Assembly: GCA_014871385.1 (NCBI GenBank)
Contig: CM026426.1
Span: forward strand, 54,623,265 to 54,687,264
DNA: 64,000 bases
Reading direction: 5' to 3'
Origin: Ceratodon purpureus
Lineage: Eukaryota; Streptophyta; Bryopsida; Pseudoditrichales; Ditrichaceae
In this document: piece by piece, positions 1 through 64,000 of the stretch
How positions within the stretch are numbered: the stretch's first letter is position 1
How the letters are laid out: each line of letters begins with the position of its first letter
Position numbers and translations under genes: made by a program
The notes under the pieces: generated by a model
Database searches by the model: none
What the model was told of the DNA's origin: nothing
The model's input: the letters and a program-made list of their open reading frames with translations, nothing else

Positions 1-1835
1 GGCGGAGATCCATGGAGAAGAACATTGAACGCATAATGGAGCACCTGCAGATTCCCATTGTCACCCCTATGAAGGCAGCAAGTGCAAAAAGCAGCTCCAC
101 TTCAGAGACTGAAGATACGGACACATCATCAAAGCCAGATGACGTCAAGGAGAGTGCCTCAGTACTGGAGGTTTGAGTAATTTCTTCATGTGTTTCTGTC
201 CTGAACTTGCTTTACACTTCATTTGTAGCGTATTTCTTCAATTGTAGTGAATTGGTTCCAGCACCATTCGGCATGAATGTTTTATGACTATTCACAGTCA
301 TTGATATGTGACCACTTGACCAAGCCTGGCTATGTAATGCAGTACTGAAATTAGAATACATGACTGATACTACTAATGGAATTAGTGATAGTGTGACTCT
401 CCATAGTCATTGTATTAGAATCTATAACCTTCACAGTAATCAAGTCTTCCATGTGACTAGAACACATGTCTATGTGGGTCCATGCTGACCTCTTGCCCCT
501 GTACTGAGGAGGGATATAGGAAGGAGGGGAGTGGAAATCGCAGGCTGCAGACTTGGAGGAGGGAGATGGGCTTCCTACATGCGGTGATGTGCAGGATCCA
601 CATACAGCGGCCACCTCCAACAACCCGGCAAGAGGCACTCCAGATTGTGCTGTCGTGATCGTGGAAGATTCTACCGAACGTGCCTCTGCTGTGTACTCTA
701 GTCGGACTTTGAGGACTTCGAAGCCTACGAAGAAGGACATTAGAGCTCAGAAGAAGATGTGCATGACAAAGGTTGAGAAGCTCAAGAAGGACAATGAGAA
801 CCCAAAGAAACACAGGTCACTCCGGGGGAGCAAAGAGAAGGCTCAAAAGGTAGCCGATACCAAGACCAAGGAAGGCAACATTGGTAGTCAGCAGAACGCA
901 AAAGGGAAGAAGAAGAAAAACATGCCAGAACCGGTAAGTGAACATGTAAGTCAGTAGCTCGGTTTAGGGCTTCATAGTCATTCATGAAGAACGCGTTACC
1001 AGACTTCAATAGATGCAGTCTTTAAGTTTGAATCCATTTTTCATAGTACCAATGAAGTTATAAGATATGATTGCTCAGAGAGTCATTAAATTAGAATCAA
1101 TTAGTATTTGTTGTAATGGGGTTTGAATAAGGAATTGGAATGGTTAAAAATGCTCGAGGCACTGCTAAAAGCATGATATAAATTTGTGCATAACAGAAGA
1201 CCTGACTAATGTTTTTGTATTCCATTTTTTTTACATGGTTGTGCAAGAGACCCAGTTTGACACGGAGTCTGAGAAGGGTGATCCTGTGTGGGCCAAAGTC
1301 TTTACGAATTCACCGGTAAGTGTCAAAATTGCATTGTAGCTTGTACTTAGTCATTTCTTGCAATGTTATGCCTTACTTCTTCAGGAGTTCTGTGTGCCTA
1401 GTTCGTCACTATTCATAGTCATTGATACAGAATGCCTGATCATATTTGACTACATGCAGTCATGAAGAGGGAGCATCACTGAATGGTCATTGTTCCTGTG
1501 TTTTTTTAATAGAGATCCCCGCGGGAACCGGGGACTTGCAGTTCAAGCCAGGTGACCCTCTGAGACTGAAGGGACTAGAAGACGGCGAGGAGGATAAAGT
1601 TGTGGCAGTTGGTAAGGTGCACAATATAGCTGGGGCTACTCTACACGGAAAAGAAATATTTTCAGGTGCTCTGTTTGTAGAAGTGATCAGGAGCCTAGAT
1701 GACAACTACCGTTTGTTTTCACACGTAGATCTAGATGATCTTCCCGTGACCTTGGTAAAACAAGCGATAAGGCATTTTGTCTTGTGGCCCACAGATTTTA
1801 TGGACATTGATCTGCCCTTCTCTCAAGCAGTTTAG
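1..1835 (+). CDS. Partial four-exon gene with a DUF8039-like C-terminal domain (CACTA-associated)
   Basis: Four exons are visible: 1-170 (open at the window edge), 544-933, 1250-1315 and 1515-1835. All join in phase 0. The second and third donors are both CCG|GTAAGTG and the first is GAG|GTTTGAG; acceptors end CGCAG, AAGAG and ATAGAG. The spliced product is about 314 residues, acidic/Ser-rich first, then Lys-rich (runs such as GKKKKN). The last exon encodes a compact domain with VVAVGKVHNIAGATLHGKEI, a valine-rich strand, and near the end HFVLWPTDFMDID. That layout (a G-V/E-V strand, a histidine, then a fairly invariant WP) matches DUF8039, known from plant proteins linked to En/Spm transposons. 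The palindrome array that follows also suggests the 3' end of a CACTA-type element. The 5' end lies outside the window. Exon structure is inferred from splice signals and phase only. Confidence 0.55.
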
Positions 1836-1914
1836 CCCGGCCGAGGTACAGTTGCAGTGCATCTTGTTTGATTGTATATTTTTTCTTCCAATGAAATGTT
1901 TTGAATATCATTTG

Positions 1915-2960
1915 CAGGACCTGACATAGTTCTCACAACCGCATTGTTGACTTGTATTAGTCACCACTACGTATGATATTACTAATGTAAAATTCAAATC
2001 GTTGACTATGCACAGTAGTAAAGAGATAATCGAGTGACTGGCGTACGTTTAAATTAGACTACGCACAGTCAAGTTCTAGTCACAGAAACACCGACTAAAG
2101 ATAGAAATCTGACTGACGGCAGTGAAATAAACAACTATAATAGGACTCTACGTAGACATCAGATGATATAGGTGACTATGTATAGTACAATATATATGAC
2201 TATAAATAGTCGTATTGTGTGAAGTCTATGCATGACGCAATGCAGTCACAACCACACCACTATGCGTAGTGCTGTAGCATTAGTCACATCACTGTCACCT
2301 CACTACAATTAGTCATATCTATTTCGTGATGTCAACATTGAAGACTTTGTACAATCACTACCATATGGCTCCACGTAGTCAAATAAGTTTCAGTAAGGAC
2401 TAGAAATAGTCACTCACACAGTACTATAGCTAGTGATAAAATAGCTGATATTTCTCGTTATAACTTACTAAGCCTAGTCAGATCATTCATAGTCGTATTT
2501 CGGTTCTCGTCACTATGGGTAGTCAAATAAACATGACTCCAATGAGTCATATTTTCCCCACTCAATGAATGACTCAACTTAGTCAGCATCTCACTACTAT
2601 GCGTAGTGATAAAACTATTCATTCGTTGATTAATACATCACTACAATTAGGCATAATAATGAAGACACTCGAGTTGTATTGGTGACTCTAGAGAGTCATA
2701 TATTGTAAAGTCTTAATAGTCATCGATACCATTTTAATGACTACGTGTAGTCAACAATATATGACTCTACAGAGTCATATTTTCCCAAGTCTCAGAGCAG
2801 GACCCTACTCGAGGTCCCAATACACCATGGGAACGTAGTATCGGGAACAAAAAAATGTCCAATGTGACCGCTAGTCAGATTGTCCGGAGCGACTGACTCA
2901 AAATGACTAGAAACAGTATAAGTCACATTTTGGTTTATGCCCTATTACAGTCATAAAACC
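1915..2960. repeat. Dense array of imperfect TAGTCA palindromes (subterminal-type repeats)
   Basis: About 1 kb of non-coding DNA is saturated with short interrupted palindromes of the form TGACTA-N4-TAGTCA or CACTA-N4-TAGTG, for example GACTATAAATAGTC and ACTATGCGTAGTG, in both orientations and a few tens of bases apart. The same motif also lies in the introns of the upstream gene (285-300, 394-409, 1407-1421, 1447-1462) but not in its exons. Subterminal arrays of short, partly inverted motifs bound by the transposase are a known property of CACTA elements. I did not find a clear CACTA terminus, so the outer border is open. Confidence 0.7.
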
Positions 2961-3369
2961 CAGTCACATTGGGCTGGACTTCATCCAAAACCCTAGCCGC
3001 CGCACCCTAAATTCTAACCACCACCTGTTTTCATTCATCGACTAGGGTTCATCCAAACACCAGATTGCATCCACCTTACATTTTTCATCCATCTAACAGT
3101 TTTCATCCAAGATAGAGTTAGTGTAGGCCAAGGCAGTAACCTAATTGTTTACAGTCTCCCCCATGAACAACAGCTTTACTTCTCTCCTACAGTTTTACTG
3201 CCCCTTTATTCTATTGCGTTAAATCCTCGGTTAATAGGCAACCTAGATGGCTGATCCCTCTGGATGTCCAAGAATGTATCCATCTAGGTGAATCCTTCTG
3301 TGCCTTAGGATATGCCAAAATTTTGGCAATATACATGGTCGGGAATGGTCCAATGGGACTCTAGTAATC
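2961..3369. other. Gene-free stretch
   Basis: No coding signal. It contains several copies of TCATCCA and a few AACCCTA-like words. It may be the outer flank of the palindrome array or older debris. Confidence 0.4.
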
Positions 3370-3910
3370 CTAGCGTCTACGGTGTCTTTGCAATCGGACT
3401 CGAAGCTCATCATCTACTATCACTCCCCATTTGATCTTCTCTTTGTGATCTGCTAGAAGTAGTAGGCTAAGCTGCTTAGAGGTGATGCAATTGCAGTCAT
3501 TCTTGAAAAAGATTTGACTAAGAATCCCCCAAAATCTAGCAAACCAAGGCTCCTCTAAAAGATGCCCTGGGGCAAAAACATCATACTTCCTATCATCCTC
3601 TAGGTGATACCCTTGACAGCCTTCGCGATGTTGGCCTTTGGTGTTGCGCAATCCTGGCTCTACTCCGTGATGCCAGTGCCGTCCCAGCCAAAGAATGCGC
3701 ACATGTACCTACACAAATAATGCATTGGAATTCCTTTCAAGATGCCCAAAGGGTATGGCTCGTCCTTGCTCCGCTCGGCCATGGTTGTCTAGAACTCCGT
3801 ACAGTGCGCTACGTCCACGATGCACGTCAGCTTGGTCTAGTATTTGAAGAGGTTGGTGCGGATCAACCATGCTCTGTCGATCTTGGGCTTCCACTCCCTC
3901 ACCATTTGCG
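3370..3910 (-). pseudogene. Decayed ORF, split by element A
   Basis: Read on the minus strand this stretch keeps protein-like segments (for example GLIYMPQMVREWKPKIDRAW across the junction, YPLGILKGIPMHYLCRYMCA, and later DVFAPGHLLEEPWFARFWG), broken by several stops and at least one frameshift. The first few codons lie at 7541-7610, on the far side of element A; joining the two parts at the duplicated GCATG restores a continuous reading frame over the junction. That shows A inserted into an older coding sequence. I do not recognise the protein. It could be a captured host gene or an old element's accessory ORF. Confidence 0.45.
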
Positions 3911-4639
3911 GCATGTGTCGAAACACGAAAACACATTTAACATCCGGATAACACTCAAAACGAGTATAAACTCCTGTATTGTCTGCGTGGTTCCAAGTAT
4001 CGTCCAGGGATTCAATAGTGCTTTGTCAAGAAGCTACTCACAATCATCCCGATTCTCCTTACTGCTCGGATAGTATTTCCAGAACAAAACACTCCTTCTC
4101 TATTCTCTTTGTTACTTTGTGTTTTCACCAAACCAACTCCAAAGTATTGGATAGAATACTACCTCACAACTGATTAAGAACACTCTGGTCAGCAGGTCAC
4201 ACGGGCAGCTACTTCCGATCCGTGAGACTACAAGGACAAACCGATCTGGATCTGAGAGAACCAAGATCGAGTTATCTCTAGGCGACCCATATTACTATCC
4301 AAACCCCTGCTCAGAGAGTGCGAAACCCCGTCAGAAGTTCAGGGAGCCGGATCAAGTACCCCTCGATCCGCTTCGACCTTAGCGACAACTATTCCGCGTG
4401 AGGTTGGGTTGGAGGACGGAACAGTGAGGCTTCAACTTCTACGACAACCTGCTCAATCTTTCTGCTCAATCTCAGTATTGTTCCGATTCGCATCCCGTCA
4501 CAACTTCCATCACCTTCCTATCCGAGCTACAGCAGAAGTCTCGACACCCTCTCGGATCATTCAGACTGAGCAAGAAACCACGTACAGTGTATACAAAACA
4601 CGAATACTTTACTGATAAGGAATATAGGAAGGAATTATG

Positions 4640-4681
4640 CAAAACAAGGACCCAGCCTGCATCGCCTTCTCCACTTAAATA
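4640..4681 (-). promoter_or_regulatory. Conserved promoter-like block of element A
   Basis: Minus strand: TATTTAAG starting at 4681 is followed exactly 32 nt later by CCTTGTTTTG starting at 4649. Elements B and C show the same pair at the same distance. This fits a TATA box and a transcription start region pointing into the last 0.73 kb of the unit, as expected for the U3/R border of an LTR. Confidence 0.55.
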
Positions 4682-4843
4682 AGCAGGGGATTTCACAAAA
4701 GCGGCGGCGCCAAAAGGTTCAATAAAAACCCTAAATCCTAATCATTTACTTAGAATCCTACTTTACGGTTAATCCGGATCTCACCGGTCCGATACCTACT
4801 CCTATAAATCCGGAAAGTGACTGGCAATTCCGGTACGAGGAAT

Positions 4844-7012
4844 CTATCCTGTCTTTCTCTTCTTACGGCTCTCCTTCTCCTTTGACCGGGTTGTCCTCGG
4901 CTCGGATCCTCCTCCCTTTGCAGCACGTTCCGTCTGTCGCCTTGCTTTGGTTTCGGCCTTTGTTTCCTTTGCTTTGACGTCCAATGACCGGGTAACGATC
5001 TTGGTCTTGGGGTACTTGACGAATGTACCTCTCAGGGTAGGTGTACCAGACGTCGGGGTCCAGGTATCCGTTCCGGTTGTCCCGGCTGGGAAACTCGCGT
5101 AAGAATCCGAGTCGGACTCGAAAATCTCAATTGTGCCGGGATTGATTGGACCCTTCCTCTTCCTCAATTGGCGCGTGGTTCCAGAAGAATCCGCTGGAGA
5201 CACTTCCACAAGCGTTCTGACCGGGGTAGGTGTGACAGTACGAGTCCGGGCCGTTGGTGAAGGAGTAAGAGTTCCGTCCTCAACCACTCCGGTACGCGAG
5301 GGTGGTGATATGGATCTCCTCCACTGACTCCTGGCCACCTCCCGTTGATGAACCGGAACCACAACATCCCTGACCGTCGTGGTAACAATCGGCTGCACGG
5401 TCCGGGTAACCTCTTCCGTGACTGTTTGCTCCTCGGATCGCCTAAGGATGACTGTGGTTCCTGTAACCTCCGTCTGGCGGAGGGGGATAGTACAACTCTG
5501 CTGAGCGATACTGGCTCCGAGTGATGCCTCCTTTGCTATCACCCCAACTATCAAATCCGCAATTGTCCAAGGTGGACCAAAAATATCCGAATCCGTGGCC
5601 CTATCCTGCTCATACCTAAGCTGTGGCGACCGAATCTGCTCCTGAGGAGTCTTGAACCTTGCTCCACGGGATTCCTCTACCACTGTCCAAGAGGGAGATC
5701 CGGGAAATCACGTACCAACACTCGGACTTCCGGTTCCCGGACAGAGCAATCTCTTCATCAACTTTAGAGTCTTGCCCATCGAGTACTCCTACTTGTACTT
5801 GATTGTGATGATCCTCTCCCTGTCCTGTAAGTGAGCTGGGGCCATTATGTTCTCATCAAACAACCGGGCCTTGTTGACTACAACGCGTGGAACTCCCACC
5901 AACTTCCGGATCTTGTCCAAGGTCTGCTCCTACTCGGCGTAGAACTGACGGATCTCCTCGCTCTTCGTCGTGAGTTCCGAGGTAAGTTCCTTAATCAGGA
6001 GCTCCAGCCGCTGCTTCTCGCTCCGTAACTTTGGTGCATCCTTCAGAAGCTCGACTTCCCGTATAACCTCCTTTGGTTCACAGCCTCCTAGCGATGTGCA
6101 GACACTCCGGAACAGCGACTCAATCCGCTCGTAAGTGGCCTAAGCCTGGTGGGTCCCTTTCCTAAGTGATTGGAACAGGTCAGCCGGAAACCCTCGCTTG
6201 GAACTCACTGCCTTCCTTGCCGCGTCATCTCGGCCCGTGAAAGGTTCTACGTGATGGGATGTGGCTCGTTCCGATCGCGACTTAGAGTGGGCCTTCGTTG
6301 GGGCGGCTTCGGAAAGTATCTGCACATCCAATTCCCCTCCTTCCGTGGACGCCGTGTCGGAGTCCTCGTCGTGCTGCCTTCCTTCCACTCCTGCTAGTAC
6401 CTCCTGCAAGATGAGGAGATCCTTGGCTATCCTGTAGCTCTCCTCCTCCTTATCCATCAGCAGGCCACATGCATGGTAGAGATGGTAAAGGAAAGGGATG
6501 ATCGGAGTTGCTTTCTTTCCGACTCCGGCCAGCAATTTCTGCACAGTATCCGATACAAGCACGGCCGAGTTTACGGGACGCTCACCCGTATAGGCTCCGA
6601 GGATCGTGTTTCCGACTGTGATGGTGACTTGTTCTGGTTTCAGGACCTGTCTCTGTCTCCTATTTTTATAGGCGTCTACTACATATCCATTATTCTTATG
6701 GACCTTTCCGTGGAACCTATCCTGCACGTACTTACTCGTTCTGGTCGCCCAACTCAATCCCTCCTGAACGAAATCGTAAGTGGCCGCCCACATTTCCGCG
6801 GTCCACTGAGTTGGATGACCTCCGATCAAATTATCCCATCTATTATCCGGCCCATCTACGATTTCTCTCACCATCTCCTCATCTCTCAGCAACCAGGGTC
6901 GTGATAGCAAACCCTGGCACCTCATCCGGGTGAGATCCTCAACCAGCTCCTTCATCTCACTATCGGTCCTCGGAAGTGCGGGGCTAAGAACTCTAAGCTG
7001 AATTGGCACCAT
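4844..7012 (-). pseudogene. Element A accessory ORF (family shared with B and C), four in-frame stops
   Basis: One reading frame of about 720 codons, interrupted by TAG (6140), two more TAGs near 5941 and 5791, and TGA near 5716. The N-terminal half (MVPIQLRVLSPALP..., then a helical domain with TAEMWAATYDF and PIIPFLYHLYHACGLLMDKE) is clearly related to the ORF of element C (TAQLWRETYGF; LPSFLIHLYRHKGLL). A charged, coiled-coil-like middle follows (EKQRLELLIKELTSELTTKS), then a Thr/Pro/Ser-rich stretch and a very basic C-terminus (EKESRKKRKTG). The pattern of the first domain resembles the putative plant transposon protein domain found in accessory ORFs of plant gypsy elements; that assignment is tentative. 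No enzyme motif is visible. Confidence 0.6.
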
Positions 7013-7540
7013 TGCTACGTCCCACTTCCCTCCCTTTACAAGCCGTCAACATAAAATCCGGCAATCCAAGTGCCAGTGAATCATAAAAGACAAAAACACC
7101 TCACCGCTCTTTCACTCTCTACTCACAGTCCGCAAAAAGGAACTCCAAACCTTAACACTCCTGCATATATAGTCAAGGCTAAGACGGCGTGTATTTGCAG
7201 CCGCCACCATACTTGGCCAAGCGTTATCGGATCATGATGACTCCCGCGTCGAATCGGATCCCGCAGGCGGTTACGGTAACGGTCAACTCTCGGAACACTC
7301 CCTTGATCCGAGTTCTTCATCCGAGTTTTCTGTTCCAAGTTCCGAGATTGGAATTCGAGAATTTGGCCTGTGTTAACTGTTTTAAGGATCTTGGAGCATC
7401 CGGTTCAGACTAACTCTTAATACGGATAGTGTCTAGCTAGTTTTACCTAATTAACCAAAAAAAAATGAAAAATTAATTGAATCCTAACTCTGGTTGGGGA
7501 TTATCCGGTTTATTTAGAGTTTCTCGGATCCTAGAGCATG

Positions 7541-8229
7541 TAGATCAGCCCTAAGTTGTTCTTGCCCTCCCTGGTGTCTACGACTACTACGGCTATGGTG
7601 GACAGCAAGGAATTAACAAGCAATAAAAAACATACCACTTCCAAAACAGTGTCTAAAACAAGAGCTAACCAAATACACAAAGGATGAGCTAAAGGAGGAG
7701 GGAGAGCAAGAGAGAAGGCAAGAAAATGGGAGTGGAGAGGTGTGAGAAGATCCTAGAGAAGGGTCTTTTTGTAGGAGTGCCATGGGCTTGGTTTGGTTGC
7801 CGAGGTAGGCACTTGAAAACCAACCAAGGATACTGGCGGCGTTGTTCGTTCTCGCCAAGGGGGTTTTGGAGGTAAATTATCCTATCATTATAGTGTCCAT
7901 GATGGTCTAGGACTGCTTGGCGGTGCCTAGACTGGTCGTTATGGGTTCTCGGTTGTCCCTACTGTCCATGAAAATTGGGTTCACCTGATTTGATTAGTAA
8001 GTTTTTCATTCGAGTTCGCTCTTGGTGTCCATTTGTTGCATCCCGAAAGGTTATACTCACATGCAAATGGCTAACATTGATAGTTGGTAGAATTGTCTGT
8101 CAAGTCACCGCCTTGAGTGTCTGTGATTTTTGTGTCGTGTGGCTCAGTTGTAGGAAAAAATCCCTTGAATTGGCGGTGGCAGTGGCGATTATCTGCACTG
8201 TTTTCAGGCAAGCTCTCAAAGGGAAGGAA
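7541..8229. other. Spacer between elements A and B
   Basis: The first 70 bases continue the decayed ORF cut by A. The rest has no convincing coding signal; one 81-codon minus-strand ORF at 7613-7858 has no recognisable feature. On the minus strand the stretch next to B would have been contiguous with 11622 onwards before B inserted, so it is probably the 3' part of gypsy element E or its flank. No LTR matching element G was found here. Confidence 0.4.
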
Positions 8230-8727
8230 TGTGAGATCCTAGAAGGTCAAAAATAACCGGATATCCCTAAACACAAACTAGATTTCATTTTATTTTTTAT
8301 TTTTTTGGTTAAGTAGGTAAATATAGACTAAAAATAATCCGAGTTAGAAGTTAGTCAAAATCGAGTCCTCTAAAATTATTAAAATAGTTAAATCGGAATC
8401 TTTTCCAGGACAGGACAACCGGATCTGATCCGGTTAAAAGTTGACCATTACAGTAACCGCGTTTGGGATTTGATCCGAGGTGGTGGTAATCATGACCTGA
8501 TAAAGGTTGGATCGGTACGATGGCGGCGGCAATTAAGCGCCAAACCTCAGTAATGATTTGCAAGGTATATAAGCGGGGATGCTTAGTGTTTAGAGGTCTT
8601 TTTGGAGATTGTAAGTAGAGAGTGAACGAGTGGTGAGATGTTCATTCCGATTCAGTAGTAGTTGGATTGCCGGATTTCTTGCTGTTGGATCGAGTGTGTC
8701 GGATAGCGAGCGAAGTAAGTGTTAGCG

Positions 8728-10692
8728 ATGGCTCCCATAGCGCTCCGGAATATTAGCCCTACAATTCTAGAAGACGAGGAAAAGAGGCACGAGTTGATAG
8801 ATGACCTCACCCGGATGTGGTGTAACGGATTGCTAGCTTGGTTATGGCCGCTAAGAAATGAGGCGATGGTGAGGGAGTTAGTGGAGGGTCTGGGATGTCA
8901 GTGGGATAACTCGGTCAGCGAGAGGTTTACCGGGCCAATTCATCATCAAGGACGTTGTCCAAAAACTCCCACCTGGAATCGGAAAGAAGCCTTCTCTCAT
9001 CATCCCAATCCTGTTTCATCTATACTTGAAGAAGGGATGTTTGAGGGAGAAGGAGGAGGGTGACATGAAGGTGGCACGACACCTGATGTTCTTCAAAGAG
9101 GATAGGGACAGCGATGCCGGCAAAGCGGAAGGGGACGAGATGGATACGGATCCAAAGGAAGTAGAACCGGAACCGGAACCACCTCGCAAGCCAACTCTAG
9201 TGAGGTCTTATTCCAAGTCGCGATTCCAGCAGGCGACCTTTGAGCAGGTGGAACCTTCAACCGTTACAGACATGGTCCTTCAGGAGAAAATTGCTTCCAT
9301 GCGCAAGTTTCCGGATGACCCTTTCCGGTCACACAGGGAGGACTTCCGGGATGCATAGGGAAATTATGAGCAAATCGTATAAGTACTCCGAAGGGCTTGT
9401 TTGGCTATGGACAGATGCAAGCCAGAATGTTTGCCTGGCAAGTTGAAGCGTTGAAGAAACAGCGCCTGCTTGAGGGAGAGAAGGAGCACCTAGGAGATCT
9501 GTGTAACGGGACCATCAACGGAATTAGCGGTCAAGAATAAGGAAGTCCGCAGGTTCCACGTTGAGCAGGAGTAGGTCTTGAACATGATCCCGACTTGGTC
9601 GGACAAGCACGCAACGTTGTCAACAAAGCAAGAATGTTCAACGATGATTCTCGGGCAAACAACGGCATGGTCTATGCGAAGAAGATCATTACAATCTTGT
9701 GCAACAATGACAAAGCAATGACGAAGACTTTGGGGCTCATGCGGAAGTTGCTGGAGTCGTAGCCTATGACCCGGGTGGTGGTTGAATCCACTCCAGGATC
9801 CCCTTTATTATTCGTTACAAAGGCAGGGGAGTCAAGCGCGACGCCTTGGACGACGGAGTTTAGGGTGCCCAAGTCGACAAAGAAGGAGATGGTTTGATCA
9901 CCGCGGATGATAGGGGATAGACTAGAGAGTCATCCCGGATTCTGTCTCCGATCCGATCATTGATCCGGTCTCCAATTGAATCTCTAGTGCGAGCTCCTAT
10001 GGTGACGGTAGCGGAATTGATCTATTGAGAAGACGCTCGTATGACATCACCACACGCTCGCCAAGTGGTGCCGGATGTGACAACGCATCTTCTCCACACG
10101 GAAGTGATCTGGTCTCAATCCAGCGAGTTGATGGTGATGGAGGAAACCATGGACACCTACATTCGTGCACTAGTTCGGGTCGTGGACATCGTAGTAAGCC
10201 CAAGGAAGAAGAGATCACTTGTGAGGGAAGTGGGACCAAAGTGGGCAGTAGTTCTGTCTCCACCCAGACGTTGCCGAGAGATCACTTCTAGACTCCCAAT
10301 GTCACCCCGGCGCAGACAGTGACTCCACTGTTGGAATCACTAGCACCATCCGAGGACACGAGCCGGACTTTGAAGAAGCGGAAACCTCCGGATAAGCCGA
10401 ACACGATCGATTTGGCGTCCGACGAGAGTCAGCGGATTCGGATTCTTCCAGAAGTTCCCCTTCCTGCACAACCGGATCTCTTACCCAAACTCCCAGGCCT
10501 GTTAATACCCCAACGAAGTCTCCTGAGCAGCAGATCATCACCCAATCTCAGGACAACAAGGCAAAAGCGATGAGGGCGGAGGACAAGGGTGCGCAAAAGG
10601 CACGTAGGGAGCAGAAGGCATGATGATTGGAGCCAGAGCCAAAACAGCCAAAGGACGACAAAAGAAAGGCAAAGAAGACAAAGTCCCAATAG
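8728..10692 (+). pseudogene. Element B accessory ORF, heavily decayed
   Basis: Starts ATG at 8728 (MAPIALRNISPTILED...), matching the start of the element A ORF (MVPIQLRVLSPALP). The related N-terminal pattern (LTRMWCNGLLAWLWPLRNE) is clear to about 8935. After that the frame is broken repeatedly, with fragments in different frames at 9026-9358, 10041-10322 and 10319-10573, and it ends in a Lys-rich tail (RKAKKTKSQ, stop at 10690-10692). It lies between the two TATA blocks of element B. Compared with A it has lost an internal stretch after the first 70 codons. No function can be assigned beyond membership of this family. Confidence 0.55.
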
Positions 10693-10841
10693 ACCACCAC
10701 TTGTCACTTTCCGATTTTATAGGTGTAGAAGTCGGATCTTAGACCCGGATCAGTTGCAGTAATAGGATCCTAGGTAGTTGATTGGAAATTAAGGTTCCTG
10801 CAAGAACTTTTGGAGCCGCCGCTTTTGTGAAAGCCTCCGCT

Positions 10842-10883
10842 TATATAGGAACGGCTGGCGGCGTCTTCCAGGTCCTTGTTTTG
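10842..10883 (+). promoter_or_regulatory. Conserved promoter-like block of element B
   Basis: TATATAGG at 10842 is followed by CCTTGTTTTG at 10874, a start-to-start distance of 32 nt, the same as in A and C. It lies 747 bases before the 3' end of the element. Confidence 0.55.
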
Positions 10884-11887
10884 CATGATTCCTTCCCATA
10901 TTCCTTATCAGTATAGTATTTGTGTTTTCCTACACTCTGCGTGACTTCCATCTAAGTGTGAATGATCCAAAAGGATGGTAAGAGTTCTTTTGTAGACCGA
11001 ATGTAAAGGTGACGGAAGTTGTTGGACAAGACTCGAATCATATCGGTTTGGAGATTGAACAAAAGGATTGAGAAAGCGTTCGTAGGAGTGGAAGCCTCAC
11101 CTTCCGAGTCTCTTACATATCTCATGCGGAATAGCCATCGCTAGGGTCGAGGGGTACCTGATCGGGCTCCCTAAACTTTTAAAGAGGTTTCGCAATCAGT
11201 GAGAGGAGGATTGGAAAGTGGAACAGGTCACCTAGAAATAGCCGTATCCTAGTTCTCCCGGATCCAGATTGGTGTGTTGTTGTAGTCTCACCGATCGGGA
11301 GGAATCATTTGTGTGACCTGCTAACCAGAGTCTTTTAGGTCAGTCGTGAGGTGGTTTTTAATCAAGTACGTTGAAGTTGGTTGGCTGAACTACACAACGA
11401 AGGAGATAGAAGGAAGAGAAGAGAAAGAAGAAGAAGAAGAAGTATCCGGTTCCAAAGATACCATCTGGGAATAGAGAAGAGAAACCGGATCGCTTAGGAG
11501 AAGATACCTGACAAAACACTATTGAGTCCCTGGAACGATACTTGGAATCACACGGATAGGAAGAAAGTTTCACTTGTTTTGGGTGCTAACGGGAAAAAAA
11601 ACAAAATTCCGTGTTCCGACAAGGAATCAAAGGTGACCAAGGGTGTTAGTAATGTATGTGGCTCTGGCCATGACTGGTTAGGTCACACCCTGAAGTCCTT
11701 AGAAGGCACCGGGGGAGTTGATATCCATGGCAAGGACTTTAGGAAAAGTGGTGATTTTTATAAAGCGTCAGTGGTGACCATCGTTGGAGGTATCCGTGGC
11801 AGTGGCTTTAGAGAAAGTGATGGGTTACTTTTAGTCTCGCTGGTGTCCGTAGTGTCTGTGCTGTCTGTGACGTCCTCGGAATCTGTC

Positions 11888-14432
11888 TAATCTGCGATGG
11901 CTTGGGCCTCGGTAGTCAAAGTAGTGTATACATCTCCAAGACTTAATTTGGGAGAAACGTTTGGAGATGCTATGTGGTAATGTTTGAGCTTTTTGACATT
12001 TACAATCGTTGCTTGTGCATCATAGTTAGCATTGTTCACTAGGAACACAATATTAATTGGTAATACTAATTGTACTCTGTAGGGGCTATGCGAGATAGAC
12101 TCGAACTTGGATTTCCCTAGTTTAGGATCCCGTGGACACCAAAGAACATTGTTGCCCTTTTAAAAGGTACGTATGGGCTGAGACACTTGGATGTATTTGG
12201 CAGTTAGAGCTTGTCTGTTGGTGATGTTTTTTGTGACTAATGTCCTAAGTTCTTCTAAGTAATGGATGTCTTGGATACTGGCTGCTAAAACCTTGTGAGG
12301 TGAGTACTCCCTTGGATTCAAAGATTGGAATGTCGGTACGACATATTCCGTGGGTAGCAGGGGCTGAGTCCCATAAGCCATTTTGAAGGGGCTAAGAGCA
12401 GTGAACGTCTTGGTGGCAAAGCGGTATGCCCATAGGGCAGCAGGTAAGCTATTGTCTTGGTTAACGTGGACGAACCTCTTGAGCATGTTGATGATTGTTT
12501 TATTTGTGGATTTTTCTTGGAAATTTCCTTGGGGATAGTACACCGTATTGGTTCGGTGTTTCATAATATGATTGTTTATGAGATCTTCTATGCCGTTATT
12601 GACGAAATGGATGCCTTGATCAAAAACTATTTCCAATGGGCATCCAAAATGTGTGATAATGTTGTCATAGAGAAAGATAGCCGTGACCACCACGGTGTTA
12701 TTGCAAAGAGGCTTAGCTTCCACCCATATGGTGGTGTGATCCGTGGCAATCAAGATATACTTATCCTTGGCAAGTTATGGGACGGATGGGCCCTACAAAA
12801 TCTATCCCCATCGTTAGAAAGGTCCCAATAGAGGTGTGGATTTGAGGGGCACTCTGCCCTCGTATTGAAAATAAGTTGTGGATATTTGGCAGGCGTGACA
12901 GTTTTTGATATACAAGCGGACATCCTTGTAAAACATAGGCCACCAGTACTTGGCCGATAGGATCTTCTTGATTCTGGTGTCTGGACCTTGGTGACCCCCG
13001 GATCGGCCGTCATGGAGATGAGAAATATTACTTTGTTGTTGCTCGGTGGGTACACAAAGTCTCATTTTGTGGTCTGGGCCACGGCAATACAATTGACCTT
13101 GCACCACCGTATATGGCAATGTGATATGCACAAAACTAATTTTGCAGGTACCAGTGATGTCAATGGAAAGGGTTCCTTGCGTCAAGTATTGTATGATATC
13201 AATCATCCAGTCTTTGGTGACTTGGACATCTACGGTGGCTGCTTGATTATAAAGCTCATTAAATGAATCATCGATGCCTTACTCAATGGTATTGGTGTCC
13301 CTGGACAAATATTCGGCAATGACGTGTTGTTTTCTTGGGATAAAGAGGACCTCAAAATCATATTTCAATAGGATCATAATCCATCATGCGACATAGCCGG
13401 TAACAAGTGGTTGATTCACCAAATATGATAAGCTATAGTGGTCAACCATGAACCGGAATTTATTCCCAAACAGGCAGTGTTGGAATTATTTCACGGCGTA
13501 TATCATAGCAAGTGCCTCTCTTTCTGTCGTGGAATAATTTGGTTCGACTTGGTTGAGGAGTTGGCTGGCATATGCCACCGGCTGCTCGTGTTTGCCGTTG
13601 AGATTTTCTGCCAACATCATATCCACGACAATATTTGAAGCATCTGTGTGTACGTGGAATGGCTTGGACCAGCCAGATGCTATAACAATGGGAGCTTAGG
13701 AATATGCCTTTTTTATTTTTTTGAGGGTTTCTTGAGCCTCGGGTGACCAATCCCTAGGATACAAGTACTTGACATGGTTCAAGGCAGTAATGGGAGCCGT
13801 GATGTGGGCAAGCTTTTCGATGTAAATGCAATTGAATTGCGATAAGCCAAGGAGTTGTTGGACACCCTTTTGATCTTTGGGATGGGTGCTGTCCAAGATG
13901 TCTTTGATTTTTGTGGGATCAAGGATTTTTCCGTACTTACATACAATGTATTCCAAGATGACCGCGACAAAAAATAAGAACATGCACTTGTCTGCATTCA
14001 AACTGACACCATTGGCTTGGCAGGCGTGGAAGATTTGGCATAGATGGGAGACATGGTCTTTCATGTTGCCATACACTGTAGCACTCCCTAGATAAATGCA
14101 AAAGAATTGTTTGAGGTATGGGCAAAAAATTAGTTCCATGACACGTTGGAATGTCAACGGGGCGTTTTTTGCTCCAAACGACATCCTCTCAAAGTGGTAA
14201 GGTCCCCATTCTATTCAGAAAGCGGTCTTACTCTTGTCTTGTTCCGTCATGGCTACTTGGTAGTATCCCAAGAAACAATCCAAGAATAAATACATTATAT
14301 GGCCAGCGACCTCGTCGATTATGTCTCCCATGTACGGCAAGGGATAGTAGTCTTTCTTGGTTCTCGCATTTACTTTATAAAAGTCTATGCAAATGTGCAA
14401 CGTTCCATTCTTTTTTGGTAGGATAACCATCG
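11888..14432 (-). pseudogene. Element E: dead Ty3/gypsy pol (RT, RNase H, integrase)
   Basis: Minus strand, in order. The reverse transcriptase begins abruptly at PKKNGTLHICIDF (about 14432). Its catalytic block reads IYLGSATVY where F/Y-x-DD is expected, so both aspartates are gone. RNase H follows at about 13690-13250 (HVHTDASN, STTEREALAMIYAV) with several stops. The integrase zinc region is at about 13000-12870 (HLHDGRSGGH, then CHAC). The integrase core includes FDQGIHF and GNFQEKSTNK (12753-12160), and its C-terminal part continues to 11888 in another frame (NNVLWCPRDPKLGKSKFES). Gag and protease are absent at this locus. Multiple frameshifts and stops rule out function. The orientation matches element G at 60-62 kb, which might be its missing 5' half. 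Confidence 0.85.
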
Positions 14433-14639
14433 AGGTTAGAAGTTGAACTTTGAGAGTGTAGAGTTCAGAGTGTAGAGGCAGCAAAGAAGAAATGAAGACG
14501 GAGGCGTGCAAGTAGGTGAGTGATTGTACAATATAATGCTGGCCTAGATGAATCTCAAGTGAGCCACTCCAGCACGTATGAACGAATACGGGAAATTTGG
14601 AATTCGTCTTTGACGATGTTGTGTCAAACGCGTCCACGT

Positions 14640-15990
14640 CTCTATCAAGGTCTATGATGTTTGGTGGAACATCCGATGATACGTCTTATCATTTGATGAA
14701 GTTGTATTGCACTTTGTAAGGCGTGTTGAATGTTCACATAGAGTTTTGATTAGGGCTAATAGTTTGCTGACGTTAGAATGTAAATTATGGATATATAGGT
14801 TGTCCCTCTAACTAGTCATATAGCAATTTCCTTCTTTTGTAAATCCATTGTTTAACTGCATGCGTTGTTGGTCTGTTGAACATGTTTAGTGTCGAACATA
14901 CAATGTGCTGTAAGCAACATGTAGACATGACTATGTTGTAGAAGATGTATGCCGCAGCGCTTAGGAAACGCAGGGACGTCTTTTGAAACATCCCAGTGTC
15001 TATGGAGACATCCTAGACGTGTTCATGAACACAACAATGTTTTTGGCTACAGAGCTGTGACGCTTTAGCGATGTTCAATTTTGAGTAAAGTGTAGGTTGA
15101 ATTCGTCTATGTAATGACTATAAATAGAAGGTATTTATATTTAAAATTGTGTCTATATCATATTACATCATTAGAGATAGACTAGTTGGCATGAATTGGG
15201 ATGAGTGTACACGTTACATGTATGATGAGGTATTCATGTCTTCTAAGCATGTCTTGTTCAATATACTCATGTTTTAAATAACATATTCATTTCTTGTACA
15301 ACACCTCTTGATGTCCCTCCAATACAACATCACATACACAGCGTCAGCTGTAACCATGCATAAGGGGATTTCATGTCAGACAGGTATAAGTTCTTAGAGA
15401 CGTCTACGATGACACTCTCAATGCTTACGACTATGGGTTGGCAACGTATTTGAAAACGCGATTATGTCCATTGCCACGTCCTCTAGGACATGGTGATGTT
15501 CAACAAAATCAGCATCAAAATCCAGATAGCGTTGTTGTAGACGTTGAGCAAGACATCTCCACGTCAACCTAGCACGTCTTCAAAAATATAGCCATGTTCT
15601 CAATGACATTCCAAGGATCATGAATTTGGGGGAAAAAAACCACGCAAATCTTTGCTGACATGGCACGCCAAGTCACTCTTTTCCGGGACCACGTCAAATT
15701 TTTCCGTGTCCACGTTAGACGCCATGTCAGCAAATTGCGGGACCATGTTAGATTCTACGTCACCATTGGATGGGAAGAAATTCCCGGCCATGTGGCATCG
15801 CCCGTCATTTTGCCGCTAAGGTATTGTTGACGTGGCGCCCAATTGGTATTGTTTTCAGCCTCCTAAAATGGCCAAGAATTGTTTGAGATATGAGAATGTC
15901 CTCGCGTTTTTGGTGATGTCCCCGCGCGTGACAGCGTGTCACACACGCTAGTTCGTTCGAAGGATGTAAATATGGATGTCATTATGTCTC
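14640..15990. repeat. Palindrome-rich non-coding tract
   Basis: AT-rich DNA carrying many GACGTC/CACGTC-type words and palindromes. Clear cases are GTGTTCATGAACAC (15019-15032, perfect), CCACGTCCTCTAGGACATGG (about 15476, near-perfect) and GTGACAGCGTGTCAC (about 15927, perfect arms). There is also an inverted pair TTTGCTGACATGGC / GCCATGTCAGCAAA about 55 bases apart near 15655 and 15725. It resembles a transposon subterminal region and may be the left end of the CACTA-type DNA that follows. No terminus was located. Confidence 0.5.
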
Positions 15991-17233
15991 ACACAACATG
16001 ATTGGGGACGTAACCAAAAACACGGGTTTCTTCTAGTGTGTCCCACTGGTTTGAAGGAAACGGCTTGCAATGCTCCACCACGTGCTCCGCTAAACCAGCC
16101 TTGGATCGTTTAGTGACAGCTGCCGCACTAATAGTGGAGTCATTTGTCTCTACTCCATGGACTTTGGTGAGAATTACACCGCCGCATCTGTTGGGCAGGG
16201 AAGGTTTTTGGTTGTTCATGGATGCCGGTGAGGAACGGTTATGGTTCATATTTTTGTTAGGTTGGGCCTAGCGTTGCTTTAAAATCCACCATTGGCCTCA
16301 TTGACAGTTAGGCAATCCACATTCCTAGCATGTATTGTGAGTCCCACTACGGCAAACTATGGATTCTGGGAGCAAATTCCTTGTCCTCCTGAGAGTGGCA
16401 CCCCCAAGAGTGAAGCCCTCTGACTTTGACGTAGGTTTTGGACCAATGGGGTGCCTTATTCACCCAGATTGAAAGCTCTTTCGCGTCCGGAAGTTGATGC
16501 ACTGCAGGAGGAGTTCTCTTTTTACTCTCTAGTGCAGTCGTGGCATCACGTCATGATCTCTGAGGCCAATTACCCTTTCAACTTGTGTGCATCGTATGAA
16601 ATACGAGTTTTTCTTTACCTTTCTTATCGTCACGCTGTCATCATATATCCATCGAACTGGTTTAGAAGACAATACCTGTGTTGATATAGGTCAGTGTCGT
16701 TAAGGGTATGTGCATTTTCGTTGATGTTGCATTCTGAATACCGCACTCTGAATGAAACAAAGCGGATACTCTATTGAGAATGAAGATATAGACAGTTCAC
16801 TTTAGAGAAACGTGACTGCAATGCTCATACACACAAACATTCAAATAGTGCTGGTCTCAGTTTGTATTACCTGGAACTCGTCCATTACAATATGGGCGAC
16901 TTTACAAAATATAAGATACAACCGACACGGTCTTCCGTGACGACATAGGTTAACTAGGACTTAACGTTTTTATCAAGACAAACGATATGAAAGGCGATCT
17001 AATAACTCGAATGAAATAGGCGCTGACGACAGTCAAAAGCGATGACACTGGGAATGTGGCCTACACAGAACATTGAAAAACCTACATTATATTCCTGATA
17101 CTTACTGTCTCCCCAACGGTTATATTTCTAAATAGTTAAGTAACGCAACGTATTGCATGACAGGTGTGCACATTTCTATACATGCAAATCAAACAAGAAA
17201 CATGTTACCTTTTTCCATAATTTCTTTGTGTTC
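15991..17233. other. Region without a supported gene
   Basis: Short ORFs on both strands at 15989-16271 overlap each other and show no family features. The rest is AT-rich. It could hold the 3' untranslated region of the minus-strand gene that follows. Confidence 0.35.
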
Positions 17234-20064
17234 TTATTCCGAGCTTGTTGCTCTCGCGGCATCTTTGATATTTTCCTCCATGCAATACTCACAGGCTTCT
17301 GCAAAGGCATTTCGCTCCTCTTGCGCAATTTTGAGCAAAATATCCGTTTCCTCAGCGATCAAGAGTGACTCCTCTACATAGGCATTAGGAGAAGCTGGCA
17401 TCTTGAATGTAGTGGCGTTCCACTTCGGAGTGGAGTGTTGCCAAGATGTGCTTCCACCATCTGCTCTTGGTACCAAACATGTTTCCATTTTCCATAACTC
17501 ATACGGAGTAAATGTTGGCTCTTGTTGGGCGGATCTGATGATTCGTGTGATTAATGCAATTTCATAGTTAATTATGAATAACCCATATACCTCTGTAGTA
17601 CTGTATGTGTGTTCAACGATTGCATGTAATCACTTTACATTTTAAAAAAATGGAGGCATTTATCATTTCAATACAATACAAAATAGTCGGAGAAGAAATT
17701 CAAGCGGGTAAATGACTTATACTTGACTCAGTGTCCATGTAATTTGAAGCGCCACCATCATTAAATAGACCTCCCCAACTCTTCTCACTTCTCCATAGAT
17801 TTGGTTCTGCCTAGAAAACCTTTTCTGCTTTGAACGGGAGCTCTTCAACGACGCTCTTGGATTCAGTTGGGTCCACCGTGTTGAGAAGATCATTATCAAT
17901 TTCTACGAGATTTCCTTGTACCCTCCATGAACAACATATCATACGAAAACCTTTTTTGACTTACAGAAGGACGTAAAACATACTGAATGCACGAGCGCTA
18001 CCCAAACAAGGACGCATAAAAAAATAAGATAAAAAAGTTAAAGATGACGCACAGCATGGGCGTGACATGTGGGAACCAACACGATGTTCTAGTAACATAC
18101 CCATGTCATCCTCTTCGCGATCTAGAGAGCCTGTACTGTAGAAGAGTCCCCTCTTGCTCTTCTCGGTCTTTGACAACTTTGAGTAAGCCTCAGTGAAACC
18201 TACTACGTTAAGCTGAGATGCTTCACTGGCATTTGCAATCTCAGAACGTTTTAGAGCGTTGAGCGGATCATCATCTTCAATGTCTACAACATTACCAAAG
18301 AAAACGAATATAAGAAACTTTTCGTTCAAAGGTGTTTATCATCTGTTGTATGAAGGACAATACATTGATTGCATAATCTCTACCCATCATTAGACCAAAA
18401 AATGATATACGATAGGCAAAAAACATATCACGCTGGAGAAAGTGTAATATGAAATTCTGAGTCTTACATGTGTCAACATAATCGACTCCGGGAGAGCCTG
18501 TGGCGTTGAAGAGACCTCCCCAGCTCTTCTCTGTTTTCGTCACATTCAGGATTCCTTTAGGTAACTTCACTGCGTTGAGCTGGGACGGTACACTGGATTT
18601 TTCAATCTCAGAAGGTTGAACAGCATCCTCTGGATCATCATCTTCGATGTCTACGACATTAACGCAGAAAAAGAATATGAAAAACATTATATTCAGAGAT
18701 ATTTGTCACATGAAGTATGATGTAGAACGTATTGATTGCAAACAATCTTCCCATCCTTAGACAAAGAGAATATATATTATAGGTATCAATCATATTTCAC
18801 GGCAGTAAGTAGATTTGGGCTTTAAGAGTTTTGCCTGTGTCACCATAGTCGACATGGGGAGAGCATGTGGCGTTGAAGAGACCTCCCGAAGACTTTTGTA
18901 CTCCATCCACAGATCCAATGTCGTTGACCTCGAGAATTTCGCTGTGAGAAATAACATCAAGTCTTTCATTGGTGACAGCTTTTGCAACATCATCTGCAGT
19001 ATGCATTTTCACACCAGCAGATATTAACATGTATCTGTGCAAACATTGCCCACACATCCAATAGAGACGTAAAGTACATACTTTCTTGTTTGATATAATG
19101 TCAATTGAAGATTGTAAAATATGCCACAAATTGCTACGTAATGAGTTTAGGTATAGTAGTACATACCAATGGCAGGTTCCTCTCTCTGTTCAACAACCAA
19201 TTGAGTGGAGGTGATGCAACGACGGGGAGGATTTTTGCAAGGAACCTTGACAGCGTTTCCTGCTCTTTCTCTCTTCAGCGACGTGCGGCACTTCTTCTCT
19301 CTTTTGAGATCTGGAGTGGAGCAATTGATATCACCAACTTTGATCTGCAAATAATCAAAAATTACTATTACTCAAACACAACATCAATTATAAATTTGGA
19401 GCAATTTAATTCTTAAGTATCAACTGCAAACGTTGAAGAGAATATGAATGTTTACCTGACGGCTTCCCTCTAGCGTCATTGAAGACGCCTTACGCTTGAG
19501 TTCTGTAGTCAATACGGTTCGGTTTCTCTTGCGCACCTCTAGTCTCTTGTCTTTGCTTGGTCGTTTGCGGTTCTTTGATTGGCCTAGCTCTACTCTATTG
19601 CGCACTTCTGCTTCTACACGTGTTTCCCGATCCAGCAACTCCTCGAAAGGACCATCGTGATAGTTAGAACGCCAAGTTGCGAATGTTGCCCAATCTACCA
19701 CATCTGCCCCAAATTCCTCTTCAGCCACTTACCCGAGTGCAAAATACAAAGGCACACTAGAACCCATCCGACGATGATGTACTTGCTCGTAACGCTTTTT
19801 CATTGCGTCATAGTTCACATAGGTTCTAGGAATGTTGTAGCCATTCTTCCGCTTCCTATTGCCCCATTTGGAAATGCATTCTCCTTTGTTTGCAATCGAT
19901 TCCGGAAGCCATCCAGGACTTGGCAGAAATCCACAATGAGGGAGTTTCATTTCCGTCTTAAACCACCTCTTTAACCCTTCATAGTCGTTGGCTCCATATT
20001 TCACACTGCAACAACTGTAAGCATCTTTCATGACGCATTGATGATGTGTACCAATTGTCATCAA
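17234..20064 (-). CDS. Multi-exon minus-strand gene with four tandem repeat exons, unknown function
   Basis: Inferred exons on the minus strand: 20064-19731 (KYGANDYEGLKRWFKTEM..., Cys/Trp-rich), 19720ish-19456 (WATFATWRSNYHDGPFEEL, then very basic), 19344-19167 (basic, ends at a GTATGT donor), four related exons 18993-18835, 18650-18468, 18283-18101 and 17902-17723, and a last exon 17488-17234 (acidic, ending ARATSSE). Most borders have AG/GT signals. The first repeat exon would need a GC donor, and the fourth contains an in-frame TAG. An in-frame TAA also lies at the end of the first exon, where GTAAGT could be a donor. I recognise no domain. Position and strand suggest it may belong to the same CACTA-type DNA as the TNP2 gene, from which element D now separates it. 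Confidence 0.45.
17723..18993 (-). repeat. Four tandemly duplicated exons (159, 183, 183, 180 nt)
   Basis: Exons 18835-18993, 18468-18650, 18101-18283 and 17723-17902 encode diverged copies of one module of about 60 residues: VDIEDDDP at the start, a middle SxxxQLNxV, then TEKSWGGLFNATGSP and VDYxDT at the end. All lengths are multiples of three, so copies can be added or skipped without changing frame. The introns between them are 150-220 nt. The module is acidic with a conserved GGLFN core and matches nothing I know. Confidence 0.6.
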
Positions 20065-22542
20065 CTACATAAACGTTTTGTTCTAATTAGATAATACAGA
20101 AACAAAACCATATGTGATGCACTGAATTGAAAAAGTGAGAAATGTATGCAATGTTATTTCTTATAAACGTTGCCTTCAATGAACCTCATTTAGCTTTCAA
20201 CACTTAGCATTTCTACGTACCTCGCTCTATAGTTCTATGATAAGAATGGAATTCGCAGCGCTTTCGCAACTTTGATAACCCTCGGAATCAGTTCCCTGCA
20301 TTGAAAAATGGCAATTGTAATTAACACTGTAAAGGACGAAACATACACATAAACACAGATTAAAATAATCACCTCTCAGTGAGGCTACCTCATAAAATTG
20401 ACAGCAGCATGTTTGTTGATTTCGTGATTTACAAGGCAGTCCCATTGTTCAACATATACAAGCGTGCAATTTCTCAGCAAAAATTAAACTATGTACATTC
20501 ATATAGTTTATAGAGACCATGTTCATCTGTACTAAACTTCGACAACCCAACACCCTTTTGTTTCACCTAGTATCATGGCAATCATTCCGGAGACATTAAT
20601 TTGAAAACTCCACCCGAGTCCTTCCCTCATCGTCCCATAAGTTTTCATTTTGCAATAAAAGTACCCACTACAGTTCGATCCAATCACATGTATTCATGAC
20701 ACGAAGTGTGCAAATTTCATCAGGTATCAATACACATTCTACGCAAGAACCACAAAATCTAAAAGGAAATCACAGACTCGATAAGGACCCACTCCTATCG
20801 CTGACTCGAGCAACGACACGTTTGTACTTCAACACATGTAGTCTTACTAGAAGCACATAGACACGGGGAATTTTTTTGAATGTCCATCAATCTCCGGATT
20901 CTCTTGCATAGACATTGTATGGAAAGTTGTAAAAGAACTGAAAGTAGCAAACTGCAGCGGCAATTAGAGAGGATCATACTCAAAAAAAGGTTTGATTATG
21001 GTACTCATTGTGCGTGTCAGGTGTCGCCGTTGTACTCGGTATGTAATCCACAAAAAAACTATCAAGTAGTGGTAGCAGCGCTGAAGCAAATGTAGAATGT
21101 TGCTCTTGTTCTACAAGTGCCGACAGGAACTGCGTATTGCACACGCTTGGAGCTTCCAATATCCCTCGGATCAATTACCTGCACAAAATCCTTCACTCAT
21201 CAGTGTGTCCTATTGGCCGCCACACCGAGAATAGATGACCGAGTACCCTGACATATGCAATTGCTTACTATACATGAGAAAACATTTGACACGGGACGTA
21301 TGACACAAAAAAACCTTCTACATCAAGCTACATTTTAATTTCAGGTATGGCATTATGTTGTCGTTGGTGTTAAGCGCGGAGCAGACACCGTTGTACCCCG
21401 TACCAATTCTCTCTAAGCTCTTAGAATCAACCATATAAATCGAACAGGAGACATGTTCTTCCCGGCAAGTGGACACGTACAACGTATAGGTAGAACGATT
21501 ATCTAAACAGAAAGAAATTATATGAATTTATCCACTCCCAGAACGTGGTGACAAAGTAACTAAACATGGCGACATCTAAAACCCCCGAATAAAGCGAATG
21601 TTCGATAGTGAACAGAAGCCAAACTATTGTATTGCGTAAACATACTCCAACTCCTCACATACCTCGACTAATGCATAACGTCTCTCACGGTGCCCACGCA
21701 GTCCGTGCGGTTGCTTCTGTGCGGAGAAGAAGAAAACCAAACTTCCATTCCCATGTGACCTCTGCAAACAACCAAACGACGGAGATGATCAAGCGGAAAC
21801 GCATTCCCCACGAAGCAGCAGCAAACATAGAAATGAATCCGGGCGAACCAGGCAAAGACGAACTTATTAGAAGAGAGAGACAATCTATCATGACTCATGT
21901 ATGTTCCCATGGGCATTCATCATGATGCACATCATGCAATGACGGGATAACATGGTGACATGACATGTAAGTGAGAGGAAAGATGGAATCATGATTCTGA
22001 AACATCAGGTTTAGGGTGACTGCCATTACCACAGTCCAAAGCGTATCATTGCAATGATTTCACAAGTAATGTAATCATTCTGTTCATACCGTGCATGTCC
22101 ACTCACTTAAACGTTTCAATGATTCAGGATAAATAAAAACATACATTTCAAGTGAATAATATGGGAGCAGCTATGGACCTTACAGACATCGATTTCTATT
22201 AGGAAGAGTAAATGATCATTTCATATTAGTGTTTCAAAATTTAGTAACTTTGTTGTTATGTTTTCAATATCACATTTCATCTGATTGCAGTAACTCTTTT
22301 TCAAGTAATCACTCTGCTTACCATGCCATATAACCGTGACTAGATCATCATGCAATAATCTGAGGCATAAGATATGATTATGTACAATTTGAAATTCAAT
22401 GCTGCTAATAATCAAATTAACTCTAAGCATTCGAAGGATTAGATTGAAAAAAATGAAAAAAAATAAAATAAAAATGATAATATTAAACAGTTATCATAAT
22501 AGGTAAGTGAAACAATAACACGTAATTAGGAAAAAAGAAATA
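20065..22542. other. AT-rich region with weak exon-like fragments
   Basis: A small minus-strand segment at 20445-20227 has plausible splice signals (GTDSEGYQSC near the end). A plus-strand ORF at 21608-21925 overlaps similar-sized minus-strand ORFs and is not convincing. Otherwise AT-rich, without clear coding signal. The right border is the insertion site of element D. Confidence 0.3.
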
Positions 22543-23193
22543 TATGTTGTTAACCGGAGATTCATTCATCTCCCCCTCCCTTAGTCCTTAGCATTTTTTC
22601 ATAGTTGTGGAAAGTAATTTCCACGGTTGACACACCGGAATACTGATTCCGGTAGGAAAATGATAAAAATTTAAAAATTTTGTGTTAGGAATATGGAAGT
22701 ACTACTTAGATAAGTGAAACAACCGGTTAAGATGGTTGGCCGAATAAATAAGAGAACCGGAAGGTCAGCCGGGTGAGATCAGGTCGACTGCGGGGGAGGA
22801 GTGGGAGCACCGTCCGTATGACAGAACCCCGACCCCGCAGACTTAAGAATGACCACTGAAAGGTACAACGCACGCGAGGAGAATGACTGCAACCATTAAA
22901 ACGCCGCCGGTCGCGACCGTCCAATGATGAAAGGCTAGGACCGTCCGTCATGATGAGCTACGAACGGGTGGGCGTGAGTGCAGGTATAAAAGGAGGAAGA
23001 ACAGCCGTGCTCCTCCTTTCTTTTTGTCATTTTGTGGCACGCCGGGTCCTTGTGTCTCACGACGAAGGGCGCAGTTAGGGTTGGACGGTAGGAGAGAGAC
23101 GGTGAGACGGAAGTGTTTCTGTTAGGTGAGAGATTGTGGTGAGGATCGTGCGTGCAGGTGTTACCGGAGTGACGGTGAGGAGGACTTAGCAGA

Positions 23194-25059
23194 ATGGGTA
23201 GAAAGGGGAAGGAACCGGCGGAGGAAGGACAGTTGGTTAGGGTACAGCGGGTAATGCCGTTGATGCCGGCAGACGAGGGGGAGCAGGAGCTCCTCCGGAC
23301 CGCCTTAGAAGCCATGGGCTGTGAGGTCCTACTGGACAAGGCATGGGGTTGGAAACATGCCCTTCCGGCCCAGGAGATCCTCGCCAAGAATCCTGAGAAT
23401 CGAGGAACCATCCGGGGAGAGCCGGATAAGTAGACGGCACAACTCTGGAGGGAGACGTATGGTTTCAAGAACTCTGGAGAGATCTCGACACCGGAGACCC
23501 GGGACTTTGTATGGGGGTATATCGAGGGGTCTGGGGACCCGAGAGAAGGATGGGAGCTGAAGGACATCACGAATCCGGAGGCCCGGAGAGTCGTAGGGTT
23601 TATGAACCCTATTTTCCATCCGGAAAAGCCCAAACGGATAACCATCAAGTGGGCGTCCGTTTTCATTGGGGCCATGATCGGTGAATTCACGGTAGACTGG
23701 GGCGTCATGATGAAGACGATAGTCGACCGGCAGGTAGCCAATCTCCGGAAGACCAAGAAGCAGGCCACCTGCCTTCCGTCTTTCCTCATTCACCTCTACC
23801 GTCACAAGGGGCTGTTGAGCCCTAAGGAGATCCGGGAGTACGATGAAATCAAAAGTTATCAGCAGTACGCCGAACCGGAAGAGGTGTCTGATCAAGACGA
23901 TGATGATGATGTTATCGAGGTCTCCCCCACGCCGGCTAAGAGACCCCGTCCCAGCCCGGAGAAGGGACAGCCATCCGGATCACCTCGGACTCCCACACCG
24001 GCCAAGCGAACCTTGAACACGGAAGTCCAACAGCCCACCGGACCACCGGAGCACACCGGGGACCTGTGCCAGGACTTAGTTAACCTTTCGGAGCAGATGA
24101 CGACGTATGCTCGGTTCCTACAGTCGACTAGGCAGACGGAGGGCCGGTTGGCTACGGAGGTAATTGCCCTTACGGGTTCGTACCGGTTGGAGGAATGCCT
24201 GAATATTCTTCGCAAGAACCGGGATTTGGCCAGTCTCCAGAACAAGCACATGGACCGGCTAGAGAAGTACCGGGAGAAGGTGCTGAAGCTCGAGCAGGAG
24301 GTGCTTGATGCCCGGAAGGATTACAGTGACGCCCGTGACCGGGCAGCCGAGGCCATCCGGTCGGTCGCCGAGGTCAAGGCCACTTTAGCCCTTCCGGTGG
24401 ATGTGGCCAATCAGTGCGCCGTTTACCAAGCCTTCTTGACCCGTCAACCGGATCCGACTGTCAAGAAGATTATAAAGTTCATGCACGACCGGACGCAGGT
24501 GATGAAGGACACTTGGACACAGATGAAGAACATGGTGGAGATCATCAGTTCCGCAGAGGCCGGTCCGTCATCAGAGCCACCGGCAGATCGGGAGGAGCCC
24601 AGACCACCGTCCCCACCCACGGAACCGGCGCCGGTGCCACCTCTAGCCTCTCCGATACAGTCGGCCATCCGTTCAGTTCAACAGGAGGTAGGACATCCGC
24701 TGGAGGATCCTATCCTGGATACCTTGAGCAGTCTGCACACTCTGCCCAATTTGGCTGGAGTCGAGACTGTTAACCCCGGAAACATCCCTTTGGAACCAGA
24801 CCAAAGACCACCACCGGAAGGCTTTATGCCGGTACAGGGATCTCCGGAAAAGCTCCAGGTGGATCTCAGCGCAGTTCCGGTGGCGGCACGATCTCCATCC
24901 CCGGCGGTTCAAGCAGAACGATCCCGGAAGTCCAGTGAACCGTCGGCATCTGAGGCTCCGGAAGAAGGCCCCTCGTTGAAGAAGCTGAAGAGGGTACAGA
25001 AGAAGGAACGGATGGATGGAACCCGGCATTGTCCCCGGTTCGATAAGCACAAGGAGTAG
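23194..25059 (+). pseudogene. Element C accessory ORF, one in-frame TAG
   Basis: A single frame of 622 codons with only one stop, TAG at 23431. Start ATG at 23194 (MGRKGKEPAEEGQ). Residues 1-235: helical domain related to element A (TAQLWRETYGF, then ITIKWASVFIGAMIGEFTVD and LPSFLIHLYRHKGLL). Then an acidic run (DQDDDDDVIE), Pro-rich linker, a predicted coiled coil at about residues 320-400 (DRLEKYREKVLKLEQEVLDA), another Pro/Glu-rich part, and a basic tail (SLKKLKRVQKKERM). It looks like a structural or DNA-associated protein, with no catalytic motif. In element A a Trp codon stands where C has the stop. A TGG-to-TAG change or readthrough are both possible. Similar accessory ORFs occur in plant gypsy elements. 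Confidence 0.65.
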
Positions 25060-25254
25060 AAGTTAGGATAGGGACCGGATAAAATGGCAGCGACTAACGA
25101 TGGGGCTCCAGTGCACCCGGCTGCCAATCCGGATAGATAGCGGCAGTAACTAGGAATAGAAGGCGGCCACCGGTCCGGGATTCCCGGATCCAAGATCCGG
25201 AATTTCTGGATCTCGATGGGCCACTTGGTCGCTTTAGGAATCGATAGGTTTTAG

Positions 25255-25296
25255 TATTTAAGCTGAACGTTTTTCCAAGGCCGAGGCCTTGTTTTG
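25255..25296 (+). promoter_or_regulatory. Conserved promoter-like block of element C
   Basis: TATTTAAG at 25255 and CCTTGTTTTG at 25287, again 32 nt apart, 829 bases before the 3' end. Retention of both words and their spacing in three otherwise diverged copies indicates a functional start site. Confidence 0.6.
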
Positions 25297-26487
25297 TACG
25301 CCATTTTGTTGTTGCAATTGAGAATATACTTTTGGATTTGTTGTGTCAACCGGCTGCTGACGGGTCCGTTGCCGTATGGGTTGTTGGTACTATTGTCTCC
25401 CGTAGTGTTCCGGAGGAGTGTTGAACAGTAGGATAAACTGGAGAGCGCTCGGAGAGACTGGGGAGGTGTCAAGCGTCGAGTGTTGACGGTTTCTAGTCCC
25501 GGAAGGAGTCCGTAGGGAAGGAGAGACGTATTGCAGCAGGGCTGGTAGTCTCAAGGACACGGAGAGTCGTGTGTACACCGGGATCCGGAAACGGACCGGT
25601 CGCTTCCTGTCGATGGGATAAAAGCCGGATGTCCTACTGCAAACCAATCCGGAAGGGAGATAGTATAGTAGAATACTGTGCAGCCGTAAGGTGATGTCAT
25701 TGTAGTATGATTTCCGTATCCATAACCGGCACTGAGTAGTTATCCGGACCGGTACCTAGCCATACGGAAGGATTATTACTCCACTTCTCGGGTGGTGGAT
25801 GGGAACAGTGGGGTGTCCAGCCACTTAAAGTCACGGGCCGGTGGAGAATCCAGCCACTTGAAAGGATAGACGGATCAGTGGGAACCGGCCACTAGTCTAA
25901 AAAGCCGGAAAATAGGAACGAGGCAAAAACTACCGGATTCGGCCAACCGGTTGTAAGACGGAATACGGTCGGACACCGGTGGTGATTTCCGTTAAAATCT
26001 AAAAGGAAGAAAACTATAGGTCTTCGTGGGAACGAACACGGAGTGGGTTACTTTGGAGGGTGTTTAGTGTCAAATAAGTGCCTTCCGGAGGAATACGGAT
26101 ACCACGTCGTGCTACAATAGTTCTCCATCCTTGGCTTCGACAGTCATCCAGTCGGCTGGATGAACTCTGTCACAGCCGACTTGGATGAACTCTGTCGTAG
26201 CCCACTGGATGATTTCTGCTGGACTCTTAAGGCAGGTTTTAGGGTTTCTGAGATCATTCCTCACTAGTGCACTCAGAGTTAGGAGAGATTGAGGAGACTT
26301 TATGAGCTACTGTACCATGATTTTGGGGCAGATTTGACCCTCTTTATACAGTTTTGACTCACTTTTCCACTTCTTTTGAGTGTTTCCAGCATTGTATGAG
26401 TGTTTCAGCACCATTGCTAGTTGGGTTTGTGTAGGGTTTTGATGGGTTGTGAAGGTTAGGGTTTTATGGGAAATCCTCCCTTCACCA

Positions 26488-27528
26488 TTGGCGACCATGC
26501 TCTAGTTCGTTCCATGTGAATCCCTTGCTGTTTGGGGGCTGTCCACACACTAGAAGGGTTAGAAAGTACACTCATTAGGGCTGCAGGGGTGCAGTAGGAG
26601 CTGTTACGACCTACTAGTCATGCTGATTGTTGTTAACTCTCAGTTCACGGGCTGCACAGTTTTGATTGGGTGTTGGGAGTCACTGCAAGTGTTTGCATTG
26701 GGGACAGGCTGCATCCTCAGCACCGGCAGAGTCTTTGGTGTTTGACTCGACATCACTGGGGCAGCAGACAGAGAACAACGGTACTCAGGTGTTTCCAAGG
26801 CGGAGGCACTGGTGCAGTTACAGAGGCAGACTAGCACACGTTCAGAGAAGCAGTGAGAGCAGAGCGGATCTGTTGCAGACTGGAGGGCGTAGGTGCTGCG
26901 ACTTCTTTTTTTTTGAGGTAGAATTTTCATCGCCCATTACAGTGAACTGAGGGCAGTTCACAGATCGAAAAAGGGGATACAGGCTGATCTGCAACCTCAT
27001 CACGGGAGAGGAGGTGAAGGTAAGTCAATGTAACTCTAGTATTTTGGATTCAAAATTACAGATCCAGAAAAACTGCTGTTAAAGAATTTGAATTTTGAAT
27101 TTGGGTATATCGATTGGCACCTCAGTCAGCCTTGCGGATCTCAAAGTTGGGACCTGGACAGACCGTAGGATAGTGTGGTGTACTTGAGTCTGCAATTGAA
27201 TTGTGTTTTCGGTAAAACTGTAGGGGACAGTTAACCACAGGATTAAAAATCTGTAGGAGTTAATACACTGCGAGAAAGGGGATAGCAAACAGCTGGGAAA
27301 TATACCTCAGAAAATGCTCAGTAAAAATTTTCATTAAGGAAAAAAGATGGTACTACTAATTGGGCCACACAGCTAGGGGGCTGCGGTCTGTGAGTGTTGT
27401 ATTGACAGGAAGACTCAGGACAGTGAACAGTCGACTGACTGTGAAGGGAGTAGTGAAATCAGCCAACAGCAGAGGCAAGAAGCACCATACACGCAGCAGA
27501 ACAACTCAACAGTCAACAACCAACATCC
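26488..27528 (+). promoter_or_regulatory. Primer binding site and leader of element D
   Basis: Right after the LTR, TTGGCGACCATGCTCTAG (from 26488) stands where the tRNA primer binding site is expected. Element G has the very similar TTGGCGACCATGTTGGAG at the same place. The tRNA species cannot be named without a search. The rest is an untranslated leader of about 1 kb with no supported gene. Confidence 0.6.
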
Positions 27529-29046
27529 ATGGAGGAGGGGGACCAAAATGACCTGCGAGCAGAAAGGCAGGCCATAGAACGATTCAGACGCTACATGCAA
27601 CGGTATGAACGGGCGACAGAGCCAACTTTAGCGGAAGGACATGGCCGACTTAGCTCGCAGGGCAGTGCGGCTAAGCAGGTAGGAGAGCTCATTGACATGG
27701 AGGTGGAAAATGACCTGTCATCATCAGATGGGAGAACCAGAGAGAGCAGATTTGGAGGGGAGACGCAGTTCGAAAAAGGGGATAGGCTGAGCCGCCAGCC
27801 TGACCCAACTAGCACACCCTGGAAGTATCAAGATATGAAGAGGACATCATTATTCAGGAGGGATTTTTCCACTGCTGCAGATGATTACAACACCTTCAGA
27901 GAAGAACGCAGACAAACGCAGGAGGTCTTCGCAGAACCAACCCAGTGGCCCAGTACAGTCACTGGCAGAGCCGACGTGGGCACAGAGCCAACTCGGGGGC
28001 GCAGCCGACCAGTCTCTCCTGTACATCTGCCACAAACTCCAGAAACTTTACCTGCTGCTTTTCAGAGTTTGAAGCAGAAGCTGGAAGAGACCAAGAGTCA
28101 ATCAGTCCAGGGGCAGGGATTGGCAAATCCCACAGAAGGTGGACTTAGCAGGAATGTCCATTTTTTGGACGAATTCAGACTCCGGGCTGAGTGGGAGCAA
28201 GAAGAGGAGGACAGGCGGGCTGTGGAAGCATTCAAAGCAGACTTACAAGCTAGAAGAGGGAGGGCCAAACAGTATTCTACGACCCACACTCACAGCAGGC
28301 CTGATCCAGGTAAATACCTCCAGCAATTGGAAGCTTTAGAGCAGGCGGCACCCTCGGGCGAGGCGTCGTTACATCACTGGCATACTGAGCCACAGTGGCC
28401 GCCAGAACCGTCTCAGGCTGCATGGGAGCTTGAGTTCAACCGACGGATTCAGGAGACAGCTCAGAGGTTGGCCACCCAGCAGTTAGCGGCACAGCAAAGA
28501 GAGCAACAAAGGGTGGAAAGGGAAAGGCAAGAGCTAGCACAGCTGCACGATCTATGGGAGGAACAGAGACGGGAGCGCAAACAGGAACACACTGAGGAGA
28601 TCCCAGTCAGGACTCCCTACTTCACCGACCCAACTCCAAAGGTGCTAGGGGATAGAAAGATACCTGGACCCCTTCCAACTGCAGCTCCCTCGGCAGCCCA
28701 TCGACCGCTTGCTTATGTGGATCACCTTACAGGTGATACCTATCACTCTGCCCAGCCGACTCAGCCCACAGACAATCCTGTCAGAATAGCAGAGCCCACT
28801 TTTGGGGAATCCGTCTCTGAAGTGATTTATGGGGGGAGGCCTACAGTTCACACTTTATCCTCTGCCCCAGTAGGCTACAGCCCAACTGCTGACCCCGGAG
28901 GCCCTCAGAGTGCTGCACCTACTCCACACCCTCCGAGGCATCCCACAGTGACATCAGTAGTGCGACCTCCTGCTGTACCCACAGCCCGCACCACCGATTT
29001 CACCTCTGCGCCTCCTCGACCCCCTGTCAGTACTCAACGGAAGTAG
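27529..29046 (+). CDS. Element D ORF upstream of the gag core (505 codons)
   Basis: Starts ATG at 27529 (MEEGDQNDLRAERQ) after the leader and ends at TAG 29044-29046. Rich in Arg, Glu and Gln, with coiled-coil-like stretches at about residues 300-365 (RVERERQELAQLHDLWEEQ), then Pro/Thr-rich to the end. The gag core follows immediately in the same frame after the stop (LPYRAYKEGSDPDAHLRYF), so this is the N-terminal part of a long Gag, typical of plant gypsy elements with extended Gag. Whether the TAG is a mutation or a regulated stop cannot be decided here. Confidence 0.7.
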   Translation: MEEGDQNDLRAERQAIERFRRYMQRYERATEPTLAEGHGRLSSQGSAAKQVGELIDMEVENDLSSSDGRTRESRFGGETQFEKGDRLSRQPDPTSTPWKYQDMKRTSLFRRDFSTAADDYNTFREERRQTQEVFAEPTQWPSTVTGRADVGTEPTRGRSRPVSPVHLPQTPETLPAAFQSLKQKLEETKSQSVQGQGLANPTEGGLSRNVHFLDEFRLRAEWEQEEEDRRAVEAFKADLQARRGRAKQYSTTHTHSRPDPGKYLQQLEALEQAAPSGEASLHHWHTEPQWPPEPSQAAWELEFNRRIQETAQRLATQQLAAQQREQQRVERERQELAQLHDLWEEQRRERKQEHTEEIPVRTPYFTDPTPKVLGDRKIPGPLPTAAPSAAHRPLAYVDHLTGDTYHSAQPTQPTDNPVRIAEPTFGESVSEVIYGGRPTVHTLSSAPVGYSPTADPGGPQSAAPTPHPPRHPTVTSVVRPPAVPTARTTDFTSAPPRPPVSTQRK

Positions 29047-30116
29047 TTGCCGTACAGAGCCTACAAGGAAGGTAGTGATCCAGATGCCCATCTCCGCTAC
29101 TTTGATAAATGTGCCTGGTTCAATGGGAAATCGATGAACAAGTGATTATCACACTGTTCGGGACGACTCTTGTGGATAAAGCCCAGAGATGGTTTGATGA
29201 TTGGCTGGATCACCATCTTTACTGCACGTAGGAAGAGGCTAAGGAAGCTTTCAAACTGCGATATCGAGAGCAAGATTCAGATGAGCAGGTCTACATGACT
29301 CTCAGAACCTTCAAACAGGGTGAGGGAGAGAAGGTACAAGACTACTACGAACGTTTTATGAAGTTGATCAAGTGCCTGCAGACAGAAGTGGGAGAAGGGT
29401 TCAAGCTTACATATTTCAGGGCAGGTCTCCTTGATTACTTGAAGGTGACTACCAGTGGGTCTACAGCAAACACCCTTACCGAACTGAAGGAGCTGGCTAG
29501 GCGTTGTGAGACTAATTGTACTGATGCTTCGGGGAAGAAGTTATACTTTCAGGCCAAGAGGACAGAGCCGACTAATAGTCGGGCTAGTACTGCAAATGCC
29601 CAGGCAGATCAGGTAGAGACAGTCAACCGCAGGTTTTGCACGATATGCAAGAAATTTGGGCATGAAGACAAATACTGCTTCGTGAACCCAGATAACCCAA
29701 ACAACAGGCTACCCAGGGCGGAGGGGAAGCCGACTGTAGGAGTTCACGAAGTATCCGCTACACAACAGACCAGTGGCTCAGGAAGACAGTTCAACAGCCG
29801 ACCTGGAGGATATCAAAACAGCGGAGCTGGCAGGATTGATGGGTGCTTCTTGTGTTTAGGCACTGACCATTAGATGCGTAATTGTCATTTACGTTTAAAG
29901 TTTCAGCAAATGTTGGCTGCTGAAAAGCTCGGAACTAACTCTGTTGGTGTCAGCAGTGTGGAGTTGCAGGAGTTGGATAACCCTGAAGTGGCCACTATTC
30001 TAAGCAGAGCGGCTAGGGTGCGAGCCGGACTTCCACTGGAAGATAAGGAACTAAAAGAACCAGAACCACGACTGCCCAAGACTCAGGCAGACTGGGAGAA
30101 GGAGGAACGGCTTTGA
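29047..30116 (+). pseudogene. Element D gag core and zinc knuckles, broken
   Basis: The Retrotrans_gag-like core is recognisable (AQRWFDDWL, EEAKEAFKLRYRE, VQDYYERFMKLIK). It is interrupted by a frameshift near 29130, TAG near 29230, TAG 29871 and TGA 30114. Two CCHC knuckles (C-x2-C-x4-H-x4-C) are present: CTICKKFGHEDKYC, and a second at about 29847-29885 in which the TAG falls directly after the histidine. The downstream part leads in frame to the pol ORF. Gag binds the element RNA and forms particles; this copy cannot make an intact one without readthrough. Confidence 0.75.
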
Positions 30117-30161
30117 AAGGAATTCAGTGCTTTAACTGAGGAGATTAATCGGGAGAATGAG

Positions 30162-33100
30162 TTGGCACAGCAAAAGGAAGAGGAGCTTCAAAAAGCAAAC
30201 GTAGACAACTCTACATCCACAGTTACAGACGGACCAGTACTAGATAGTGACTGGGCAGGGTTTCCTGATGCGGATTGCTTACAGGAGACACCTAAGCTGG
30301 TGCCGACTGGGGCTTCGACAGAGCCGACTACTCCTCAGCCTTCAACAGCCGTTAAGACTGTGAGCAAACAGATTTTACAGACACCTATTACTGTGTCTTT
30401 GGGGGAACTGCTCGAAGTGGCCCCCAACCTTACTGAGTATGTCAGAGCGAAAGTATTTCCCAATACTCAGCGACAACATAGACTGTCATTTGAGTCGGTT
30501 CAGCATCAGCAGGTTTCAACAAAGGCACAGCCGACAACGACACCAGTGGATATCCAGAATCCCCAGGGATCATCGGTACACCCTAACCTGGTTGTTGGTG
30601 CAGTAAATATTGATCGAGGCCTTCCGGTTATTTCTGTGCAGGTGGGGCAGTTAACATTGGACAACGTACTCCTGGATGGAGGGTCTGGTGTCAACCTAAT
30701 TACTGAGGAGGAGCGAATTCGGTTGGGGTTGAAGGAGCCGTCACAAGCACCTTATCGATTGCGTATGGCTGATCAGGCCGTCGTGGAGCCAGTGGGGTTG
30801 ATAAGGAATGTTCGGATTCATATCCATGGTATTCCGTACAATATCAGTCTGACCGTTATCAGGAACAAGGAGGTCCACGAAGCCTACAGCATGCTACAGG
30901 GCCGTCCTTGGCTCATAGATGCAAAGGTAACGCATGATTGGGGAAACAAACTGGTTACTATCCGAGGTAACGGTACAGTCAAGACTATCTCTATCAACCA
31001 ACGAAAGGGCCCTCTGCCCAAGCTGCCAGAAGTACTTGTGTGCTACAATTTAGCTGAAGGGCTGACAGATGAGGAGGAGGATCGTTTCTTGAGAACAGAG
31101 GAGGATCTATTCGCAGTGGGGACTATTACACTACCGGAGGGTTTGAGTCTTCCACTTAACCACGGGATCAACCGACCCCCAGCCGACCTTCGCAAAGCCG
31201 ACTATACCGCAGCCGACATAAGAGCCGACTTGGGCACCGCCGACTCAGCGAAGGTACCTGCACCAGTTCCGGATTCTGCCACTTACCCAGAACATTTTTA
31301 TACTTTCACGGAGGGTGAAATGCCGGTGGATGAAACACCTGTAAGAGATAAGCTAGGGGAGATGAAGGTGGCAGCATGGAACCTGACTGAAGAGGAGCAG
31401 CTACGCAAGATCAATGTTGGCACTGAGGAGTCTCCCAAGATCTTGAAGATCGGAGCTCAATTGGAGCCAACCATGGCTAAGGCAGCTGAGGACCTGTTGA
31501 GGGAGTATACAGATGTGTTGGCCTGGACATACAAGGATTTGAAGGGAATACCCCCCTCGGTAGCTCAGCATCGGATTGTGCTAGAGAAAGACGTCCCGCC
31601 TATCCATCAGGCCCGTTACAGGATGAACCCGAACTATGCCAGCATTGTCAAACAGGATATTGACAAATTGTTGGCGGCAGGGTTCATCATACCAGTCGAG
31701 GAAGCAACCTGGCTCTCACCCATTGTTGTTGTTCCTAAAAAAAATGGTCAATTAAGGATTTGTATTGACTATAGAAAATTAAATGCTGCTACTAAAAAGG
31801 ACCCTTACCCTCTTCCATTTACTGAAGAGGTGTTAGATGTTGTGGCAGGTTATGAAATGTACTCCTTCCTGGATGGTCGGTCTGGTTACTATCAGATTTC
31901 GATTGCTCCTGAGGATAGGCATAAGAGTGCCTTCATCACGGAATGGGGCGCTTTTGTCTGGGTGGTCATGCCTTTCGGCCTGACTAATGCACCGCCTACT
32001 TATCAAAGGGCTGTGAACAAAGCGTTCAAGGAGTACTTGGGGCGATTCATGAAGCTGTTCCTCGATGACTTCACAGTGTACAGCGACCTAGCCGACCATT
32101 TACAGAAACTGCGCCTATACTTCGAGAAGTGCAGGCAGTATGGCATCAGTTTAAATCCAGAGAAGTGTGCATTTCTGGTCACCTCTGGCATTATACAAGG
32201 CCATGTGGTTTCCAAGGTAGGCAAGATGCCAGACCCTAAGAAGATTGAAGTTATTCAGGAGATGCCCCGACCACAGCACGGAGCCGACGTAGAGAACCAG
32301 AACCAGACAGGGAAGTGTGACCGGCCGATCTCCTATGCTTCTCGGTTGCTTAATTCCGCTGAAAAGAATTATACCACCACAGAAAAGGAAGCCCTGGCTA
32401 TGGTTTATGCTCTTACAAAATATCGTCATTATCTTTTGGGGAACAAGGTGGTTTTTTATGTGGATCATATGGCTCTGGTGTATTTAGTTAACAAGCCTCA
32501 AGTGTCGGGGCGGATTGCCCGATGGCTTTTGCTATTTCAGGAGTATGATTTCACAGTGGTGTACAAGCCCGGCAGGCAGTATGGCGCAGCCGACTTACTC
32601 AGCCGACTTCCTAACGGTGAGCCGCCTATTGGAGTCCCCGACCAGCTTCCTGACGCTGGGTTATTCTACGTATCCCCTGAGTGGTTGCAAGACATCCGGG
32701 ATTACTTGCGTACCGGAGAGCCGTCTGCCACAATGTCCAAGGATGAGAAGCGGAAGTTACTGTTACGGGCCCTTCCTTATACCTTACTGGATGGAGTGTT
32801 ACATAAGAAGGGGCAGGATTTGGTACTACGACGGGTCTTGGACCCTGTCCAAGCCGATACAGTTATGAGGGAGATGCATGATGGCTGCGCAGGTGGCCAC
32901 TTCTCCCAGGATATCACCTCCTGGAAGATTCTGGATGCTGGATACTGGTGGCCAACTCTCCATAAGGATGTTTCAGAGTACTGCAGGGCCTGTGACAAGT
33001 GCCAACAAGTCGGAGGATTGGCCAATACAGGACTAGCCCAGTTAGTCACCAGCCTACCTGCAGAGCCGTTCATGAAGTGGGGCTTGGATTTTGTGGGGCC

Positions 33101-34283
33101 CATCAAGCCAGCAGCAGCCACGACAGGTAACAGGTACATTCTAGTTGCAACCGACTATGCGACAAAGTGGGTGGAGGCTAAGGCACTCCGAACGAATACG
33201 GCGGCTGTCACTGCTAAGTTCCTGTATGAGAATATTTTGACCCGCTATGGCTGTCTTCTAACTCTAGTCAGTGACCAAGGCACTCACTTCATCAACGAAG
33301 CCATCGAATACCTGGTACAGCATTTCCTCCTGCAACATCAGACATCCACAACTTACTATCCACAGGGCAATGGACAAGCAAAATCGACCAACAAGGTTCT
33401 AGGTCGGATACTCACCAAACTTGTCAGTGACAACAGGACTGACTGGGATGAGCATCTACCGACTGCCTTATTCTCTTACAGGACCGCCTTTAAGGTTAGC
33501 ACTAGGTGTACCCCTTTTCAGCTGGTCTACGGGCTTCATCCACTTATGCCTACGGAGTATACTGTCCCTACCCGCAGAACCGACAGCGAGATTGATTTTA
33601 CTCAAACTCGAGTCTTACAAGCCCGCACAGCCGACCTTGAGCAGCTCGACAGCCACCGATTGGCTGCACAAGCAGAGTCAGGAAGTCGGCAGTGGGATAG
33701 ATCCCTGTGGAGCCAACAGCATTACCGGCAGAAAGATTTTCAAGTGGGGGATCATGTCTTATGGTATCCCAAGGGTGAAAAAGAACACGCTGGAAAGTTT
33801 AAGAGCAGGTGGTTTGGGCCTTATCGGGTTCAGTACCGACTTCCCAATAATACCGCTTTATTGGTGACCGAGGAGCATTTTGAGCCCAACCCAAAAATCG
33901 TGAACATCAACAAGCTCAAACCCTATCGCTTTTATTCGGAGGATCAGCTAGTCACTGTGGGTCCTAAGCAGCTGCCATGTGGCTCTGCCACAAACCCTAT
34001 TAAGCAGCCGGAGACAGTACTGAGCTCAGCAGGCACGCATTCAAGTGACTGGTCCGAGGGCGCCCATGACTCTAGTTTTCAACCTATGCTACCTCCAACC
34101 ATGGCCGAGTTCGCGCCCCCTCCCACCCCTCCTCCTGGCCCGATCCGAGACCAAGCAGAAGTAGAGTTGAGCATTGATGAATCCGCATCCGCCTCCACAC
34201 TCACCTCGACAGTAGGCTGTTTTTCTGTACAGCCCTTCTTTGATCACTCGGGCATCCCTTCTACCCCCCCCCCCCACACCTGA
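30162..34283 (+). CDS. pol: Element D pol polyprotein (protease, RT, partial RNase H, integrase)
   Basis: 1373 codons. Protease active site LLDGGSGVN at about residue 172 (DGGSG instead of the usual DTGA/S). RT follows, with FLDDFTVYS at about 635. At about 707-720 the sequence jumps from [10 protein letters not shown] to [10 protein letters not shown]; roughly 110-120 residues usual in gypsy elements, covering the end of RT and the first RNase H aspartate, are missing in frame. RNase H continues with TTEKEALAM and the integrase zinc region with HDGCAGGH and CRACDKC (from about 906). Integrase core has WGLDFVG (976), VSDQGTHF (1038) and then NGQAKSTNK, where lysine (1074) stands at the position of the catalytic glutamate. 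The tail is Pro/Ser-rich and stops just after a run of 12 C (34264-34275). Likely inactive but well preserved. Confidence 0.9.
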
Positions 34284-35074
34284 CTCCTTCTCTCTCTCCT
34301 CACCCCTCTCACGGCAAGTCGTCCACCGGCCACCTCACACTCCCGGCCTCAGCTCCTTCTTTTTCACTACCGCCATCGCCACCCCCTTCTTCCTCATCCG
34401 CACCTCCTTCGCCCTTATACTTCCCTGGTTCACTTTCCCCCCGACCCCCTTCTTCTATCCTAGTTCCTCCTGTGTACCTTGCCCGTGTTCTGCGGCTACT
34501 ATCTGCTGCATCCCCTTCTCCTTCTAGGGTTTCAGAATATCTGTCGCTGCCATCTAGCGGCGCCACCGCCACTGCGCCTTGTCCCTTGCTGTCGGCTGAC
34601 CTCGGGAGAGCTCCGCAAGCCCGCCCTGTTTCGCGCACGGAGTCTCCTCCTCCGACTGCACCACCGAGCTCTTTGACTGCCTTCTCATTTCCTTCAGCGT
34701 CCGACAGTGGTCTTCGCTGTCGACTCCTTTCAGGTTCTTTACCGACTTCAGAGTCCGTGTGTCTTTGTCCTTCTTCATTTTGTAGCATTTTCCCGTGGAC
34801 GCCTCCTCTTGAGCACCTCCCAGTTAGGGTTCCAGTAGGTTTTCAAGGTCAGTTGAGTCAAGTCCTACCTTCAGTCAAATTGGAGCGTCCTCTAAGTCCT
34901 TGCCGAGACCCACCAACTCTTTTCCCCCCACCTTCCTGTCCTTTCGTCCATTTTGCGTCTGCTTCTACTCTCCCAAATCCTAAATTTTGGTCGCCGTCGG
35001 CAGTGTCAGCACCTCCTCTCTCTATCCCTTTGCCCCCCCCCAGTCTGTTCTTCACGTCCTTTGTGCACCACTAA
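34284..35074 (+). pseudogene. Shifted Pro/Ser-rich continuation after pol
   Basis: After the C run one frame stays open to 35074 and encodes only a Pro/Ser/Thr-rich low-complexity sequence. A one- or two-base length change in the run would fuse it to pol. It could be a genuine C-terminal extension or linker sequence between pol and the third ORF. Opposite-strand ORFs here are shadows of the same composition. Confidence 0.4.
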
Positions 35075-35096
35075 TCGTTTTTAGCAACCTGACCTT

Positions 35097-37738
35097 TTTG
35101 ACTATACATCTGAGGATAGTAGTAGCTCGGATCCACTCGAGTTTCCCTTACACTGTTCCCAGGGTCCTGTTAGCACTGTTGACAGGTTTGCCTTTACATT
35201 CACCCGCACCGACCCTGCTCACCACCGACCCATACGCAGCGGGAGGCGACGCCGTCGCGGGCATTTTGCCACATTGGAACGTTACTTTTCCCGGGGAGCG
35301 CTCCATCCAGACCCCAGCCAGGAATCGATGGAGCTGGGTGGACCGAGCCAACCCCCGCCCGAGGTCACACTGGCTGCCGCCACCGACAGCAATCGACCAC
35401 CTGCCCCGGAGATCAACCTCTCCATTGCGGCCGAGTCAGCGCCCTCTCTCTCTGAGCCTGCCCAACCTACCGGAGCCGTCACGCCATCATCGGAGACCCA
35501 GCGTCGAGGGGTTAAGCGGAAACTCACCCCAGTGGATGGTCGTCTACCTAAGCGCCTCCGAATTCCGCGGAAGCTTCAGCGTCGGTGGAAGGTGAAATTC
35601 GAACCTTTCAAGTACTGGACACAGTGGACAGGGATGGCGGATGAGGACTGGGCTTCTCAGACCAGCCTCGAAGTTTTTTACAACTTCAGCTAGCCCGAAC
35701 CCCGCACCGAGCTCTTGCTCGACTTTGTGGAGGGCTTCGAATACGTACAGCCACCGGCCGGCAAGCGTCGACCCGCTGCAGAGCTTGGGGGGCCGATCAG
35801 GTCTATGGTACGGGGCAAGCCTGTAGAAATTACTGCCTTCGTCATTCGAGCCGCACTTGGGTTCGAGGCACGGATAGACCTAGCAGGCCGGAAACCTGTC
35901 CATGGTTACCACCGTCGATACTCCAGGTATGGACTCACTGCCGCCGACCATAAACATGATGGGAATCGGGTTAGTGCTTTGCACCCTGCATATCAGGTTC
36001 GGGTTCAGGCACTTGGGGACGCCATCGGCTTCAAGCAACGTCATATTTTCGTCAGCAACGATATGTTGGAGCATATGTTCGCGGCAGAGGAGGCTGGGGC
36101 GCGAGATAAGTCCTTTGATTGGTCACACTTCGTGCTAACCAATCTCCGCCGCCACCTTATCTACATTCACACCCCAGCTCCAAGAGTGAGACGGCTGCGA
36201 GGAGCACCTGTGATGGATGCCATTCTGTCAACCTGGTTTCCCGAGCGCGAAGACGTCACTGCCCCTCTTCTTGTATCTTCGAGTGTTGATACTCGTGACG
36301 GCAGCCATGAGGGGGCTCCAGTCAGCGACCCTCACCCTCTCCATCAAGTCGGCTCCACCCTGCGTGATAGGACCAGCAGAGCCGACCTACCAGCAACAGT
36401 GAGCGCTTCTGTGGACCCGGCGCTGGCCAATACCCCCACATCCAAATCTATGGAGGGATCTTCTGACGTCGGTCGTCCAACCCGGCGCCTTACCCGCCAA
36501 ACCCTTGACAGCCGCCCTGCTGCCACCATTCCGCCACCGACTACCACACCCCAGGGCGTACCACTGGCTTCCACTGAGTCTTTGCCTTGTAGGTATCCTT
36601 TACGTTCCCGAACGCTCGTGGCTGTCGCAGCTACAGTTTCGTCCGATTCCGAGCCACTTATAGTTGGATGAACTACAGCACTTCCGCGTACCCCCCTCAC
36701 GAGAGTGTGCAGCTCCTCCAGCGAGTCCTTGGCTGCGGATCCGCTTCCTCCATCATCACCACCGGCTTCGCTTCATCCTGACCTGATTCTGACTACGCCG
36801 ATGGAGATTTCGAGGGCAGTTCACTCAATTCCAGAGGTTCACAGTACGAGTGGGGCAATCATACCATGGCGCCCATTCTTGGTTTTTGGTCGCCCTTTTC
36901 CCCCTATCTCTAGGTCTACAGGATTTCCAGACCCCGCACCAGGCCCGACACCATCCCAACACCCCAGCCCGTCCCTGACTGTTCCAACAGCACCCACTGC
37001 CCACACTACAGCAGGCCCATTCAACCGAGCCGACCCCCACACACACACCCCGGGCATTCTTCTGGCGGGCACGCTGATGATACTCCTGGGAGCCTCCCCA
37101 CCGACGCCACCTCTCATTCTGATTTTCAGCTCCTGCTGAATAACTTGAACGCCATGGCAACTGTCCTTGTAAGGACACGTGCAGCAGCTAGCCAGCTTGA
37201 GGCTACTCGGCTCTCCCGTGATGGCCGCATCACTGAGCTCGAATCTGACCTCACTGTGCTCACAGGGACGATTAGCGACCTTACAAATCGGTTGCAAACC
37301 TCCAAAGCTGCTAGAGCAGCTCTACTTCTCGACAACTCCAAGCTCCAGGCATCCATCGCCACCCTCCAGGATCAGCTCGTCGCTCCCGCTGTTCTACACA
37401 GCCGACCTGAGCCATCCCTTCGGCGTCTCGAGTTAGAGCAGCACCTCAGCCACCGGTTACAGCAAGCCGACCTCTTTGTGTTGGAGAATCAGAAGCTAAC
37501 GTTACAGCTAGCCACTCTAACCCTCCCTCCCCGTGAATTGAGTCGTGCAGTCCGAGACTATGCTGCATCCAAGCAACACGACCTGGACGCCGCCCTCACA
37601 GCCCACCGAGAGGACTTCGCCCGGCAACAGAGGTGGCTTCGTCGTTTTGAAGAACGAGACTCCACCTTCGAGCCCTGGCTGGAGGACGATGAGCCCACTT
37701 GCGCCGAGCCGACTTCGTCACCACCCGTCACTAGCTAA
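35097..37738 (+). pseudogene. Element D third (accessory) ORF, broken
   Basis: Sense-strand ORF between pol and the 3' LTR. One frame runs from about 35097 to 36669 with TAG at 35691 and TGA at 36669. A frameshift after about 37080 leads into the last part (37145-37738). Order: basic Arg-rich segment (RSGRRRRRGHFATLERYF), a domain with ASQTSLEVFYNF, MVRGKPVEITAFVIRAALGF and SHFVLTNLRRHLIYIH, then Pro/Thr-rich, then a coiled coil (RDGRITELESDLTVLTGTI), ending DEPTCAEPTSSPPVTS. The domain pattern (FY ... VRGK.V.I....I...LG) resembles the putative plant transposon protein domain seen in accessory ORFs of plant gypsy elements. The layout (domain, linker, coiled coil) parallels the ORFs of A, B and C. 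Function unknown. Confidence 0.55.
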
Positions 37739-37892
37739 GGCATCGGCTGCGAATTTTTTTTAGTGGGAATTTTTTGTCTAGTTTTCCCAATTTATTTTTT
37801 AACCTTTTTATTTTTTTTCTTTTGCCGAGGCCAACGTTTCCTCTTATCACCTTAGTTCCCTCTGTTCCCCCAGTTTTGAGGGCAGAACTACC

Positions 37893-37907
37893 GGAAAAAG
37901 GGGATAA
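37893..37907 (+). other. Polypurine tract of element D
   Basis: GGAAAAAGGGGATAA immediately precedes the 3' LTR, as needed for plus-strand DNA priming. Confidence 0.8.
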
Positions 37908-38331
37908 TGTTAACCGGAGATTCATTCATCTCCCCCTCCCTTAGTCCTTAGCAGTTTTTCATAGTTCTCCATCCCTGGCTTCAACAGTCATCCAGTCGGC
38001 TGGATGAACTCTGTCACAGCCGACTTGGATGAACTCTGTCGTAGCCAACTAGATGATTTCTGCTGGACTCTTAAGGCAGGTTTTAGGGTTTCTGAGATCA
38101 TTCCTCACTAGTGCACTTAGAGTTAGGAGAGATTGAGGAGACTTTATGAGCTACTGTACCATGATTTTGGGGTAGATTTGACCCTCTTTATACAGTTTTG
38201 ACTCACTTTTCCACTTCTTTTGAGTGTTTCCAGCATTGTATGAGTGTTTCACCACCATTGCTAGTTGGATTTGTGTAGGGTTTTGATGGGTTGTGAAGGT
38301 TAGGGTTTTATGGGAAATCCTCCCTTTACCA
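37908..38331 (+). repeat. 3' LTR of element D (424 bp)
   Basis: Starts TGTTAACCGG and ends CTTTACCA, followed by the TATGT duplication. Contains one GTCGGCT and one AGCCGAC close together (37995-38024), the word repeated through the whole element. Few differences from the 5' LTR suggest a fairly young insertion. Confidence 0.92.
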
Positions 38332-38336
38332 TATGT

Positions 38337-40265
38337 TATGAACAGTGATACGAGAGGAAGCCATCCCTGTTCGATGTACTGCAGGGTACAATGATAGACG
38401 ACGTATCACTGCATCGACATGGACGTGTCCATTAGCGTTGTTTATATCCGAAGAGAATAAATGAGGGGAAAAAAAATAATTAAATAAATAATTAATAAAT
38501 AAAAAAATTACAATAAAGATTAAGAACAGAATGGAACATGAACATTCAAAAATTAAACACTCATGGGCCTGCCGATGCATCCCGATGACAAATTTACCGT
38601 CTTCTAACATTGCCTGAACATTAATCTTCCAATAAGACTACATGTGTTGAAGTACAACGTGCGTTACTTCGTCACCTTCTACTTCGTGGCATGGTAAATT
38701 TATGTCATGTTTTGTTTTTAGATATAGTTTAGAGATAAGATTTTTGATCGCAAATAAGAAGAATAGAGAAAGGGTTTGCACACGAGTCAAACACTTAAAA
38801 TCAATAAGTGATAAACATAAAGGAAATGTTGATGTTATATTAGTTGTTTATATGACAACATAACAAGCAATTAAAAAAGGCACATAGTTTACCTCCATCA
38901 CACCGTTGCAAAGGAGAAACACTTTGCACAGTTCGCATCTTGTGCATTTGGACAGAAGTTGATCGATTCAGCTCGGCTTTAGTAGATGCCTCAGATTACG
39001 TGTACTCACAAATGAAGTATATAAGAGTGAGAACTTATCACTACGGTAAATGCAATAAATAGCAAATTAATACAATGTCATCGCAATAATCAAATCTGAA
39101 AAAAGACATACAAACTTGCAGACACAAAATCAAGTAATAAAATGAAATCTGAAAGAGCAAAGTGACTCTCTTGTTGCTGAGAATGTACATCATGATTTGG
39201 AGAGTTTCGTAAACATAAAGGCTGAACTATAAAAATAAAAATAAAAATTGAAGCGAATAAGAATTGTGAAAAATAAATTAAATGAAATAAAAGATTTAAA
39301 AAATTAAAACGTGTAGCAGGGGAAAAAGAGTGAACTAAAGTTTACAATTAACAATAAAATGATTGTGAAAATGGACGTAGAAATTGACAACATATGATTA
39401 TATAAGAAATATCTTTATGCAAGCACGCTAATGTAGTATACTTCTGTTTGTTCAGTACATTCACTGTGCTTGAGGTAATAGAATAACAGAGTTGTGGTTA
39501 TTATTCTATCTATAAATGATCTTCTCGATATGATATATTTAACGAGGTACAACAAGTTCGAATACAAATTGGAATAGCATAGCAAATCTACAGAAGCCAA
39601 ATACTTCAAATCCCCACAGACGAAACAACTAATAGGAGTCCCGACCTGCATGTGAATGTAACTAATGATTTTAAAAATTGTAATGACAAAATACTTTCTG
39701 AAAACCAATGTTAGATTACTATTGGATTTACAGGAAGTTAGTGGAAACCAGTTGCTCTGATACTTGAATCGGGGGAAATACATAAATACAAGAACAAGGA
39801 TTGATTCGCCTTTGTTACTACAAACCAAATAACTACTGGAAATCTTTAAGGAAACTATTGAAATTAATATGATACTAGAACGGAATACTTATGCTCTCTG
39901 TATGAACTTGATTCGCAGTCAACTTAGCTATGTGTTTGGTCCTCTGTAGTCGGTTGTACAAACTTCTCAGACTCCTCCATCTTGGCTTTTTTCCATTCCA
40001 TAATTTCTTTGACCTCGACAAGATGAAGATTGATTAATCTCCCTTTAGGACGCGTTCGTATGTGCTCGGCGATGGTTATTGGTCCGTATTGTACTTCCTT
40101 TGTCTTTGACTTGTTGTTTCAGAAACTCTATTGTGTATTATGCTTGAGTTGTATGCATAGAGATCCGGAGAACGCATCCATCGACGGTGTTTCTCACACT
40201 TTGTTTCCACCAGCACAATCCAATGCTTGTTCTGAAAAGAACCTGTCTAATCGTCGATGCCAGAC
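38337..40265. other. AT-rich region, no supported gene
   Basis: Strongly AT-rich. One minus-strand ORF (39415-39828) has no family features. Before D inserted, this DNA joined directly to 22547. Confidence 0.4.
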
Positions 40266-41675
40266 TCAACTCTCTCCTCCTGGCAACCCTAGCTCGACTA
40301 TAATACTTGTCATTCCTGTAACGTTCATCGAGCCAAGAGGGCTTAGAAATGAACAAACCTGGCGATTGTCGTCAACTACCTCAAGAGAGTCAGGTGCGTG
40401 CAAGAGTGGACCACTATCGGATGTGACCTTCCCATCATCTCCATGGTCGCCGCACACATCCGTCTTCTCATCGTTATCCTTCCCTGTGTTCGTGAACAAT
40501 TTCCTAGTCACTAAATGTAATCTTTCCGTGCTTGCCAACTTCTCCTCGTGCACCTCACCTATCGTGCAAGTCGACTCCTCCAGAAAAGCCAAATGGTCCT
40601 CGTCTACCTCTTCCGAGAAACATTAGCGACCCTTGGAACCTGCCATGATATGTCAAGCAAGAAGAAGACTGTTTGTATTGCAAACGTGAAGAAAAAAAAA
40701 TAGAGCAGTTCAAAATTTTTGAAGAGAGGGTTGCCTACATTATAGATAAGACTGTGTTGTAAATGAGTATGAAGTATGTAGTCTCAAATTGTAAAGCGTG
40801 AATAACAAAGTGAAAAAGCAAAAAGCACACGTTAATAGAGTGTCAGGGAGTCCACCTGAAGACAATGCCCAGTTGTCCACCACACATCGCATCAAAAGAA
40901 TCTGGCAACCTCAGTCGCCCATTTGGGTACCTGTTGTAGGATAACAACAAAAACAGAGAGGGAAAGATCAAGGACAATAGAAAGACAACAACAATAACGG
41001 GAAGAAGAACAAACCGTTACCAAGGCAATGATAATAGAATCAGATGTATCAATTGCAGGACGTCCTAGGATGTTTGCAAAAACAATATTCAGCACACAAA
41101 AATTGGAAGACATCCTCGATTTTATATATCAACAGAATGTTTATAGTGTTCACTATTCTGGTCCTACTGCAAAATAACGAACCAAATTAATGCTATTCAT
41201 TCTCGAGTAATATAAATTTGGCTTAACTTACTGTGCACTGAAGCGCCAAGAAAAAGGTGAATAAGATCACGACAGTTATATAAAATGTTGTTCTAAGTGA
41301 CTCGTTATGACCTCTACTTGGTATTATGAATTGAACAACATTTGTAGTTCACCTTTGTGTGAGTGGTGCAAGTACTGCTTACATGCTCTGGATAGTACGT
41401 GCTCATTACGAAGCTCCTTCATCAATCGGTAGATTTTCCTCGTCTTCGTCATAGTCCTGTTCCAACCAAACCAAAGCATCGTCGCGAGACTCCCTCATTG
41501 CCGCTCTCACTTCTGAATCTGGCACATTTTCTCCACCGAGGTCTCTTTTGTCCTCGCTCATATCATTGGTACGAGATGGTCTCGTAGATTCTCCTGGATC
41601 TCGGTTGCTCTGTCTCAGACCGCATGTCAAAGTGGTGGCGAGACTTGGTGCATCAAACATATGTTCAGCACTCAC
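40266..41675 (-). pseudogene. Acidic exon candidates downstream of the TNP2 gene
   Basis: Minus strand: 41675-41406 encodes an acidic peptide (LVWLEQDYDEDEENLPIDEG). 40622-40266 encodes another acidic one (EEVDEDHLAFLEESTCTIGE) that begins MAGSKGR, then TAA. They follow the DUF4216 part in the same direction and may be 3' exons of the CACTA transposase gene or a second small gene. No domain is recognised and exon links are not established. Confidence 0.3.
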
Positions 41676-42123
41676 AAGCCTAAACGTGTCGTCATCTTCC
41701 TGCGAATGACGTTTTGAACGCGGTTGCTTTTCAATAACAACCTTCTATTCAGCATCGTTTGGATCGTCGACAAAAAATACCTGTAGAACCATATTGAGAT
41801 AGAAACTTAATGTGTACACAATACATGTGAACTATTCACGGCATGTATCGCTGAATAAAATACACTGATGAGAGGATACCTTATTTGATGTGCAAGTTAG
41901 TATAAACTGCACAGCATACTGGATGAAACGATAATGTGGAAATTTATTACCTATAACACTGAATAGGGGAAAACATAAGGGTTTTCCCGATGAGGATCTT
42001 GACGTTCACCAGATTTTACCATCCAAAAGCCATGGTCGTCTTGGCGTACAATTGGGTGTCTTCCGAGATTGGGACGAATGCATGAGCACTTCATTACAGT
42101 CATCTTCAAAGTAATGTAAGTAA

Positions 42124-42480
42124 CTACCTCAATTTTTTTAATATTCCAATGTAGGGAAGGTCGGCTTCTACTATGTTTGTGTCTTGAGCAGATGCCCGAC
42201 AGCCATGCAGAGACATTACAAATACACCTGAGTCAAATGTTTGGTGAGTAGTTGACTCATCCTCGGGAAGACACCGGAAGTGGTTTCCGTATGCCCACAT
42301 TGTTGGGTACTTCTCTGCACTCCTGGAAAGGAGATTGCACATCAACGCTAGGTCCACATCAACGGTGTCACCTCTGTCTATCCTCGCCTTTACGTGATCG
42401 TAAACCCAATTGAAAAACTCAGATAGCCAAGGAGGTCGTGGTCTTCGACTCCTAGCACTTTCTCGCTGGAGATCCTCATA
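42124..42480 (-). pseudogene. CACTA transposase gene, DUF4216-like part
   Basis: Minus strand: RPPWLSEFFNWVYDHVKARI leads into MWAYGNHFRCLPEDEST and then DTNIVEADLPYIGILKKL. The H-FRC pattern, with a later I-GIL, is characteristic of DUF4216, which follows DUF4218 in plant En/Spm TNP2-type transposases. Same strand and expected order relative to the neighbouring 43 kb segment. Confidence 0.65.
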
Positions 42481-43219
42481 TTCTCTGTCTCAGTAGCTAT
42501 AAAATTTGTGAGAATGCAATGGCGTGGATATTTACAACGACAATAATATTTGACATGCGTACACACTGTTCAGTAAACAGATGAAAGAGTGGACATTTGA
42601 CTCTACATAACAACATACACCTAGGTTATAACATATCTTGTCAACTTTTCTTGGTACGTGAATAGTTAAACCTATGGGAACGAAAAGGAATTTAAAAAAA
42701 AAAAAAAAGAACAAACACAAACTAAGTTTCATCTTTGACAGCGCAAACCAGCTTGTTCGACATATGGAGACAAGCAACGAAACCATCTCATGATAGGGGA
42801 TATAAAACCTCAGGGGCGAATCATCCTAAAAAAAATAAAAAATAAAAAAAATAAAAAAATAAATAAAAAATGAATAAAAATAATAAATTACAAACCGATA
42901 TCCATTGAGCATGTGTTGCGTGATGAACAAAGTCAATCCAGATAATAAAGGACCGTCTCGAGATGTACCACATAATAATAAAAAGATAAAAGCAATGACA
43001 ACACACAAAAACGAAGACTGAGTTCAATGTCTGAAAGTAATGAGATGGTGTGTAACTTCACCTTCGAAGTCCCTGAGCCGGCACATCGTTCCATAAAATG
43101 TATTTATGGATATCTAATCTGTCACGCTCTGATAGTTTGACTTTTGAAATTGCTCTTTCAACTGTCTTACCATATATCTTCTCGTCTTCCGCCATATCCT
43201 ACATCCTTCTTTTTTATAT

Positions 43220-43676
43220 ACGGCAAGAGGGTGGTGTAGTCAGTGATAAAATCGAGAGATTCATCGGTTAGGTAACCCGATGCCATAATTGCCTCTGGCT
43301 GGTTCCTGTTTCAAACATGCTTTTTAAGAGTGAACATGTACCTCTCAATTCCGTAACACCATCGACTATGAATAGGTCCACATAATCGCAGTTCTTGAAT
43401 AAGGTGCACTATCACGTGAGGCATTGTGTTGAAGAACCCTGGGGGAAACCATATTTCCAAAAGACTAAGAGTTTTGGCTGTATATATCATTAGATCATCC
43501 AGCTCATTAGTATCAATATCCTTAGCGCAGATTCTTTTGAATACATTTCCTACTCCAATAAAGGCGTCTCTTGCATCTGGGAGCAAATCTCTGAATCCGC
43601 AACACTCCGCATCTTCAAATCCATGCTCTAGTGCATGGCTGCAGAGGACATTGAAGCAGCTAACACGGGGTTTCAA
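43220..43676 (-). pseudogene. CACTA transposase gene, DUF4218-like part
   Basis: Minus strand. Features: ELDDLMIYTAKTLSLLEIWF, PPGFFNTMPHVIVHL, LCGPIHSRWCYGIERYM, then KKHV, TGA and NRNQPEAIMASGYLTDESL. This is the typical DUF4218 succession (FPpsFF-x-x-M-x-H-x-x-VHL, GP-x-x-xRW-x-x-x-ER, VRN-x-x-x-PE). The TGA stands at the arginine of VRN and fits a CGA-to-TGA change. It begins directly where the N-terminal part stops, so the catalytic part is missing. Confidence 0.8.
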
Positions 43677-44573
43677 AACATTCTAACTAATCTAGGAATA
43701 AATGGAAAGTAGCGCACTACTCGACGCATTACCATACTTTTCCCGCGCCTCCTCCGCCTGCTGGCCCCACATTGAGGACAATTGTCTAGCTCTGCATTTG
43801 TTCCTCTGAAAAGCAGGCATACATTCGAACAGCAGTCTATAATAGTGTATTTAAGACCAAGCTTTTTCAACATTTTAGAGGCCTCGTACTCACTAGGTGG
43901 TAAACTATTTAATTTTGGTAGTATAATGTTGTAAAGCAGACTAAAGACTTCATCAATTAGCACGGACGGTGGGCCATGCATCCGCATACAGTTAAGCAAA
44001 AGGATTACCGCACTAAGTTTTGAAACCCTTGACTTGGCAAATAGTGGCGTCCTTGCTGCGTCACGCAGGTACATTTTTACAGGGGTTGACAAGATTATCT
44101 GCACCTGTGTTCCAATACGGAATGTCGTCTTTATCGGATTCCTCGTCACCATCGTCTTCGTCATCTCCAAAATGATCTTCGTCATTGGAGCTCAAGGACG
44201 CAGATTTTGTAGGCATGACGTCAGATGAACTGGGTCTCTCTTGTTACGGAGAGTGGTTTTTAGCGACAAATTCCTCTTTGCCTTCAACGTGATGGTCATC
44301 ATCTCCTCCACCCATGTGGATGTGATCATCGTTTAGTGCTTCTTCTCCCGTTACTTGTTTTCAGTCTTTGTTAGCCTCGTCAAACATCTGTTCTCCTTCT
44401 TGTTGTTCTCCCAGAACTCTGTCGTACATGTTGAAACTGCTCACCACGCAATCTATAAGATCGTAGTCTTCAGTACTAGTTTCGGGCGGCCTCTCTGTAG
44501 GAGGCGTGGTTGCAATAGAACCATAGGAACGAAGGATGTGATCATCCCACTCCAAGTCAGAGTCATCCGGCAA
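43673..44573 (-). pseudogene. CACTA TNP2 transposase, N-terminal part
   Basis: Minus strand: acidic leader (MPDDSDLEWDDHILRSYGS...), a frameshift near 44080, then ARTPLFAKSRVSKLSAVILL, KMLKKLGLKYTIIDCCSNVC, CPQCGASRRRRRGKSM and RYFPFIPRLVRMF. The GL-Y-x-I-D-x-C-x-x-x-C, CP-x-CG-x-SR and FP-x-IPRL series is diagnostic for the start of Transposase_21 (TNP2) proteins. After PRLVRMF the RNase H-like catalytic region of several hundred residues should follow, but the sequence goes straight to DUF4218. The gene is thus internally deleted as well as frameshifted. Confidence 0.8.
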
Positions 44574-44908
44574 GTACCTCTGTCACAACACAAATTTCAT
44601 CATAAGTTCAGACAGTGTTGGACACTGAGGGATTCACACATGGTATGGACAAAATGGTATTCACACCATACCAAAAATGGTATTTCACTAAGGAATACTG
44701 AAGAGAACAAGTGGCTTAGGATGTCATTTTTAATACAAAATATGAAGTATACTATTGGCCTATAGATATAGTAATTAAAACAACCATAAATGAACCTAGA
44801 CTACCGTGGTCTTCAGAGACTGTAAACAACATTGTGCAGTTCGTGAGAAGACAACATCACATGTTTTTATTAAACTCGTATACACTTTAAATTAAAGAGG
44901 ACACTCAC

Positions 44909-45265
44909 CTTTGAGGAACCTTAGTTATGCGGTTGTCGTCCATACATTTTCTCTGCGTTGAAGTGACCCAAAACCGTGTTGACATATTTCTCTTGTCTCC
45001 AACGGCGATTGCATAATCTGCAAGGACATGATATCTTCAACTCTAGCTTACCAGTACGTAACTGCTCCTAAATTGCGTAAGACAGTTCCCGGATCCAGAG
45101 CTTCTGTTCTCTAGCTTCAATCCTTCTCGAATCAGTTAGCGGAAATCGTCCAGGCATATCCATCGTCAATCGGCATCCAAATGTCTGCAACCCCGGAGAT
45201 AAAATAATAACACAAGATCCAACAAAGACGTCGTCTAGTTGCAGAAGCCAATCACATAGAGGCAA
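44909..45265 (-). pseudogene. CACTA transposase gene, N-terminal Transpos_assoc-like exons
   Basis: Minus strand: ISCPC encoded before about 45030, then after a CCTTGCAG acceptor an exon 45017-44909 with LCNRRWRQEKYVNTVLGHF, ending in AAAG|GTGAG. Cys-x-Cys-x2-Cys-N with downstream V-x-x-x-L is the pattern of the Transpos_assoc zinc domain at the start of plant En/Spm transposases. In-frame TAG and TAA stops show decay. Confidence 0.55.
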
Positions 45266-45269
45266 ACAG

Positions 45270-48200
45270 CCAAGAAAGGAAAAATCCTTTTACAAATCAA
45301 AAAATAAGAAATTGCTCGTAAGTAATGTATGAAACTGTTCTGTGTGCTTCTACTTACCACCAATTGATTCAACCATTGTTGTAAGTTGATGGTGACTACT
45401 GTCAATTTAGACAGTCACAATAACCACACGATTATCGAACTTATCAAAGAAATTTGCGTAGCATCGTCCACTGCCTTCCTCAATCCTGCACAGAACATTC
45501 GAAGCCTGGTTTCTAGTTCTCAGTATTTCACCAAAAAAGGGCATAGTGAAGGCGATCAAATTGCAAGTCTAGGCGATCTAATCTTAGCGTATTGAGTATG
45601 TACCTACTTCACTGAGTCTTAGTAAATTAACAAGTCCAACAATTCACACGATGTATGCATATCGGAAAAGTCCTCATATCATATCCAATGTACATGAGGT
45701 AACTAACTAACCTCTATTGGTGAGAGCGCTTGAAAACCCACCCTGTCAAAAGTCCCCCTTTCCGGCAAAAAAATTTCCTTTACAATGCTGAATATGCTCA
45801 CCTTGTGATCGGATAACTCACAAATTCACCTGAATCCTACAAGTTCCACAAGATGAATAGGTTAGAATACAAGGCGCTCATAACCCAACAATAAAAAGTC
45901 TATAATATATTGATTAACAGAGACTACAGAGAAGAAATATACCATGGGAAATAACAAAGTGTGTTGAATCCAAGGTAGAGGGATGATTATATAGGTAGTC
46001 GGGGAAGGCAGGCCAAGCTAATTTTACATGTAAAAAACTTCTCATTGTCAGTACATTGAAGTAGAACACACTACAAGTAATCTAGTGGTTGTTAAAGTTC
46101 TTTTACTTTCGAACGTAAAAGTAGTTATAACTCGTAGACTACATACCCTTTTATTTTATTTTTGACAATCAAATCCGCTTAGAGAAATAAACTTCAATTA
46201 TGCGTTACGAGTGATCAGTTCTCCATCAATGACAGAAGATCTAATTCACAAATAGTGCTACCTTATTCGAAAGTAGAAGTATTGCCAAAAAAAAAAAAAA
46301 AAAAAGTAGAAGTATTGTACCTTTTTTTGCGACAGACAAACATTGGTAGTATATTAGAACAATTGTCATTAATAACGTAGGTTCTTAGAACAATGCAAAC
46401 ATGTACCATTTACACAGGGTATGTTAAGAAACATACTTCTGCCACGAGCATCAAGGATGTCTCGGTGAGTTCAAAGTCCGAAACAATTTTGTTCTTTCTC
46501 TTCTCAATTCGAAAAGTCAAAATAACGGTGATTGACTTGGTCATACTTCTCAATATATCGACCCTTGCTCCAAAAAATTGCGAATCAATTAAAAAAAAAA
46601 AAAAAAAAAAAGAAAAAAAAAAGAGAGAAATAAAACATAACGCAGGATGGGAAAGGAGATAAACCCGTCATGTTTTTGCTACCTAGGGAACCCGGATTAT
46701 TGAAGTGAATTCAAGCACATATTAACGGAAATTCGACAGGAAAAATAATAATAATAATTATCAATTCTAGTCGAAAACGACGCGTTTAATGTAATGACTC
46801 TTTTAGAAACACCGAAGAAAACAGTGAACGCCACACTCTATATTTCATTTTCGTTATGAAATTGTTATAGTGCTTCTACGTACCAGCATTTTAATCTTCT
46901 TCTCTTGTAGCTTGGGGTTGACTAATGTTGGAGTAGGGAGGCACAGTTACCACAGCTTCAGCGAGATAATTCAATGAGAACTCTCACGCATCGTCCATTG
47001 CCTTCCTCGAATCCTGTGCAAAAAAATCAAAACCCTGTTCGTAGTTCAGAGTATTTTGTGTGAAAAATGATTATGAAACTTCTTAACAATCAAGGACCTC
47101 GTTGTACACTAATATGTTATGACAATTCAAATACAGAACCCAACACACAGACCTCAAACCTGACACACAGACTTGCAGACATGGCAAATCTTTAAGATTG
47201 TACAACTTCACCAGAGAGAAGACTTTTCAGATGTAATTGTTCACAATCGCTGTATAAGAAAAACCATGCCATCAAACCCTCGTTTTCCTAAGCAGACGCA
47301 ACATCATGTTGTCCACATGACGCATATTTTCAATTCGAATTCATACAAGCCATCGGTAGCGCTAGGACTGAAATCCTGCTATAAACCCTAAAACCCAAAT
47401 TCTGTGACTACATCGGATGCACAAGAGGTTATGACAACTACATGTAGGTCATTATTTGAAGGTAGGCGAGATCATAAATTGAAAAACAAATGCACCTATT
47501 GTGTAAAACAAGATTTCTATTCCACAGAACAGCGTAGGGGATGCATAGAGACGCAACCAAATAAAGGAAACCTTAAAGACAGTTACATAATCTTAGAAGA
47601 AAAAATTGTTGCCTAGTAGATTAAAATCGGACTTATGATCCAAGTGGTGAAGCTCTTATCATTGCTCGCGTATAGTTGGATAACCGATGCCACAGTAGCA
47701 ACTTATCGTGGCCGGAGTGAAGACGGCCCGCTAAAGAACGCACTGAACTAGTTCCACAATGACGTGTTTTATGTCTAGCACTGCCCTCAAGAATTCCCTG
47801 TTAATCAAAATTGCAAGTTTTGGCGATCCAATTATCGCTTTTTGAGTATGTACCTGCTCTAGTGAATTAGGCAAATTTACACATCCAACGATTTCGACGA
47901 TGTATGCATATGGATATGTACCAACAAAGGGATTGAATCGATTTGTTTATACTATGAACCAGACATTAAAGATCCGCAAGGGCTTCTTTCAAAAATGATT
48001 TCCTTCACACCCACTGAGATCAACAGTACGAGGACACATTTTCCTCGCTCATCTGTCTGAAGAAGCACTTGAAATGTATTGTAATGTCCGATCAATCATG
48101 ATGAACATTACCACTTCCATGGAAAACAATGGGCATTTGAACAACTACGAAAGATGGAAATTCAAAATCAGTAATGGATGGGACAAAAACCGGCAATTCC

Positions 48201-48510
48201 AAAATGCAATACGTCATTGCGCAAGAGGTACGTTACCTTGTCGTAAGCGGTACGTAATGTAAGCTCAACAACTAGAGATTGTGTGGTCGTTTTCCTTCTC
48301 GTACTATCCGTCACTCAACTGCACCATGTAAATGCATAGTTCAAAACACGGTACAAACCCTAATTTAGAGAGGATGTAGGAGTATTAGTTAATGAAGATA
48401 GAAGAAGACCCAAGTAATGTGTATAGCGGATCACCTTCATTGCGCAAGAGGAGTTTCCGACAGTTCATCAAGAAGAGGCTGTAGAAGTTAGTCACCCTTG
48501 GAAGTTCCAG
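45270..48510. other. Intergenic AT-rich region between divergent CACTA genes
   Basis: No convincing exon. Holds two long A-runs (46287-46305 and 46591-46625 with minor interruptions) and many short ORFs of random appearance. If the minus TNP2 gene and the plus Transposase_24-like gene belong to one element, their promoters lie here. Confidence 0.35.
46271..46317 (+). mobile_element. Poly(A)-only retroinsertion footprint
   Basis: The 14-mer AAGTAGAAGTATTG occurs at 46271-46284 and again at 46304-46317, separated only by CC and a run of A. A long direct repeat flanking a poly(A) tract is the signature of target-primed reverse transcription (LINE machinery); here the insert is truncated to its tail. 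Confidence 0.6.
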
Positions 48511-48546
48511 TTGGTCTGGATTGCAACGACAATTGCTAAGGGAAAC

Positions 48547-48752
48547 ATGGCGGGAAAAAACGAGGGCAGAGTTGCTAATTTCTGTGGCAGTGAACTGCCA
48601 CTCATTTTCTACCGTCATGGGTGTTCGAGGCGTAGGGTAACACCATACCTCTCTCCGGGATCAGAAGACCTGGTACTCGTTCTCTCGATTATGTGCATAT
48701 CTGAGGAGCCCATTGAAGTTTGTGCATTGCGTCGTCATCTTGAAGAGGTACT
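48547..48752 (+). other. Exon candidate of the plus-strand CACTA partner gene
   Basis: ATG at 48547 opens MAGKNEGRVANFCGSELPLI, which runs to a possible GTACTC donor after HLEE. No domain is recognised; included because it lies upstream of the Transposase_24-like exon in the same direction. Confidence 0.25.
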
Positions 48753-49325
48753 CACGCAAAGTAAGTTTGTGATTTGCTTTGTTTTTAACCCTTATTTCCA
48801 CATTGAGACTGTTTTCCGATGCATACAAGGGTTTGTGTCTTGGAATGTAGCGGCTGTGACTTCCGAATAGTGGAAGACCACTTGATTCTAGGTATGTGCA
48901 TGTCTTTACCTTGTCTACATTCGTGTCGCCACCAACAATTTTTTGTATAAAGCATTTTTTATATTTCAAATCATATCTATTGGTTCAGAAGTTATGGAAC
49001 CCTGTTGTCTTGGTCAGAGGATTTCGTAACATCAAGTCATGTTCTACCGTCTCTTTGAAATGGATAAACAATACGGAAGCTGATTCTAGTTTTCCACATA
49101 GTAGGTATGTAATCGATGTTACTGTCGACGAATATTTTATTATGTTTCTTAGATATATAAAAATCCATGCCATTTAATGTAGATGCCCTCCGAATTTCTA
49201 TGTGATGAACCTGTATCATACAAATAATTTGCAAATATGGACACGATATTTACTTTTTTAGCAATTCGTTTATGTTTGTAACGATTTTGAAAGACTGATG
49301 TTGGTGCTGCATGTTATTTTAAAGA

Positions 49326-50552
49326 ATGGATCCTTTGGATGAGTTGCAAGGCACCCGTGAATGTGCACGGACAATTGTTCCAATCAAAGGAGTAAACACG
49401 GCATCCAGAGGGGAGTGCTATATCTGCTCCATCACAGAACTATTCGCCTGGGCGAGGCTGTTTACTCCTGGTTTGAATACTGCGCAGTACGGAGCGAACC
49501 GCGACAAACAAGTAGGACATATACTTCACAGCAGAATTGCCATGTAGAGGCCGGCACCGGTCCCTTACGTTGACTCAGAGTTGCCGACAATGCTCCCTTA
49601 CGTTGGCCCTGCTATGAGCCAATACAGCGGTCGTGTGGGACATTCAAGTATATCCGGGGGTACATCTTCCTACGAGACAGAAATCAAAGTTGCACTTGAG
49701 CACCTGAATTCGTCAATGGAGAGGGACAGAGGAGTGGATGCCGCTCTTCCATCATCAGAGTTGCTACCATTGCCACCTCGCCAACAGGCGTTTGTCAACT
49801 TTGCCAGTGCTTGGCCCCCAGCCGTGGAGAATATAGAAAATGCTTTGACGGGCCTACCGAGACCGTCTCCAACGTCTCTCGAGCCCCCGCTAAATGCTCC
49901 ACCGGAATCTTCCCTCTTTGTTGTAGCCCCTGGACTCACTAATGATGTTCGGGATTTAACTTTGTCGTGCGCAAATAACACGTCGGGGCTTGTGACGAGT
50001 AGTAGGATGGGCATGATGGAGAACGCAGAAAGTGTCAAGCGTGCGATTCAAAGAAAAGCAGATGCTGAATTTGCGCAGCACAAGAGAGTAAACAACGGTA
50101 CAAAGTTCAAGATCACGACGGATGCGGCGGGTAACATTTTGACCAACAAACTACGCATGACATCAGCAGTTAATCAAATGATGTCAAGATTTGTGGATGT
50201 TGCAGAGATTTCCTACAATGACGACGACAAGAGATTTCAACTGGTTGAACAACTCGTATGTGATGAATCTGAATTTGATCCTCCCTTGAAAAAAAACTGG
50301 TTTCCTATATACATACAGAAGAAGATGGAAAAGTCAAGATCCTTGTGGAGGAAACACTTTGATGAAACTAGGAAGATTTACCCCGGATGCCCCAAAGACA
50401 AACACGCGGCGCTGCTCTCCTGGTGGTCTAGTCCAACTGAAGCCAACAGGTTGGGAAGGATGAAAGAAATGAACAATGATAAGAAGAAGAAGAGGCTGTC
50501 TCTAACATATGGAGGTGTAGAAGGAGGTCACAGGACGTTGACCACGCAGTAG
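49326..50552 (+). pseudogene. Transposase_24-like (Ptta/En/Spm) gene, main exon
   Basis: One frame from ATG 49326 (MDPLDELQGTRECARTIVP) to 50552, broken by TAG at 49545-49547. The C-terminal half has FKITTDAAGNILTNKLRM, LKKNWFPIYIQKKMEKSRS, LWRKHFDETRKIYP, ALLSWWSSPTEANRLGRMKE and finally YGGVEGGHRTLTTQ. That order (a W-x-x-x-x-x-x-K helix, LW/R-x-H/Y, a W-S/W-W, then M-x-x-x-N and a GG) fits the Ptta/En/Spm Transposase_24 family that accompanies TNP2 in plant CACTA elements. It lies divergent from the TNP2 gene. The TAG and downstream frame problems suggest a pseudogene. Confidence 0.55.
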
Positions 50553-50747
50553 CAGACCGTGCACATAAGTTATGCTTTTTTTTTTCAACTGTACATGTAT
50601 TGAATGTATTATGCATATTACATTTGGAACCAGTTCTTTTTAGCATGAGAAGCTTATATGTCTTATAATATATGTAGAGATAACAAGGCACATGTGAATC
50701 CATGAACAAGCTATATACACTGCAATGACATATTCATTTCCTAGCAG

Positions 50748-52043
50748 GGACGCAATGGGGAGAGGACCATTTCAGGTACGGAGAATGTAGTCCTCCCGAA
50801 TGCCGACAGTGATCAGAGTCCGGAAGATCTCTGCATGGACGACCCAATGCAAGAAGTGAGCATTAAATATTCATGTTATCACTCACAATAATTTGACTCC
50901 TGAAACTTTTGTTGTAACGTCTATCTCCTGGTTCGACATTGTAAAGCTACAAATCTATATATCTCCTGATATTGTATTGAATATGTGATATTTTGTTAGT
51001 CGCAGGCAGGTTCATCCACCTAACATTCCTCAAGGTCCAGTTTTGACTGAGCAATGAAAGGTGTGCGTCAAGGTTACGTGGGGAGAGAGGTTTTAATGCT
51101 CAAGGGAAGTGTCTTGGCTATAATGGATAAGCTCCGGCTTTATGAGAACGTCCCAACTCTTCCGGAGAGGATGGAAGACCTGCTAACCGGAGGCCAGGTC
51201 AACTCCATCAAAATGAAAGAAAAGAATTTATCAGAGGTCAGTGAGTTCTGTAACAGGTCTTCTACAGAAAGCCAGCCCGTCGACGTTGTTGTGAGAGATG
51301 GTACACGCAAAGAGGTGAGAGAGGACCCTTCATTTTTTATTGGAGCCAGCAATGTGTTGAACACCATGTCAGGAGAAGAAGATGTGGTCCCAGGTAACAT
51401 GCTAAACCATGCACCTTAACCAGATAGAAGGGAGCGCTAATATATATTAGCCCAAAAAACTAATGATAATCGGATGCTGTCAAGGAAAAGGAAGGGAGTT
51501 GATAAAGAGAACATGCGGAATGTTGGCGATGATCCACTGCAGCATTCCATCGCAAGAGATGAAGACGTAAGTCAGAAACACCGATCTTCTGAAAAAGGTT
51601 AAAATAATTCACGGAGTGAACCAATCGCTTTCGCTGTCATTTTTGACATTATTTCTTGCATATACAGTAGGCTTTTCAAAACTTTCACGGATCTCGTTAA
51701 AGTAGTTGTGTGATACAACACATATTCAAACGTGTATTATTAGTGGTTACAATTTGACGACGTTTTAGAGGACGACAACATACATCCCATCGAGTAGGTC
51801 TTGCAGCTGCATGAGGAAGGGGGGGACAGAGACCCCGAAGTGACTTTGGACAACTCAAAGAACAGTGGAGAGCATCAGACGGGAGGCACTGTCACAGACT
51901 TTTCGAAGGAGGGTTCGGAGGTTCAAGACACATCTGGAAAAGGAAAATCCTGGTCATCATCATCAAATGATCAGCCTCCTCGAAAGAAGAGTAAGTTTCA
52001 AGTACGACAGCCACAAACAGACCTCACTCCAAAGGCATCACAG
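50748..52043 (+). pseudogene. Downstream exons of the Transposase_24-like gene
   Basis: Exon 50748-50855 (CTAGCAG acceptor, GTGAGC donor, 36 codons) encodes an acidic peptide. Exon 51006-51566 (CGCAG acceptor, GTAAGTC donor) has a frameshift at its start and a TAA at about 51418. Exon 51807-52043 (TTGCAG acceptor, CAG|GTACAT donor, 79 codons) encodes a Ser/Lys-rich peptide (RKKSKFQVRQPQTDLTPKAS). The last donor lies 30 bases before the left end of element H, which therefore appears to sit in the following intron. Confidence 0.45.
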
Positions 52044-52073
52044 GTACATGTCATACTGTTTTTTTATAATTGT

Positions 52074-52119
52074 AACACCAAATTCGTTATTTTGGGAGAT
52101 TTATAATCTCCCAAAATAA
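52074..52119 (+). repeat. Left TIR of element H with terminal hairpin
   Basis: TIR 52074-52100 begins AACACCA and ends GGGAGAT. Its inner 14 bases plus one more (52087-52101) pair perfectly with 52105-52119 around a 3-base TAT loop, making a 33-base palindrome. The right TIR has no such second arm. Confidence 0.75.
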
Positions 52120-52123
52120 TGCA

Positions 52124-52925
52124 TTAGGTCAGGTCGAGTTAAAATGGGCACAATGGTCCCATACTTGGCAAGGAAAAGCTTATAAGCAATTTCCATTAAT
52201 TTGGGACATGATCACACAGTACTAATGGGAAATGAAAGAACGTAGTGGTTTACTAGAAATATTTGAAAAAATACAAGGTAGGTCGAACCACCCTAAATGA
52301 ACACCAAACAAATAACAAGAAATGGACACAACGGATATGCTGGGAAATCTTATATTATATATATGTGTGGAAATACAAATTAGGTCCACACTCCTTAAAT
52401 GTTGAATCCGTGAGAGGCTCTTTCAGACCTGTACAAACAATCAAGTTGTTCGACTAACATAGCTGCCTACAGTTTCCGGAGTATGATATGCAATCCAAGA
52501 ACATACGGACTTCAGTATAGTCCCATGCCAACAAATGTATGTTATCGGCTCTACTTCAGAAATCCAAACTAGAAACTTCAGCGCTAGATGTCGTTTAGGT
52601 CGCCTCGACCTAAATGGCTGGTATGTGGCAGTACATATGATATAGAATCAACGCTTTAGGGTACTAAGTAAAAATCTACACTAAGAACTATAGGTGACCT
52701 GTTGGTATCCTGCACTCGTAAAGTACGAACTTCAACGCCAAATGCAGTTTAGGTCGCCTCGACCTAAACTGCGGCCTATAATGTGGTACACATGATAAAT
52801 AAGGAATGGACTGAAACACTTAAGTAGTGATTCCTCCAATTAAATATATGTAATTAGCTAGTATTCAAAACATAGATACGCTAGAACTAATACGCTATAA
52901 CTGATTAGGTCGACTCGAGCTAAAC
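52124..52925. repeat. Left subterminal palindromes of element H
   Basis: Strong copies: 52593-52615 (GTTTAGGTCG, CCT, CGACCTAAAT), 52744-52772 (GCAGTTTAGGTCG, CCT, CGACCTAAACTGC, perfect 13-base arms) and 52905-52925 (TTAGGTCGACTCGAGCTAAA). Weaker relatives are at 52124-52142, 52279-52298 and 52379-52400. They look like binding sites for a dimeric protein with half-site TTTAGGTCGA. No coding sequence lies in this stretch. Confidence 0.75.
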
Positions 52926-53056
52926 ATCTACCTTTGTCTTGAAAACATAATGTTGGATGAAGGGACGAACGAAATTCAGTTCAGTCGTCTTCAAACGAAT
53001 ATAAGCAATCTGACTAAATTCAGAACTTCAAGATCACCAACTTCAAAGCTACATGT

Positions 53057-55894
53057 TTATTCAGAATCCGGAGACACAAATCTCTCCAAGGAGGCCTTTA
53101 TAATGACCAGTTGTTTCAGTGGGATCTTCAGCGTTGGATCCTTGCCAACGCCCCGCTCGTTGACATTTTTTTTAACTTTGGATTTCCAAGCTGTTATGAC
53201 TGCATCAGTACTCTGCCACGACTCGGGTACATCCCCCTCAACTGTCCAACGAAGTCTCCCATCCACATCCCAGCCGGTATAGAATTTCAAAACATTTTCA
53301 TCTCGGGAAATTGGGCGGTAGAACTCTACTTGGAGCGTGTTCGGGAGGTCAGGGTTCGAATTAGGGTCAGTCAAGGCCCTTGCAAGCCAAAAAGGACGAT
53401 CGTCTTCATCGCAGGGTCGAAGCGCCAAGAAGTACCCTGCAAAAAGGTCTCGCGCAACACGGAACGACGGTCCTGGGCGATCTCGTTTGTGACCAACACA
53501 GTGATCATCCTCTGCGAACTCCTCGCGCAAAGTTCCATCTTCCTGAAACGCGTCTTCGACGGAGTAAGCGAGCCGCGTGGATGGCCAAAAACCATGCTCC
53601 AAGGCGGGGACAGCATCAAAGGGGATGGAAAGAGCCTCTTTAACATCGTTCCAATAGTATGAGAGTGGCTCATAGATTCTTTTGGACTCAACTGAATCCG
53701 AAGATAGCCTCTCCCAATGATCTACAAAACCCGACAAGCCCTTAATCACATCAGGCAGGTGCCGCATCTCGCGAGGCGCCACGGCACCAGGAACACCACG
53801 GGGCCATAAAGATCGACCTTCTGAATCCTCCTTCCACAACTTGATGCCACAACCATCTCCTTTTGGCAACCAGTCGTCGTCGTGACAGAAGATTTTATAC
53901 TTCATGACTGGGCATCGTGAAGAGTCTACATAGAATTTGAACTGATGAGCTTTAGTGTGACCCATTAACGTATCGTCGCCATCAAGCATCCACTCCGCGA
54001 TGAATTTCTTGAAATCTGGGACCTCCTGAATCAGATGCGGAATTGTTGGTACAGCTTCATTTTTCATGAAGGACTTCATGAGGAGAGGTACTGTGGGGAA
54101 GTCCTCCCTCCGCAAAGCCATGCTCCATCGCCCGGAAAGGGCATCAATATCGTCATGAGTATGGCCGACCAGCATGAAATTCACGTACACTTCGCGAAAC
54201 ACCCGCTTCGTGACTAATAGGGACCAGAATGAAAATACAAACCTATTCTTGTTATCACTGACAGCGTTATCCATTTGGACGTTAAGAATGGGAGGCAAGG
54301 GTTTAGCAGCAATAGGAACCTCAGGAGGAGGGCCAAGAGGATCCAAACACATCTCTGAACCATGCAAAAGCGCGGCATACAATGGGTGGGAAGGATTCTC
54401 TTGAAAGAGTTCGCTAGAGGTGGATTTAGGGGGTGACTCAAGGTCCCGAAGGAGCTTCGCAAACGATCCAACCGTGTAATTAGCGTCGTGTGAGTAAATG
54501 TCAAGGCCATAATGGGCGTAACGTTGGTCCACATGCCCATGAGCAAGCATTCCGGTGACAGCGAGAGGAAGCTTCATGAGACCGTCTAAGTGTTTGACCT
54601 TGTGGGATAAGGCCGGCGACGCCGTCTTCGAGTGGTCCATCTTGTCATGCATAATTGTAAGAACTTCATGCGGAGTAGCCTTCGAACTGAATCAATTTAG
54701 GTAGTACAAGTCCCTATGCGCCATTGCAAAGTCATTGTGCAGCCTCATTTTCTTAGACCACAACAGGGACGCCTGAGATCCTGTAACCGTCAACTTCTTC
54801 TGGGACTGGAACTCATTACATTTTGAGCAACGAGCGAAGTTGTCTCCTGCCCGTTTGGCGTAATATTCTGGATAGCTAAGCCTCCTGATCTTGCTCAAGT
54901 TAGAAGCGGACATAGGAGGCAATCCACAGTCCGCTAAATGCTCATCGAGGATCAGAATCTGTTCCTTCCATTTGAAACTGGAAGGCAGAACTTTAGCTAC
55001 AACTGTCTCCCCTGTGGGCAGAACACGACTCTTCTGGGGCATGTGGTCGGCATGCCTGTTAAGGATGGCCCCTAGGACGGCAGTTGCTACCACTGTGTGA
55101 TTTCGAGGTTTACGTAAACCAGTATTACCGTGAAATTGAGCTTCGAAACCAGCAGCAGCATACTTGGCATTTCTATAGAATGTACTGGAGCTCACTCCCA
55201 TAATCTTCATCGAGGCGAAGGGGCAAACATCTATGCCCTCCAGAGTCACCACACTCCTCCCCGCTGAATTCTTGTGGATCTGTCTATGCACGTCGAGTTT
55301 TATGTGGTTACGGAACTGCACTGTGGTCTTGTCGTACATACGCGACCGTAGAGTAGAGATTTTATCTCTGGGATAGTGTTGGACGCATAGGTGAGCGCAG
55401 CACGTGTTTGCCGCTACAGAGTTGATAGATGGCTGGGTCATCAGAAACTCAGCGTGACGTGATATAGGTGGGGGGGTATTCCTAGAGGAGTTATCATACG
55501 ATCGGGTACGATCTCCCAGGGATCGGTTACGCTCCGCAACCCAACGGGTATACACATCACGTTGACTATGGTGCTCTAGGCTAACTCCATCCAGATAGAC
55601 GTGGCTGATAGGCCACGTTTTGAAGGAGTACCTCCAATCATCCTCTGACTCTTCTTCGACCAAAGAACGTGATACCTGGACGACGACAACGGAATCACCA
55701 AGGGGACCAACCGTGTCAGATACCAAGCTGGACCGTGGGTTCCGGATCAAACCCTCTGCTAACGGGATATTGTCGTCACTATATATTGTTATAGTCTTGT
55801 TCTGCCATTGTCTTGAGGGTACAACCGCGAAGTCTGGAAGGTCTGGGTTTACGGGCACTTCAACGGGTATCTCGTCATCTGAGACATAGTCCAT
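53057..55894 (-). pseudogene. DUF7869-type (putative transposase) gene of element H, one in-frame TGA
   Basis: Minus strand. Likely start MDYVSDDEIPVEVP at 55894, just after a TTTCAG acceptor-like site. One frame of about 946 codons to TAA at 53057, with a single TGA at 54692-54694. N-terminal half: Cys/His segment NTCCAHLCVQHYPRD with R-x5-T-x-x-x-R, and CSKCNEF near the stop. After the stop: IMHDKMDHSKTASP, then VQMDNAVSDNKNRFVFSF and FMLVGHTHDDIDALSGRWSM. These three blocks, each with conserved aspartates, are the hallmark of DUF7869 proteins. They would suit a DDD-type RNase H fold, but that is inference. The C-terminal part (GYFLALRPCDEDDRPFWLAR) looks like a beta-rich module. Set in a TIR element, it is the obvious transposase candidate. 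The TGA fits a CGA-to-TGA mutation. Confidence 0.75.
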
Positions 55895-55986
55895 TGTACC
55901 TGAAATGCAACAGACCCAATTTTGTGAGAACATATTATACTCCTTAAAGAGAATCAATCTCTAAATTTGAGAACTTATCCCAGGCG

Positions 55987-56155
55987 CAGTTTAGCTCGAG
56001 TCGAGCTAAACTGTTCCTGGACTATGGGAAGCATGAGTTTAGCTCGAGTCGAGCTAAACTGCTGCTGCCCTTTAGATGCAGAAGTTTAGCTCGACTCGAG
56101 CTAAACTCATGCTGCCCTTTGGATGCATCAGTTTAGCTCGAGTCGAGCTAAACTG
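55987..56155. promoter_or_regulatory. Four regularly spaced palindromes upstream of the DUF7869 gene
   Basis: Palindromes at 55987-56013, 56036-56060, 56083-56107 and 56129-56155, each AGTTTAGCTCGA, one base, TCGAGCTAAACT, with perfect arms of 12-13 bases. Centres are 48, 47 and 47 bases apart. They use AGCTCGA, whereas most subterminal copies use AGGTCGA. They lie 90-260 bases upstream of the probable start codon, where an autoregulatory operator would be expected. Confidence 0.8.
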
Positions 56156-56160
56156 CCGTC

Positions 56161-57400
56161 CGCAAAAAGCGGCGCTTTAATAGGTGCTTACATCGTCAGA
56201 ATTCAGAGTCTCAGACTTAGAGTACGCTTACGGTGTCCGCTCTCAAACGTTTCCAAGTACTAAGTGAGACACTGCTAATACATTATGAATTGAAACAATC
56301 GCAAGCATACAACAACCAGAAATGAATGAGATGTACTGATGATCAGAGAAAACTAAAGAGAAGACGTACAAGAGAAACGGCGCAATACAGCTTCCGCTCA
56401 AAGAACAACGACCTCCAAGTGAGCGCCGAGAGCTCCTACACGCGAGAGAAGCAAGTGAGTAGAGAAAAGACTTCGAGCGTGGACGATTCGAGAGGTCATT
56501 CTCTAACGTGTAACCGTTTTCATGCCGCTTGAGTTTTGAAAATAGGCGGGAATCATGCATGACCTGTCGTCCCTCCACATTTCGGGGTGTGAGAAAGCGC
56601 GGGAATTACCACTTTCCATACTTCTTGGCCCTTTAGATAGATGCAGATGCGAAATATTTTGTGCATTAAATCAAATGGGATGGGTTGGAAGTCCCTATAG
56701 CGCCAGACAGAGTGTTGACTTTTGGCCGCAAACTTTTCTTCCTTTTTCAGGGTTCAGGGTTTAGGGTATAGGGTTCAGAGTTAAGGGTTTAGGGTCTTAG
56801 GTCCAGGGTTAAGGGTTTAGGGTATAGAGTTAATGCATTTCTAGGGACATTAAATATCTCGTATATGGAATAAAATTAAATGGAAAATTGTTTGAACCTA
56901 TTTGAATTTCGTGAGTAAGGTTCATACAAGGAAGTATATCGTTGCAAATATTCATACCTCCATGTAGTAGAGTATGTATTTTTTCTCAATTTCATTAGTA
57001 TATATGATGTATGAAATCAAATCATTATATGTGAGTTGATGAATAGTGCTTGATAGACCTTGGTAGATATGTTTTTAAATCTAGAATTATTTATTTGTTC
57101 TACATATTTAGTCAGATATAATTATCATTAACGAGGCAATTAGTCGTAGACCATAATTTGGCATGATTTCGGTTCTCTACTTTGTTAATAGACATTTCTG
57201 AACTGCCGCGCAGCTATTAGTATGTTGTACATCTTAACCACTTGCGTAATCTTTGTATCCAGACTACTCCTTTTGTAATACAAAGTTTATATTTCTTTCT
57301 TGATCTATTCTGCCCCTTGCGACGAACCCTAAACCATTGCTGAATTATTGCGGGATGTATGTTTCTATTCGCTTTATGTATTGCAGGATAATGCATGTTG
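56161..57400. other. Central non-coding region of element H
   Basis: Divergent promoter region between the two genes of H. Contains the telomere-like tract and no supported exon, apart from a possible 5' exon of the DUF7869 gene. Confidence 0.4.
56746..56829 (+). repeat. Degenerate interstitial telomere-like repeat
   Basis: About twelve imperfect units around TTTAGGG / TTCAGGG / TATAGGG in a row, for example GGGTTTAGGGTATAGGGTTC. This matches the plant-type telomere repeat in degenerate form. Confidence 0.7.
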
Positions 57401-57497
57401 AGCCTCAGTGGATTCTTTGAATAATGCTTATGGCTGCGGGCCCTCTCTACGTAGCAGAGGGCTTCTGTTGCAATTGGTTGCAACAGCGCAGTCCACG

Positions 57498-58163
57498 ATG
57501 GACTATTCAACTATGGCTGTCGACGAAGGGGTTGTGGACAGCCCGGTTAACCTGTCCGTTCCCAAGACCCTGAAATCCCCTTCTCCTATGTGGCCACGGA
57601 CCGTACTGCAGGTTCTATCTCTGAAACGACAGAGTTCTACCCCTACAAAGCGTGCTCTTTATAACAATGTGGAGGACATGCCGTCACCACCACCGGCAAA
57701 GGTTGGTTTTCATTCCTCAGTATTCGCTTTTCATTCCTTTCTGATGTTTCATTCCTGTAAGTTTCTTTCATGATGTTTCATTCTGATGTTCTTTAGTTTA
57801 GCTCGAGGCCACCTAAAATGATTGATCTTTTTATACTTTCATCTAGGTCTGGTTCTAGCTTATGTAGGCCTCCTCGTTCAAGGTCCGTTCGACCTTTACA
57901 CTTGCACTCAGCAGTTTAGGTCGATTCGACCTAAACCAAAATCTCTTCCTAATGCTAATTTATCCCCTTTGCAGATGCCGAGGCTACGATCAACAACTAC
58001 AGGATCCAGGGCAAGGAAGTCCGCCTACTCCCACTCTAAACCATCCAGTACCCATCGCCACTCTCTGCCAGAGTCAAGCATCGGTGACAGGCGTAGGCAG
58101 AAGTTGCAACGTCTTCTTGATAGTCCAATGATGCAGGTCGAGGGAATGTCGTGGACACGTTAG
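57498..58163 (+). CDS. Small basic-protein gene of element H (two exons)
   Basis: Exon 1 57498-57701 (68 codons, ATG at 57498, AAAG|GTTGGT donor) and exon 2 57975-58163 (CCTTTGCAG acceptor, 62 codons plus TAG), joined in phase 0. The product of 130 residues is rich in Ser, Pro, Arg and Lys (SLKRQSSTPTKRALYN; STTTGSRARKSAYSHSKP; DRRRQKLQRLLDSPMMQVEG). No domain is recognised. One palindrome (57795-57817) lies in its intron and another (57911-57937) just before exon 2. A second, DNA-binding protein beside the transposase would parallel the two-protein systems of CACTA and Harbinger elements; that is inference. Confidence 0.5.
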
Positions 58164-58645
58164 CGCCAACGGGAATTTGTCTAGTCAAGAATTGAGGCTT
58201 ACGGAGGGACTCCATAACCATATAGAGGATACTATGTACTGTATAGCAATGGTGCAGACAATGTAGACGATTATAAGAGTCCTCTGTGTTATTTCAATGT
58301 AATTATGTTTTGAATAAAACGATTGATGTGTTTGTCAAATTTTCTCGTCTGCTATTTTTGCCTCATTGTCTTGCACACTTTTTGTGTTATTCAAATTTCC
58401 GAATGTAATTTATGTGATTGGACATTGCCTTTTATTGAAACCTTGGTTTAGAAAGGTAACGAATAGTTACTACTAAAAATGCAGGGGACGTGGTATATTC
58501 TTTTTCCTTGTTTATATTGCGTTTAGGTGTGATCGACCTAAATGACTTAATCATCATCTCTCTTTAAACATGTTTTTAATGAATCAATGAACATTTCTAA
58601 GTTTTCTCCTGTATGTTCGTGCATTTAGGTCCACTCGACCTAAAT
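57795..58645. repeat. Right subterminal palindromes of element H
   Basis: 57795-57817 (AGTTTAGCTCGA with a diverged second arm), 57911-57937 (GTTTAGGTCGA, T, TCGACCTAAAC, perfect), 58521-58543 (GTTTAGGTGTGATCGACC...) and 58623-58645 (ATTTAGGTCCACTCGACC...). The last two lie 130-280 bases from the right TIR. The stretch 58164-58620 otherwise has no gene. Confidence 0.7.
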
Positions 58646-58774
58646 GACATGGACCTCATTGTTCATTTAAGGTGTTTTTTTAATGATTCAATATTGATTT
58701 CCGCAAGATAAAAGTAAATGGGAGGGCACGAATGTGGCCATTTCTCTACACGCTGATTTCCCAAATTCAAGAAT

Positions 58775-58801
58775 ATCTCCCAAAATAACGAATATGGTGT
58801 T
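58775..58801 (-). repeat. Right TIR of element H
   Basis: Inverted copy of 52074-52100, starting ATCTCCC and ending GGTGTT; one mismatch. TTGT follows at 58802-58805, as it precedes the left end at 52070-52073. Confidence 0.75.
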
Positions 58802-58818
58802 TTGTTTCTTTAAACAAG

Positions 58819-59218
58819 CAGTGTATGTCTTCTCTATTTGGGCTGAGCAAAATAAGAATGATGTAAGGCCATTTGTCGGGAGGATCTTAAATGTTTTAAT
58901 GTATGAGTCCAAACTAACCTCCATTGCACGTGGACATAATAGAAAAGGTATTCGGTACCAATGAACAAGGAGGTGTGGGTTATCCATCCCACTCGCCCTG
59001 GCGGTTCGGTGGCTCTAGGAAGAACAGGTTACAGTTTTAAGACCACAAAATCCAAGATTCAGTCATCTCCGTGGCGATCGATTAAATGGGAGAAAGGCAT
59101 GCAACTTGTAGAAATCATTAAAGTTTTTCAATTCGGAGTCAAGGTGATGTATCCAAGCAGGCAACCTATCATTGCATTGAATACCTTGGACGATGTGAAA
59201 GACATTGAACTTGATTAG
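58819..59218 (+). other. Possible exons resuming the CACTA partner gene beyond element H
   Basis: An ACAAGCAG acceptor-like site lies just outside the right TIR, followed by an open stretch (VFSIWAEQNKNDVRPFVG) and then, from 58961, NKEVWVIHPTRPGGSVALGR, WEKGMQLVEIIKVF and LNTLDDVKDIELD, stop at 59218. The last part loosely recalls the DUF8039-like domain at 1515-1835 (a VEVI strand before the end). The reading frame does not follow the last upstream exon cleanly, so the link is uncertain. Confidence 0.3.
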
Positions 59219-60459
59219 GAGGCCTTGGTGATGTGGGGATTGGAGTACATAATACAAGTTCAGACACCAACTGTGAAGGGGAAATTGAAATGACCTGTAC
59301 TTCTTGGGATTCTTGTCGCGACATAACCTTAGTTAGAGGAGTAAGTTCCCTCCATCATATTCTAGTTCTGCATGTGCGCGGTTAACACAGTAGTCTGTAA
59401 TTGATTTAACCTCCCCAGAGTGTATGTGAAATTGTTGGCGCCGTTTTCTAGCGTCTCTCGCATTCTTCGCAATATTCGCATAGTGTGCGACGTCAGCCTC
59501 TATGTGACTAGAAGAAATGAAGATACAAGACGGATGTAGCTCGGTTTGATGAGGCCAACAACAAATACTTGATGTAAATAAGGTCTTGATATCTTTGCAA
59601 TTGTTTTCTTTGTTTTGCAGCTAGAGGGGAAGGCTGGTCCAAGTACTATAAAATTTGAACGTGCCACATTAGAAGAGTGACGAACGTTGGCGCTACTGAA
59701 CGTTGGTTCTGCAAGAAGTTACATATACCGTAGAACATGGATTGAGTTCAGTAGGCTAAGACATTATCCGGTATGTGATGACGACGGTGTTCTTGAGTCC
59801 ACAATAACAAAGGGTTTCGTATTTTTCTTAGTGTTTTCAACCTCTCTGTTTTGTTTTCCAGTTTTTACATAGATTAAAATGATAGTCCGATCGCAATGTC
59901 AGAGAATGTTGAGACAGTGCATCATGCCTGTTTCCTCTGTTTACTTTTATTTATGTAAATAAAGTTTGATTCCAATTGTACTCGTGGTGCACTCTGTTTG
60001 AATAAATACGTATTTATCAATTATAAATATGAAATTCTTCAATCCTACTATCAGATGTCCTACCGGAAAAGCAATCAAAACTGGCTACTGTGATACACGG
60101 CAGTTTCACAAACGATTTCAAATAAAACATTTCTCCCTTATTTGACCAATGCTGAAGCAACACCTAGCATGCAAGAGATGCAAACGAGGGAGCATTACAT
60201 TCTGCGAGACGACAATCTACACCACCACTTGTCAGCTTGAACAGGAACTTCACAATCCGGGTGCGTCTCATTTACAACGACGGTCATCCATCTGTCAGAA
60301 CGAGTACGTAAACGTGGCGGAATGGTAAAACGCGAGACGGGTGAAAGAAAACAAAATTCCCAATTACCTTGACGAAGGAGAGTGACATCAGGAGTCCACC
60401 GCCGGGAGCAGAAGGCTCAGCTAGCCCACCAGCTTCCAGGTGCAGAAGTTTGGTGTAGT
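59219..60459. other. Gene-free stretch
   Basis: No convincing coding signal; one short plus-strand ORF at 59687-59872 is unsupported. Somewhere here the CACTA-type DNA must meet the gypsy fragment G, but I see no recognisable terminus. Confidence 0.35.
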
Positions 60460-61500
60460 GTCCCTAGTTGGAAGGAATTGACATTCACCTCTTCGATATA
60501 CATGGCGGCCGTGGTAGTTCTTGCTCGCTGAGTATCCTCTGGTCTTCCATTTCCTCGGCGTATTAGCATTGTCCGCCAGGGATTTTCCAAGAAGTTCCAT
60601 TGAGCATGGGTGCCGGTTGGGTGTCCGTTTGGAGATTGGACACGGGTAGTAGAGGTGCTTGAGTTTTGTTCAAAGCCCCTAATTTGCGGCTCATATCATT
60701 GGCATCATTGAGAATTTCATAGAAAGTTTTCACTCCTCAAGTGACAATACCTTGCTGAATCCAAGATAGGAATCCTTTCTTAAACCACTCGCATAGGTAG
60801 TCCTCCTTAAGACGTTGACCAAGCTTATCAACCAACTGTTTGAACCTATCATAGAACTTGTCTATTGGTTCATTTTGGTCATGAGTGATACTTCCTAAGG
60901 CTTGTAGTATCTATGAGCTAGTTTTCAGTTTATAGAGCTTGTGAAGGAAATTACGTTCCATATCTTCCCAGCTAGCATGTGGGTGTTCCGTCTCAAAGTC
61001 AATATACGGATCGATATGGTTTCCTTGAAGAGTTGCTCTAAAGATGTTCTGTAAGTCCGTGGAACTAAGAACACCATTGGTTTGGACTATGACTTTGAAT
61101 CGTTGTATGTGCCAGTCCGGGTCACCAGCTTTGTCAAAGTATGGGTATGGAATCTTGGGGAACTTGGTGGTTCTCTCATGGTCGCCTCTACTCAATGACG
61201 TGGCCGTAGTACAATTTTCTCTAGGCAAGGTCGTAGACCGTAGGGGCTCTGAGGGTTCTTCCAAGTTCTAAAGGGTGGCACAAACACCTTTGTTAGTTGC
61301 AGTGCCATAGAGATTTTGATATTGGATGCTAAGCATTTCGAGTTTGGCATTTGTGGCTTCATTCTTGGCTGCCAAGGCCGTCATTTGGTCCTTAAGAAAT
61401 TGTAAGAATTCCTTAGTTGGGTCTAGGTCATCTTGATGTATGGTTTCTTCTACATCATTGTTACTTTCTAGGGGGATCTTTCTTGGAGGCATCGTAATTT
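60460..61500 (-). pseudogene. Element G: gypsy gag fossil
   Basis: Minus strand: MPPRKIPLESNNDVEETIHQ at 61492, then after a stop and frameshift KFPKIPYPYFDKAGDPDWHI, ASWEDMERNFLHKLYKLKTS, and in another frame EPIDKFYDRFKQLVDKLGQR and DYLCEWFKKGFLSWIQQGI. This is the usual Retrotrans_gag succession (W...F...L...F, then Y-x-x-F-x-x-L). Several stops. Directly downstream of the LTR and primer site on the same strand. Protease and RT do not follow. Confidence 0.75.
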
Positions 61501-61549
61501 CCTACCAAGTGTGGTCTTGGTGTGTTGAGATTGTGTCATTGTTCCATCT

Positions 61550-62207
61550 CCAACATGGTCGCCAAAATGTTAGTCTAAGTACATGGAGATGAGTGAGACG
61601 CAAAGACTTGGTTTGCCAAGCAGACATGTAGGTAGAGGGAGCGACAAGGCGTCCAAGGAGGCCGAGGTAGTGTAGACAGGGATAGAGGTAAGTAGAGATG
61701 AACTCCAAAGCTAAGTGTCTGGGCGGAGTTGTAGATATTAGTTCAAAGAAGATAGGTGAAACAGAACACCTTTCATAGATGGACATGGTATTTGGAGGGG
61801 GAGATTTACTAGAAAGTAGAGGTGTAGTAGGGGCACTAGCGTTAGAACATAGTATAGAGAGAGAGAAAGAGGGAAGGCCAAGTTAGACGGAGGAGAAAAG
61901 ACTTTACCCGAAGGCCAAGGTAGAGGGAGGAGAAGAGACTTTCCTTGAAGCCCAAGACAACGAGACCATGAATGACACACACATGTACACTTAGTCATAG
62001 GTAATAAAGAGTCAAGGCTTTACTTCAAGAAGAGACAATGTCATCACACAAGCCGTGGCGTCCAAATACAAAATGGAGACTGTCAAGGAAGTGACCAATT
62101 GGTCTAGAGTATAAGGGTGCTACCAAAATACACTAAGCTTCTTAAACCAAAAAGTGCTTTCTACTGCTAACCTCTATCATTTTATAATATCCTGAGGTTT
62201 TCTAACA
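61550..62207 (-). repeat. LTR and primer site of element G
   Basis: Minus strand: LTR from TGTTAGAAAACC (62207) to ACTTAGACTAACA (61568), 640 bp with inverted TGTTAG/CTAACA ends, followed by TTTTGGCGACCATGTTGG (primer binding site like that of element D). No second LTR was found in the window. Confidence 0.65.
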
Positions 62208-62519
62208 GCGCCTAACTAGAAGTATTGCCGTCTATAATCCTTGATCACCGTGTTGTCTTTGGCTGGGTAACAAAGGCATTTGACCTTGACCTTGGAGCAT
62301 TAAGCAAGGAGGACTAAGTTCACTTCTTTGGTCGACCATGTTGTTGTCCTCTGTCTTTAGAAGCGCCAAGGTTGAACCCGAGCTCTTAGCAAAGTTTGGT
62401 ATAGGCATAGTTTACATCCGTTGTGCTCTGATCTGGTTACTAATGCGTTCTCTCATATGCAAAAACTATTATAATAGGTAGACGTACCTATACAGTTAGT
62501 GTGTAGAGGGTACACATTA
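62208..62519. other. Junction between elements G and F
   Basis: No coding signal. Lies between the G LTR and the broken end of F. Confidence 0.4.
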
Positions 62520-64000
62520 GAGTCATGTATCCAGCCAAGCTGTCTCGCATTTAGAGGTCCAATTGAATACCTCGGTTTTTCTCATCAACCGAGTGATGGG
62601 CTCCATAATGTGGGCGTAGGACTTAATGTAAACCCTGTTGAACTAAGCAAAACCGTTGAACACTTGAACGTCGCCTCGACACTTGGGTCGTTGCATGTCC
62701 TGTATAACTTGAATCTTCTTGGGATCCGGCATCTTACCATGCTTGGAGACGACGTGTCCTAGAATCACACCGGAAGTGACTATGAAAGCACACTTCTTGA
62801 GGTTCAGGCTTATGCCATATTCTCTGCATTTGCCAAAGCATAGCCGGAGTTTTGGCAATTGGTCGGCTGTATCACTGTACACAGTGAAGCCGTCCAAGAA
62901 TAGCTTCATAATTTCCTCCAAGTAGTCTTTATAAGCCTTGTTTATTGCCCATTGATACGTTGGAGAGGGGGGGGGGGGGGCGTTGGTTAATCCGAAGGGC
63001 ATCACCATCCACACCAACGCACCCTAATCAATGATGAAGGCGGTCTTGTGGTGATCCTCTGAAGCAATCATAATCTGGTAATACCGCGACCAGCCATCTA
63101 ACAAGGTATACATCTCGAAACTTGCCACATCATCAAGCACTTCCTCAGTGAAGGGTTACGGATAGGGATCCTTTTTACTTGCCGCATTTAGTTTCCGGTA
63201 GTCAATTGACCATTTTGAGTTGACCATTTTTCTTAGGAACCACGACAATAGGTGAGAGCCATGTCGCCTCTTCAACAGGGACAATAAACCCAACAGCCAA
63301 CATTTTGTCCATGTCTTGCTTGACTAGCATAGTTAGGAGTCATCCTGTAGCGAGCTTGGTGAATGGGAGAAACATCATTGTTTGGTACAATGCGATGTTA
63401 AGCCAGAGAGGATGGGATTCCCTTGAGGTCCATATACGTCCATGCAAAAACATTAGTGTATTCCCGTAGTAAGGCCTCAGCCTTGCAGGCCAACGTCGGC
63501 TCAAGGTGAGCACTAAGTTTTACGATTTTCGTTTCTTCCTCAGTGCCTACATTCAGCTTGCGCAGTTGTTCATCTTCCGTCAGGTTCCAGGCGGCAACCC
63601 TTATGGTATCAAATTTATCTGTGATTGGTGTTTCATCAATTGATATCCTGCCTTCAGTAAACGTATAAAAATGTTCAAGGTAGGTAATTGAGTCCGAAGA
63701 CGGGGCTGGCATGATCTTGCAATTGTCTCTTCCCAAGTCGGCTCCATCGTCTGGCTATACCTTTAGAGCTTCCGGAAGAGTAATGAATCCGACTATAAAT
63801 AAGTAATCTTCTGAAAGTAGAAGCCTATCCTCTTCCTCATCCGTCAATCCCTCCGCCAAATTGTAACACACCAATACCTTGGGGAGTTTTGGTAAAAGCC
63901 CAGTTCGTTGGTTAATGGAGATAGTCTTGACTTTCCCATTTCCTCTGATGGTCACCAGTTTATTTTCCCAATCATTAGTGGCCTTGGCATCAATCAGCCA
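62520..64000 (-). pseudogene. Element F: truncated relative of element D pol
   Basis: Minus strand, entering from the right window edge. It starts with the region after the protease ([28 protein letters not shown]), continues through [18 protein letters not shown] and AWNLTEDEQLRKLNVGTEEE to the RT (LFLDGFTVYSD, where D has [10 protein letters not shown], so one catalytic Asp is lost) and stops near 62525 after EPITRLMRKTEVFNWTS. A run of 14 G (62967-62980) has expanded NAPPTYQ into a Pro-rich insertion. It shares AGCCGAC words with D. F keeps the RT end that D has lost, which helps to define D's deletion. Confidence 0.85.

Follow-up and report, generated by a model that had tools for sequence, protein, structure and literature searches.

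Within the window, the 64,000-nucleotide stretch of Ceratodon purpureus DNA that was analysed, positions 52074-58801 hold an element bounded by terminal inverted repeats (TIRs) at 52074-52100 (left, plus strand) and 58775-58801 (right, minus strand). The two form an inverted pair of 27 nt with 26/27 identities (96%), and the word TTGT stands immediately outside each end, at 52070-52073 and 58802-58805, as a target-site duplication (TSD); the initial annotation had described both the ends with their one mismatch and the flanking TTGT, and each was confirmed. The ends are asymmetric: at the left end, proximal to the gene for a DUF7869 protein, the tip adjoins a hairpin with arms of approximately 14 bp (52087-52119), whereas the distal end has a direct repeat of a GGGA-containing word (58755-58790) and no hairpin. 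Subterminal palindromes lie further in, TTTAGGTCGCCTCGACCTAAA at 52593-52616 with a second copy at 52747-52769, and TTTAGGTCCACTCGACCTAAA at 58620-58645 on the distal side. The DUF7869 gene had been described as one long gene with three Asp-bearing blocks; its Pfam match and all three blocks were recovered, but it lies on the minus strand as two open reading frames (ORFs) split by a single in-frame TGA (54692-54694). The C-terminal piece of 531 aa (53057-54652) holds HDKMD, MDN..DNKNR and GHTHDDID, and the N-terminal piece of 421 aa (54692-55957) probably starts at a codon near 55893. Upstream of this gene, four palindromes of 25-27 bp each, AGTTTAGCTCGASTCGAGCTAAACT, form an array at 55986-56156, as against eight in both complete copies of the same family. 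Beyond an internal-deletion junction at 57127-57128 lies the remnant of a small Ser/Pro-rich gene on the plus strand, with a putative first exon at 57499-57702 (an ORF also found in both complete copies), a palindrome, GTTTAGGTCGATTCGACCTAAAC, at 57911-57936 inside the predicted intron, and a putative Arg-rich second exon at 57976-58163; the ORF scan gave no Pfam match above cut-off for this gene. Apart from DUF7869, the element contains this remnant and the palindromes, and the check for other transposase families inside it consisted of a Pfam scan of four ORFs only. The locus represents one copy, with an internal deletion and an in-frame stop, of a larger family of TIR DNA transposons (family A). 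It had initially been taken for the delimited element itself, a view that did not hold: complete copies, 17.6-18.5 kb long, contain approximately 11.6 kb that it has lost.

A pattern search of the 362-Mb host genome with the window end, allowing up to two mismatches, returned 165 forward and 159 reverse matches; these 324 ends are far beyond chance, since the reversed pattern used as control gave no match genome-wide. Among the first 100 matches listed, 33 facing adjacent pairs lay less than 60 kb apart, 24 of them spanning 17-20 kb, eight longer, and a lone pair of 6.7 kb that is the window copy. Two complete family A copies were read, of 17.6 and 18.5 kb, lengths on which a short solo element was ruled out, and four complete copies read across families measured 17.6-23.3 kb. 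Further copies sharing both TIRs, for which the initial annotation had proposed a search, exist, and comparison of their borders revealed perfect 4-bp duplications of varied sequence in all 15 copies examined (13/13 in family A). The family A sample comprised the window copy and 12 of the 24 pairs at 17-20 kb, picked before their flanks were seen; when flanks of these first 13 copies were deliberately mismatched, only 4 of 156 pairings agreed over 4 bp. Target duplications of piggyBac and Kolobok elements are TTAA, and these TTAA-specific superfamilies were ruled out because none of the 15 TSDs had that sequence. Empty target sites, which the initial annotation had also proposed to look for, were found for one copy, in the form of unbroken related repeats rather than the same allele: 38 of 40 matches to its joined flanks crossed the insertion point as one range, at 72-78% identity, and one of these was shown to be gap-free. 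The left flank of the window copy (100 bp) is unique in the genome and yielded no empty site for that copy.

The encoded protein matches DUF7869 (Pfam PF25273) with 140.6 bits against a cut-off of 26 (E 5.8e-41). Intact 955-aa copies exist elsewhere in the genome, and an uninterrupted frame of at least 949 aa was present in 38 of the 81 scored DUF7869 matches (window copy included); these 81 are the best of 1279 candidates, a second scored list of 92 holds the best of 718, and the fractions apply to best copies. An alignment of 61 relatives shows no variation at the Asp of MDN or at the two alternate Asp residues that come last in GHTHDDID, and conservation of 90% or more at each Asp of HDKMD; the Asp of DNKNR belongs to neither list, and nor does the initial Asp of DDID. 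A PDB profile search with DUF7869 gave one match, at E 0.73, and none lower. Judged from the anatomy of the element, DUF7869 is likely a transposase, putatively of the DDD type. Three further DUF7869 families in the same genome (B, C and D), with proteins approximately 50% identical to that of family A, share the tip AACACCATATTC; with family A included, the DUF7869 families that have this tip number at least four. The initial annotation had held that DUF7869 genes without these ends would count against its proposal; among 12 DUF7869 genes of the three other families, 10 instead had the tip GAATATGGTGTT in the 3' flank, no more than 7 bp from the break in similarity between copies. In one flank (L057) divergence precedes the tip and a matching tip lies approximately 3.2 kb from the gene, and in another (L066) the tip is altered. 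For family B, proximal ends only were covered, and its DUF7869 protein is close to that of family C (83-87% identity); family C is represented by one complete copy, part of which reads N. The proximal hairpin is an architecture common to families A, C and D, with arms of 14, 12 and 12 bp in three different stem sequences, the corresponding distal values being 4, 4 and 7.

The genome-wide ends, the TSDs in 15/15 copies, the unbroken sites and the tips common to further families together indicate that DUF7869 marks cut-and-paste transposons. A previously unannotated domain thereby gains a likely role as transposase, for which the ends and the 4-bp target duplication are defined, and DUF7869 genes of other genomes become open to annotation. 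The earlier proposal that DUF7869 is the transposase of its own element family stands insofar as the protein goes with a TIR group of its own, but that family may already be known as Sola. As described in the available parts of the sources, Sola transposons have a DDD transposase, a 4-bp TSD, TIRs of 11-1124 bp and, in some cases, lengths above 15 kb, and are present in Physcomitrella (PMC10741241), for which Sola1 is also tabulated (PMC9033089). That the present elements are simply Sola1 members already catalogued for moss, large ones included, with nothing beyond a new family, is a serious possibility that falls somewhat short of an even chance; the putative DDD residues, TSD, TIRs, sizes and moss host fit, and DUF7869 proteins of P. 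patens are 50-55% identical to the window family. The second gene module, the palindrome arrays and the hairpin/direct-repeat asymmetry go unmentioned in the available, short parts of both papers, and the Sola1 elements of bivalves average 5.4 kb (PMC10294476, as far as its available text goes). The DUF7869 elements perhaps belong to the Sola superfamily, to which they are likened by description only. The name DUF7869 was not found in the literature searched, outside of which most subscription papers fall, and no description of such an element was found there among the matches listed, Repbase lying outside the scope of the search.

What is new here is a second module, together with its palindrome arrays. 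Complete elements carry a three-exon gene divergent to the DUF7869 gene and, with it, a gene for an FCP1/NIF-type HAD protein; the elements can thus be units of 17.6-23.3 kb with a conserved second module, and not 3-kb genes. Among the best 81 of 1279 DUF7869 matches, the divergent second gene lay on the expected side in 56, and for the other 25 none stood at the expected place among the second-gene matches listed; three of the 81 have one in another orientation. Transposons do capture genes and NIF/HAD is a common eukaryotic gene type, so the accessory genes might be passive host cargo, functionless for the element; this is very improbable. Gene order and orientation are alike in families A, C and D, the two phase-0 introns of the second gene occupy matching places in all three, and pN/pS between two copies is 0.14, 0.22, 0.23 and 0.35 for the four coding parts. 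The set has been kept while the transposases diverged to approximately 48% identity with A (identity of C and D to A: 28-31% for exon 1, 30-31% for exon 2 and 37-42% for NIF), and random capture was rejected on this conservation of set, order and introns and on the low pN/pS.

Palindromes of 21 bp are arrayed at both promoters and occur in introns, those of the second gene included, and their sequence differs by family, with three palindromes for three families. The complete elements hold 28 (A), 28 (C) and 23 (D), as against 0-5 in shuffles, and exact family A sites number 2154 genome-wide versus none for the control; in family A the spacing is even, at approximately 47 and 53 bp. Not one of 97 palindromes falls in the conserved coding intervals, which occupy 27-42% of the elements; in family C a single palindrome is situated within the open frame that comes after exon 2, a frame not included in the intervals of that family. 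The array at the promoter of the second gene has 10 and 12 members in the two family A copies, nine in C and six in D. Much as TnpA binds subterminal and regulatory sites in CACTA/Spm elements, the DUF7869 transposase could bind the palindromes, the second gene set being accessory to transposition chemistry, a possible reading but a rather unlikely one. It accommodates the single family A palindromes near both ends (starting at 521, 675 and 18,332 of 18,507), the presence in all three families of an array immediately upstream of the DUF7869 gene, the larger of the two in C (10 vs. 9) and D (10 vs. 6), and the window derivative, from which the second module is gone but in which the DUF7869 gene and palindromes persist. 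It sits less well with the arrays at the promoter of the second gene and the sites in its introns, found in every family, or with tips that are conserved between families while the palindromes differ, which suggests a separate reader for each. The product of the second gene may be the reader of the palindromes, an assignment of which we are less sure.

Exon 1 of the second gene is very tentatively assigned a DGQHR/ParB-like core (IINGQHS) on sub-threshold matches to DGQHR (0.0085, 1/47 members), DndB (0.041), DUF6551 (0.064 and 0.14) and phrog_1033 (0.022). The DGQHR value is the best for a ParB/DGQHR-type family, yet it did not top its scan, and unrelated families scored alike or better in the same scans (CTD11, 0.001; SemD, 0.0013; a PHROG of unknown function, 0.0039; YxeA, 0.0042; LPD11, 0.023). 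Profile comparison of exon 1 with P1-type ParB (0.1-0.16) was not significant, nor was that with YbdM-type ParB (0.15 and 0.23, within the shuffled range of 0.026-0.94), and no significant profile match to the ParB/DGQHR (ParB/Srx) superfamily was obtained. Against PDB profiles, the sole low E-values for exon 1 (0.0046 and 0.0065) were low-complexity matches to huntingtin, and a tblastn search of phages with its core gave one irrelevant match. Even so, clustered and evenly spaced palindromes adjoining a gene with such a core recall a ParB-parS-like system, in which the product would load on the arrays and spread or cluster, and large copies would pair, condense or be retained. This is quite improbable, given the insignificant ParB profiles, the lack of a ParA-like ATPase among seven ORFs from a complete copy scanned by Pfam, and the fact that a chromosome-integrated element needs no partition system.

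Exons 2-3 appear, with less assurance, to encode a stretch that resembles a degenerate methyltransferase, together with an acidic tail. The match covers 42 columns at motif I (hhalign E 6e-4, probability only 28.8%; ten shuffles, 0.11-0.76), and against PDB profiles exon 2 gave nothing below 0.61, two arginine methyltransferases scoring 0.66 and 0.83. Beta-class N4/N6 DNA methyltransferases are recognized by motifs I (DPFxGxGT) and IV (DPPY); the canonical catalytic motifs are absent here, the acidic residue of motif I being lost and DPPY not found in the exon-2 alignment consensus. A distant, degenerate relation to that class is possible. The HAD protein matches NIF (PF03031, E 3.7e-13 by Pfam in a complete copy). 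The active site of NIF/FCP1-type HAD phosphatases is DxDx[TV], and in families A, C and D it reads DLNG or DING, with Asn for the second Asp, so that the protein is probably a weak or dead phosphatase.

With slightly better than an even chance of being right, the favoured explanation is a TIR transposon with a DUF7869 transposase of the DDD type and a self-encoded control apparatus that acts on the palindromes of its own family. From the anatomy of the element, the transposase would bind the hairpin-bearing proximal end and the direct-repeat distal end, excise the element and insert it with a 4-bp staggered join. The second-gene product and the FCP1/NIF-type HAD protein may, less surely, act on the 21-bp palindromes, and the most likely role of the module would be sequence-specific self-activation or anti-silencing, similar to that of VANC. 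A bolder version, considered unlikely, the more so because unrelated families match exon 1 as well as DGQHR/ParB does, is independent, self-specific epigenetic licensing in 18-23 kb elements: a prokaryote-derived protein of the DNA-modification type, DGQHR/ParB-like and joined with a dead methyltransferase, a Pol II CTD-type pseudo-phosphatase and palindrome codes co-evolved in each family would keep each family's copies active. With three families and three palindromes in one genome, the matching of such codes is directly testable.

Among known systems, Mavericks and, according to the available part of its description, Teratorn are multigene TIR elements of very large size, and the moss element resembles both in size and gene number. 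It differs in that a Pfam scan of seven ORFs from a single complete copy detected no viral gene or polymerase; pattern searches of viral contigs for two of its proteins yielded 19 and 54 matching stretches, none of which was confirmed as a relative, and a viral origin, which these searches did not support, was rejected. Fusions of ParB with a methylase occur in bacteria and phages, such as Bce_0392 of B. cereus (PMC5512222, in its available part), and the moss gene is similar in the order of a possible ParB/DGQHR-like domain and a DNA-methyltransferase-like one, both assignments being weak. Unlike them, it is eukaryotic, spliced and carried on a TIR transposon, and has not kept the methyltransferase catalytic motifs. 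VANDALs belong to the MULE type and have other TSDs, and no VANC-like protein was detected by Pfam in the scanned ORFs of the moss element (seven, in one complete copy). In Arabidopsis VANDAL/VANC, as far as the available texts describe it, tandem short motifs occupy intron, intergenic and terminal noncoding DNA and differ between related families (PMC5735166, PMC10398659). Those motifs are 9-bp words, compared with the 21-bp palindromes of the moss element, but both systems place an extra gene beside the transposase and concentrate family-specific repeated motifs in noncoding regions, and it is on this resemblance that the module is read, conditionally, as self-specific transcriptional or anti-silencing control. 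If that is its function, it would add a further plant example, achieved with different proteins, of a transposon protein and its noncoding target repeats coevolving.

The element at 52074-58801 had been described in the initial annotation as bounded by 27-bp inverted ends flanked by TTGT on both sides. Both features were confirmed, the ends (52074-52100 and 58775-58801) being complementary at 26 of 27 positions. Further copies, for which it proposed a search, are abundant in the genome (165 forward and 159 reverse occurrences of the end with at most two mismatches; reversed control, 0). A perfect 4-bp target-site duplication (TSD) flanks 13 of 13 copies of this family, termed A, comprising ten end pairs, two complete copies and the window copy: TTGT, GTAT, ATGG, TTAT, ATGA, AGGT, AAGA, CATG, CTTG, AAAA, ATGA, AAAT and TTGT. 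Mismatched pairings of the same flanks gave 4-bp identity in 4 of 156 cases, and two copies from other families have the TSDs ATAT and TGAT. The initial annotation also proposed a search for empty sites. Related loci that lack the element were found for the copy on contig C3. When its flanks are joined with a single TSD between them, they give a gap-free alignment to such a locus (202/275), and 38 of 40 genome matches to the joined flanks continue through the insertion point with 72-78% identity; the remaining two are the flanks themselves. This copy looks to have inserted into a retroelement polymerase gene, a reading that rests on a many-copy sequence. With its terminal inverted repeats, its TSD and DUF7869 as the predicted transposase, the element very probably moves as a DNA transposon.

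Complete elements far exceed the window copy in size. Among the first 100 places listed, 33 facing adjacent end pairs lie less than 60 kb apart, 24 of them at 17-20 kb, eight at longer spacing and one, the window copy, at 6.7 kb. The two complete family A copies retrieved (L031 and L033) measure 17,590 and 18,507 bp, each with an intact 955-aa DUF7869 frame ending approximately 975 bp from one end; complete copies of families C and D span 21,324 and 23,286 bp. Aligned to the 18,507-bp copy, the window copy skips everything between positions 5237 and 16834 and has thus lost about 11.6 kb. Its DUF7869 gene, on the minus strand within 52074-58801, has the annotated domain (PF25273, E 5.8e-41), and an in-frame TGA breaks it into pieces of 421 and 531 aa. 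Among the best 81 of 1279 candidate DUF7869 matches scored in the genome, 38 have an uninterrupted frame of at least 949 aa, 23 carry stops within the match and, with the window copy left aside, identities are 94-98%. Contig C6 (110.5 Mb, ~30% of the assembly) holds 45 of these 81, a share that ranking by score may bias. L031 and L033 also have, at 6.3-6.9 kb, a plus-strand ORF of 176-179 aa for which a Pfam scan gave no match; the surrounding 5.3-8.6 kb stretch has internal repeats of 76-85%.

Other features of the window were observed. Between the two divergent genes of the window copy, 56748-56831 is a degenerate, plant-telomere-like TTTAGGG/TTCAGGG run. Elsewhere, a largely open Ty3/Gypsy-type polyprotein (1373-aa ORF, 30162-34283, plus strand) has RVT_1, RNase H, integrase zinc-binding and rve domains. 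The ORFs upstream of it (27529-29873) look gag-like; a Pfam scan of one, 27529-29043, found nothing. On the minus strand, 12160-14184 probably holds decayed Gypsy pol pieces (rve 9e-4, below cut-off; an RT-like ORF fragment recognized by eye).

Further DUF7869 families exist in the genome: B and C share 83-87% identity, and D is 58% identical to B. The initial annotation had named DUF7869 genes lacking such ends as evidence against its proposal; in these families, a shared tip, ...GAATATGGTGTT, lies where between-copy similarity stops, or at most 7 bp away, in the flanks of 10 of 12 genes. At gene L057 similarity is lost earlier and a matching tip lies ~3.2 kb from the gene, and at L066 the tip is altered. 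Genome searches placed the tip at 193 + 190 sites for family D and 64 + 56 for B/C (controls, 0). DUF7869 genes of these families are generally accompanied by such ends. The two ends of an element are not alike. Adjoining the shared tip, the end proximal to the DUF7869 gene contains a hairpin whose arms measure 14 bp in family A and 12 bp in both C and D, its stems differing in sequence and keeping complementarity; at the distal end the longest arms are 4, 4 and 7, and a GGGA- or GAGA-containing word occurs as a direct repeat in place of the hairpin. We infer that the transposase reads the two ends differently.

A second module, consisting of a three-exon gene and a NIF/FCP1-type HAD protein, accompanies the DUF7869 gene. 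DUF7869, exon 1, exon 2 and the HAD protein have the same order and orientation in A, C and D, and identities of C and D to family A are 47.5-48%, 28-31%, 30-31% and 37-42%, respectively. Searches of the C and D copies with tblastn gave no match to family A exon 3, the small gene or the 176-aa ORF. Splicing of the second gene, predicted from sequence, involves two phase-0 GT-AG introns at matching positions in A, C and D. Comparison of two family A copies gives pN/pS values of 0.14 for DUF7869, 0.35 for NIF and 0.22 and 0.23 for the two other coding parts, values that are rough because differences are few. When the best 81 of 1279 DUF7869 candidates were paired with the best 92 of 718 second-gene candidates, 56 of the 81 had a divergent second gene no more than 35 kb away on the expected side (7.7-10.2 kb away in 51) and three had one in another orientation. 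Among the homologues of exon 2 is P0252 from P. patens, with 35% identity over 68%. Two proteins labelled as from uncultured cyanobacteria, P0150 and P0217, also match the module and probably stem from moss DNA that ended up in bins of crust metagenomes.

The HAD protein has a clear NIF match (E 3.7e-13) and a DLNG or DING active site. Exon 1 has a nearly invariant IINGQHS core and matches weakly to DGQHR (0.0085, one of 47 members), the ParB-like partition protein phrog_1033 (0.022), DndB (0.041) and DUF6551 (0.064). Scores as good or better went to unrelated families in those scans (CTD11, 0.001; SemD, 0.0013; YxeA, 0.0042; a PHROG of no known function, 0.0039; LPD11, 0.023), and profile comparison with two ParB groups gave nothing significant. 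The DGQHR/ParB label leans in part on what we take to be the DGQHR motif. In exon 2, the final part resembles the motif X-I region in a profile built from ten methyltransferases of the beta class (hhalign E 6e-4 at a probability of only 28.8%, compared with E 0.28-0.94 for three unrelated pairs and 0.11-0.76 for ten column shuffles). N6_N4_Mtase matched one of 39 exon 2 members (0.029), three unrelated families scored better in that scan (E 0.0025-0.010), and the methyltransferase catalytic motifs are not retained in exon 2. A pairing of ParB-like and methyltransferase-like parts is plausible, since ParB-methylase fusions are described in bacteria (PMC5512222).

Palindromes specific to each family (AGTTTAGCTCGASTCGAGCTAAACT in A, TTTAGCTCACNGTGAGCTAAA in C and TTATCCTCGASTCGAGGATAA in D) are concentrated in two main arrays. 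The array preceding the DUF7869 gene holds 8 palindromes in each of the two A copies, 10 in C and 10 in D; the array preceding the second gene holds 10 and 12 in the A copies, 9 in C and 6 in D. A few more lie in the second gene's introns. The palindromes number 28, 28 and 23 in A, C and D versus 0-5 in shuffled sequences, and a genome-wide search for the family A core gave 2154 occurrences, against 0 for the reversed control. None of 97 falls in the author-set conserved coding intervals (27-42% of the four complete copies), the 97 not being independent because two copies are both of family A; one family C palindrome lies inside an open frame after exon 2, outside that family's chosen intervals. 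The main alternative would have these palindromes serve as regulatory sites bound by the transposase. They also resemble the targets of VANC in VANDAL elements, which are reported to be likewise mostly noncoding, tandem and different between related families (PMC5735166, PMC10398659); on this likeness, the role tentatively judged likeliest for the second module is self-specific activation or anti-silencing, though the module may well have another. As for superfamily, the element may belong to Sola: its TSD of 4 bp, its large size and its occurrence in a moss agree with Sola as characterized in PMC10741241.
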